A DNA stretch of 45,555 nucleotides, taken from contig JARYLI010000013.1 of the NCBI GenBank assembly GCA_029907715.1, positions 1 through 45,555 on the forward strand, written 5' to 3'. A program made the position numbers and the translations under genes. The notes under the pieces were generated by a model. It saw nothing but the letters and a program-made list of their open reading frames with translations. It was not told where the DNA came from and made no database searches. Source of the stretch: Methanothrix sp. (GTDB lineage: Archaea > Halobacteriota > Methanosarcinia > Methanotrichales > Methanotrichaceae). Shown piece by piece: positions 1 through 45,555 of this stretch. Each line of letters opens with the position of its first letter. Position 1 is the first letter of the stretch.

Positions 1-177
1 AGTGCCATCATCCCAGGCCCCTCAGCCCGTCTGCACCGCGCCTCTCTCCGCGATCCTATCGCCACATCTTGGCCCTCATACGTAGGGCTTACTCGTATAT
101 AAACATTGCGGTACGAGCTCAGGACCTGTACGAATAACATTAACCCCCTCGCGACGTTGCAGTAGAACATAAACATT
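1..177. other. Left-edge intergenic region, no gene seen
   Basis: No convincing coding sequence is visible. A TATA-like stretch lies at 96-103. At about 121-146 a sequence ending in ATAACATTAACCC loosely resembles the terminal inverted repeats of the IS630 remnant at 32836-33306, so this may be the outer edge of another decayed element. That resemblance is weak and is my inference. Confidence 0.4.
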
Positions 178-307
178 TTACAGAAGTTGTTCCAGCATTC
201 TATAGCTCTTGTCCATCGCAGGCTTCCAGGTTTCGTATCCTTGCGTTTGAAGTTCACGGTTATGGAGCAGAAGAATATTTTTGCTCTTTGCTTGAAGGAG
301 GAGAACA

Positions 308-425
308 TGCTCAATACGTTGAGGTAAATTGCCCTCTTGGCGGATTTCTGGATAAACAACCATGCCCGAGGATAGCGGCTTCACTTGAGCAGTAACTCAA
401 GCAAGCTCACGATATCGAGCAAACA
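308..425 (+). repeat. Palindrome-rich ~118-bp repeat, copy 1
   Basis: This is one of three copies of the same sequence in the window; the others are 21833-21951 (opposite orientation) and 33071-33187. Copies 1 and 2 are nearly identical, and copy 3 is more diverged. The unit has an inverted repeat near its left end (CTCAATACGTTGAG), a second further in (CTTGAGCAGTAACTCAAG), and a GCTC/GAGC pair near its right end. It abuts an IS481-type transposase tail. A 68-residue reading frame on the minus strand (178-384) runs through it, but copy 3 does not preserve that frame, so I treat the element as non-coding. Confidence 0.7.
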
Positions 426-693
426 CGAAAACGGCATCAAGCATATAAAAGGTAGGATAAAACATCCTAAGACAGATGGCAAATTTGAGAAATGGAACGA
501 CACATACGAAAAGAATCGAAATAGGTTCGAAAATTTTGACAATTTCGTGAACTGGGACAACACAGTCCGGTACCATGAGGCACTCGACTCAAAACACCAT
601 CCACAAACACCATGGGATGCATTCTGGGCCAGACTGACACCCGCCTGCATCCTCAGAGTATTCCTCGATCGAATGGGGCGTGAACCACGTTGA
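418..693 (+). pseudogene. IS481-family transposase, C-terminal remnant
   Basis: The translated segment carries the end of an rve-type integrase core: a GIKHIKGR stretch, then HPKTDGKFEKW (compare the family HPQTNGKxEr motif), then NFVNWDNTVRYHEALD (compare WYNxxRPHxxLd) and TPWDAFWARL. The N-terminal HTH and the first two acidic catalytic residues are missing, and the reading frame enters directly from the palindromic repeat at 308-425. It is therefore a decayed insertion-sequence fragment and not a working transposase. The assignment to IS481 rather than another DDE/rve family rests on motif recall. Confidence 0.65.
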
Positions 694-712
694 AACACCC
701 CTCAAAACGCCG

Positions 713-779
713 ACTATATAAGGTCAAAGGTTTCGGGACTAAACACGTCCAGCGTGATAGCCGTAAAGTCTATATAAGG
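713..779 (+). promoter_or_regulatory. rps8e promoter region with a 19-bp motif shared with thermosome
   Basis: Two TATA boxes are visible, at 714-722 and 770-778. Between them, at 725-743, is CAAAGGTTTCGGGACTAAA, identical to the sequence upstream of the thermosome gene at 45406-45424 (minus). The downstream TATA lies about 36 bases before the start codon at 811. If the upstream TATA is used instead, the motif would sit across the transcription start. I infer a binding site for a shared regulator. Confidence 0.6.
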
Positions 780-810
780 ATCTGAAAAAGGGGAACGGAG
801 GTTATCGATC

Positions 811-1194
811 ATGAAGTGGCAGGGAAAGTCGGCTAGAAAGCCCACTGGTGGGAGGCTGGTTCCGGCCAGAGGGAAGAGGAAGTATGAGCTGGGCAGAGAG
901 CCAGCAGAGACGCTCATCGGCACAATCCGGATCAAGAAGATCCGCACACGTGGTGGCAACCAGAAGCTGCGCCTTCTGAAGGCAGATATGGCCAACGTCT
1001 CGGATCCGGTCACAGGTGCCACAAAGCTTGTGAGGATCGAGACCGTGGTGGACAACCCAGCGAACCGGCATTACGTGAGGAGAAACATAATCACACGGGG
1101 CGCTGTGATCAGGACCGAGATCGGCGAGGCCAGGGTCGTGAGCAGGCCGGGGCAGGACGGCGTGGTGAATGCTGTTCTCCTGCCGAAGCACTGA
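811..1194 (+). CDS. rps8e: 30S ribosomal protein S8e
   Basis: This 127-residue basic protein matches archaeal ribosomal protein S8e over its whole length. It shows the N-terminal [11 protein letters not shown] segment, the RGNxKxR-type core ([12 protein letters not shown]) and the internal [24 protein letters not shown] segment near the C-terminus. S8e is a small-subunit protein found only in archaea and eukaryotes, so it fixes the domain of the organism. The ATG at 811 follows an SD-like GGAGG at about 797. It is a single gene, with the transposon debris upstream and a non-coding stretch of about 350 bases downstream. Its promoter shares a 19-bp motif with the thermosome gene. Confidence 0.96.
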
Positions 1195-1549
1195 TGTGCA
1201 TAGGCAGGACGCACCGATCCTCTTCATCTAACGCATCTGGTGGATGATGCTGGCTTCTCATCAGTGATTGCATATCTTTTGTGCGCCTGAGCGATTCGGT
1301 CTGACATGGGTCTTCTCAGGGCAGTCCGCCTTCCGCGTTGCGCCGCAGGGAAGTTCGCAAAGGCGAGTTTTTACGAAGAGCCCCGGCTTCGGGTCGTGGG
1401 CTCGAATACTCCTCAATGAAGATGTCATCCTGCACAATACCTCACAGAGCCTGCAGATGGCACAGATCGATCTGACACGACAGGCGGATCCGAAAGATCA
1501 TCAGATAGTTATTTATCCTATAGAGATTGACTTTTGAGTGAGGGTCCTG
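1195..1549. other. Intergenic region, no gene seen
   Basis: An open frame at 1268-1537 has no SD sequence, no recognisable domain and an unbalanced composition, so I do not call it. A TATA-like TTATTTATCC at about 1508-1518 probably belongs to the membrane-protein gene that follows. Confidence 0.5.
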
Positions 1550-2545
1550 ATGCAGAAGCGTTTATTGATATGCATGTTTTTCCTGATGTCGTTGCTCGTT
1601 CAGGGAGCAACATCGCTCCGGATGTACTCCGATGAATCCATAACAATAGATTCTCCCGTGGATGACGATATCTTCGCGGCGGGCAGTGTGGTGAACATAA
1701 ATGCACCTGTTGAGAGCGCCATCGTGGCCGGAGGCGTTGTCACCGTGAACGCGCCGGTAGCCGGAGATCTCATTCTGGCCGGAGGTCAGGTGGTTCTTCG
1801 ATCTGACATTGGCGGAAAGCTGGTTGCTGCTGGAAGCAGGATCAACATCTCCTCAAGGATAAAGAGAAATGCTCTTCTGATGGGCGAGGATATCAGCATG
1901 CTTTCCAACACAACCGTTGGTAGAGATGCTCTCATCGGGGCGAAGCGATTCAGCAACAGGGGGAGCATCAACGGCACGCTCACAGTTGCGGCAGAGCAGT
2001 TTGAGAACAACGGAACCGCCGGACGTGTGGAGTTCCAGAAGATCGAGAGCAGGCGTGAGGATACAGCGTTCATCAGCCTGTTCCATCTGCTCAGCATCAT
2101 CGGCTATCTTCTGCTCGGCCTGATCGGCCTCAGGTTGTTCCCATGGCTCTTCAGGGCATCAGAGGCCAGGATGCTCCGGGATCCGGCGATCGAGACCCTT
2201 GTGGGATTCCTGACGATAATCGTGGCCCTCATCCTTGCGGTGATACTGGCCATAACGATTGTGGGCATACCGATATCGGTAATGCTCCTGCTGCTCCTCT
2301 CAGCGGGCATCATGCTCTCATGTCTTCTCGTATCATTCACGCTGGGAAGAAGGGTAACGGCTCTCCTCAGGACCGGAACTGGCAGCTCTGTTTCATTCAC
2401 AGTTGGGTACGTGATACTCAACATGCTGTTCCTGCTGCCCTACATCGGCTGGATCTTCATGCTGATCTCGGTGTCCATGGGCGTTGGTGCGCTGCTGTAT
2501 GTTGCCAGGGATGGGACGTCAGCGCAGCTGACCACCACAGCATGA
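1550..2545 (+). CDS. Bactofilin-like (polymer-forming) membrane protein
   Basis: The protein has about 331 residues. It begins with a signal-like hydrophobic segment (residues 3-20). Residues about 30-160 form a run of short V/I-G/N repeats (SVVNINAPV, GVVTVNAPV, GDLILAGGQVVL) typical of bactofilin-type right-handed beta-helices. After this come four hydrophobic segments between about 180 and 320. This layout, an extracytoplasmic beta-helix tethered by C-terminal membrane helices, matches archaeal proteins annotated as polymer-forming. The function is unproven; a cell-envelope scaffold role is plausible. A GTG at 1538 is also in frame, but GAGTGAGGG just upstream of the ATG at 1550 favours the later start. 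No operon partner lies closer than 190 bases. Confidence 0.75.
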   Translation: MQKRLLICMFFLMSLLVQGATSLRMYSDESITIDSPVDDDIFAAGSVVNINAPVESAIVAGGVVTVNAPVAGDLILAGGQVVLRSDIGGKLVAAGSRINISSRIKRNALLMGEDISMLSNTTVGRDALIGAKRFSNRGSINGTLTVAAEQFENNGTAGRVEFQKIESRREDTAFISLFHLLSIIGYLLLGLIGLRLFPWLFRASEARMLRDPAIETLVGFLTIIVALILAVILAITIVGIPISVMLLLLLSAGIMLSCLLVSFTLGRRVTALLRTGTGSSVSFTVGYVILNMLFLLPYIGWIFMLISVSMGVGALLYVARDGTSAQLTTTA

Positions 2546-2697
2546 ACTCTCAGGAATGGTGAGGGCGGAAAGCTCCCTCCACACAGGGATGAAAGCGGCG
2601 CCCTCATCCCTGAGTGCCAAACAACATTTGTACTGATTGTGATCTTTAATATGGGTTTGCAGCGTTGATGCTGATATTTTTCGGGCTTTGTGGAAAT

Positions 2698-2722
2698 TCT
2701 TATATATCGAGAAATCTTGATA
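2698..2722 (+). promoter_or_regulatory. arsR promoter with ArsR-type operator
   Basis: A TATA box (CTTATATAT, about 2698-2706) overlaps an imperfect inverted repeat at 2705-2722, TATCGAGA-AA-TCTTGATA (7 of 8 arm positions pair). The start codon is at 2733, so the operator covers the expected transcription start. The site fits ArsR/SmtB family autorepression, where repressor bound here would block transcription until arsenite or antimonite binds. The operator role is inferred from symmetry and position. Confidence 0.6.
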
Positions 2723-2732
2723 CGTAAGCAGA

Positions 2733-3122
2733 ATGCCTGAAATTACTGATAGATCTGTGGAGAAGCTCGCAAGGCTGATCGGTGATGAGGAGCGGGCGAG
2801 GCTCAAGATCCAGAGGCTTCGCTCTCTGGCAGACGTCATAGAGAGTGATGTGCAGGATGAGGTGAATATCTTCAAGGCCCTCTCAGATCCGTGCAGGCTT
2901 GCAATACTCAAGCTCCTTCAGAATGGAGAGTTCTGCGTCTGCGAGATCATGACCGCGCTGGATAGGCCGCAATCGACGACATCCCATCATCTCTCCATCC
3001 TGAAGGATGCGGGGCTCATAAAAGAGCGTAAGGTTGGAAAATGGTCGAACTACCGCCTCGCGGATGGTGCAGTGATTGAGATCATGAACCAGGCGCGCCT
3101 GCTCTCCAGGTTACAGAAATAG
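2733..3122 (+). CDS. arsR: ArsR-family metalloregulatory repressor
   Basis: The 129-residue protein has an N-terminal helical extension (about residues 1-42) followed by an ArsR/SmtB winged helix (about 43-125). The metal-binding helix carries the classical motif as EFCVCEIMTAL, with Cys68 and Cys70; Cys54 in SDPCRLAIL is a possible third ligand. The recognition helix is STTSHHLSILKDAGLI. Family knowledge: such repressors release DNA on binding As(III) or Sb(III). It is the first gene of a tightly packed run: the rhodanese-like gene starts 5 bases later and acr3 follows. The inverted repeat over the promoter suggests autoregulation. No good SD is visible, so the transcript may be almost leaderless. 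Confidence 0.92.
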   Translation: MPEITDRSVEKLARLIGDEERARLKIQRLRSLADVIESDVQDEVNIFKALSDPCRLAILKLLQNGEFCVCEIMTALDRPQSTTSHHLSILKDAGLIKERKVGKWSNYRLADGAVIEIMNQARLLSRLQK

Positions 3123-3127
3123 ACCAG

Positions 3128-4135
3128 ATGATCACGATGACGATAAAGATGGTAACGGTTTTGATGACATCTGCATTGCTGTTGCTGCCGTCAGCGCTTG
3201 CTGGCTGCGCATGCTCTGCCGGTGGCACATGGGATCCATACGCATTCCTGAACTACAACCCCCTCCAGGGCGCCAGCCCCACCGGTGAAGGCAGGAGCGC
3301 TGTGACGCAGGACGATTACAGATCAGATGATTTCTCGAATGGCGATATTCTCAGGCCCATGCCATCAGTCTCCAGCTCGGATACGATCCTGGCGATCTCA
3401 GAGAAAGAAAACCCGGGTGATGGCGTTTACGTGAATGGCGCTCTGAGGCTGAGCCGGGGGTCGCTGGTGAATCAGAACGGCACTTTTAAGAGCCCTGATG
3501 AGATCGCGAGCGCTCTTGGAAGCATTGGCGTTGCCAATTCAGACAGAATTGTCGTATACGGTGATGATCTCGGGGATGCGGCTCTGGGATTCTTTGCCCT
3601 GAAGCATGTGGGTCACAGGGATGTGAGCCTTCTGGATGGAAGTGCTGAGAGATGGAGATCGATGGGCCTTCCTGTGCAGAGCGCCCCATCTGTTAGGAAG
3701 GAGAGCGTTTACATCCCACACAAACAGGACCTCGTGGCATCATATGATTATGTCATGACCGGGGAGGCGCAGATCGTCGATGCGCGGCCCTTCAGAGACT
3801 TCGGCATCTCAAGAATACCCGGGGCGATCCACATCGATTCCGAGAGGGTCAGAGACGGAGACAGAATCGCGGATAACGAGACGCTCATGGGATTGTTCGC
3901 GCCTCTTCAGAGAGACCGGCCTGTTGTTGTCTACTCAGAGGACCCGGATCAGGCATCTATTGTGTGGTTCGCTCTCCAGCTCATGGGCTACAACGCCATG
4001 ATCTACTCCTGGAGCGACTGGGTGTCGCACAGCACAGCAGTGACTCAAACCGCGCCTGGCGCGCTCGGTCACAGCCCCGTGGCGAAATCCAATGTCACAG
4101 GATCAGGGAGCAGGTACAGAAAACTGGGAAGGTGA
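3128..4135 (+). CDS. Secreted tandem rhodanese-like protein, catalytic Cys missing
   Basis: The product has 335 residues. A signal peptide (about 1-25) ends just before a CAC motif (GCACSAGG). Two rhodanese-like domains follow, about residues 75-180 and 205-305. The canonical loop (VVVYCxxGxRA) reads [11 protein letters not shown] in the first and [11 protein letters not shown] in the second, so neither has the catalytic cysteine. Thiosulfate sulfurtransferase chemistry therefore looks unlikely; binding or transfer through the N-terminal cysteines is possible. It lies between arsR and acr3 with gaps of 5 and 4 bases, so it is almost certainly cotranscribed and arsenic-responsive. Its closest relative in the window is the protein at 18681-20144, which shares the segment from VWFAL through the MGY and WxDW residues. 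Confidence 0.82.
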
Positions 4136-4139
4136 TGTA

Positions 4140-5204
4140 ATGGGTGAAAAGCTGCCACTGCTGTCAAGGTTCCTCACACTCTGGATATTCCTCGCGATGG
4201 TCGTGGGCATCGCGATAGGGAACTTTGCGCCGCAGATCACTGATGCCATTCTCAGCCTATCGATCGGAACGACGTCGATACCGATAGCTATAGGCCTCAT
4301 ACTCATGATGTATCCGCCCCTTGCGAAGGTGAGGTATGAGGAGCTGGGGGAGGTCTTCAAGGACAGAAAGGTCATGGCCCTATCGCTGATACAGAACTGG
4401 TTGATCGGACCGGTGCTGATGTTTGCGCTGGCTGTGATATTCCTCAGGGATTATCCACATCTCATGTACGGCGTGATCCTGATAGGTCTGGCCCGATGCA
4501 TCGCGATGGTCATCGTCTGGAATGAGCTTGCCTGCGGATGCACAGAGTACTGCGCGGCTCTTGTCGGACTGAACTCTGTCTTCCAGGTGCTCTTCTACTC
4601 GGTATACGCTTACATATTCATCACAGTGCTTCCAGCATACCTTGGAGTGGCTGAGGGGACCGTGGTTGATGTCACAATAACGCAGATCGCAGAGAGCGTC
4701 TTCATCTACCTCGGAATACCGTTTCTGGCCGGCATAATCACCAGGTTCACGCTGATCCGGGCGAGAGGGAGAGAGTGGTACGATGGTCGATTCATACCCA
4801 CAATAAGCCCGATAACGCTGATCGCACTTCTCTTCACAATCATAGTGATGTTCTCGCTCAAGGGCGACTACATAGTACAGCTGCCGATGGATGTGATCCG
4901 GGTTGCTGTGCCTCTGACCATATACTTCCTCCTGATGTTCTTCGTGAGCTTTTACATGGCCTTCAAGCTGGGAGTGAGCTATGAGAACACAGCCGCTGTC
5001 TCATTCACAGCTGCCAGCAACAACTTCGAGCTCGCCATAGCGGTCGCAGTCGCTGTCTTCGGTATAGCCTCTCAGGAGGCATTTGCAGCTGTGATAGGCC
5101 CACTCATCGAGGTGCCTGTTCTCATATCCCTGGTCAATGTCGCGCTCCGTCTCAGGGATCGTTACTATCCGGGAGCCCCGGAAAGGGTGTTTTGTGAGAC
5201 TTAG
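4140..5204 (+). CDS. acr3: Arsenite efflux permease, ACR3 type
   Basis: The 354-residue protein has about ten membrane helices and matches the ACR3 family of arsenite/proton antiporters across its length. The diagnostic segment [18 protein letters not shown] (about 117-134) contains the conserved membrane cysteine Cys120; Cys132, Cys134 and Cys138 follow. [15 protein letters not shown] near the C-terminus is the other conserved ACR3 block. It would export As(OH)3 from the cytoplasm. The ATG at 4140 is preceded by GGGAAGGTGATG, a usable SD, and 16 upstream in-frame codons back to 4092 overlap the preceding gene, so I chose the later start. It sits in the arsR operon and the next gene follows 8 bases later. 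Confidence 0.93.
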
Positions 5205-5212
5205 GTGAGATT

Positions 5213-6001
5213 ATGGCAGGACATGCTGAGGTAAAGCTCGTGAGCAACGCCATGGCGAACACAACCAGGCGGAAGATAATGAACCTGCTCCTTGAAAGGA
5301 GCCTCTCGAAGGAGGACATAGGAAAGGCGGTGGGGCAGAGCATGCTGGACTACCACCTTCAGATACTCCAGCAGGCAGGCCTCATAAAGATTGAGAATGA
5401 CGTGGCGAGCCTCACAGATTTCGGAAAAAACTTCCTGGAGTCTAAGGGAGAGAAGACCGAGAGGATAGAGATCAAGGACGCAAGGCCAGTTGAGGTGGTT
5501 GAGGTCAAGCAACTCCTTCCATGCATCGCGGATACGACGAAGTTCAGGATAATCGCGCGCATGGATCCGCCGCTGGGAGGCGCGCTGAAGGCGCTGGAGC
5601 CGCTCTTTCCCAGAGGCAGATACTCTGACAGGATTGGAGCGCTGATCATACAGAAGGGCACCGTGCTCATAACGCTATACAGCACAGGAAACGTGACGAT
5701 GACTATGATCAGAGACGAGGCGCATGCGAAGGAGCTTCTTGAGGAGTTGAGGAAGACAATAAATGATGCCATAGAGAAGGGAGTCACCCCCGCACCCAAG
5801 GAGAAGGTCCGGGTGGATCCGATGGAGGTCTACAGGTATCTTCCAGGAACGAACTGCAGGGAGTGCGGCGAGCAGAGCTGCTACTCCTTTGCCATCAGGC
5901 TGGTCAGCGGGGAGGTCGGTCTGGAGAGCTGCAAGCCGCTCCAGGATGAGAAGTACGCAACGAGACTTGAGCACCTGAGATCGCTTCTTGCGTATCTCTA
6001 A
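5213..6001 (+). CDS. HTH regulator fused to a 4Fe-4S (PF04060-like) domain
   Basis: This is a 262-residue cytoplasmic protein. Residues about 8-75 form an ArsR-like winged helix (NTTRRKIMNLL, then SMLDYHLQILQQAGLI). A middle domain of about 95-195 has no fold I recognise. Residues about 212-242 carry four cysteines in the pattern C-x2-C-x4-C-x16-C (Cys215, 218, 223, 240), which is the Fe-S motif found in CdhE/AcsC and RnfB. It looks like a redox- or metal-sensing transcription factor. The start follows acr3 by 8 bases, and the DsrE-like gene follows 43 bases downstream, so it sits between the arsenite and sulfur-relay parts of the locus. Its target genes are unknown; they may be these neighbours. 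Confidence 0.8.
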   Translation: MAGHAEVKLVSNAMANTTRRKIMNLLLERSLSKEDIGKAVGQSMLDYHLQILQQAGLIKIENDVASLTDFGKNFLESKGEKTERIEIKDARPVEVVEVKQLLPCIADTTKFRIIARMDPPLGGALKALEPLFPRGRYSDRIGALIIQKGTVLITLYSTGNVTMTMIRDEAHAKELLEELRKTINDAIEKGVTPAPKEKVRVDPMEVYRYLPGTNCRECGEQSCYSFAIRLVSGEVGLESCKPLQDEKYATRLEHLRSLLAYL

Positions 6002-6044
6002 GCTTCCTGTCTCCAAAGGAAACGGATCTTCCTTGGCGTTTCGT

Positions 6045-6410
6045 ATGAAGACCCTGACGATAGTGCTCACAGACGGGCCCTACATCAATCAGAACGCTGA
6101 GATCGCACACAGGATAGCCAGAGCTGCTCTTGAGAGGTATAGGGTTAATATATTTCTCTATCTCGATGCCGTCCACATACCGAAGAGGGGGCAGAGCCCG
6201 GTACAGTTCATGAACATCGGGAGCCTCTTTCAGGAGCTCGCATCGATGGGCGCCACGATACGGGCGTGTCCGAGATGCGCATCCTCGCGCGGATATACTT
6301 CGGATAACGGAGTGTGCCCGGAGTACATTGAGGGGGTACTCATAACGAGCCTCTACGATCTGGAGCGCATGATCAGGGAGAGCGACAAGGTGATATCGCT
6401 CACAGGGTGA
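6045..6410 (+). CDS. DsrE/TusD-like sulfurtransferase subunit
   Basis: The protein has 121 residues from the ATG at 6045. The opening MKTLTIVLTDGPYINQNAEIAHRIARAAL matches the DsrE/TusD fold (beta strand, TDGPY loop, helix), and NIFLYLDAVHIPKRGQ follows. The segment ELASMGATIRACPRCASSRG holds two cysteines where TusD/DsrE carries its persulfide cysteine. It probably accepts and passes sulfane sulfur in a hetero-oligomer with the next two proteins. Upstream in-frame codons back to 5988 overlap the previous gene and lack an SD; a TTG at 6033 is another option. The three genes are packed like dsrEFH/tusDCB, with a 4-base gap to the next. Confidence 0.82.
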   Translation: MKTLTIVLTDGPYINQNAEIAHRIARAALERYRVNIFLYLDAVHIPKRGQSPVQFMNIGSLFQELASMGATIRACPRCASSRGYTSDNGVCPEYIEGVLITSLYDLERMIRESDKVISLTG

Positions 6411-6414
6411 GGAC

Positions 6415-6738
6415 ATGGGACCGGTGGTTTTTCTTGTGGATTCATCCCCGTACGGCTACGAGAGAGCGTTTGGAGCGCTGAACGCGGCTGCTGTCTGCCT
6501 CCCGATAGGCTCTGCAGTTGCGCTTTACGCAGACGGAGTCTATCTGGCGCTCGCAGATCAGCGTGGGCACCTGGCAGGGCTGATGTATGCGTATCCGGAG
6601 ATCGATATCTTCGCGCATGAGCCATCGATGGCTGAGCGCGGTCTTCTATCATGCGATCTCTCAGATCGGGTCGAGATGCTGGATGATCTCGAGTTTGTGG
6701 AGCGCATCAGGGGCTTCAGAGCCATGGTGGTGATATGA
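6415..6738 (+). CDS. DsrF/TusC-like sulfur relay subunit
   Basis: The 107-residue protein is of DsrF/TusC type. It opens VVFLVDSSPYGYERAFGALNAAAVCLPIGSAVALYADGVYLAL, the usual TusC start with the SPYG loop and the alanine-rich helix. In bacteria TusC is the structural partner of TusB and TusD in a heterohexamer that relays sulfur for tRNA 2-thiolation or sulfur oxidation. The only cysteine in the second half (SCDLSD) is not a known active-site residue. It sits 4 bases after the DsrE-like gene and overlaps the DsrH-like start by ATGA at 6735-6738, so the three are translationally coupled. Confidence 0.82.
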   Translation: MGPVVFLVDSSPYGYERAFGALNAAAVCLPIGSAVALYADGVYLALADQRGHLAGLMYAYPEIDIFAHEPSMAERGLLSCDLSDRVEMLDDLEFVERIRGFRAMVVI

Positions 6739-7007
6739 GCTCCGTCTTCATACTGACAAAGCCGCCAGGGAACCCCAGGGCAGAGCTGTGCCTCAGGATG
6801 CTCAGCCGGAACTTCAGGCTCTACCTCCTTGGAGATGGCGTTTACAACATACTCACAGGGCGCCTTGATGACATCGCGGGAGATGTTTTTGCATTCACCC
6901 GGGATCTGAGGGAGAGGGGTGTCTCAGCCGCGGGCATAAAGGAGATTGATGATTACAGCTTGATGGTGGATGACATCATGAGCGCTGAGAGCGTCTTCGC
7001 ATTTTGA
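6735..7007 (+). CDS. DsrH/TusB-like sulfur relay subunit
   Basis: The 90-residue protein has the DsrH/TusB signature FRLYLLGDGVYNIL and a short C-terminal alpha/beta tail. DsrH/TusB carries a conserved cysteine in many bacteria, but here the only cysteine is in AELCLRML in the first helix, so its role in sulfur transfer is uncertain. The start overlaps the previous gene by four bases. DsrEFH/TusDCB complexes are best known from bacteria, but separate sets occur in archaea. With no dsrAB genes visible, a role in sulfur delivery (tRNA thiolation or persulfide handling) is more likely than dissimilatory sulfite metabolism. Confidence 0.8.
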   Translation: MSSVFILTKPPGNPRAELCLRMLSRNFRLYLLGDGVYNILTGRLDDIAGDVFAFTRDLRERGVSAAGIKEIDDYSLMVDDIMSAESVFAF

Positions 7008-7014
7008 CTGGCGC

Positions 7015-7431
7015 ATGTCCCATTCTCAGACAAGACCACCGGAGAGTTTGAGATCAGATGTCCCGCAGGGACTGGAGAAAAGATTATCACCAATACTGAT
7101 GCAGGTTCTCCTGATGAGGATGGAGCTGGATGTTAATGAGGTAAAGGCCCTGTTCGAGAGATGCTCTCACCAGGACGATGTTCTTGAGGGGCTTTACAGA
7201 ATGGTGCTCCCTGTGTGGGAGCGAATAGAGTACGTCGTCGAGGGGAGGCCGCATATAGGCGAGGTCGGCTGGAACACGATATTCTCTCTCTTCCAGGCGT
7301 TCGACGAGAGGCATCATGGGGATTTTGTGTTTCCAGGCTACATGTGGCTGAGCCTCGGGTTCCAGAAGGACGAGAGCCTCCGGCCATGGGAGGTTGATAC
7401 ATCCGAGGTCAAATATGTCCTCAAGAGATGA
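7015..7431 (+). CDS. Conserved-looking unknown protein at the end of the sulfur relay operon
   Basis: I do not recognise this 138-residue protein. It is soluble, slightly acidic and mostly helical, with aromatic-rich stretches (VLPVWERIEYVV, GYMWLSLGF, RPWEVDTSEV) and one cysteine (FERCSHQDD). The start at 7015 lies only 7 bases after the DsrH-like stop, so cotranscription with the relay genes is very likely. No SD is visible at that start, and an internal ATG near 7099 is an alternative. Its position suggests an accessory protein of the sulfur relay, but this is inference only. Confidence 0.6.
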   Translation: MSHSQTRPPESLRSDVPQGLEKRLSPILMQVLLMRMELDVNEVKALFERCSHQDDVLEGLYRMVLPVWERIEYVVEGRPHIGEVGWNTIFSLFQAFDERHHGDFVFPGYMWLSLGFQKDESLRPWEVDTSEVKYVLKR

Positions 7432-7442
7432 GCACTGCCAGA

Positions 7443-7516
7443 GCCTCGGGCGGGATTCGAACCCGCGGCCTCGTCCTTACCAAGGACGCGCAATGACCGA
7501 GCTTTGCTACCGAGGC
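7443..7516 (-). tRNA. tRNA-Thr (GGU anticodon)
   Basis: The minus strand folds as a complete 74-nt tRNA: acceptor GCCTCGG paired with CCGAGGC; D arm GCAA/TTGC with A14, G15, G18, G19 and A21 in place; anticodon stem CGTCC/GGACG with loop TTGGTAA (anticodon GGT); T arm GCGGG-TTCGAAT-CCCGC. There is no intron and the CCA tail is not encoded. A weak TATA-like stretch lies about 30 bases upstream (7541-7555). Confidence 0.95.
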
Positions 7517-7736
7517 GCTATCCGCTCGATTACCTCTGCGCTTTAGTAGTTTTCGGTCAGGGCGCAGAGAGCTTCACCCTCAAAATATCTGATGGTACCC
7601 ATCCACTCTGACTGTATTGCCACATCATCCAATGCGCTCCGGCGAAAAGACCATACCGCCTCCAGGGACCGGTATCATAAAGCTCAGATAACCCACGGAA
7701 ACGGGTCAAAGAAAAAGAGATACCTCCCGGGGGACT

Positions 7737-8489
7737 TCACGCCGGGATTGATGTGTTGAGCGGTACCATCTCGGTCACATTCTCAGTCACGTTCGTGGCG
7801 ACGGCGGTCTCATTGGCCGGCGGAAGAACCACAAACACCCTGACGACTGGGAAGTCGATGGTCTTGTTGGAATCCAGTGTGACATTCACCGGCGCAACCG
7901 GCTTGTACTCAGGCGGGACGACCAGGCTCAGCACATACTCGCCTGCAGTGAGGTTTACAAAGACGTATGTTCCATCCTCTGCGGTCGTTGCTGTCATGCC
8001 GCTCAGATCAAGCGTCCATCCTGCGAGTCCTGTCTCATTCGCGTCCCTGGCAGCGTTTTCATTCGCATCCTCATAGACCACGCCTGAGATCGTGTAAGTT
8101 ACAGGTACCTCCACAACCTCTGGAGTCTCATTCACAGCGGGCTCAACGACTGGCTCTGCTGTAGGTGCCACCTCCTCAGCCTCTGCGACCACTGGAGGAA
8201 CCTCGCCAAGCTTGAACGTGTACTGATATGGCTTTCCTGTCTCAATCGAGAACTTCGCTGGCTTCTTAGAGCTGAACGAGAAGCGCGCCTCCTTCTTCAC
8301 AACAACCTGCTCATTCGTGAGATTGTGAGCGGGGGTTCCTGTGGATATGGAGAACTGTGGCCTAGACTCCGCCTTGTTAGAGAACGGGTACGGGCTTTTA
8401 TCATCCTTTATTGTGTATCCCATGGCAGAGGTCATGGCAAATGCCGCCATCGCCAGGATCACAGAGATCACCAAAATGCTCTTCTTCAA
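7737..8489 (-). CDS. Secreted protein with SdrD-B-like domain
   Basis: The 250-residue product begins with a clear signal peptide (about 1-24, ending TSAMGY). Residues 30-100 contain related short motifs (QFSISTGTP, ARFSFSSKKPAKFSIETGKP). A proline/glutamate/valine-rich linker follows (about 100-130). Next is an SdrD-B-like carboxypeptidase-regulatory fold: SGVVYEDANENAARDANETGLAGWTL, then TTAEDGTYVFVNLTAGEYVL. This domain type is found in surface adhesins and often binds calcium. No C-terminal membrane anchor is seen. The start is TTG at 8489 behind a strong SD (GGAGGAGGA, about 8493-8502) and a TATA at 8589-8601, giving a leader of about 80 bases. The function beyond cell surface is unknown. 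Confidence 0.8.
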   Translation of the reverse strand: MKKSILVISVILAMAAFAMTSAMGYTIKDDKSPYPFSNKAESRPQFSISTGTPAHNLTNEQVVVKKEARFSFSSKKPAKFSIETGKPYQYTFKLGEVPPVVAEAEEVAPTAEPVVEPAVNETPEVVEVPVTYTISGVVYEDANENAARDANETGLAGWTLDLSGMTATTAEDGTYVFVNLTAGEYVLSLVVPPEYKPVAPVNVTLDSNKTIDFPVVRVFVVLPPANETAVATNVTENVTEMVPLNTSIPA

Positions 8490-8588
8490 TTTATCCTCCT
8501 CCTATCTGTGTATCGACCATCCGCTTTTGCGTGACCATTACCAAACATTCTCCCTTTCGAGAAGAACTCGGCTCTACAGTCGTTATTC

Positions 8589-8601
8589 TTCGTATATATA
8601 G
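8589..8601 (-). promoter_or_regulatory. TATA box for the SdrD-B-like gene
   Basis: On the minus strand the region reads GTCTATATATACG, a strong archaeal TATA box. It is about 100 bases upstream of the TTG start at 8489, which predicts a 5' leader of roughly 75-80 bases ending in a strong SD. It lies just beyond the stop codon of the radical SAM gene, so the two genes are transcribed separately. Confidence 0.6.
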
Positions 8602-8605
8602 ACTT

Positions 8606-9505
8606 TCATCGCAAAATACGATGCCTCCGGGCCTCTGTGAGATGAGAACCATCACATGAAGCGTCGCTTCCGAATCCCTCTCTGCATGAGCCGAAGCCGA
8701 TTCCGTGTTCGTGGCACGCCTCCCTCACGCGTGAGAGTATGGCATGTCTGATCTCAGATGGCAGGTACCGGTAGCCACCAATACGCTCTCCCTGCTCGAA
8801 GTACATCGGCCTCAGGCTCTGCATGACATCAGGGAACTCAAGAGACATGCGGCGCCAGCTGTCCTGCCTGGCCTTGTAGGTGGAGGATATGACATAGGAT
8901 GCGCCCGCATCTGCGACACGCTCCACGAGCGCATCGATCTCGGAGTCGTTTATACCCGGTATTATCGGATCGATCCTCGCAGCCACCGGAACGCCGCTAT
9001 CCGTGAGCCTCCTGATGGCTCTGAGCCTGAGACTGGCTGATGGGGCTCCGGGCTCAAGCCTGGAATCCAGACGCAGCGAGGTGATCGTCATTGAGACTGC
9101 AGCCCTCATGTCCGAGAGGAGGTCCACATCCCTGAGCACAAGATCTGATTTTGTGACAATCTGCAGCTTCAGGCCCCTTCTCCTTATCAGGGATATGCAC
9201 GATCTCGTTATTCCGAGCTCGCGCTCCATCGGCGGGTATGGATCAGAACTGCTGGAGAGCGATATGAGCTCTTCCCCGCGCAGCCTCGCGATCTCCTGGC
9301 TGAGACGATCGATTCCGCCCTTCGGCCTGCAATCGCTGAAGCGCCTTATGTAGGAGGATGCGTAGCAGTAAAGACAGCCATGCACACATCCTGTGTACGG
9401 GTTGAGGCTGAGCTTCTCCGGGCATGTGCAGAGGCTGCTGCGCCATGGATCAAATGGTCTGAGGATCATCATGTGCTCAGGACGATCCACATTATTTCTT
9501 CGCAT
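8606..9505 (-). CDS. Radical SAM protein, SPL/Rv2578c-like (COG1533)
   Basis: The 299-residue protein has the radical SAM cluster motif as GCVHGCLYCYA (CxxxCxxC, about residues 38-48). Other features match the COG1533 group related to spore photoproduct lyase: an N-terminal LNPYTGC segment, SSSSDPYPPMERELGITR after the first strands, and ARIDPIIPGIND. Three more cysteines lie in the C-terminal tail. The substrate is not known for this group, so I only claim a SAM-dependent radical enzyme with one 4Fe-4S cluster. Its start overlaps the end of the upstream NHL gene by 14 bases, so the two are coupled. Confidence 0.85.
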   Translation of the reverse strand: MRRNNVDRPEHMMILRPFDPWRSSLCTCPEKLSLNPYTGCVHGCLYCYASSYIRRFSDCRPKGGIDRLSQEIARLRGEELISLSSSSDPYPPMERELGITRSCISLIRRRGLKLQIVTKSDLVLRDVDLLSDMRAAVSMTITSLRLDSRLEPGAPSASLRLRAIRRLTDSGVPVAARIDPIIPGINDSEIDALVERVADAGASYVISSTYKARQDSWRRMSLEFPDVMQSLRPMYFEQGERIGGYRYLPSEIRHAILSRVREACHEHGIGFGSCREGFGSDASCDGSHLTEARRHRILR

Positions 9506-10928
9506 CGATTCTCATCGTGGAGACCTCCCGCGATCTCGGATCGTAGACCCTCACGGCGTGATTATTGGTATCTGCTACGAAGCATGAATCCCCCAGAAAG
9601 GTGACCCCGGACGGCTCGTAAAACGCGGCCATATCCGCGGCACCGTCTGCGAACCCGGGGCTCCCCACGCCGGCGATGGTGTGGATGGATCTCTCAGAGA
9701 GATCTGCTTTCTTGATCCTGTGGTTGTATGTATCCGCAACGTAAATCGATCCATTCCTGTAAAAAAGCCCAAGAGGATGCTGAAGCCTGGCTCTCTCGAA
9801 ATCTCCATCGATGTCCCCAAAGTAAAAGAGGTCTCTGCCGATGAGCGTCCTCACATCTTCATCGATCACCCTGAGGGATGACGACTCGCTGTCGACGAAG
9901 TATATCCTCTTCCCATCTGTCGTCAGCCCGGACGGCTGCGCCAGCCGGGACATCTCCAGCGGTCCATCCACGATCCCCTCGGCTCCGGATCCTGCAAATG
10001 GCTCCACCATTCCATCGAGATCCATCCTCCATATCTGATGGAATCCGGCCATCGCGATGTAGAGATGATCCCCGACGAAAACGAGATCCCACGGCGAGCT
10101 CAGGGATACCTCATCACCTCTGCCCCCGGAGCCGGGATATCCCGACCTTCCAGTGCCTGCCACCGTCATAAGAGTTCTTCTTCTCAGATCCGCCGCCCTG
10201 ATCATGTGGTTTCCGGTGTCAGCTATGTAAGCAACATCCCCGACAACCGCGATCCCCTGGGGTCTGAATAGCCGGGCCTCGCCAAATTCGCCATCGCTGT
10301 ATCCCTCCTCACCACAGCCTATGACGTCCACCAAGCTCCCATCGGAAGATACAATCAGTATTCTGTTGTTGTTGGAGTCCGCGATGAAGAGGTCATCGCC
10401 ATCCGAGGCAACCTTTCCGGGAAATGAGAGCGGCCCGGATGCATTCTTCTGCGCCTTCCTCGGCACAGCAACACCGCGATGGAGGCTTCCACGCTTTTCA
10501 TACTCCGGAATGAGCTGCTCCATTATCGGCATGAGGATCGAGAATATCCCCTCTCCGGAGGTCCTGCCGAGGATCTCCCCGTCCGGCGCTATCAGTACAA
10601 ACGACGGCCAGGCCCTTATGCCGTATGTGCGCCACATGGTTTGACCGCTGTCCACGAGAACCGGGTGCTCTATGCCATACCGCATCACGGCCTTCTCGAT
10701 GTTCTCCACCCTCATTTCGTTCTCGAACTTGGCGCTGTGAACTCCTATCACCACCAGCTCAGGGTACCTCTCCTCAAGCATTTTCAGCTCCGGAATGACA
10801 TGCATGCAGTTTATGCAGCAGTATGTCCAGAAGTCGAGCAGAACGAATCTGCCGCGCAGGTCTCTCAGTCTGTAACTGTGGTCGGTGTTGAGCCATACCA
10901 GATCCTCGGGGAACTCAGGAGCTATCAT
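9492..10928 (-). CDS. Thioredoxin-like plus NHL repeat protein (NHLRC2-like)
   Basis: The 478-residue protein has an N-terminal thioredoxin fold (about 1-150) and then NHL repeats forming a beta-propeller (about 175-475; repeated PxGI/PSGV, YVADTYNHRI and FVADTNNHAV units). The redox motif reads FWTYCCINCMHVIPEL (Cys37, Cys38, Cys41), the unusual CCINC form also found in animal NHLRC2. VIGVHSAKFENE and WPSFVLIAPDGEILG are also NHLRC2-like. There is no signal peptide, so it is cytoplasmic. The substrate is unknown; thiol-disulfide exchange with proteins bound by the propeller is plausible. It is cotranscribed with the radical SAM gene. A TATA (CTTATAAG, about 11035) lies upstream. Confidence 0.87.
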   Translation of the reverse strand: MIAPEFPEDLVWLNTDHSYRLRDLRGRFVLLDFWTYCCINCMHVIPELKMLEERYPELVVIGVHSAKFENEMRVENIEKAVMRYGIEHPVLVDSGQTMWRTYGIRAWPSFVLIAPDGEILGRTSGEGIFSILMPIMEQLIPEYEKRGSLHRGVAVPRKAQKNASGPLSFPGKVASDGDDLFIADSNNNRILIVSSDGSLVDVIGCGEEGYSDGEFGEARLFRPQGIAVVGDVAYIADTGNHMIRAADLRRRTLMTVAGTGRSGYPGSGGRGDEVSLSSPWDLVFVGDHLYIAMAGFHQIWRMDLDGMVEPFAGSGAEGIVDGPLEMSRLAQPSGLTTDGKRIYFVDSESSSLRVIDEDVRTLIGRDLFYFGDIDGDFERARLQHPLGLFYRNGSIYVADTYNHRIKKADLSERSIHTIAGVGSPGFADGAADMAAFYEPSGVTFLGDSCFVADTNNHAVRVYDPRSREVSTMRIDAKK

Positions 10929-11014
10929 GCGGATTGCTCTGCATTACGTGCAGATCACTGTTGTGGTCGCCGAAGACCAGGCTGCAGTCATAAACGCGGA
11001 TCAGGGGATGAGGT

Positions 11015-11127
11015 GCTGTGTTGAATAATCAAGGCTTATAAGGTCGAACGCCACCAATTTTTACTATAATTCAATTTGTATGAATTGGCCCTGTGCTATC
11101 GGATCCTCAAACATCATTCAACACAGC
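11015..11127. repeat. MITE-like sequence with 12-bp perfect inverted ends
   Basis: GCTGTGTTGAAT at 11015-11026 and its exact complement ATTCAACACAGC at 11116-11127 bound an AT-rich core of 89 bases. The core has a smaller palindrome (CAATT/AATTG near 11080) and the TATA box of the NHL gene. The layout resembles a miniature inverted-repeat element, or a large regulatory stem. No second copy is seen in the window. Confidence 0.4.
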
Positions 11128-11136
11128 GGGATGAGG

Positions 11137-11245
11137 AAAAAGCTTATGACGGGGGATCATCCATCTTGATGAAATTTTTGGGCATGTTTTCGACAAAAAG
11201 CTCATGAGGCAAGGCCGACCCGTGTGGATGAGAATGGTCTGCGCC
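11137..11245 (+). repeat. Degenerate tandem repeat of ~55 bp
   Basis: Two diverged units lie head to tail, at about 11137-11182 and 11193-11245. Each starts AAAAAGCT(T/C)ATGA and continues to a GATGA core and a T-rich or TGG end. A third unit, closest to the second, occurs at 43367-43413 (shared CATGTGGATGA/CGTGTGGATGA and AATGGTCTG). I see no reading frame conserved between the units, so this looks like a non-coding intergenic repeat family. Confidence 0.5.
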
Positions 11246-11329
11246 AGATGCAATTTTCGTACAACAAAAGAGATGCCAGCTGAGCTGGACGTCATGATAT
11301 GTGGAGATGCCATATGAGGGGTAAAAGCT

Positions 11330-12016
11330 TTGGTATTCGGCTTGATGGAAATGAGACACAGAGTATTGCATTCCTGGGATGTGAGACCGGATGAGGCTGT
11401 TGAAATACAGAAGATGCTCGCCGGCAGTGTGAGAATTCAGAGGGTGGAGCGCTTGGAGACGGTGGCTGGAGCAGATGTATCTTTCTCCGGATCCAGGGCA
11501 CATGCGGCTGCTGTTCTGCTTGATTACCATGATATGCGTCTCCTCGACGTGTCCTTTGCGGCTATGGATGTGGATTACCCCTACATCCCGGGGCTGCTGA
11601 CATTTCGTGAGGGGCCCGTCATACTCAGGGCTCTTGAGGGGATCGATAATGCTGACGTCCTGCTCTTCGATGGGCAGGGGATCGCGCATCCGCGCAGATT
11701 TGGAGAGGCAAGCCACCTCGGATTGCTCCTCGATCGCCCATCTGTGGGATGTGCAAAGTCGAAGCTCTGCGGGGAGTTTTCCGGGCCCGGAAAGGAGAGG
11801 GGGTCTTTCTCCCTGCTTGTTGATCGTGGGGATATTGTGGGTGCTGCTCTCCGGACCAGAACAAATGTCAAACCGGTGTTCGTATCCCCGGGGCACATGT
11901 CAGACCTGAGTTCTGCGATCGAGATTGTGCTGAACTGTGCAAGATCCCATCGAGTGCCGGAGCCCCTGAGAATGGCGCACATTCTCTCACTCAAAAGGGC
12001 GCGATCAAAGCTCTGA
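11330..12016 (+). CDS. nfi: Endonuclease V
   Basis: The 228-residue protein has the endonuclease V fold. Conserved blocks are GADVSF (Asp49), PYIPGLLTFREGP (Tyr83, Glu94), DGQGIAHPRRFGEASHLG (Asp114) and VSPGHMSDL, with a C-terminal PEPLRMAH block. Asp49, Glu94 and Asp114 correspond to the metal-binding acidic residues of the family. The enzyme nicks DNA one phosphodiester beyond deoxyinosine, starting repair of deaminated adenine; it can also act on other lesions. The TTG at 11330 is preceded by GAGGGGT at a good distance; ATG codons at 11345 and 11351 are alternatives. It is a single gene, convergent with the symporter operon, 45 bases away. Confidence 0.93.
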   Translation: MVFGLMEMRHRVLHSWDVRPDEAVEIQKMLAGSVRIQRVERLETVAGADVSFSGSRAHAAAVLLDYHDMRLLDVSFAAMDVDYPYIPGLLTFREGPVILRALEGIDNADVLLFDGQGIAHPRRFGEASHLGLLLDRPSVGCAKSKLCGEFSGPGKERGSFSLLVDRGDIVGAALRTRTNVKPVFVSPGHMSDLSSAIEIVLNCARSHRVPEPLRMAHILSLKRARSKL

Positions 12017-12061
12017 GAAAAGATGAAAAGAGTAAATTAAATTGAATACTTCAGCATGCCC

Positions 12062-13483
12062 TCAACCCTTCAGCGTTTCAACATCTGGCCTGCCCCAGCC
12101 TGCAGTGAAAAAGCTGGCTGTGATGTATGCTGCGCCTCCGCAGATCAGCCCCACGAACACAGGATGGATGAGTGTGTTTCCATAAAAATTCCAGATGATA
12201 ATGGAGATGAACGATGCGAGAAGGCTTGCCACGAAGCCGGCTGAATTACCTCTGTGCCAGTAGAGCCCGAACACAAGCGGCACAAATACGCAGCATGCGA
12301 TCACCCCCATGCTTATCGAGACGAGTGGCACGATCTGTGATGGGATGCTTATCGCCGAGACCGCTGCTGTGATGATTATGACCACACCAACAAGCCGCGT
12401 AAGACGGAGGACTGTGCCGTCGGAGATGCCCGGCCGCAGGTAGTGCAGTATGTCTGATGTAAGCGAGGTTGTGGTGACAAGAACTATGGCGCTGATCGTC
12501 GACATCGCCGCAGATATCGCAGCAAGGAGAACAAGCGCATCAAACCCTGGTGGCAGGTACGTCCTTGCCAGGAACGGTACCAGACTGTCCGTATTTTTTA
12601 TGAATGTATCAAGCTGTTCTCCGCTGAGGACACCATATGCGAGAACGCCAAGCGAGAATATGCAGATGGAGTAAACCGCTATGGATACAGGCCCATAGAT
12701 GCCTGCGAAGCGCACCACCCTTCTGTCCCTGGCGGAGAATACCATTATCAGGAGATCGGGAAGCGCGAGAAGCCCGAGGCTTATGGAGAATGCCATACCG
12801 AGTGTCCTCTGCCATGGCAGATCGATGCCGTGCATCGAGGTCACGTATGCTGGAATTCTGGACCAGATCTCCAGGGTGCCAGAGATTGATAGCACGCTCC
12901 CGTAAAGCAGCACCGCACCGCCGAGCATGAGCACTCCCTGGAGGAAACCAATCCATATTATGGCGGGGAGACCGCCGATAGCATAATACATGGCCACTAT
13001 GAGGACTGTTAATATCAGCCCCTGAAGGTATGTGACACCTATCAGCCCCTGCAGGAGCGTGGCGCACCCCTTGAAGATGGGCACCAGGTAGACTGTATAC
13101 AGCACTAGCATTATGGCGGCCAGTAAGAACTTCCCCACAGGTGATCTGTACCGCCGCTCAAGAAGCTGTGGGACTGTCTTCGCGTCGTGCTCCTTCGCTG
13201 CCTCCCATATCCTTCCCGCCATCAGCCATGCGAGGCATGCGAATGCGACATGGAAGAATGCACAGAACACCACCCATGGCATCCCTGCGATGAGGCCATA
13301 TCCCCCTCCACCGAGGAAGGATGCCGCGCTGAAGTACGCTGCTGTGTATGCCACTCCAATGATGGCAGGCGTGGCGATGTTTCTGTCGGAGAGAACAAAG
13401 CCGGAGAACGTCTCCTGCCGGAGCCTCCAGGAGAGAAGGAGTATGACGGTCACGTAGGCCAGGAGCAGGATCTGGTTAATCAT
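12062..13483 (-). CDS. Solute:sodium symporter (SSS family)
   Basis: The 473-residue protein has about 13 membrane helices and belongs to the SSS family (relatives include PutP, PanF and ActP). The FSAASFLGGGGYGLIAGMPW segment (about 51-70) is the family's unwound first-helix region, and SAAMSTISAIVLVTTTSLTSDIL (about 325-347) carries the Na-binding serine/threonine pair. The substrate cannot be read from the sequence. Acetate or another carboxylate would suit an acetoclastic methanogen, but this is a guess. The ATG at 13483 has an SD (GAGGAGATAC) lying inside the tiny upstream gene and overlaps it by 8 bases, so translation is coupled. Confidence 0.88.
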   Translation of the reverse strand: MINQILLLAYVTVILLLSWRLRQETFSGFVLSDRNIATPAIIGVAYTAAYFSAASFLGGGGYGLIAGMPWVVFCAFFHVAFACLAWLMAGRIWEAAKEHDAKTVPQLLERRYRSPVGKFLLAAIMLVLYTVYLVPIFKGCATLLQGLIGVTYLQGLILTVLIVAMYYAIGGLPAIIWIGFLQGVLMLGGAVLLYGSVLSISGTLEIWSRIPAYVTSMHGIDLPWQRTLGMAFSISLGLLALPDLLIMVFSARDRRVVRFAGIYGPVSIAVYSICIFSLGVLAYGVLSGEQLDTFIKNTDSLVPFLARTYLPPGFDALVLLAAISAAMSTISAIVLVTTTSLTSDILHYLRPGISDGTVLRLTRLVGVVIIITAAVSAISIPSQIVPLVSISMGVIACCVFVPLVFGLYWHRGNSAGFVASLLASFISIIIWNFYGNTLIHPVFVGLICGGAAYITASFFTAGWGRPDVETLKG

Positions 13484-13571
13484 TGTATCTCCTCATGAGC
13501 AGAATGATGGTCACAGAGAGCATGAGCACGATCGAGATCAGGAGCGCCAGATAAGGAACAGGAACGCTCAT
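13476..13571 (-). CDS. 31-residue membrane peptide upstream of the symporter
   Basis: This ORF encodes 31 residues starting MSVPVPYLALLIS and ending LLMRRYND, essentially one membrane helix (about 6-26) with a short basic tail. Its stop overlaps the symporter start by 8 bases, and an SD-like GGGGTGATC lies 5 bases before its ATG. Single-helix partners encoded immediately ahead of SSS symporters are known in archaea, some annotated as symporter small accessory protein; I recall the name and have not checked it. The likely role is assembly or gating of the symporter. Gene order, coupling and a clean hydrophobic helix support a real protein. Confidence 0.75.
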   Translation of the reverse strand: MSVPVPYLALLISIVLMLSVTIILLMRRYND

Positions 13572-13627
13572 ACATGATCACCCCGATGGATCCTGCATTC
13601 AACATATGTTTGCAACACTGTTTGCAT
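13568..13627 (-). CDS. Possible 19-residue leader peptide
   Basis: A 20-codon ORF starts at an ATG 4 bases after a very strong SD (GGAGGAGGT, 13632-13640). It ends TGA inside the start of the 31-residue gene (ATGA overlap). The peptide (begins MQTVLQTYVECR) is not hydrophobic and I recognise no motif. The SD strength and exact coupling argue that it is translated, either as a regulatory leader or simply to load ribosomes for the accessory and symporter genes. Chance cannot be excluded for so short an ORF. Confidence 0.45.
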   Translation of the reverse strand: MQTVLQTYVECRIHRGDHV

Positions 13628-13898
13628 CACGACCTCCTCCACAAATCCAGTACTTTAGTGTATGTTTTTGTGCTTTGATGTCGCTTTGGTGTTAAAACCC
13701 TTTCCCTCAGGGGGTTGTGGACTTACCTCATTGATGGCATTCGACTCAGCGGGACACTCACCCGAAGCTCTCGCCTCCTGCTATCCGCTTAATGACGCAA
13801 ATATGTGACCCACAGGTAAAAGATCGTGGACTCGATTCACTGATGTAAACAAGAAATCCGCATTCGCTGGCATAAAAGATCCCGGATCTGCGAGGCCA

Positions 13899-14008
13899 CA
13901 TGCTGCTGATCTAAATGATTCAGGTACACAACCGGAGAGCGCTCGTCCGACTTGTTCACAGACTCAACCCGCATGCTGCTGATCTCAATGATTCAGGTAC
14001 ACAACCGG
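13899..14008 (+). repeat. Direct repeat of 37 bp, two copies
   Basis: The copies at 13899-13935 and 13972-14008 differ at one position (A or C in ATCTaAATG). Their spacing is 73 bases, about seven turns of the helix, so a protein bound to both would face the same side of the DNA. The second copy ends about 60 bases before the trpB2 TATA box. They may be activator or repressor sites for trpB2 or the divergent symporter operon, or a recent duplication. Confidence 0.7.
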
Positions 14009-14070
14009 GGGGTGAAGTGCCCGAGAAGAATGGACCAGGAATGACCCTCAGTTGCAACCATCCTCAAAAA

Positions 14071-14080
14071 GGTTATATAA
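14071..14080 (+). promoter_or_regulatory. trpB2 TATA box
   Basis: GGTTATATAA preceded by an A-rich BRE-like stretch (CTCAAAAA) sits 61-70 bases before the TTG start at 14141. Start of transcription is expected near 14100, which leaves a leader of about 40 bases with the SD CTGGAGGA. Confidence 0.6.
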
Positions 14081-14140
14081 TGTGATTTTAGGTTCTATGA
14101 TGAACATATTGTTTCTCTAATCCATCTGGAGGACTACCGA

Positions 14141-15493
14141 TTGAGATCCAAGATACTGCTAGATGAGGAGGATATCCCGAAGAGATGGTACAATGTGGCA
14201 GCTGATCTGCCCCGGCCGCTCGACCCGCCGCTGAACCCGGCGACGCATGAGCCTCTGAAGCCGGAGGACCTCGAGCCGATATTCCCGAAGTCCCTTATAA
14301 AGCAGGAGATGAGCACCGAACGCTGGATAGACATACCTGAGGAGGTGAGGGACGTCTACAGGCTCTGGCGTCCAACACCTCTGTACAGGGCTGTCAGGCT
14401 CGAGAAGGCCCTCAGGACTCCTGCCAGGATCTACTACAAGTACGAGGGTGTGAGCCCGGCAGGAAGCCACAAGCCGAACACTGCTGTTCCTCAGGCTTAC
14501 TACAACATGAAGGAGGGCATAGAGAGGATTGCAACAGAGACCGGTGCAGGACAGTGGGGCTCGGCGCTTGCGCTTGCCACATGCATCTTCGGCCTGAAAT
14601 GCACGATCTACATGGTCCGCTCAAGCTACGATCAGAAACCGTACCGGAGGAGCATCATGCGGGTCTGGGGCGCGGAGTGCTTCCCGAGCCCGAGCAACAG
14701 GACGAACGCAGGCAGGAGGATTCTGGAGCAGTTTCCGGACACGCCTGGCAGCCTGGGAATAGCGATATCAGAGGCCGTCGAGGACGCGGCCACGCATGAT
14801 GATACAAACTACGCCCTTGGATCTGTTCTGAATCATGTGCTTCTCCACCAGACAGTAGAGGGGCTTGAGGTCAAGAAGCAGTTCGAGCTCGTGGACGATT
14901 ACCCGGATGTGATATACGGCTGCTGCGGCGGTGGAAGCAACTTCCCAGGGGTGTGTTTCCCCTTCATCCCGGACAAGCTCAAGGACAGAAAGGAGCTCAG
15001 GCTTGTGGCATGCGAGCCGACTGCATGCCCGAGCCTCACCAAGGGTCTATACACATACGACTACGGGGATACTGCGCGCCTGACGCCTCTGCTCAAGATG
15101 TACACGCTCGGCCACGACTTCGTCCCGCCCGGGATACACGCCGGAGGGCTGAGGTACCACGGTGATGCGCCCCTGCTCTGCAACCTGGTGAACGCAGGAA
15201 TCATCGAGGCCCAGGCGTTCCACCAGCGCGAGGTCTTCGAGGCCGCGACGACCTTCGCGCGCACGGAGGGCATCGTGCCGGCGCCGGAGTCTGCGCATGC
15301 GATCAAGCCCGCGATCGACGAGGCGATCCGATGCAGGAAGACCGGCGAGACGAAGACTCTGCTCATAAACCTGAGTGGACATGGGCACTTCGATCTATCT
15401 GCGTACGATGCGTACAACGATGGGATCCTCGAGGATTATGAGTATCCAGAGGAGCTGGTGAGGCAATCGCTTGCCAGGCTGCCTAAGGTCTAG
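14141..15493 (+). CDS. trpB2: TrpB2-type tryptophan synthase beta chain
   Basis: The 450-residue PLP enzyme is of the longer TrpB2 class. It has the N-terminal extension with [10 protein letters not shown] (residues 15-24) and [12 protein letters not shown]. The PLP lysine is Lys111 in [15 protein letters not shown], and the phosphate-binding loop is [11 protein letters not shown]. TrpB2 makes tryptophan from indole and serine without firm TrpA coupling, or acts as an indole salvage or serine deaminase enzyme. No trpA or other trp gene is nearby, consistent with a standalone TrpB2. The start is TTG with the SD CTGGAGGA 7 bases upstream. The next gene overlaps its 3' end. Confidence 0.93.
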
Positions 15494-16658
15494 GCTCGGG
15501 TTTCTGATAAATCCGATAGCAGGAATGGGGGGAGCGGTCGGGCTCAAGGGCACCGATGGCGTCGCTGCTCTCGCAGAGCGCCTCGGAGCCGCCCCTGTAT
15601 CCAGAGAGAGGGCAGAGAGGGCTGTCAGAAGACTTCTTGAGCTCTCAGGAGGATCGATCCCGGTGCATGTGCTCACCGCGGCCGGCTCTATGGGAGAGAG
15701 CCTGCTGTTGGAGATGGGCGTGGAGCACTCTGTTGTACACACTCCGGGGGAGATGACAACAGCTGAGGACACGAAAAGAGCATGCTCCATATTTGCATCT
15801 GATGGTGTGGATCTGATACTCTTCTGCGGAGGAGATGGCACCGCGAGGGACGTCGCATCTGCCTCCGGAGATCTGCCGATCCTCGGCATACCGGCTGGGG
15901 TTAAGATGCACTCAGGGGTGTTTGCTGTGAGCCCGGAGGCAGCTGCAGATCTCGCTTATAGGTATCTAAGAGGCGAGCTCCGAGTCAGAGAGACCGAGAT
16001 AGCGGATGTGGATGAGGAGCGCTACAGAAATGGCGAGCTTGTGGTGCGCATCTACGGCGCGGCCAGGACGCCATACCTACCGGCGCTGGTTCAGCAGAGG
16101 AAACAGATCTACGCAAGCTCTGATGAGGAGCACTTCAAGCGCGAGATCGCTCAATTCGCCAGGGAGTTCATGAGCGACGGCTCATACTACATCCTCGGAG
16201 CTGGAACCACGACCGCGAAGATCGCCGAGCTGATAGGATGCGAGAAGACCCTCCTGGGCGTCGATGTTATCCGGAACGGGAGGACTGTGATAAAGGACGC
16301 ATCAGAGAGCGATTTGCTGAGGCTTCTCGATGAGATAGATGGGGATGTGAGGATCATCGTCAGCCCGATAGGCGCTCAGGGATTCATTCTGGGGAGAGGC
16401 AGCCAGCAGATAAGCCCGAGGGTTCTGAGGATCGTGGGCCCGGAGAGGCTGATACTGATAGCGACGCCTCACAAGCTGAGGGATCTGAGGTATCTTCTGG
16501 TCGACACCGGAGACGTGGAGATCGACAGGGCACTGGCGGGAAGGCGGCAGGTTGTGACAGGATACAGAATAGCACAAATAAAGGAGGTGAGGGCTGCAAG
16601 CGATGTATTCGGGACAGGGGGAGAAAGCGAAGAGAATGCCAGGGGCTTCCGGTCGTAG
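15471..16658 (+). CDS. ATP-NAD/AcoX kinase family protein (COG3199)
   Basis: The 395-residue protein has a diacylglycerol/NAD kinase-type nucleotide-binding domain: [22 protein letters not shown] at the N-terminus and the [12 protein letters not shown] motif (GGDGTARD, residues 120-127). [17 protein letters not shown] follows, then a C-terminal domain with [16 protein letters not shown] and [15 protein letters not shown]. These match COG3199 (predicted kinases related to AcoX). The substrate is not settled; an NAD- or lipid-like molecule is possible. The TTG at 15471 overlaps trpB2 by 23 bases. No ATG exists before the first conserved block, so a non-ATG start is required. Confidence 0.82.
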
Positions 16659-16726
16659 GTTATAGCAGAGCGGCCGGCCGAAAAACCAGAAGTGATGCAG
16701 ATGAGCTCATCGGCCATCTGGGGCTA

Positions 16727-18661
16727 TCATTTCCTGGGGTTCAGGCGAAAGGGTATGGATCTGCTGACCCTCTCGCCGTACCTCCCGCGAAGCTCGACTT
16801 TTACTGTGTAATCTCCCGGCCTCCAGAGGCCTGTCTCCCAGAATGTTGTGTATATGCTGTTGAGATCGAAGTCGACCATCGGTATCTCTGCCTCCTTCTC
16901 AGCTCCTGTTATCGTGGATGTCACCTCCTCAACCTCGCCTGTGACGAGCGCCTCGATCACAACAAGATCCCCCACATTCGCCTCGTTCGAGCTCAGGTCG
17001 ACGCTCTTCAGCTCAGGCCCGGCCACCATCTCCGGATCGTTTCTCAGGTACAGAACGGCCCTGGTGATGTTCATCGCCCCCCAGCCGAATGTGTTATCCG
17101 CACCTGGATCCCCCAGATCATCCGCAGATCTCAGAAGCACCCTTTTGACATCAGCTGGCGTCAGGTTCCCGAAGCCCTCCAGAATCAGAGCAGCAGCTCC
17201 GGCAACCTGTGGAACTGCCATGGATGTCCCGCTCATGCAGCTCTCATCGTTCTTCGTTCCTGCAAGCGCTGATGGCACATCTACCCCGATGGTCACTATG
17301 TCCGGCTTGATCCTCCCATCGGAGGTTGGGCCGCGTGAGGACCTCTCAAAGATTCTCCCTCTTGCGTCTATGGCGCCGACGGTTATCACCTCCTCCGCCT
17401 CTCCCGGAACAACGATGGAGGACGGCGATGGCCCGGAGTTGCCGGCCGCCACAACAACAACAATCCCCTCCTCGACCATCCTGTTGCATGCCTCATCGAG
17501 GAGTGTCGGCCTGTCGGAGCTACGATCTCCTCCGACGCTGAAGGATATAACCTTGATATCGTACAAATCCCTGTTCTTGGCGCACCAGTCGAGCGCGGAG
17601 AGAGCATCGGACAGGTAGCATGATCCATCCCTGTCCATGACCTTGAGCACGACAAGCCTCGAGCCGGGTGCCACACCCATGCCCTTTGTGCCGGATATCA
17701 GGCTCGCGCAGTGCGTTCCGTGACCATTATCATCATACGGCCTCTCAAGGTTGTTGACCATATCAACGAATGCGACGATCTTGGGGTCATATGTGGCTGG
17801 ATCATCATCAAGATCATCCAGAGAGTCATGCTCCGCATCCACGCCTGTATCTATCAGCGCAACTGTCACGCCATTGCCTGTAAGCCCTGTCGTTGCTCTC
17901 CTGGGGTTCTCAGGAGATCCGGGCAAGCCAGATCCCGCCTGCTCCATGCCACATGATCCACCCAGGACCCTGAGCTTCTGATCCCTGTAGATCCCCTTCA
18001 CGCCCTTCAGCCTGGCCAGCTCCGGGATCCTGTTCCCCGGGACGAGCATGGCGCTTCCCCTGAGGATATCCAAGCTGTGCAGCTTTTCGCCCGCAGTATC
18101 TGTCACGTTATCATCATGAAGCACTATCACCCTTGTCTCCTCAGGGCCGAGTGATTCCAGTGAATCCTCTATCCTGTTCGCGTTGAGGTCCAGCGGATCG
18201 AGAACCCTAAGCGATCTGCAAGGGGTTACGGCTGCGTTGCCCGCCCTGTCCACGGCAATTATACTTATATCATAGTCACCTGGAGGCAGGTTCGAGCCGC
18301 AGTAGCCGATGTACCTTCCATCCCCATCAAGATCGAACATAAGCACCTGTTTTCTGCCGACCTCTGCGTACACTGAGGATATGCCAGATCTGTCGTAGAT
18401 GTTAGCGCTTATCTCAGCCCTCGGATCGCCGCGCTTCAGCTGGTATGGAAAAATCCTGGGGTTGGTTATGACCGGCGGTGTGGTGTCGCTGCGATCCCTC
18501 TCCATTAGTGCCCTGAACTCCTTCTGGAACCATCTCGTCGCCCTGTCTGAGATGAACGGGTCCTCGGCGAAGACTATAGAAAAAAGGAGAGCAATGGCTA
18601 GGGCAGCCGAGAAAATACAGATCGCCTTTCTGCCTTTGAGCCTCTTCTCCGGATTGCCCAC
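16727..18661 (-). CDS. Secreted subtilisin-like serine protease
   Basis: The 644-residue preproprotein starts with an uncleaved-looking signal segment (about 11-32). An Ig-like domain (about 60-155, ending PPGDYDISIIAVDRAGN) and an inhibitor-like propeptide follow (about 165-235). The S8 catalytic domain spans about 262-525, with Asp271 (LIDTGVD), His314 (NGHGTHCAS), Asn408 (AAGNSGP) and Ser480 (MSGTSMAVP). A second Ig-like domain (about 555-640, RPGDYTVKVELRG) closes it. All catalytic residues are intact, so it should be an active extracellular peptidase. The start is GTG behind GAGGTAGTGG. It follows the rhodanese-like gene by 19 bases in a three-gene secreted set. Confidence 0.93.
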   Translation of the reverse strand: MGNPEKRLKGRKAICIFSAALAIALLFSIVFAEDPFISDRATRWFQKEFRALMERDRSDTTPPVITNPRIFPYQLKRGDPRAEISANIYDRSGISSVYAEVGRKQVLMFDLDGDGRYIGYCGSNLPPGDYDISIIAVDRAGNAAVTPCRSLRVLDPLDLNANRIEDSLESLGPEETRVIVLHDDNVTDTAGEKLHSLDILRGSAMLVPGNRIPELARLKGVKGIYRDQKLRVLGGSCGMEQAGSGLPGSPENPRRATTGLTGNGVTVALIDTGVDAEHDSLDDLDDDPATYDPKIVAFVDMVNNLERPYDDNGHGTHCASLISGTKGMGVAPGSRLVVLKVMDRDGSCYLSDALSALDWCAKNRDLYDIKVISFSVGGDRSSDRPTLLDEACNRMVEEGIVVVVAAGNSGPSPSSIVVPGEAEEVITVGAIDARGRIFERSSRGPTSDGRIKPDIVTIGVDVPSALAGTKNDESCMSGTSMAVPQVAGAAALILEGFGNLTPADVKRVLLRSADDLGDPGADNTFGWGAMNITRAVLYLRNDPEMVAGPELKSVDLSSNEANVGDLVVIEALVTGEVEEVTSTITGAEKEAEIPMVDFDLNSIYTTFWETGLWRPGDYTVKVELRGRYGERVSRSIPFRLNPRK

Positions 18662-18680
18662 CCCACTACCTCTGCTCCAC

Positions 18681-20144
18681 CTACTGGATCACAACCGTGA
18701 GGGCATCCTCGAACTCCTTTGAGAGCGAGTATACAGTCACAACAAAGCTGACAGAGTAGCTACCTGGGGGTGTGTTTGTTGCATCCCATGTTCCAACGTA
18801 TATATCATCAGAAACCCTCTCCATGGGAACAGACGCGACCTCACCACCCTGAGCGTCCATGACCCTTGCGGTGCACGTGAAGTACTGTGTTGTTTTGCCC
18901 AGGCTCAGTCCAGGGTTCTTGCTCTTGGTGAGGGACCCTGACCAGACAGTTATGGGCTCGCATGTCGCACAGCCCATCACGCTGAGAGTGGTCAGGTTCT
19001 CATCTGCTGTCTCGCTGATATTCTCTGCGCCCTCCTCTGGCAGCTCGAAGACCGCATAAATCTTCACAGGACCGGGAGATGCCGGATTCGGCTCAGCCCT
19101 CGTCAGGGTGCTGTTGAGCTGCATCCTGAATGCTGGGAGGTTCTTCAGCCAGTCATTCCACGTGTATATCCTGGCATCGTAGCCCATCATCCTCAGCGCA
19201 AACCACACCATCGACGCCTTGAACTCGGTGTTCGCGTAGACCACGACAGGCTTCTCCTTCGTCAGGCCTGCGAAGACGCTATCCAGCTCCGACTCATCCT
19301 TCAGCCTGCCGTTCTCAGTGACCATATCGTAGGGTATGTTCAGAGCTCCGGGTATCGCTCCCTGGCCGAACGCATCGAATGTCCTGGAGTCCACTATCTG
19401 CACATCAGCATTCTTCACGTAATCATTCGTCGCCAGAAGCTCCGATCTGATGCTCTGAACGGTGTAGGTTGTGGATGGTCTCACATACGGGCTGCTCTGT
19501 ACGGGCAGGCCTGCAGCCTTCCAGTCCTCTGTATCCCCATCCAGGAGCTTCAGTTTGCTCTCGTCGTGGCCCATGTATAACATCAGCCAGTACACGAACG
19601 TGGCCCCAAACGGCCCACTCAGACATGTCGGGCAGTTGTAATCAGTGCCTGTCAGCACCACCCTGTCGTTGGGGGAGATGCCGGCGTTTCCGAGGATAGC
19701 AGCGATCTCCTCCACTGATTTGAGCTCCTTGTTCTCATTGTAGAACTCCATGTAGTTAATGTGCACCGCGCCGTCTATGTACTCGCTCGCTCCGTTGCTC
19801 ACATCCAGCACGATATCGGATCTGGCGACGCCTGTGACCGGGACGAGCATGCTGCTTGATCTAACAGGCGCGCTTTCAGTCGCTTGATTTGATGCAGCAT
19901 CGCTATTCGTCTCAGACGTCTGAAGGCTCTTGTTGAAGAGCGGGTTCTTGAGCCTCTCGGTCTTTGCAGACACCACCGGGGCTGATGTCTTCTCCTCCTC
20001 AGGCCCCAGGCTCTTCAGGAACCCCTCGTGTGGATACTCCTCATAATCTGGCTTGCACAACGGGCAGGCAGCAATCGCCCACTGCATGCTCATTGCAGAG
20101 ATGACAAGCATCATTCCAAACACAATTATGAATCTGCGAATCAT
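18681..20144 (-). CDS. Secreted tandem rhodanese-like protein with Ig-like tail
   Basis: The 487-residue protein has a signal peptide (about 1-25) and then CPLC. A low-complexity linker (about 50-95) leads to two rhodanese-like domains (about 105-215 and 235-345). The second has VVVYANTEFKASMVWFALRMMGYDARIYTWNDW, where the catalytic Cys position is Ala. The first has NCPTCLSGPFGA, where two cysteines sit near the loop but not in the classical CxxGxR form. A C-terminal Ig-like module (about 395-487, PPGSYSVSFVVTVYS) follows a CATCEP segment. It is paralogous to the arsenic-locus protein at 3128-4135. Its start overlaps the NosD-like stop (ATGA), so the trio is coupled. An enzymatic role is uncertain; a surface thiol or sulfur-binding role is possible. 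Confidence 0.82.
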   Translation of the reverse strand: MIRRFIIVFGMMLVISAMSMQWAIAACPLCKPDYEEYPHEGFLKSLGPEEEKTSAPVVSAKTERLKNPLFNKSLQTSETNSDAASNQATESAPVRSSSMLVPVTGVARSDIVLDVSNGASEYIDGAVHINYMEFYNENKELKSVEEIAAILGNAGISPNDRVVLTGTDYNCPTCLSGPFGATFVYWLMLYMGHDESKLKLLDGDTEDWKAAGLPVQSSPYVRPSTTYTVQSIRSELLATNDYVKNADVQIVDSRTFDAFGQGAIPGALNIPYDMVTENGRLKDESELDSVFAGLTKEKPVVVYANTEFKASMVWFALRMMGYDARIYTWNDWLKNLPAFRMQLNSTLTRAEPNPASPGPVKIYAVFELPEEGAENISETADENLTTLSVMGCATCEPITVWSGSLTKSKNPGLSLGKTTQYFTCTARVMDAQGGEVASVPMERVSDDIYVGTWDATNTPPGSYSVSFVVTVYSLSKEFEDALTVVIQ

Positions 20145-21673
20145 GATCTTCCTCTCAGCTGGGCCATTGCAGCCTCAAAGCTGCGCCCGGCCCTCGGTGT
20201 GATCCTGAACTTCCCTATAAACTCTTCTAGTTCATATCCTCTTCTATCTGTCGCTGCGATCACAACTGAGTACTCACCAGGATCAAGAAGTGCAGTGGTG
20301 AGAGAGCCCTCGTAATGATCGCCGGCCTGATAGAGACGCACATAGGACCTGGACTCCGGTATCCTTGCCGATACCTGGGAAAGACCGTTGACTGACTCGA
20401 TCCATGCCTTTATGAGAAGCTGTTCTCCGGCTTCGATCTCCTCCGGGAGGCTCGCATTCAGTATCTTTATAGGCCTCAGCTCGTATCCCATAACAGGGTA
20501 CATGTCCCTCGAGCGGTTGCTGATCTCTCTGGGGGTGTCGCCGAATCCATCTGCTCCCGGAACGTCCTGGGCAGGCCCGCTCCGCTCATCCACGCCTGAG
20601 TAATCGCTCCAGGCGTTCCCCCCCACCGGGTACGGAGCGTTCCATATGTTCTCTCCCCTGTCCACAGCCTGGACCACATTATCTATGAGGCGGTTGGAGT
20701 GGAATATGTTGCTGTTCGACTCAACGAATATCCCCGTGGGGCTTTGAGTGATGCTGTTCCCCACCACAGTGTTGCTGTCGCTCTTTCCCTGTATCTGTAT
20801 GCCGAACCTGATGTTTGAGCGTATATCGTTGCTGAGTATCTCGTTCTCGCCTGAGTCAAGGAGGGCTATCCCCGCAACCTGGTTATCGGTGATTGTGTTG
20901 TTTCTTATCACATTTTGATTGCAGTTGAACCGAAGATCTATCCCATTTGCCCTGTTTCCGGAGATCACGTTCTTCTCTATGATGTTCTTCGAGCAGCCTG
21001 TGAACATGTAGACTCCGTACATGTTGCCGTTGAGCGTGTTCCCACTTATCGTGTTGTTCGAGCATGATGTGGAGAGATGTATACCATACGCTCCGTTGTT
21101 GCTGGCGATATTGTTCACTATCATATTATCATTGGAGGAGTCTGTGAGGTATATCCCATACCACCCCTCACCGACGACACCGTTGTAGCTTGCGTTGTTG
21201 TTCGCGATTGTGTTTCCGGATGATGTGAGAAGGACTATCCCAGGCTGCTTGCAGCCTGTCACCGTATTGTTGGTGATGCGGCATCCACTGACCCTGCTCA
21301 GCCTTATCCCGTAGAGGCCGTTTCTGACTGTGAACCCGGAGATGTTCACCATGTCCGCCTCAACGCTTATGCATGCGTCTGATGGTGATGCGATTACAGT
21401 TGCCCCATCGCCTATGAGGTTCAGACGCTTGTTAACCGTGAACTTCTCGTACACTCCCGGCCCGACAATTATGGTATCTCCTGGAGATGCTGCATCTATG
21501 CTTCTCTGTATATCGCTTCCCGCATGGATTGTGGCTGCGCTGCCTGTTATTGAGAGAGCCGTCAGCAGCGTGGATGCTATACACAAAACGAGAGTCGCAT
21601 CACACAGATGCACAAATGTCTCTTCTGAAACTCCATGCAATCTGGTACGCTGCCGGCTCAGGCGAATGCTCAA
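20141..21673 (-). CDS. NosD-like parallel beta-helix surface protein
   Basis: The 510-residue protein has a hydrophobic signal region (about 24-46) and a series of NosD/CASH right-handed beta-helix turns (about 55-345), seen as repeated GIxLxxxSxxNxIxxNxxxxN units (GIRLSRVSGCRITNNTV, GIYLTDSSNDNMIVNNI, GIALLDSGENEIL). An Ig-like module follows (about 405-490, ending DPGEYSVVIAATDRRG). Such domains bind or process sugars, or form surface fibres; NosD itself is a copper-handling protein, but no metal ligands stand out. The start is TTG with GGGGTGG upstream and a TATA at 21705-21713, leaving a very short leader. It is the first gene of the trio. Confidence 0.85.
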   Translation of the reverse strand: MSIRLSRQRTRLHGVSEETFVHLCDATLVLCIASTLLTALSITGSAATIHAGSDIQRSIDAASPGDTIIVGPGVYEKFTVNKRLNLIGDGATVIASPSDACISVEADMVNISGFTVRNGLYGIRLSRVSGCRITNNTVTGCKQPGIVLLTSSGNTIANNNASYNGVVGEGWYGIYLTDSSNDNMIVNNIASNNGAYGIHLSTSCSNNTISGNTLNGNMYGVYMFTGCSKNIIEKNVISGNRANGIDLRFNCNQNVIRNNTITDNQVAGIALLDSGENEILSNDIRSNIRFGIQIQGKSDSNTVVGNSITQSPTGIFVESNSNIFHSNRLIDNVVQAVDRGENIWNAPYPVGGNAWSDYSGVDERSGPAQDVPGADGFGDTPREISNRSRDMYPVMGYELRPIKILNASLPEEIEAGEQLLIKAWIESVNGLSQVSARIPESRSYVRLYQAGDHYEGSLTTALLDPGEYSVVIAATDRRGYELEEFIGKFRITPRAGRSFEAAMAQLRGRS

Positions 21674-21704
21674 TCAACCACCCCAGCCAACGAGATCTGA
21701 TGAC

Positions 21705-21713
21705 CTTATAAAT
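21705..21713 (-). promoter_or_regulatory. TATA box for the secreted trio
   Basis: On the minus strand ATTTATAAG sits 32-40 bases before the TTG start at 21673, so transcription should begin about 10 bases upstream of the start codon. It is the only clear promoter for the three coupled genes. Confidence 0.55.
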
Positions 21714-21832
21714 CTTGCTCACAGTGATTTAACGGGTCTATGGCTTGAATCACGGACTGACTGACCGCCTGGGGACCTCTGATCGCTGGTACAATGTGAA
21801 CCCAGATGGGTACAAGCTGCTGACATCAATGG

Positions 21833-21951
21833 TGTTTGCTCGATATCGTGAGCTTGATTGAGTTACTGCTCAAGTGAAGCCGCTATCATCGGGCATGGTC
21901 GTTTATCCAGAAATCCGCCAAGAGGGCAATTTACCTCAACGTATTGAGCAT
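21833..21951 (-). repeat. Palindrome-rich ~118-bp repeat, copy 2
   Basis: This is nearly identical to copy 1 (308-425) but on the opposite strand. It lies in the 340-base gap between the secreted trio and surE (21780-22120), which has no other gene. No transposase fragment is recognisable on either side, so this copy shows the repeat can exist apart from the IS remnants that abut copies 1 and 3. Confidence 0.7.
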
Positions 21952-22120
21952 ATTCCATCAATGGTATGAACACACGATCCAATCAAGCACATGGGCGTAT
22001 ATTTTGTCAATGGCGCGCTCTGAGTATTGATTTATCCCAGTGAGTTTCTCGTATCGCAACCCAAAAACAGATATAACTCCTGTCTCAGAGATCGGATGAG
22101 AGCTGAGCAGGGATCGCAGG

Positions 22121-22918
22121 ATGCGCAGGATACTGGTCACGAACGATGACGGGATTTACGCCCCGGGGCTGAGGGCAGCGGTGCGGAGCGTCGAGGATCT
22201 CGGTGAAGTGGTGGTGGTAGCCCCCTCGGGCCAGAGGAGCGGCGTTGGCAGGTCTGTGTCGGTATTCGAGCCGCTGAGGATGGCAGAGGTGAACCTCGAC
22301 GGGAAAAGAGCGTATGCTGTCTCCGGCACCCCCACAGACTCCGTAATACTGGGAATCTTTGTTGTGATGAAGGGGGAGCTGCCCGATCTCGCTGTCTCGG
22401 GCATAAATGTGGGGGAGAACATAAGCACAGACACCGTCACAACCAGCGGAACCATCGGCGCTGCCATAGAGGCTGCCAGCTACGGTGTACCGGCGATCGC
22501 AGCGTCGATACAGGTCGCGGATCAGGGTGACAAGTTCGATAATAACCATTCCGTGGAGTACAGGTTCGATACTGCGGTCAATCTTCTCCGCAGGATTGCG
22601 ATCAGGGTCCTGGAGAGAGGAATGCCTGAGGGGGTTGACATTCTGAACATCAACCTGCCGCTGAACGCCACTGAGGACACGGAGATAGCTGTCACGAGGC
22701 TTGCAAGGAAGATATTCAGGACCGCTGTGGAGGAGCGGAGGGATCCAAGGGGGCGTCCGTACTACTGGATTGGCGGTGATCTGATCTGCCGTGAGAGGGT
22801 GGGAACAGACGTCAGGGCTGTTTATCAGGAGGGCAAGATCTCGGTGACTCCGCTCACAATCGACTCCACAGCAAGGATCGATTTCGCGGAAATCGCGGAC
22901 CTCCTGGAGAACATCTAA
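22121..22918 (+). CDS. surE: 5'/3'-nucleotidase SurE
   Basis: The 265-residue protein is a full-length SurE. The N-terminal ILVTNDDGIYAPGLRA holds the metal-binding Asp8 and Asp9, APSGQRSGVGRSVS carries the metal-ligand serine, and AVSGTPTDSV and SGINVGENI complete the active site. SurE removes phosphate from nucleoside 5'- or 3'-monophosphates and is thought to serve nucleotide salvage or survival in stationary phase. The ATG at 22121 is preceded by the SD-like GGATCGCAGG. A gap of 60 bases separates it from the antiporter gene on the same strand. Confidence 0.95.
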   Translation: MRRILVTNDDGIYAPGLRAAVRSVEDLGEVVVVAPSGQRSGVGRSVSVFEPLRMAEVNLDGKRAYAVSGTPTDSVILGIFVVMKGELPDLAVSGINVGENISTDTVTTSGTIGAAIEAASYGVPAIAASIQVADQGDKFDNNHSVEYRFDTAVNLLRRIAIRVLERGMPEGVDILNINLPLNATEDTEIAVTRLARKIFRTAVEERRDPRGRPYYWIGGDLICRERVGTDVRAVYQEGKISVTPLTIDSTARIDFAEIADLLENI

Positions 22919-22978
22919 GCCATGCGTGGGCCATGTATCGCCTGGTTGTGCACGAAACAGAGCTGATCGCATCGGGGA

Positions 22979-24946
22979 GTGGCGCATTTGGAAACCGAGC
23001 TGCTTGGAGACATAGTTATCATATTCATTCTCTCCTCAGCTGTGCTCTTTCTCTTCCACCGGATCAGGATGCCTGCGATTCTTGGGTATCTAATAACTGG
23101 CGTCATTGCAGGGCCACAGTGTCTGGGCATGATCCGATCCATCGATCAGGTTGTGGTTCTGGCTGAGATCGGTGTTATACTGCTCCTCTTCACCGTCGGC
23201 ATAGAGATCTCCCTCAAGGATCTGCTGCAGATAAAGAGGTTCGTTCTGGTCGGAGGCTTTCTGCAAGTGCTGTTCACGGTACTTGCAGTCCTTTTTATTC
23301 TGGTAAGCCTAGACAGACCCCCTGGGGAGGCGGTTGCTCTTGGGTTCATGGTATCGCTCAGCAGCACAGCCATAGTCCTCAGGATAATACAGCAGCGTGG
23401 AGAGTTTGATGCTCTCCACGGGCGGACCATACTTGGCATACTGATATTCCAGGACATCATAGTGGTTCCGATGATGCTGCTCATACCCATGCTGCCTGGA
23501 GCGGCTGTATCCACACATGAATCGCCTATTTACATCCTCTTCAAAGCGTTGCTGCTCATAGCAGTTGTGATAGCAGGCGCGAAGTGGATTGTGCCACGGA
23601 TTCTCTATCAGGTGCTGAAGACCAGAGATCAAGAGCTTTTTCTCCTGTTCACGGTTGGCATGTGCTTTGCCGTGGCCTGGCTCAGCTCCTCCGCTGGACT
23701 CTCTCTGGGACTGGGCGCATTTCTGGCCGGGCTGGTGATATCCGAGTCTCCCTACAGCCTGCACGCGATCGGGAACATCCGACCGCTGCGGGATGCATTC
23801 TCAAGCTTCTTCTTCGTATCCATCGGCATGCTTCTCGATCTCAGGGTGCTCATTGATAACACGGCCTTTATCATAGTCATTTCAATCTGTGTTATATTAA
23901 TAAAAGCTGTTACATGTGCACTGGCCACATCCATCATCGGCCTTCCCATGCGCATGGTGGTGCTTGTCAGTCTGGCGCTGAGCCAGGTGGGGGAGTTCTC
24001 CTTCATACTCTCCAAGGTCGGGCTGGACTCCGGCATTCTGTCCCCTGAGGTGTACCAGATGTTTCTGGATGTGACGGTACTGACCATGGGCGCCACAGCC
24101 TTTATGATAGCCATATCGCACAGGGTGGCAGCTGGCTTCTCACAGCTCTCCAGATACGATGAGCTTGAGGGAATCAGGAGGCAGCATACGCTCAGAGATC
24201 ATCTGATAATCGTGGGTTTCGGGGTGAACGGAAGAAACGTTGCGATGGCTGCGAGGTCGAAGGGCATACCATACGTTGTGGTCGATTTAAATCCTGATAT
24301 CGTGAGGAGTGAGGGTGGGAATGGAGAACCCATTTACTATGGGGACGCGACACAGGAGTCCGTGCTGAGCCATCTCGGAATAAAAGATGCGAGGGTCATT
24401 GTGATTGCCATCTCAGATCCGGTGGCCACACGCCAGATCGTTGAGATGGCAAGGCGTCTGAATGAGGATGTTTTCATAATAGCAAGGACTCGCTACGTTC
24501 AGGAGGTTGAGGCCCTTCACAAGCTCGGCGCAGACGAGGTCGTCCCTGAGGAGTATGAGACATCTGTCAAGATATTCGCAAAGGTCCTCGAGAGGTATCA
24601 GCTCACAAGGGACGATATCGAGAGGATTGTGGAAGACATGCGCGCTGGAGACTACAGCCTCTTTCGCAGCGTCTGCGAGGAGGCCTACTGCGATGCAAAC
24701 CTGAAGCTCATGGGAAAGGTGATCTACACCATAAGGGTGCCCGAGGGTTCGAATGCTGCAGGCAGATCTCTCGATGAGCTCGGCATTGAGGGCATACTTG
24801 CGATTAACAGGGGCGATGAGACATTGAGGCCCATAGGCGGATTGAGGCTGCAGGTGGGAGACGTCCTGATAATAATAGGCCCACCTGAAAAGATGCGCGA
24901 GGTCGAGCGCATGCTGACCGAAATGGGCAGGGGCACAGAGCGGTGA
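22979..24946 (+). CDS. KefB/CPA2-type cation:proton antiporter with TrkA domains
   Basis: The 655-residue protein has a membrane domain (about 1-385, roughly 12 helices) of the Na/H exchanger CPA2 type, recognisable in PAILGYLITGVIAGP and LGLGAFLAGLVISESP. A TrkA-N/RCK nucleotide-binding domain follows (about 405-520; HLIIVGFGVNGRNVA is the Rossmann turn). A TrkA-C domain ends it (about 565-645). These proteins exchange K+ or Na+ for protons under control of NAD(H) or another ligand. The listed start is GTG. A TTG at 22988 has the better SD spacing (GGGGAG), which would shorten the protein by three residues. Confidence 0.9.
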   Translation: MAHLETELLGDIVIIFILSSAVLFLFHRIRMPAILGYLITGVIAGPQCLGMIRSIDQVVVLAEIGVILLLFTVGIEISLKDLLQIKRFVLVGGFLQVLFTVLAVLFILVSLDRPPGEAVALGFMVSLSSTAIVLRIIQQRGEFDALHGRTILGILIFQDIIVVPMMLLIPMLPGAAVSTHESPIYILFKALLLIAVVIAGAKWIVPRILYQVLKTRDQELFLLFTVGMCFAVAWLSSSAGLSLGLGAFLAGLVISESPYSLHAIGNIRPLRDAFSSFFFVSIGMLLDLRVLIDNTAFIIVISICVILIKAVTCALATSIIGLPMRMVVLVSLALSQVGEFSFILSKVGLDSGILSPEVYQMFLDVTVLTMGATAFMIAISHRVAAGFSQLSRYDELEGIRRQHTLRDHLIIVGFGVNGRNVAMAARSKGIPYVVVDLNPDIVRSEGGNGEPIYYGDATQESVLSHLGIKDARVIVIAISDPVATRQIVEMARRLNEDVFIIARTRYVQEVEALHKLGADEVVPEEYETSVKIFAKVLERYQLTRDDIERIVEDMRAGDYSLFRSVCEEAYCDANLKLMGKVIYTIRVPEGSNAAGRSLDELGIEGILAINRGDETLRPIGGLRLQVGDVLIIIGPPEKMREVERMLTEMGRGTER

Positions 24947-25161
24947 AGCACTCCACACAAGCCATCCAGTGTCGACCCGCAGAAGCCCACGATCTCATGG
25001 GCGTTGATCGTAAAACCGAATACCCTGCAGCTTGCTGGAGGGGCGACGCAGCAGCGTGACGAATTTGCTGTGAATTGATGTAGAGCTCCTGCGACGCATG
25101 CTGGCCTCTTTTGAAATTACCATTCGCGTTCAATGACGCATTGGGGCGCTCGTAAAACGAA

Positions 25162-25208
25162 GGCTGCTTTTACAGCGGGATCGCTAGGCTCAAATTCCTG
25201 AAGCAGCC
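25162..25208 (+). ncRNA. Candidate structured RNA (three-way-like stem)
   Basis: GGCTGCTT at 25162-25169 pairs perfectly with AAGCAGCC at 25201-25208. Between them AGCG-GGAT-CGCT forms a 4-bp hairpin and AGG/CCT a possible second small stem. The enclosing helix and inner stems look like a small folded RNA. No promoter or family match is seen, so this is a weak candidate. Confidence 0.25.
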
Positions 25209-25550
25209 CTCACCGCCCATATCAAGGTCGCTTATGCATCCCAGCGTTTTCATGGTCGCTCTTATGCGCGTAGCAACTTGCAGAGCATGCAATGTGGTCG
25301 CTGAAAGCATTCATTCGTCGAAACGAACGCATAGCATGACCCCTGCTCCTTTGGGCAAGTCATCAAATGGATAAGAGCGTTCATGGTTTCGGGCGCGAAT
25401 CGAAGTTTCATGCTGCCTTTTACAGCAAATCTGGTGCACTGCTCAATCCATTACACAGGCGTTAGCCATTGCCTTAACATGCCTGTGTGAGTGATGGATC
25501 TGTTTACAGCAACTGCAGACTCGATGTACTGTCGCGCATTCGAAAGTCAT

Positions 25551-25557
25551 ATTTAAG
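25551..25557 (+). promoter_or_regulatory. mutS TATA box, leaderless transcript
   Basis: ATTTAAG preceded by a purine-rich BRE-like GAAAG ends 21 bases before the ATG at 25578. With the usual archaeal distance of about 25 bases to the start of transcription, the mRNA would begin at or next to the start codon. No SD is present, in keeping with a leaderless mRNA. Confidence 0.55.
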
Positions 25558-25577
25558 ATGCGGTATACATGTGATTG

Positions 25578-28148
25578 ATGGCAAGGCTCTCGCCACTCAT
25601 GGAGCAGTACTTCCGCATAAAGGAGCAGTGTCCAGATGCCCTGCTCCTCTTCAGGATGGGTGATTTTTATGAGACGTTCGGTGAGGATGCCATTACCGCG
25701 TCCAGAACGCTGAACATAACCCTCACATCGAGGCAGAGGGACGACGAGGGGAACAGGATCCCGCTCGCGGGCATACCATATCACTCACTTGACGTCTACC
25801 TGTCAAGGCTCGTTAATGCAGGCCACAAGGTGGCTATATGCGAGCAGGTCGAGGATCCGAAGCATGCGAAGGGGATCGTGAGGAGGGAGATCACCAGGAT
25901 AGTCACCCCCGGGACCGTGATAGAGCCTGCGCTGCTCCAGGAGAAGAGCAACAACTACCTCGCAGCTGTTCTTCCGGAGAACGGGCTCGCGGGGCTTGCG
26001 CTTCTCGACCTCTCAACAGGCGATTTCATAGCATCTGAGGTTTCAGTGGAGCGGCTGAGATCCGAATTGGCCAGGTTCTCCCCGGCGGAGTGTCTGGCCC
26101 CGCCTGGCACATCTCTGGATGGCATGAGGGTGCAGCATCTCGATGTTGATCTTTTCTCGATGAATGATGCATCTGTGGGCGGGATTCTTGGCGATCTTTA
26201 TGACAGAAATCCACTTTGCGCCCGCGCTGCCTGCGCGATAATCTCCTATCTGCGCGAGACCAGAATCCGCTCTTTGGACCACATCAAGCCGATCCGGATG
26301 GTATCATCCTCTGAGTACATGCTTCTCGATGATATAACGCTGAGAAACCTGGAGATATTCAGGAACCTCAGGGATGGGTCCAGGAGTGGCACGCTCATGG
26401 AGATCCTGGACGAGACGGTCACGCCAATGGGCTCCAGGACCCTCGCGAGGTGGCTCCAGATGCCATCGATGTCTCTGGAGGTGATTCGCAGAAGGCAGGA
26501 TGCGGTTGAGGAGATGGTGAGAAGAGCGGTGATCAGAGAGGAGATCTCGGAGCTTCTCGAGGGCCTCAGCGACCTGGAGAGGATCATCGGGCGCGTCTCG
26601 CTTGGGAGTGCAGGGCCAAAGGATCTCATGGCGCTGCGGGCATCGCTCCGCCGGATCCCTGAGATCTCACAGGCGATGAGCGGTCTGGAGTCAGATTATC
26701 TCGCTGATATCAGAAAGAGGCTGGATTTGAATGAACTCGGTGATCTGGTGGGTCTGCTTGAAAGGGCGCTCTCAGATGACCCTCCATCCTCTCCAAAGGA
26801 TGGTGGAGTGATAAGGGACGGATACAGCCCCGAGCTGGACGAGCTGCGCGCAGCGCTGAGAAGCGGGAGGAGCTGGATCGCAGAGCTCGAATCCTCTGAG
26901 AGGAAGAGGACGGGGATAAAGTCTCTGAAGGTCGGTTACAACAACGTCTTCGGTTACTACATAGAGGTCACAAAGCCGAATCTTCCAATGGTCCCAGGAG
27001 ACTACGTAAGAAAGCAGACGCTCTCCAGTGCGGAGCGCTTCGTGACCCAGGAGCTGAAGGAGATGGAGAGCAGAGTGCTCTCAGCTCAGGAGCGATCTTC
27101 AGCGCTCGAGTATGAGCTCTTTATCGATCTGCGGCGGCAGGTCGCATCCAGGACGAGAGCCGTGCAGGAGGTTGCAGCTGCTATAGGCGAGCTGGACACG
27201 ATTCTGGGATTGACGAAGGCTGCCCTCCGAGGGGCGATGGTGAGGCCCCTAGTCGATGCCGGCAGGGAGATGGTGCTCCGCAACTCCAGGCATCCTGTTC
27301 TCGATAGAGCCATGAAGGGCAGCTTCGTCCCGAACGACCTCACGATGGATGAGAGCAGCTGGTTCATGATACTGACCGGCCCTAACATGGCCGGCAAGTC
27401 GACATTTATGCGTCAGGTCGCTCTGATAGTGATAATGGCGCAGATCGGCTCGTTCGTTCCAGCATCATATGCGAAGATAGGCCTGGTCGACAGGATCTTC
27501 ACGAGGGTCGGCGCGAGGGACGATCTAGTCTCCGGGCGATCCACATTCATGGTGGAGATGAGCGAGCTTGCGAACATACTGGTCTCGGCCACTGAGGGCA
27601 GCCTGATACTGCTCGATGAGATCGGCAGGGGAACGAGCACCTTCGACGGACTGAGCATAGCATGGGCGGTTTCAGAGTACATACACTCCAGAATAAGGGC
27701 AAAGACGATCTTTGCGACACATTACCACCAGCTTACGCAGCTCAATCTTCCCGGAATTGTGAACTGCAGCATGGCGGTGAAGGAGGAGGGGAAATCGATA
27801 ACGTTCCTGAGAACGGTTGTGCCAGGTGCGACAAACAAGAGCTACGGCATACATGTCGCCAGGCTTGCAGGAGTGCCAGAGCAGGTGATCCGGAGAGCTG
27901 AGGAGCTTCTTGATATTATAGAGGAGCAGGCAGCCATAGAGATCAGGAAGTGCAGATCGGGGGATAGACCAAAGAGGTACACCCAGCTCATATTCTTCAG
28001 CCAGCCCGAGACCCCGGACAGCGCCATACTCGAGGAGATAAGGAACCTCCAGCCTGAGAAGATAACACCGCTGCAGGCTCTGAATCTGCTTGTGGAATAC
28101 AGAAGAAGGCTTGGCTGTAAGGATGTCCAGGATACACATACTCGATGA
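25578..28148 (+). CDS. mutS: DNA mismatch repair protein MutS
   Basis: The 856-residue protein matches bacterial-type MutS1 in full. The mismatch-recognition segment is FRMGDFYETFGEDA (Phe and Glu of the FxE motif near residue 36), followed by connector, lever and clamp regions. The ATPase has Walker A GPNMAGKST (about 600-608) and Walker B LILLDEIGRGTSTFDG (about 675-690). An ARLAGVPEQVIRRAEELL segment lies near the C-terminus. It recognises mismatches and recruits MutL. MutS1/MutL pairs occur in only some archaea and are generally attributed to transfer from bacteria. The ATG at 25578 is preferred to the in-frame TTG at 25575. The 3' end overlaps mutL by 26 bases. Confidence 0.96.
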   Translation: MARLSPLMEQYFRIKEQCPDALLLFRMGDFYETFGEDAITASRTLNITLTSRQRDDEGNRIPLAGIPYHSLDVYLSRLVNAGHKVAICEQVEDPKHAKGIVRREITRIVTPGTVIEPALLQEKSNNYLAAVLPENGLAGLALLDLSTGDFIASEVSVERLRSELARFSPAECLAPPGTSLDGMRVQHLDVDLFSMNDASVGGILGDLYDRNPLCARAACAIISYLRETRIRSLDHIKPIRMVSSSEYMLLDDITLRNLEIFRNLRDGSRSGTLMEILDETVTPMGSRTLARWLQMPSMSLEVIRRRQDAVEEMVRRAVIREEISELLEGLSDLERIIGRVSLGSAGPKDLMALRASLRRIPEISQAMSGLESDYLADIRKRLDLNELGDLVGLLERALSDDPPSSPKDGGVIRDGYSPELDELRAALRSGRSWIAELESSERKRTGIKSLKVGYNNVFGYYIEVTKPNLPMVPGDYVRKQTLSSAERFVTQELKEMESRVLSAQERSSALEYELFIDLRRQVASRTRAVQEVAAAIGELDTILGLTKAALRGAMVRPLVDAGREMVLRNSRHPVLDRAMKGSFVPNDLTMDESSWFMILTGPNMAGKSTFMRQVALIVIMAQIGSFVPASYAKIGLVDRIFTRVGARDDLVSGRSTFMVEMSELANILVSATEGSLILLDEIGRGTSTFDGLSIAWAVSEYIHSRIRAKTIFATHYHQLTQLNLPGIVNCSMAVKEEGKSITFLRTVVPGATNKSYGIHVARLAGVPEQVIRRAEELLDIIEEQAAIEIRKCRSGDRPKRYTQLIFFSQPETPDSAILEEIRNLQPEKITPLQALNLLVEYRRRLGCKDVQDTHTR

Positions 28149-29793
28149 AGAGACTGTGAGCAGGATAGCTGCGGGGGAGGTGATAGAGCGTCCGGCATCT
28201 GTGGTCAAGGAGCTGATCGAGAACTCGATAGATGCTGGAGCCACAAGGATCTTCGTCGAGGTAAGAGACGGCGGGATCTCGCTCATAAAGGTTGTCGACG
28301 ACGGCTGCGGGATCGAGCGTGATGATCTGCCACTCGCATTCCAGAGGCACGCCACGAGCAAGATCTCGACATCCGATGATCTTTTCAGGCTTACAACCCT
28401 CGGATTCCGCGGTGAGGCGCTCTCCTCGATAGCCAGTGTATCGAGATGCGTGGAGGTGCACACGAGGACCAGAAGCTCCGAGATGGGCACTTACCTCCGG
28501 CTGGAGAACGGAAGGGTTGCTGAGATAAGGGATGATGGATGCCCATACGGGACGAGCATGGAGGTCAGGGGACTTTTTGAGTGCATCCCCGCCAGGCTCA
28601 AGCATCTCTCAACCCCTTCCCAGGAGCTCGCGAGGATCGCAGAGCTTGTGACACAGATGGCCATAATACACCACAGGATATCATTTGAGCTGTCATCGGG
28701 CAGGAGGTCTCTTTTCAGATCGAACGCCTCAGAGACCTGGGATGATGCTCTGATCAGAGCATTCGGCCTCAGGACTGTGAAGGGCATGATCTCCATAATG
28801 GCAAAAGGGGATGGGTTCGATCTCCGTGGAATGATATCCTCCCCTGATAACTCCCGCCAGGCCTCTGAGTCTGTTCTCGTTTACGTGAACAGCCGGCCTG
28901 TGTACTCCAAAGCTGTCGTTCAGGCATTGAGGGATGCGTACAGGGGCTTCCTGCAGTCGGGCAGGAATCCTGTTGCTGTCATCTCGATCGAGATAGAACC
29001 ATCATTGGTGGATGTGAATGTTCATCCCGCGAAGAGGGAGGTCAGGTTTCTCAGGGAGGGCGAGATATACGATGCTGTGAGGGATGCAGCGCTCAGCGCG
29101 CTGAGGTCCTCCGCTATACCTGCAGCCCCTCCCCCCAGGGTTGCAGAGCCGCAGCTCTGGAGCTCCAGACCCCAGATTCAGGAGACGCTTCCGCTGGAGG
29201 TGCAGACCGGGCAGAGGGTCTCGGAGCCGCTCATCAGGATTGTGGGTCAGGTTCTCGATCTCTACATCATCGTTGAGGATGACGATGGCATAATCCTCGT
29301 GGATCAGCATGCTGCAGCTGAGAGGATCCGATACGAGCATCTCCTCGAGAAATGCGAGAACGGTAGCATCTCTCAGGAGCTGATCCAGCCGGTCACCGTG
29401 GAGCTCTCCCCCGGGGAGGCGACATTGCTCGATTCGTTCTCCGCAAAGCTCAAGGAGATCGGATTTGAGATCGATCACTTCGGAGGGAGGGCGTACAGTG
29501 TCAGGTCCGTGCCAGCAGCTGTGGGCCTTGAGAGGCCGGAGGCGATTCGCGATGTTCTGAGGGAGATTCTGCATCTCGGCAGAGCGTGCAGGACATCCTT
29601 CAGGGATGAGGCTCTGAAGCTTCTGGCATGCAGGGGCTCGATAAAATCAGGGGAGAAGCTTAGTGAGAGTGCAATGCACAGGCTTCTTGCAGATCTCCTC
29701 GCATGCGACAATCCCAGGACATGCCCGCATGGAAGGCCTGTCGTTGTTCGGATATCCACTGAGAGCCTGGAGAAGATGTTCGGGAGGAGATGA
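28123..29793 (+). CDS. mutL: DNA mismatch repair protein MutL, endonuclease type
   Basis: The 556-residue protein has a GHKL ATPase domain (about 1-330): ELIENSIDAGA, DDGCGI, FQRHATSKI and TLGFRGEAL. A short linker leads to the C-terminal dimerisation/endonuclease domain with DQHAAAERIRYE (about 394-405), ACRGSIKSGE (about 501-510), CPHGRP (about 533) and the final FGRR. These residues mark the nicking-competent MutL of organisms that lack MutH. It follows MutS with a 26-base overlap, so the two are cotranslated. Codons upstream of 28123 belong to the mutS overlap, and the ATG there opens the family-typical MSRIHILDEETV. Loss of these residues would have left a MutH-dependent form, but they are intact. 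Confidence 0.96.
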   Translation: MSRIHILDEETVSRIAAGEVIERPASVVKELIENSIDAGATRIFVEVRDGGISLIKVVDDGCGIERDDLPLAFQRHATSKISTSDDLFRLTTLGFRGEALSSIASVSRCVEVHTRTRSSEMGTYLRLENGRVAEIRDDGCPYGTSMEVRGLFECIPARLKHLSTPSQELARIAELVTQMAIIHHRISFELSSGRRSLFRSNASETWDDALIRAFGLRTVKGMISIMAKGDGFDLRGMISSPDNSRQASESVLVYVNSRPVYSKAVVQALRDAYRGFLQSGRNPVAVISIEIEPSLVDVNVHPAKREVRFLREGEIYDAVRDAALSALRSSAIPAAPPPRVAEPQLWSSRPQIQETLPLEVQTGQRVSEPLIRIVGQVLDLYIIVEDDDGIILVDQHAAAERIRYEHLLEKCENGSISQELIQPVTVELSPGEATLLDSFSAKLKEIGFEIDHFGGRAYSVRSVPAAVGLERPEAIRDVLREILHLGRACRTSFRDEALKLLACRGSIKSGEKLSESAMHRLLADLLACDNPRTCPHGRPVVVRISTESLEKMFGRR

Positions 29794-29871
29794 CTGGCGG
29801 GAGTCTGTGAAGTAAAGATCTCATGGAAATGCAGAATACAGGAGCTCTCATGCTTCAATGCAGGAGGAATC

Positions 29872-30432
29872 ATGTGCGGGAACGATCTCAGGGCGCTTGC
29901 GCGCGAGATCATGAGATGCGAGAGGTGTGGGCTCTCTCAGGCGAGAAGAAACGCTGTTCCGGGGGAGGGGCCGGAGGATGCGAGGATCATGATGGTTGGC
30001 GAGGCGCCGGGCGCGGCCGAGGATCTCGCAGGGAGACCTTTTGTGGGTAGGGCCGGGGCTCTCCTGGACAGAGCTCTGGATCTCGCTGGATTGGATCGTG
30101 GTGAGATATTCATAACAAACGTCGTGAAGTGCAGGCCGCCCGGAAACAGGCGCCCCAGCGAGGGGGAGATCAGGGCGTGCATGCCGTATCTGAGAAAACA
30201 GATTGAGATAATCAGACCATCAGCTGTCTGCCTCCTCGGGAACGTTCCTGCAAAGGCGATCCTCGGAGTGCAGGGCGTGACAGCTCTCCGGGGAAGGGTA
30301 TTCGATGATCTGTACCTGATCACATTCCACCCGGCTGCTGTTCTGAGAAATATGGACCGGATGGAGTCTTTCGTGTCCGATCTGACAAAGCTGAGGGAGA
30401 TGAGATCTGTGAGTCATGCGCCAGAGCTGTGA
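29872..30432 (+). CDS. Family 4 uracil-DNA glycosylase
   Basis: The 186-residue protein carries four cysteines at 16, 19, 87 and 103, the family 4 spacing for a 4Fe-4S cluster (CERC, then KCRPPGNR, then ACMPYLR). The catalytic motif A is GEAPGAAED (43-51) and motif B is HPAAVLRN (153-160). It removes uracil from DNA after cytosine deamination, which matters at high temperature. The ATG at 29872 has a clear SD (GGAGGAATC). It is 78 bases after mutL and probably part of the same repair unit. Confidence 0.94.
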   Translation: MCGNDLRALAREIMRCERCGLSQARRNAVPGEGPEDARIMMVGEAPGAAEDLAGRPFVGRAGALLDRALDLAGLDRGEIFITNVVKCRPPGNRRPSEGEIRACMPYLRKQIEIIRPSAVCLLGNVPAKAILGVQGVTALRGRVFDDLYLITFHPAAVLRNMDRMESFVSDLTKLREMRSVSHAPEL

Positions 30433-30487
30433 ACCATCCCCATGAGAGATGCGCTGGGAGCATCACGCTCCGTAAAAATAGTTGAGC

Positions 30488-31333
30488 CTAGATATTCAGA
30501 TCCAGCACTCGGACAGGTATATAGCCGGTCTTTTCGGCCAGAGCCTGTCCGCGGGAGCTCAGCACGAAGTCTATGAATGCCTGTGCGCCCGGGGTGGGCC
30601 TGCCTAGGGTGTAGAAGTACAGCTTCCTTGCCAGCGGGTACTCTCCGGATTTGATGTTATCGACTGTGGGTTCCACCCCATCAAGCGCGACCCCCTTCAC
30701 AGCACCATCTGCAGCGTAGCTGTACCCCAGATAGCCTATCGCCTTGTCGCTGCCCTTTATCGCGGTCTTCACCTCAGAGTTGTCCGCTGCCTCTGTCGAT
30801 ACTCCGGGAGTCTCCGCCTCCTTGGATCCCATTATGACCTCATTGAATGTATCCCGCGTGCCTGATCCCGCCCTCCTCGCTATGGCGTATATCTTCCTGT
30901 CAGGACCGCCGAGGTCCTTCCAGTTGCTGATCTCACCGGCATATATCATTCTGACCTGCTCTTTTGTGAGCGCCCTCACTCCAGCCTCATAAATCTGGGG
31001 GCTCACAGCTACGACTATGCCGTCGTATCCCACAAGTATTTCATTGAACTTTCTGTCAGCGGTCTCATACTTGCTTCTCTCAGTATCTGTTACTTCCCTG
31101 GATGCCATGGCGATATCCGATCTCCCCTCTCCCAGATCAGTTATTCCCACTCCAGTGCCACCGCCTGTGACAGTGACCCTGTAATCACTCTGTTCCGAGT
31201 TGAAGCTCTCAGCACATACAGATGCAAGAGGCAACACAGTGGTCGATCCTGATATGCGCACATCCGTGGCACTCAGCACAGGGCTGATGGATCCCATTAC
31301 AAGCATTAAGGCTATTAATGCCAGCAATCTCAT
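30488..31333 (-). CDS. PstS-like phosphate-binding protein
   Basis: The 281-residue protein has a signal peptide (MRLLALIALMLVMGS, cleaved near residue 22) and a type II periplasmic-binding fold. Family motifs include VRISGSTTVLPLA, TVTGGGTGVGI, DIAMASREV and IARRAGSGTRDTFNE, with GKxxGYIPV-like residues at the end. It should bind phosphate outside the cell. Permease and ATPase genes (pstCAB) are not next to it, so it either works with a transporter encoded elsewhere or senses phosphate. The ATG at 31333 has GGTGATC upstream and fits the promoter at 31360-31381; an earlier GTG at 31360 would add nine unlikely residues. Confidence 0.9.
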   Translation of the reverse strand: MRLLALIALMLVMGSISPVLSATDVRISGSTTVLPLASVCAESFNSEQSDYRVTVTGGGTGVGITDLGEGRSDIAMASREVTDTERSKYETADRKFNEILVGYDGIVVAVSPQIYEAGVRALTKEQVRMIYAGEISNWKDLGGPDRKIYAIARRAGSGTRDTFNEVIMGSKEAETPGVSTEAADNSEVKTAIKGSDKAIGYLGYSYAADGAVKGVALDGVEPTVDNIKSGEYPLARKLYFYTLGRPTPGAQAFIDFVLSSRGQALAEKTGYIPVRVLDLNI

Positions 31334-31359
31334 TTCGATCACCGATGGCAGAGAGAGCA

Positions 31360-31381
31360 CGGCATTATATGTACTATGCCG
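31360..31381 (-). promoter_or_regulatory. pstS-like TATA box within an inverted repeat
   Basis: CGGCAT at 31360-31365 and ATGCCG at 31376-31381 form a 6-bp inverted repeat around the TATA sequence (minus strand ACATATAAT). The start codon is 27 bases downstream, so a repressor bound here would cover the TATA box and block expression. The geometry suits phosphate control. Confidence 0.5.
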
Positions 31382-31524
31382 AAATAGAAAACATATCCTG
31401 ACTTATGTCTATATTACGATTATAATGTATATACCCTGGGAGCAGAGCCCGATTATCTCTTGTGTGAGCTGGGATCCGGGGAGATCATGTGATGGCCGAA
31501 AAGGTTCCAAGAGCGCCGTAGCGT

Positions 31525-31971
31525 TCACTGCGCAGCCGTTCTAAGCGCGTTTTTCTTCACGAATATGCTCGGTGTGGAGGTCACATTGATAAAAGTCCTT
31601 GTGACACCCTCAGGGTAAACCACGGTGAACCTGGAGACCGGCGCGCTCAGGGGTTTTGCGTCGTAGAGGTAGTACCCGTCAAGGTACGTGCCAGCATTCT
31701 CGACGACGAGCATTGCTGTAGATGGTTTGGCCTTCACTGTTTTTACATTCTGGTAGCTTGAGAAAAGCCTGATCAGCTCCGGCTCTATATGCCTGCACCC
31801 CAGGGCAAGCACATACAGCCGCGCGAAGGGCTCCAGCGTGTAATTCACCTGAAGCCTCAGATCGTCGCCATCGGGGATCATGGTCACGTCCTTCACCTCT
31901 ATGTAGCTCAGTCCAGCGGAGGCATACGATAGCAAAAACACCGATGCTACAATCAGTACGATATACCTCAC
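31525..31971 (-). CDS. Secreted protein of unknown function
   Basis: The 148-residue protein starts with a hydrophobic signal segment (VLIVASVFLLSYASAG, about 3-19). The remainder is a beta-rich domain (YIEVKDVTMIPDGDDLRLQVNYTL, TVVYPEGVTRTFINVTSTPSIFVKK) with one cysteine. I do not recognise the family. The GTG at 31971 is preceded by GAGGTGG at good spacing; the longer frame back to 32025 overlaps the zinc-ribbon gene. It lies 10 bases after that gene, so they probably form one unit. Confidence 0.65.
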   Translation of the reverse strand: MRYIVLIVASVFLLSYASAGLSYIEVKDVTMIPDGDDLRLQVNYTLEPFARLYVLALGCRHIEPELIRLFSSYQNVKTVKAKPSTAMLVVENAGTYLDGYYLYDAKPLSAPVSRFTVVYPEGVTRTFINVTSTPSIFVKKNALRTAAQ

Positions 31972-31981
31972 ATCAACCACC

Positions 31982-32206
31982 TCAGCCGGGCCTGCTCTGC
32001 CCGAAGAGTGCTGGCAGAATGCCAAGCAGGACGAATGTTGCTATCATCAGGAGAAGAAAGACCACAAAAACAAGCTGCTGCCGCCTCTGGGCCGATCGGT
32101 ACTTCGATTCGCAGAGCTCATCACAGAATGTGCTATCGGCCTCAATGGCATTGCCACATATTATGCAGTGTTTGTGGGGTGAAAGCTTGTTCAACCACAC
32201 CACCAT
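31982..32206 (-). CDS. DUF2116-type zinc-ribbon membrane protein
   Basis: The 74-residue protein has a zinc ribbon with CIICGNAIEADSTFCDELCESKY (four cysteines: C-x2-C, then C-x3-C) and one C-terminal membrane helix (about 46-66). This is the layout of small archaeal DUF2116 proteins. The function is unknown; the ribbon would face the cytoplasm and may hold a protein or nucleic acid. The ATG at 32206 has no SD, but a TATA-like TCTATATTG lies about 27 bases upstream, so the mRNA may be leaderless. The longer frame extending to 32443 has no supporting motif. Confidence 0.75.
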   Translation of the reverse strand: MVVWLNKLSPHKHCIICGNAIEADSTFCDELCESKYRSAQRRQQLVFVVFLLLMIATFVLLGILPALFGQSRPG

Positions 32207-32835
32207 GGGATGTGCTTTAGTCGAAACACAATATAGATAAGATTTGCGCGTGATCTGCTCCCTGCCATGATGGCTGTGGGCCCATATAATCCCATCCGGA
32301 AAACGCCATACTTCGTGGGTTCGGATCACTGAATCTCCATAGGGGTATAACGGGAATCTGTCGCCCGATGCTAACTCCGGTGCATCATCCTGCGGTAACC
32401 TCTGTCTGACCGGCAACCCTCGCAACGGGCTCATGTACCGCATCTGGGTTGTCTTGAGGTCATCGTCAGATCATGTCAGTGATCTCCCACAAGGACCTAT
32501 CAATGCGGCATGTTGTCCCCCTATCGCACCGGCACTCAAAGCGACATCATGCCATGCTCATGCCAGCCCTCGTTAAAGGGACTATTTTATGTTAGGTTTA
32601 TCACTTATAAATATATCGTTGCCCGTGTGGGACCTGTCCGAATAAGATAAAAACCATAACTGAGCATAAAATTGGTTCACTGAAATTTAGAGAGGGTGAT
32701 GCATAAAGCACTCTGATTTCTGCTATATCCAGCTTACCTCTCTTCAGCAGAAACAAGGTGCCTTTAGAAGTTCGCTCTTATCCATCTGATAACTTGGCCC
32801 AAAGAGGCACCAGTCACACTATGCGTTCCTTCCCA
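32207..32835. other. Intergenic region, no gene seen
   Basis: About 630 bases hold no convincing frame. A TATA-like CTTATAAATATAT near 32605-32617 could be a promoter. GGACCTGTCCGAATAA near 32630 resembles GGACCTGTACGAATAA at about 123, which hints at a shared decayed element at both ends of the window. Confidence 0.4.
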
Positions 32836-32883
32836 GTGCTTCATAACAAAATGTTTTAACCATTGCGTCGATCTATCCAGACT

Positions 32884-33293
32884 ATGGGTAGAAAGAGAGT
32901 TCATGAAGTGAGTTTGAAAGAAGGCGAACGAGATGATCTTGAGAGCTTCATCAGGAAGGGTAAAGCCTCAGCGAGGAGTCTGATGTGTGCGAGGATACTG
33001 CTTCTTGCGAATGAGGGTAGGAGTGACAAAGAGACAGTAGATGTGCTGAAGGTTTGCAGGCTGGCAACGAACATGCTCAATACGTTGAGCTAAATTGCCA
33101 TCTCGACGGATCTCTGGATGAACGACTCTGCCATAGCAGCTTCACTTGATCTGTAACTCAAGCACGCTCACCATATTGAGCAAATACCTGGCAACAGGAA
33201 CGAAATGCAATCCGCGCAACTGTACGGTGGAAGTTCAGCAAAGATAACGCCAGAGCAAAACTCAAACGACACTACAATACGGTTAAAAATTAA
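32884..33293 (+). pseudogene. IS630-family transposase, N- and C-terminal fragments
   Basis: The N-terminal fragment (32884 to about 33064) reads MGRKRVHEVSLKEGERDDL, then SARSLMCARILLLANEGRSDKET, the IS630 helix-turn-helix start. The C-terminal fragment (33189-33293) reads WQQERNAIRATVRWKFSKDN and ends in a basic ARAKLKRHYNTVKN, the usual C-terminal motif of this family. The DDE core between is lost and replaced by copy 3 of the ~118-bp repeat (33071-33187). In the window the repeat lies against another transposase family at 418, so it appears to mark breakpoints. Confidence 0.8.
33071..33187 (+). repeat. Palindrome-rich ~118-bp repeat, copy 3
   Basis: This copy has the same stem-forming ends (CTCAATACGTTGAG left, GCTC/GAGC right) as copies 1 and 2 but is more diverged between them. 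It lies exactly between the two surviving ends of the IS630 transposase. Confidence 0.7.
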
Positions 33294-33365
33294 TGTTACT
33301 GAACACTAGGGGATGTTTCTCAAGGATGCGGTGGGTATATCTTGTATGATAGCAGAAGAACGTCC

Positions 33366-33917
33366 ATGGTAACACTTACAATAGATAAGAATGATCTGCG
33401 GGATGCCAAAACCGAGGTCTCCAACCTGGCAGGTGCGTTCTTTGCAGGCACAAGCCCTCTGATCCGGCCTTTCATGGACATGCTTGAGTCGATAGTTCCA
33501 GCAGACCAGCAGGGAAGAGGGACCAGCTATCTGATCAGCGCCCTCAGATACCACATAAGATCGATACGGGCAGATGAGAACGGTATAAGGGTTGAGAGCG
33601 AGATCGGCTCTGTGGATATACCACGCGCGGTGCTGGAGGAGCGGATCGAGGAGAGGTATCCGTCGTTCGGTCATGACTCTCTGAACCTCCCGGGGCTGCT
33701 CTTCCTGCAGAGCGGTCCGGCGGTCTACGCTGCGAGTGTGAGCAAGCTGCGAAAGATGCACAGGATCGTGATTCCTGAGGGGAGACGAACGCAGCGATAC
33801 ATATTTCATGTGATTGTGAGATCTCTGGAGGCAGATCAGGATGTGATAAAGATAGAGATAGATATGCAGAGACTGCCTCAGATAGGCAGGCCGGAGGAAT
33901 CGGCGAACCAGGCATGA
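33366..33917 (+). CDS. Unknown archaeal protein
   Basis: I do not recognise this 183-residue protein. It is soluble and without cysteines. It has an N-terminal strand (MVTLTIDKNDL), a helix-rich middle, a stretch of alternating charged and hydrophobic residues (HIRSIRADENGIRVESEIGSVDI) and a basic strand (RRTQRYIFHVIVRSL). A TATA-like GGTATAT at 33334 sits about 30 bases before the ATG at 33366 and no SD is seen, so the transcript may be leaderless. The listed ATG fits this promoter better than the TTG at 33342. The composition resembles the neighbouring chromosomal genes. Confidence 0.6.
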   Translation: MVTLTIDKNDLRDAKTEVSNLAGAFFAGTSPLIRPFMDMLESIVPADQQGRGTSYLISALRYHIRSIRADENGIRVESEIGSVDIPRAVLEERIEERYPSFGHDSLNLPGLLFLQSGPAVYAASVSKLRKMHRIVIPEGRRTQRYIFHVIVRSLEADQDVIKIEIDMQRLPQIGRPEESANQA

Positions 33918-34125
33918 ATGCTGCAGAACCGAAATTCGGTGCACTAAGGCCATAACATTTCAGATGCTCAGCAGGCAGCCTGCACAGCATACTGTTGCTG
34001 TTAGCAGAAATTGAAGAAAGCCTGCGCGGGGTCGAGTACCACTGCACAGAATTCATGACCCCATCTGCTGGTTCCGGCAGGGCACGCTTACATCGCCCAC
34101 GCAGCTTAAAGGGATTTGAATATAA
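33918..34125. promoter_or_regulatory. Gap with palindrome and endonuclease Q promoter
   Basis: ACCGAAATTCGGT at 33928-33940 is a perfect 13-base palindrome just after the unknown gene; it may be an operator or part of a terminator. Near the right end TTGAATATAAA (about 34116-34126) and an upstream GCTTAAAG are candidate TATA boxes for the endonuclease Q gene, which has no SD. Confidence 0.4.
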
Positions 34126-35343
34126 ATGATGAAAATGAATGTGAATGCTGACCTCCATATACACTCAAAGTACTCAGCTGCCACATCTGAGATGATGGAT
34201 CTGGACACCATCGCAGCTGAGGCGCGCAGAAAGGGTATACACGTCGTTGGCACTGGCGATGCCCTCCACCCGGAATGGCTTGAAAATCTCAGGAGGCTTC
34301 CGGAGAGGGATGGGATTCTCTGGCATAACAGCATGACAGGATTCGTCGTGACGGCTGAGGTCGAAGATTCAGAGGGTGTCCACCATCTGATTCTCATCCC
34401 CGATCTCTCAAAGGCTGAGGAGCTGAGGGAGATCTTCCGGAAGAGCTCGAGCAACATAGACACGGACGGCAGGCCAAGGGTTCTCCTGAACGGAGCCGAG
34501 ATCGCGGATGTGTGCCTCGAGGCGGATTGCATCATCGGGCCGAGCCACGCGTTCACACCATGGACAGGGATATTCGCGCATCACAGGTCCCTAAAAGAAT
34601 GTTACAGGGATAGAGTTGAGGATATCTCATTCATAGAGCTCGGCCTCAGCGCAGACTCCGACTACGCAGATCGCATCAGCGAGCTGAGGGACAGGACGTT
34701 TTTGTCGAATTCAGATGGCCACTCTCCCTGGTCGAACAAGCTCGGAAGGGAGTTCAACCAGTTTGATCTCAGGGAGATCAGCTTTAAGGAGATCAGGCTT
34801 GCGATAGAGCGCAGATCCGGACGCAGACCTCTTCTCAACGTCGGCTTCTACCCTGAGGAGGGGAAGTACAACAGAACCGCATGCACCAGATGCTACAGGC
34901 AGTACACCATTCAGGAGATGGACGAGCTGCAGGGACGGTGCGGATGCGGCGGATTGATCAAGCTCGGTGTCAGGGACAGGGTCGAGATTCTGGCAGATCT
35001 GCCGCATCCAGTGCATCCGGATCACAGGCCTCCGTACATCCACATAATCCCGCTCGCTGAGATTATCGCGATGGCTCTCGGCCACAAGAGTGTGTTCACG
35101 GCAGGCGTGAGAAAGATATGGAGCGATCTGGTCTCTGAGAGGACTGAGATAGATGTGCTCCTGCACACGGATATCTCTGAGCTGAACACAGACGAAAGGG
35201 TCGCAAGGGCGATAGGGGCGTTCAGATCAGGAGATGTGGTGGTGACCCCGGGAGGGGGCGGAAGGTACGGAAGGATCTCCCTCCCTCCGCCGGGTACCCG
35301 ATCCAGAAGGGCACCATCCCAGAGATCGCTTCTGGACTTCTAG
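34126..35343 (+). CDS. Endonuclease Q (PHP-domain, TIGR00375)
   Basis: The 405-residue protein opens with the PHP motif NADLHIHSKYS (His11, His13), followed by VGTGDALHPEW, IGPSHAFTPW and FLSNSDGHSPW, the other PHP metal-binding blocks. A zinc-binding segment (CTRCYRQYT, then GRCGCGG) and GVRDRVEILAD follow. This is the family described in archaea as endonuclease Q, which nicks DNA 5' of deaminated bases (uracil, hypoxanthine) and abasic sites. There are several adjacent start codons; the ATGs at 34126, 34129 and 34135 are all possible, and a leaderless mRNA is likely. Its stop TAG shares the palindrome CTAG with the stop of the giant gene on the other strand. Confidence 0.88.
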   Translation: MMKMNVNADLHIHSKYSAATSEMMDLDTIAAEARRKGIHVVGTGDALHPEWLENLRRLPERDGILWHNSMTGFVVTAEVEDSEGVHHLILIPDLSKAEELREIFRKSSSNIDTDGRPRVLLNGAEIADVCLEADCIIGPSHAFTPWTGIFAHHRSLKECYRDRVEDISFIELGLSADSDYADRISELRDRTFLSNSDGHSPWSNKLGREFNQFDLREISFKEIRLAIERRSGRRPLLNVGFYPEEGKYNRTACTRCYRQYTIQEMDELQGRCGCGGLIKLGVRDRVEILADLPHPVHPDHRPPYIHIIPLAEIIAMALGHKSVFTAGVRKIWSDLVSERTEIDVLLHTDISELNTDERVARAIGAFRSGDVVVTPGGGGRYGRISLPPPGTRSRRAPSQRSLLDF

Positions 35344-38300
35344 TTGCTGCAGCATCGCACAGGCGCAGTTCTGTTCATCGCATACACCCAGTGCCCATCG
35401 AATCCGCCTGCAGCCCTGACGAAGATCTCCCTGCTGAGGGCATCTCTCAGATCCAGCCGCAGGGTTATCGCGAGAGACTCCCCGGCTTCAAGCACATACA
35501 GCCTCCATCTGATCAGATCGTTCCTGATATCCGGCTCGGGATACGCGCCCAGAACCCTCGATCCATTCGGGATCGCAGCTGTGATGTACACAGGGGACAG
35601 ATCCCTGATCCCGTCGTTATGTATCTTCACAGTGAGACGGATGATCTCAGATCTCTCCATGTACATATCCGTGGAGATGCTGATGTGCGGCGTTCCATAT
35701 CTGTACGAGTCAGGCAGACTGATGCTTCTCCGCACAGTGTAGTTTCCAATGTAGATATCGCTCAGATGCGAATCCATGAAATGTGTATCTGTGAATGCCA
35801 TCCCGGAGAAGTTCACGCTCGTCTCGAGTCCCCTTGCTCTGAGCACAGTATCCTTCTCAATCCTGGATCCCGAGTACTCCTCACGTATGCTCTGCACACC
35901 TCTGATCCAGGCGCCTGAACGCCATCTCGAGCTGTTGCCATCCGCTCTGACGATCTCTTTGATTGATCCGCAGCTCATCATTCCCTCTGAGAGGTATCTG
36001 CCTGAGCCGGAAGTGTGGAACTGCAGCGCTCCGTAGCTCCGGCCTGATACGAGCGTTCCGTTTCCGAGGTGAGAATGAACGTAGCTCCCGTATTCCCCGT
36101 GCTCCTCGAACCTCACCGATACGTTCGAGCTCCCAGAGTTATGATCATATGCTCTGAGCACTCCTGTGGTGTTCGAGATCTTCTCCGCCAGAATGCCGCC
36201 TGATCCGGTGAGATCTCTCTCAATGGAGACCACAGTGCCGTTGGAATCTGCAGCTGCGTCGATGCTGCTGATCTCCCGCTCCGCCCTGGCGAACGCCCTC
36301 ACGCCTCCATGAGTGGCCCTGTTCGAGATCTCAAAGAGGTCGCTCCACGGAGAATCGAATGCAACGGATCTCCTGTAGACCTCGCCTTCGTACCTGCCGC
36401 CCTCCGCTGCCTGAGATCTCGATATCCTGATGGATCGATTTTCTGTGCTCATAGACATTCCCTCCTGCGAGCGGAGGGATCCACTGCCGTATCCCCTCAT
36501 GTGAAGCTCAGCTCCATTCTCAGCCTCTATCCGCACTGTGACGCAGTCGCCTGCGGAGATGTTCCCGGAGAAAGCCTGGACACAGTTGCGCAGCGCTGTG
36601 CCCTCGAAGCCAGACGTGCACTCCCTGTATGTCCGGATGAAACCCTGCCCCTCAACTCTACCGGCCATGTCGAAGTACATCTCGCTCCTCGGAAGAATCC
36701 CGCTGATTCTTATCACAGCGCACTCCCCCGCGCGTAGATGGTTTATATGCCAGAGGCCATCAGGTCCGGGTGCAGGATCCGCGTTCTGGATCACAAATCT
36801 TGGATCCGGGATCTCCTTCACAGTGATGTCCCTGAGATCTGCATCAGACGGGTTGCAAACCCTGATCTCATACTCCACAGTCTCGCCGCGCATGCACTCT
36901 GTGCATGATGGCCGCTTTGTGACCGAGATCTCTTTTCTTGGAAGATGAACATATGTGTGCACATCTGCAGATACCGGCGGCGACTCTGAGCTCTCCAGGA
37001 TGAATGTTGCTTTCGTCACCCCATCTCCCTCCACAAGAGCTGTGATGCGTATTACCCGCTCTTCGCCAGGCATGAGCCCGGAGCTCTCCGACCATACGAG
37101 ATCTTCACCGGAGGCGATCGGCATGGGGATGGCGCTGATGATGTGAACGCTGGAAGGGAACAAAGCTCTGAGAGTTACATTCGTCGCCTTCGCGGCTCCC
37201 CTATTTCTGTAGCTGACCGTGTAGCTCACAGCCTCACCACTCCTGACGCGTTCGGGAGATCCTGTCGCACTCAGGGAGATCTCTGGAGCGATCAGGACGG
37301 TTCGCGCGGATACATTCTCATCATGCCCCTCGAACGAGATTGTGAATAAGGTTTCCACAGCGGTTCCGTTTGCAGCCCTTCCAGCTCTGGTGACGATTCT
37401 TATGGTGCCCTCATCTCCGGGATGAATCACATCCGGCAGTGCACACCCTGACCAGATCCCCCCGTCCGGGGCGCACGGCATCGGGCTCGACGATATGAAC
37501 ACAAGAAGCGGATCGTATCTCGCCTTGAGAACAGCACCCCTGATGTCCCTCTCACCGATGTTCCTCCAGCGAACTGTGTAGTTCACGAAACCGCATGCAT
37601 TCTCCGGAGCATCCACGCTCAGGTACGATGACCCGACGATGAACTCTGACGATGCAGACGCGGTGTAGTTACGCCCTCCGCTCTCAGCGCTTGACCATGT
37701 GAGTGCCGACTCTGAGATGGATCGGCCGTCTGAGAGTGCCACGATATCGTACTCCAGCGATGCGCTCTCGCCTGGCCCGAGCCTGCCTATCCGCCATAAA
37801 AGGGAGCCATCACCCATCTCAAGATCTCCTCTTTCAGGGGAGATTCTCACGCTCTCCGGCATCATCCTGACTCCTTGCGGAATGATCTCCCTCAGAACCA
37901 CATTCCAGGCGTCGCATTTGCTCTCCGGTGAGTGATCGATCCTCACCGAGCACCTCAACATGCTGCCCCTCTCCAGGCTCCGCCGAGCCGGCGTCTTCGT
38001 CACCGTCAGCTCTGGCTTGGAGATCTCCACCGGCCCTGTTGCCACAGAGATGGATCTTCTGGCATCATTCGAGAGCCAGCTCAGCTCCAGGACCGCCCCG
38101 GGCGCAAGATCATCGATGATCGCATGCACGGAGAGATCAACATGCATGGCCTGCACATCCCCGAGGTACCAGCAGATCCGATCACTGCGGACGATCTCCT
38201 CCAGCGGATTGAAACTCATCCTGATATCACTGTGCTTCAATCCCCGAAGGCTCAGATTCATCCATGCATCTCTGAGATTAGGCAGATCACCGTAAAAGCG

Positions 38301-40202
38301 AATCATGAGATCCTCCCCAAAGCTCCTCCTCACGGGCCCATCTGGCTCGCATCTCATGCTCAAATTCTCAACAGCGACATAGGCCTCTGCGGTTTTGTTG
38401 TAGCAGTCGAGATCGTTCCAGAGCCCGGACCTCTCGTTCGGGTCATCGCCCTCCCTGCTCGACCAGTAAAGCCTCGCAGCACCTCCCACACTGCCTGTGG
38501 TCTCCGCCAGAATTGTGTATGTGACGGTAACGGATTCCCCCCTCTCGAGCCTCTGAATGGACCACACCAGATCTCTGCCCATCTGCTCGAATCCCATCGG
38601 CCGGCTCGTGTTGATCCCGAGAATCCTTGCACCCTCCGGGATGGTATCCACGAGGATGAGATCATAGGCATCGGATCTGCTGTTACCATCATGATAGATT
38701 GAGAGCGTGAACCTCACCTCATCACCCACGATTGCATATGACGAGGCATGCTTCTCCAGGGAGAGCGATGGCTCCACGACCTCTATGCTTCCTGCCTTGC
38801 TGTCTGTTCTCTGCCTCGATGAGCCGTCAGGGTTCTTCCACGTGATCCTGGCTGCTCCTGGTGTCAGTATGACACCGTTTCTGTTCTCCCTGCGGTTCGC
38901 GACGATCACTGTGTACCAGATGTCCATATCAACATCGTCTGCGTTGTTCAGATCGCCGAAGGAGAGAACAAGCGTGTTGCTGTCAGGAGATGGTGGCTGG
39001 ATGTCATTTGGAACGAAACCGCTGGTCTTCAGGCTCGATGGATCGCAGGTTGTGCCAGATGGCAGGGTATCCGTGACGACAACCTCCCTGAGAACGGCCC
39101 TGGGGAGGTTCAGGTGGATCTTGTACGTCACGGAATCTCCGATGGCACAGCTCCTGTTCGTATCGGGCGTCTTGGATATGCTAACGTCTCCTGATACCGT
39201 GAGCTTCGCAGATGCGGTTTCATCATAATTATTGAGAGGCGTTCCGCCACCCCACCTCTCATTGGGGTCTTCTCCAGGCAGGCTCGTCCACGAGACAGAG
39301 GCTCCGGTGCTCAGGCTCTCCCCGGATACGACAGTGTTTCCCACCCTTAGAACAAGTCTCAGATTTTCAGACGTCTTGCTGGGGATTCTGTAGCAGGTCC
39401 ATTCCACGCTTCCTCCGTTAACATCATGCTCAAGATCCGCGCTCAGCACCTCGAGCCCATCAGCAATCGTCACTATCAGATGGACATCATACGCATCACA
39501 GCCTCTGTTGCTCAGCATCACCACCTGCTCCACGATATCCCCTGCCTGAACCTTCGTTTTGTTCGAGCTGATGGTGATCTTTATGTCTGGCTCTCTGATG
39601 GTGACCGGCGTGGTGGTGTTTGTGGAAAAGAGCGCCCCTCTCGAGTCCTTCCAGGTGGCCTCAACTCTGTTCAGAAGCACAGTGCCATCCTGGTTGGTCA
39701 TGATGTTTCGGACAACAGCATGGACCCTAAATACAATCTCTTTCTTCCCTCCGTCTCCAAGATTCCACAGCAGGGTTCCACTGTCCGGACGCGTTGGCGC
39801 GGGAATGTCACCATCCCATTTGAGGTAGTTGAGACCTGCAGGGAGAAGATCCTTGATCTGCAGCTCGTGGACATCATCGGGCAGCTCAAGCCTCACAGTG
39901 AAGATGACCACATCGCCTATCGTTCTGTTCGAATCCGGCTCCACACTGACCGTCAGCTCAGTGCTGATTCCGAGAGGTTCGTATAAATCCGGAGCTATAC
40001 TGTCAACTGTATAAACTGATGAGGTATTCCCGATCGAAGATCCTGGAGATGCCTGCAGCGAAATACAGATACAGGCTGCTGCGATGATGATAGTAATTAT
40101 ATGAATAGTCTTAAACCATGCACAGAGGTACAGGCATAAATTATTAAAAATTAATTTTTTAAATAATGTTTTATTTCCATGTCTGGTTCTGTACACATAC
40201 AT
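35340..40202 (-). CDS. Giant DUF11 repeat surface protein
   Basis: The 1620-residue protein has an N-terminal hydrophobic segment (about 33-50), then at least six DUF11/isopeptide-type beta domains spread over about residues 75-1200. Each begins like SISKTPDTNRSCAIGDSVTY, SLEKHASSYAIVGDEVRF or EISVTKRPSCTECMRGETVEY. About 1200-1530 is a different region rich in Ser, Gly, Arg and Tyr with little repeat structure, and a last DUF11-like domain follows (about 1540-1610). There is no C-terminal membrane anchor or sorting motif visible. It is likely an extracellular stalk or sheath component. The ATG at 40202 has the SD GGAGGTGAGGA and a TATA near 40272, giving a leader of about 45 bases. Confidence 0.87.
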   Translation of the reverse strand: MYVYRTRHGNKTLFKKLIFNNLCLYLCAWFKTIHIITIIIAAACICISLQASPGSSIGNTSSVYTVDSIAPDLYEPLGISTELTVSVEPDSNRTIGDVVIFTVRLELPDDVHELQIKDLLPAGLNYLKWDGDIPAPTRPDSGTLLWNLGDGGKKEIVFRVHAVVRNIMTNQDGTVLLNRVEATWKDSRGALFSTNTTTPVTIREPDIKITISSNKTKVQAGDIVEQVVMLSNRGCDAYDVHLIVTIADGLEVLSADLEHDVNGGSVEWTCYRIPSKTSENLRLVLRVGNTVVSGESLSTGASVSWTSLPGEDPNERWGGGTPLNNYDETASAKLTVSGDVSISKTPDTNRSCAIGDSVTYKIHLNLPRAVLREVVVTDTLPSGTTCDPSSLKTSGFVPNDIQPPSPDSNTLVLSFGDLNNADDVDMDIWYTVIVANRRENRNGVILTPGAARITWKNPDGSSRQRTDSKAGSIEVVEPSLSLEKHASSYAIVGDEVRFTLSIYHDGNSRSDAYDLILVDTIPEGARILGINTSRPMGFEQMGRDLVWSIQRLERGESVTVTYTILAETTGSVGGAARLYWSSREGDDPNERSGLWNDLDCYNKTAEAYVAVENLSMRCEPDGPVRRSFGEDLMIRFYGDLPNLRDAWMNLSLRGLKHSDIRMSFNPLEEIVRSDRICWYLGDVQAMHVDLSVHAIIDDLAPGAVLELSWLSNDARRSISVATGPVEISKPELTVTKTPARRSLERGSMLRCSVRIDHSPESKCDAWNVVLREIIPQGVRMMPESVRISPERGDLEMGDGSLLWRIGRLGPGESASLEYDIVALSDGRSISESALTWSSAESGGRNYTASASSEFIVGSSYLSVDAPENACGFVNYTVRWRNIGERDIRGAVLKARYDPLLVFISSSPMPCAPDGGIWSGCALPDVIHPGDEGTIRIVTRAGRAANGTAVETLFTISFEGHDENVSARTVLIAPEISLSATGSPERVRSGEAVSYTVSYRNRGAAKATNVTLRALFPSSVHIISAIPMPIASGEDLVWSESSGLMPGEERVIRITALVEGDGVTKATFILESSESPPVSADVHTYVHLPRKEISVTKRPSCTECMRGETVEYEIRVCNPSDADLRDITVKEIPDPRFVIQNADPAPGPDGLWHINHLRAGECAVIRISGILPRSEMYFDMAGRVEGQGFIRTYRECTSGFEGTALRNCVQAFSGNISAGDCVTVRIEAENGAELHMRGYGSGSLRSQEGMSMSTENRSIRISRSQAAEGGRYEGEVYRRSVAFDSPWSDLFEISNRATHGGVRAFARAEREISSIDAAADSNGTVVSIERDLTGSGGILAEKISNTTGVLRAYDHNSGSSNVSVRFEEHGEYGSYVHSHLGNGTLVSGRSYGALQFHTSGSGRYLSEGMMSCGSIKEIVRADGNSSRWRSGAWIRGVQSIREEYSGSRIEKDTVLRARGLETSVNFSGMAFTDTHFMDSHLSDIYIGNYTVRRSISLPDSYRYGTPHISISTDMYMERSEIIRLTVKIHNDGIRDLSPVYITAAIPNGSRVLGAYPEPDIRNDLIRWRLYVLEAGESLAITLRLDLRDALSREIFVRAAGGFDGHWVYAMNRTAPVRCCSN

Positions 40203-40267
40203 GCAGTCTCCTCACCTCCGGATTTGCATCATCCGCCGCGATCCCGGCAGATTTTCGGTTTTCAGAT

Positions 40268-40276
40268 AATTATATC
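40268..40276 (-). promoter_or_regulatory. TATA box for the DUF11 gene
   Basis: The minus strand reads GATATAATT about 66-74 bases before the start. Transcription would begin near 40245, leaving about 43 bases of leader with a strong SD. Confidence 0.5.
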
Positions 40277-40855
40277 ACACATACATTATGAAATTAGACT
40301 CCTGTCTGAAGAAAACTGGCGTCGACCAGCATTTAACACTTTCCAAACACTGTAAACATTAACTGATAATTTTTATAATGTTATCTGACAAATGATGCCC
40401 GATCCACAGAAGATTGCCGTGGTTGTTTTACATTTGGAGACCAAACCTCAAGGGAGCCCTGTGTCCGGGGCATCGTGCAGGGATGTTCACCAGATATCGA
40501 TCTCCAGCCTGGTCCGCGTGAAAACCATGCGAACCGCGGAAGGCAAAATGTTCGCGAGGTCATTTTGAGCTTGGCCCATCCAGCTGATTCAAAGGATGGC
40601 GGATATGTATGGGTCGTCACATCAATGAGTTCAGGCACATGCGAGGTTGTGGGATACATCATTCTGGGAGACGCTGATCACTGGCAGTCTGTTCTGCTAT
40701 TAGACCCCTCATATCATTAGATGAATCAAGCCCGGAACCTCAGATGAGGAGACAAATCAAGATATGGAGCTTGCGAAATGCATGTTGAATTCGCTGAGGG
40801 GGCATGCATGAGTCCATCGAAAGGCTGATATCCCTAGTCATATTCGAGGATATCG
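40277..40855. other. Intergenic region with a possible broken small gene
   Basis: A TATA-like TTTTTATAATG at 40370-40380 precedes an ATG at 40392 opening a 59-codon frame (MMPDPQKIAVVVLH...). A second frame, 40475-40720, carries on with GGYVWVVTSMSSGTCEVVGY. The two overlap in different frames, so a single frameshifted gene is possible. I recognise no domain and do not call it as a gene. The rest holds no frame with an SD. Confidence 0.3.
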
Positions 40856-41809
40856 ATGCTGAAAATAGGGTACGCATCTCTGAAGAGCCCGGTGGCCATG
40901 ATATGCCACGGAAACGCATGCCCGCCGGATGTGGGGCTTGCAGTCCTTGAGGGTGTGGAGGAGAGAGACGATATCGATGCTCTCGTCAGAGATGCAGGTG
41001 TGCCGGCTGTGCTGTCTTTCAGATCAGCATCACCCGACAGGCTCCTGGAGGTCTCAAGAACAGCGTCCAGGATGCATGCGATCCTGGAGATCGATCTCTC
41101 TGATGAGGATTCCATAGATCTCATAAGAGCATGCGGCATGATCAGGCTGATCAAATCCGCTGGGGCTGCAACCTCGCTCCGCGTTTCGCCGGATGCTGTG
41201 AGCCCGAAATCGAATCCTGGAGCGATTAAGAGCCTGAAGTCTGCAGGTCTCGATCTGATTCATCTCGATCTCAGAGGCTGTGATGGATCTGCGACCTCGG
41301 TTCTGAGGAGCGTATCAGATGCCAGAGGACCGGGGATAATGGCTCTCTCCGAGGTGAGATCATTCGAAGAGGCGAAGCGCCTTCTCTCCATGGGCGCGGA
41401 TGTGATCTCGCTCAGGGAAACTGCAGAAGAGGATTTTGCGAGATGGCTCTCCACCGCACTCAGGAAGTTTGAGGATATCACAGGATGGTACAACGCCCCG
41501 AAGCACATATGCGCCGGCGGCGACCTTCGGGGACTTGCATTCTGCTGCCCACCGGTCAAGCCATGCCCTGTCCACGGCGCCCTTAAAAGGCTTGGAATAA
41601 CGCCAGATGAGTTCGTGAGAAGGAAGCTCGAGCTTGCAAGAGGGACTCCCCTCGAAAAGGGCGAAGGAACGTGCTTTGGGAGCCTGATATGGTGCTGCAA
41701 GATAACAAAACCATGCTACATGAGGGATGCGGCTCTGAGAAGGGCGGGTCTGACGCCGAAGGAGTACATGATTCTGAAGAGAAGAGTCGCTGAGGGACTG
41801 ATGCGTTGA
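40856..41809 (+). CDS. Methanogenesis marker 9-type protein
   Basis: The 317-residue protein has an N-terminal TIM-barrel-like half (MLKIGYASLKSPVAMICHGNA, then GLDLIHLDLRGCDG, then GIMALSEVRSFEEAKRLLSMGADVISL). A cysteine-rich C-terminal domain follows (CAGGDLRGLAFCCPPVKPCPVH and GTCFGSLIWCCKITKPC). The CCPPxKPC and CCKxTKPC pairs mark the family listed as methanogenesis marker 9. Markers of this kind are nearly universal in methanogens, but the reaction is not known; the cysteines may bind a metal cluster. The ATG at 40856 has the SD CGAGGATATC. It heads a run of three genes on the same strand. Confidence 0.85.
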   Translation: MLKIGYASLKSPVAMICHGNACPPDVGLAVLEGVEERDDIDALVRDAGVPAVLSFRSASPDRLLEVSRTASRMHAILEIDLSDEDSIDLIRACGMIRLIKSAGAATSLRVSPDAVSPKSNPGAIKSLKSAGLDLIHLDLRGCDGSATSVLRSVSDARGPGIMALSEVRSFEEAKRLLSMGADVISLRETAEEDFARWLSTALRKFEDITGWYNAPKHICAGGDLRGLAFCCPPVKPCPVHGALKRLGITPDEFVRRKLELARGTPLEKGEGTCFGSLIWCCKITKPCYMRDAALRRAGLTPKEYMILKRRVAEGLMR

Positions 41810-41852
41810 ATGCCCAGCGGGCTGCAATACCTGCTGTTAAATCCCGCTGGAG

Positions 41853-42713
41853 ATGATGCCTGATATGAAGGATCCTGACAGGATCGCCCAGATGGCCCAG
41901 ATGGCCATGCTGCTGGAGCTCTCCTCGAGCCCCAAGCCAGGAAACGTGGACAGGTGTCACGATTATGAGGACGTGAGCTTCAGCCACTTTGTAGCGAGCG
42001 CTGTTCTCTCATATCCATCATTCAGGAGGGCAGCATCTGGAGCATCGGATATCGGCAGACTCATTCTGGACACGGTCTCCGAATGGCGTGAGTGGGGGCT
42101 GAGGGGCAACACACACTTCGGGGAGATATCCCTTCTCATACCGCTCGCATCTGCAGCATCCAGGCCTGGGCCGCTCAGATCCGAGATCATCAGAGTTGTG
42201 GATTCAACCAGTGTGGAGGACTCAATCTGTTTTTACAGAGCGTTCGAGCTTGCAGGTGCCAGGGCGGCTGATGTGAAGGAGATGAGCCTGAAAGATCCAG
42301 GGGCAGCTGACGAAATCGCAGCGAGGGGCATGCGGCTGATAGATCTGATGCGCATATCCCAGGGGCACGATCTTATTGCGAGGGAATGGGCCACTGGATT
42401 TTCGAGGAGCTTCGAGCTCGCAGATGTTCTGTGTGAGGTGGTTCCAAGTCACGGGCTGAACAGAGGTGTTGTTCTAACCTACATCACCGCGCTCTCAGAA
42501 GAGCCGGACACCCTTGTGGCGTCCAAATTTGGAATCGATGTTGCTCTTGAGGTCTCCAGGATGGCAGGCGCGGCTCTCAGATCCCCGGATGTCATCTCGA
42601 GCGCCATGGAGATGGACAGGGAGCTGATCTCGAGGGACATCAACCCAGGCTCCACAGCTGACCTGATAGCATCATCTTTATTTATCGCGCTGATGAGGGG
42701 ACTGAGGTTCTGA
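41853..42713 (+). CDS. CitG-like triphosphoribosyl-dephospho-CoA synthase family
   Basis: The 286-residue protein has LELSSSPKPGNVDRCHD near the N-terminus, GLRGNTHFGEISLLIPLA in the middle and NPGSTADLIASSLFIALMRG at the end, the three conserved blocks of the CitG/MdcB family. CitG makes the prosthetic-group precursor of citrate lyase from ATP and dephospho-CoA. Methanogens have no citrate lyase, so this homologue probably acts on another nucleotide-like substrate. The ATG at 41853 or the next one at 41856 is the start, behind CTGGAG. It lies 43 bases after the marker 9 gene. Confidence 0.82.
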   Translation: MMPDMKDPDRIAQMAQMAMLLELSSSPKPGNVDRCHDYEDVSFSHFVASAVLSYPSFRRAASGASDIGRLILDTVSEWREWGLRGNTHFGEISLLIPLASAASRPGPLRSEIIRVVDSTSVEDSICFYRAFELAGARAADVKEMSLKDPGAADEIAARGMRLIDLMRISQGHDLIAREWATGFSRSFELADVLCEVVPSHGLNRGVVLTYITALSEEPDTLVASKFGIDVALEVSRMAGAALRSPDVISSAMEMDRELISRDINPGSTADLIASSLFIALMRGLRF

Positions 42714-42726
42714 GGAGATATAACAG

Positions 42727-43308
42727 ATGGATGCAGATGATATTCTTGATGAGCTTGGCATACTTCCAGGCATAAATGAGGTCATAGTCACAACAGAGCG
42801 TGATGGTGTGCCGAATGCAGCCCCAATCGGGATAATAAGAGGAGAGAGCGTGATGGTCCGTCTCTTTCTCGGGACGCACACATACGAGAACGTCCTCGCC
42901 ACCGGCCAGCTTGTGGCAAACGTCACTCACGATCCGATGATATTCGTCGAGGCTGCGATGTCAGACCTCGGAGAGGAGTGCTTCTGCAGGAGGGACGGTG
43001 TTCTAACTTTAAAGGATGCCGAGTCATGGGCGCTTTTCCGGTGCAGCCCGTACAGGACAGATATAATAATGCCGGAGCTCGAGTTTGTCAGGGGAGAGGT
43101 CATCAAAAAGGAGTTCCGCGCCATCAACCGCGGCGTATCATGCGTGATCGAGGCTGCGATCGCCGCCACGAGGTACAACGCGCTCCGCGTCGAGTCCTAC
43201 CTCGAGGAGATAAGAAAGCTCAAGAGAATCGTGCAGAGATGTGGTGGGCCGAGGGAGATCGCGGCCATGAAGCGGCTCGAGGAGCATCTTTCTGCCTCGT
43301 ATCCATGA
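42727..43308 (+). CDS. DUF447 family, split-barrel flavoprotein-like
   Basis: The 193-residue protein is of DUF447/COG2457 type. It has an FMN-binding split-barrel-like half (about 15-135; INEVIVTTERDGVPNAAPIGIIRG, then YENVLATGQLVANVTHDPMIFVEAA) and a C-terminal helical extension (about 145-190). Members are found mainly in methanogens, and no activity is settled; flavin-dependent reduction is likely. It follows the CitG-like gene by 13 bases with the SD AGGAGATA, so the two are cotranscribed. I suggest, without proof, a shared pathway for a coenzyme of methanogenesis. Confidence 0.85.
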   Translation: MDADDILDELGILPGINEVIVTTERDGVPNAAPIGIIRGESVMVRLFLGTHTYENVLATGQLVANVTHDPMIFVEAAMSDLGEECFCRRDGVLTLKDAESWALFRCSPYRTDIIMPELEFVRGEVIKKEFRAINRGVSCVIEAAIAATRYNALRVESYLEEIRKLKRIVQRCGGPREIAAMKRLEEHLSASYP

Positions 43309-43366
43309 TCTGAGCATCTCCAGAAGTGCAGGAGATTTGAGAAAGCTCATCCAGTTGATTCAGAAG

Positions 43367-43413
43367 AACGCTCATGACACAGGGTCACCCATGTGGATGA
43401 AATGGTCTGGGGC
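43367..43413 (+). repeat. Copy of the ~55-bp intergenic repeat
   Basis: This closely resembles the second unit of the tandem pair at 11193-11245 (GCTCATGA..., then GTGGATGA, then AATGGTCTG). It sits in the 387-base gap between the DUF447 gene and the thermosome 3' end. Confidence 0.5.
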
Positions 43414-43422
43414 CTAATTTAT

Positions 43423-43571
43423 GCATAAGTTGATATGATATCGCATGCCACATAAAATCATCTATGAAGTGCGATATATCCATTAGCTTTTATAGTATTC
43501 CGCATAAGTTGACATAATATTATATGTTAGATAAAATAATCTATGAAGTGTGACATATCCAGTAGCTTTTA
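43423..43571 (+). repeat. Tandem repeat of 70 bp, two copies
   Basis: Units 43423-43492 and 43502-43571 have the same length and match at about 58 of 70 positions, starting GCATAAGTTGA and ending TAGCTTTTA. Nearly all differences are transitions. No frame is shared. The repeat lies 3' of the DUF447 gene and 3' of the thermosome gene, so it may be a shared termination region or an old duplication. Confidence 0.7.
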
Positions 43572-43695
43572 AATGGATTTACATGAAGTGACGCAAAGGA
43601 CTACAGTACCAAAAAGATGCACAGATATCAAAAGGTTCAGCTCGATACAGATCTCCGATGGTTCGGAGATCTGCAAAAATGTGGAAGGGCTGGGC

Positions 43696-45327
43696 TCAGT
43701 CGAAGTCCTCGCCCATTCCGCTGGGCTCCTTCTCCTTGCCCTCCTTGCCCGCGCCTGTCGACTTGGAGGCGATCACGTCATCTATCCTCAGGATCATCAC
43801 AGCTGCCTCTGCGGCTGAGCTGATCGCCTGTGTCTTGACCCTGAGGGGCTCAACGACGCCGCGCTCCAGCATATCGACAGCCTCGCCGGTCTCCATGTCG
43901 AGACCTGCTGCCTTCATGCCCTTCTCGTGCTTGCTTCTCAGGGCAACCAGAGTGTCGATCTGATCGAGACCGGCGTTCTCGGCGAGCGTCTTCGGTATGA
44001 TCTCCATCGCCTCGGCGAACGCCTCTATGGCGAGCTGTTCTCTCCCGCCAACAGTGGCAGCATACTCCCTGAGCCTGAGCGCGAGCTCTACCTCAGGCGC
44101 TCCACCGCCGGGCACAAGCATGCCATCCTCTACGACCACGCCCACTACGCGGAGCGCATCCTCCATGGCCCTGTTGAGCTCATCGACCACGTGCTCGGTG
44201 CCACCGCGGAGGATTATGGACACAGACTTCGGATTCTCGCACTCCTCGACGAAGGTCATGTCGTCTCCGGCGATCTTCCTCTCCTCGACAAGTCCTGCCT
44301 TGCCGAGATCGTTTGGAGTCAGCTCATGCAGGCTTGTCACGATCCTGGCGCCGGTCGCGCGGGCCAGCTTCTCCATGTCGCTCTTCTTCACCCTGCGGAG
44401 AGTGTAGATGCCAGCCTTCGCCAGGAAGTGCTGCGCCAGATCATCTATGCCCTTCTGGCAGAAGACGACATTTGCCCCTGTGGAGACAATCTTGTTGACC
44501 ATCTCCTTGAGCATCGCCTCCTCCTGATCCAGGAAGGCCTGGAGCTGATCAGGCGAGGTGATCTCGATCTTCGCGTCGACCTCGGTCTTCTCGATCTCTA
44601 TCGGCGCGTTGAGCAGCGCTATTCTGGCATCCTTCACCTTCTTCGGCATGTTGGGATGCAGGCGCTCCTTGTCGATCACCATACCATGGATCAGCTGGGA
44701 GTCGGTGATGCTGCCACCAACCTTCTTCTCAACGGTGATGTTGTCGATGTCCACGGAGCCGTCCTCGTCCACGATCGCCTTCACAGCCTTGACCGCAAGC
44801 TCTGCGAGCTCTCCCCTCGCGTTGCCGCTGCCCTTGCCGGTCATTGCTGTGATCGCGATCTTCTTCAGGAGCTCTTCATCGTCAGGCGATACCTTTACCG
44901 CGAGATCCTTCAGGATCTCGATGGCCTTCGTCGCAGCGTCCCTGTAGCCGGTGGCTATGACGGTCGGGTGGATCTCCTGCTCGAGAAGCAGCTCGGCCTG
45001 CTTCAGAAGCTCGCCAGCCAGGACAACAGCCGTTGTGGTGCCGTCGCCTACCTCCTCATCCTGAGTCTTGGCGATCTCCACCATCATCTTGGCGGCCGGA
45101 TGCTCGATATCCATCTCCTTGAGAATCGTAACGCCGTCGTTTGTTATGACCACATCTCCCAGGGTGTCCACAAGCATCTTATCCATGCCCTTGGGCCCAA
45201 GCGTGGTTCTGACGGCGCTGGCCACCGCCTTGGCCGCCATTATGTTCGACCTCTGCGCCTCCCGGCCAGCAGTCCGCTGGCTTCCCTCTTTGAGTATCAG
45301 TACAGGTGTTCCACCTAGTCCAGCCAT
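43696..45327 (-). CDS. Thermosome subunit (group II chaperonin)
   Basis: The 543-residue protein matches archaeal thermosome subunits. The N-terminal [21 protein letters not shown] is followed by the ATP-binding [14 protein letters not shown] and [35 protein letters not shown] near the second equatorial half, and a flexible charged C-terminal tail ([19 protein letters not shown]). It assembles into a double-ring complex that folds proteins with ATP. The start is the ATG at 45327, with SD GGAGAGGTG; the longer frame back to 45528 passes through the promoter. The length is normal. It is a single gene, convergent with the DUF447 gene. Its promoter holds the 19-bp motif shared with rps8e. Confidence 0.96.
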
Positions 45328-45372
45328 TCCGACACCTCTCCTTACAGCGGGGATGTAAGTGTTTTGAAGTTC

Positions 45373-45424
45373 TATATAAATATTTCGCAAGCGCGGGGAC
45401 GCTGTTTTAGTCCCGAAACCTTTG
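45373..45424 (-). promoter_or_regulatory. Thermosome promoter with shared 19-bp motif
   Basis: On the minus strand CAAAGGTTTCGGGACTAAA (45424-45406) lies upstream of an AT-rich TATA (AAATATTTATATAGA, 45387-45373). The start codon is about 46 bases downstream of the TATA. The motif is identical to 725-743 ahead of rps8e. Its position just upstream of the TATA fits an activator site. Confidence 0.65.
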
Positions 45425-45555
45425 GCCGCATATGCTTGACGTTTTGAGAGATGATCCCATTGGCCATCGGTTAAGGATTTTATGTAAATATAGTGATCAT
45501 GAAATTTGACAAATTGAGATCTCCCCATAGTGGAGAGTTTGATTCAAATCGACCG
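45425..45555. other. Right-edge region, no gene seen
   Basis: The last 131 bases, beyond the thermosome promoter, hold no frame with a start signal. An AT-rich stretch (ATTTTATGTAAATATAG, about 45477) may be a promoter for a gene beyond the window. Confidence 0.4.

Follow-up and report, generated by a model that had tools for sequence, protein, structure and literature searches.

A conserved single-helix membrane peptide and a short leader frame overlap in series with an SSS-family symporter gene in Methanothrix and related methanogens

Directly 5' of an SSS-family symporter gene in Methanothrix lies the frame of a small membrane peptide that is a real protein family, absent from both Pfam and NCBIfam, and 5' of this again lies a leader ORF that, as judged from related loci, is real as a reading frame and not as a conserved sequence. 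The window, by which we mean the whole 45,555-nt stretch of DNA analysed, carries the three frames as a chain on its minus strand (Table 1). An earlier note on this DNA had described such an overlapping chain of leader, peptide and symporter, and sequence and translations confirm it: the leader's TGA and the peptide's ATG share the tetranucleotide ATGA, and the symporter start at 13483 falls inside the final 8 bases of the peptide ORF (ATGATTAA). This arrangement is far beyond chance. All three starts have an SD match, of 6 nt for the leader, where GGAGGT stands 4 nt 5' of the ATG, of 7 nt (GGTGATC) for the peptide and of 4 nt for the symporter; over both strands of the whole window, a match of at least 6 nt at a suitable distance is found for 29 of 1959 ATGs. 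At the leader SD, TGGAGGA is conserved in all four loci of the genus. The start of the leader ORF also contains two near-identical 12-nt tandem units (13607-13630).

Table 1. Features of the symporter locus, in positions of the window
Feature	Position	Strand	Remarks
SSS-family symporter	12062..13483	(-)	473 aa; PF00474 E 5.1e-43
Single-helix membrane peptide, 31 residues	13476..13571	(-)	P.PY...T...LRR family; includes TAA stop
Overlap of peptide stop and symporter start	13476..13483	(-)	8 nt, ATGATTAA
SD-like GAGGAG of symporter	13489..13494	(-)	within peptide MRR codons
Leader ORF	13568..13627	(-)	19 codons + TGA; MQTVLQTYVECRIHRGDHV
SD GGTGATC of peptide	13576..13582	(-)	within leader ORF
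SD GGAGGT of leader	13632..13637	(-)	
Palindrome GYRCATNAWAGYRCA	13650..13684	(-)	two imperfect copies; probable operator near transcription start
Probable archaeal promoter, BRE/TATA-like GGGAAAGGGTTTTAA	13692..13706	(-)	predicted; position conserved in both families

The reading that we favour, and which we consider reasonably probable on the strength of sequence comparison, is that of a three-cistron operon in which the leader would be a ribosome-loading cistron with an unimportant product, the peptide a stoichiometric stabilising subunit, the palindrome an operator, and an aryl acid or aromatic amino acid the substrate. The three cistrons would form one operon behind the conserved promoter and probable operator. 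Ribosomes would load at the strong leader SD, terminate at the leader stop that overlaps or abuts the peptide start, and reinitiate on the peptide, with the same handover then taking place from the peptide to the symporter start. The peptide would thus be made as a stoichiometric accessory subunit, binding and stabilising the symporter as MAP17 does SGLT2. The layout of coupled cistrons, in which stop and start overlap or abut, is found at both the leader/peptide and the peptide/symporter junctions. In archaea, termination-reinitiation has been shown at ATGA and TGATG, such pairs often encoding the subunits of a complex, and in E. coli 15 nt of the upstream gene is enough for it (PMC10666635). 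The present locus has ATGA/TGATG junctions like those of the archaeal pairs, but differs in that its first cistron is a leader without a conserved product. Since the symporter's SD is embedded in the codons that specify the peptide's basic end, this conserved end may serve protein and RNA alike; the peptide also has a good SD of its own, so that de novo initiation is possible.

The large ORF belongs to the SSS family by a wide margin (PF00474, 147.9 bits against a gathering score of 22.8), and in a profile scan it falls under the cut-offs of the named subfamilies. The pantothenate symporter model PanF (TIGR02119) is rejected at 143.5 bits, under its cut-off of 328.05, and the substrate is consequently left without a family assignment. 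Among 237 genomes belonging to the class, 51 encode an orthologue, the named records being Methanothrix/Methanosaeta, Methanolobus, Methanococcoides and Methanomethylovorans. Of the 51 loci gathered, 48 were examined, leaving out L012 (where the upstream DNA is 19 nt long), L064 (a near-duplicate of L015) and L083; the last was excluded from the peptide count and included in the stop counts and the codon-change comparison, and L090 (149 bases at a contig end) was also excluded. In L083 the peptide start codon is ATC and the remaining frame is intact, either an error or an unusual start. The evidence is comparative throughout, and related loci are not independent. The same genome encodes a paralogous symporter (G000:C4:48216-49580) with a small partner of its own (G000:C4:48007-48102), which belongs to NF045580.

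Of the 48 loci examined, 47 have a peptide of 28-33 residues just 5' of the orthologous symporter gene. The single miss, L032, is a decayed locus, its symporter bearing an internal TAA and its peptide frame being degenerate. The earlier note had proposed that stops or frameshifts be sought in the small frames of relatives, and the peptide frame is intact in the other 47. All 47 peptides show the pattern P.PY...T...LRR, with P4, P6, Y7 and T21 invariant, and the Kyte-Doolittle maximum of the peptide over 19 residues is 2.96. Nucleotide changes, too, are those of a coding frame: in all four clades tested they are biased toward the third position (12/16/66 by codon position, for example), and synonymous pair differences exceed non-synonymous ones at 60:22, 67:54, 38:22 and 42:32. 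Among 392 genomes of the phylum, a peptide match at E <1e-12 is found in 26, always directly 5' of the symporter; three further matches are weak and chance-like, and lie within open frames of 249-845 aa. No credible home in Pfam or NCBIfam was found for any of the 37 members scanned, the best E values being 0.0034 (Pfam) and 0.0037 (NCBIfam), with tails of cell-wall anchors and sorting signals as the targets.

The suggestion that the peptide may be a true subunit is well supported, as far as sequence can speak to it, by this exclusive co-occurrence with the symporter. The likeliest role for the peptide is that of an accessory subunit with one helix, much as MAP17 is for SGLT2. In 46 of 47 loci the end of the peptide frame runs into the symporter start, by 8 nt in 37, 4 nt in five and 11 nt in four; in the one remaining locus the stop falls 9 nt before the start, with no overlap. 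Transporters can be regulated by small proteins with a single helix (PMC10710835), which lends some weight to another reading, in which the peptide would regulate the symporter or act as an adaptor for its degradation, in the style of MgtR/MgtB, and would not be a constant subunit. The overlapping translation in all but one of the loci, however, fits a fixed stoichiometry better than separate control, and we regard the regulator as unlikely. That the peptide immediately precedes the N terminus of the symporter might also suggest a split-off N-terminal helix. Symporter residues 9-207, however, align to SGLT1 residues 37-232, so that the symporter appears to possess the first transporter helix already, and a split helix seems highly improbable.

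Several known systems bear comparison with a peptide that would act as an accessory subunit. ActP-YjcH (DUF485) and other small SSS partners are cases of a small membrane protein encoded beside an SSS symporter, the YjcH-type partners being larger, two-helix proteins. The present locus shares with ActP-YjcH the small membrane protein adjoining an SSS gene; no Pfam family matched our peptide usefully. Closer in form is NF045580 (symport_access, symporter small accessory protein, 33 positions), likewise a single helix of similar size that adjoins an SSS symporter, which accompanies the paralogous symporter here and in 54 of 60 relatives. As the family of our peptide it is rejected: at its 35-bit cut-off the model matches this genome twice, neither time at the peptide, the hhalign probability between the two profiles is 0.5%, and the invariant residues are different ones. 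Lacking any profile relation, these would be two small-helix families, unrelated by sequence, each with its own symporter. A literature search for the name of the NF045580 family gave no papers, and among the papers listed for small SSS partners none concerned a single-helix partner of an archaeal symporter. By role, the peptide is likened to MAP17 (PDZK1IP1), a single helix that packs on SGLT2 as an auxiliary subunit aiding stability (PMC10803289); like the peptide it accompanies a transporter of SSS fold, but it is a human protein without an overlapping operon. In Methanosarcina mazei, a related methanogen, the membrane small protein sORF_05 is encoded in a trimethylamine permease operon and has been proposed as a subunit (PMC11456600); the setting is similar and the transporter different.

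The leader ORF presents quite another picture of conservation. In 23 Methanosarcinaceae loci its frame contains a single stop, where the other two frames have 59 and 57; it is open in 22 of the 23, the exception stopping two codons early, and in all four loci of the genus (the window and three relatives). Stops in relatives, which the note had named as the refuting observation, are thus nearly missing from this frame as well. A strict test, which asks for an SD core, for a start codon lying 33-85 nt upstream and for termination at the junction, is passed by 35 of 47 loci where dinucleotide shuffles lead one to expect 1.43, and by none of 21 control starts, these being the loci of NF045580 in related genomes, which are in this respect unlike the peptide loci. 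By anatomy, a leader of 13-28 codons can be assigned in 44 of 47 loci, 41 of the 44 with an SD core, starting with TTG in 24, ATG in 17, CTG in two and GTG in one, and in 40 of the 44 the stop ends -2 to +4 nt from the peptide start. These anatomical starts were chosen by hand, so that frame counts by anatomy are circular; the independent tests are the stop counts, the shuffle test and the control starts. Leaders of close species are likewise not independent, and fall into 17 sequence clusters. For the window's own leader, support comes from the four genus loci together with this wider pattern.

The residues of the leader, on the other hand, drift. Synonymous to non-synonymous pair differences in the four clades run to 15:50, 19:104, 25:47 and 14:66, with no third-position bias, and this codon-change comparison gives no sign of purifying selection on the leader's amino acids. 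The comparison of ORF conservation that had been proposed thus separates the two small frames, the peptide being coding-like and the leader kept as a frame with changing residues. In three of 47 loci (L010, L011 and L074) the leader is absent, the palindrome and a GGAG standing directly before the peptide, so that the leader is dispensable; in two more, L009 and L073, it ends 15 nt early. One might therefore suppose that the leader is mere passage, a 5' region with an SD and chance ORFs in which the peptide alone is important, as its want of protein-level conservation and its absence from those three loci would allow. Against this stand the stop counts, the excess over shuffles and the failure of every control start, and we hold such a reading to be very improbable. 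With no sign of purifying selection on its residues, translation of the leader probably matters more than its product.

The note had also ventured that the leader could regulate translation of the transporter. As to form this is borne out by the conserved frame, the conserved junction with the peptide and, usually, the SD; as to content it is not, the amino acids not being conserved. A sensing uORF in the style of mgtQ/mgtB, whose stalling or release would answer a ligand or translation status and so gate peptide and symporter, has in its favour that the leader is the first cistron after the conserved palindrome and that it overlaps the peptide SD. Salmonella mgtQ promotes transporter translation (PMC8092293). 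A conserved diagnostic codon run, as in an amino-acid attenuator, was nevertheless sought by inspection across the 17 clusters, and no residue pattern or codon motif was found to be shared between genera. Nor did a conserved RNA fold mask the SD of the peptide in general (mean z +0.6, with an accessibility of 0.44 both in the loci and in shuffled sequences), although the four genus loci are less accessible, at 0.17-0.30 against 0.38-0.43. No Rfam element matched 13400-14300 at E up to 1. We judge a sensing uORF improbable; with the leader's amino acids not conserved, it is not the simplest reading, which is a coupling or ribosome-loading cistron. More tentatively, and with rather less confidence than we place in the operon as a whole, the leader may exemplify a content-free cistron, in which selection would act on a short frame, a start, a stop at the next start and usually an SD, the residues being free to drift. 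One ribosome would then make in turn a disposable peptide, an accessory helix and a transporter, delivering the subunit to the membrane just before its partner and in fixed ratio.

Upstream of the leader, a palindrome close in sequence to TGTACATNATAGTACA stands 3' of a TATA-like box in both families, within 13650-13706 in the window. It is weaker in this genome than in relatives, with 10 of 15 consensus positions, and its apparent conservation is inflated, since the best-matching window was taken for every locus. When 11 genomes were searched, there were 15 matches, five exact and ten with one mismatch; this operon holds all five exact matches and one of the ten, the other nine lying elsewhere. 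With every exact match at this operon, the palindrome is probably a local operator, one that would bind a transcription factor. A genome-wide regulon was considered and rejected, the exact matches in these 11 genomes being confined to this operon and a looser pattern scoring little differently from the same pattern read backwards. The TrpB-like neighbour prompted the thought of a TrpY-type TRP box, which remains a lead, because no other genus shares that adjacency. Two direct repeats of 40 nt, 95% identical and spaced by 73 (13896-13935 and 13969-14008), are found in the stretch that separates the symporter operon from the TrpB-like gene.

The neighbouring genes bear on the substrate. Divergently upstream of the symporter operon, iorA is found in 19 of 47 loci and in two families (in views of 286-3000 nt), two IorA proteins, one per family, scoring above the TIGR03336 cut-off. 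It is followed by iorB, with a PaaK-like ligase frame, truncated where the retrieved sequence stops, beyond iorB in Methanotrichaceae; examples of iorA-iorB divergent from the symporter are L037:3-2697, which also has the PaaK-like frame, and L059:62-2628. In this genus the divergent neighbour is the TrpB-like enzyme and not IorA, and in many loci other genes take the position of iorA. These divergent indolepyruvate oxidoreductase, PaaK-like and TrpB-like neighbours make aryl acids or aromatic amino acids the lead substrates, an assignment by gene context that we consider possible, if still short of probable. On the 3' side of the symporter, many Methanosarcinaceae loci carry a protein of 118 residues without a Pfam or NCBIfam match (as at L052:4556-4909).

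If the leader is read as above, it would be a clean natural case of an ORF conserved as an act of translation and not for its product, and the losses in L010, L011 and L074 would serve as built-in natural controls. The peptide, for its part, represents a protein family so far without annotation, and it likely completes a transporter of methanogens that live on acetate and methyl compounds, organisms that matter for the global methane cycle, and the genes around it suggest a testable route by which these archaea may take up aryl acids or aromatic amino acids.
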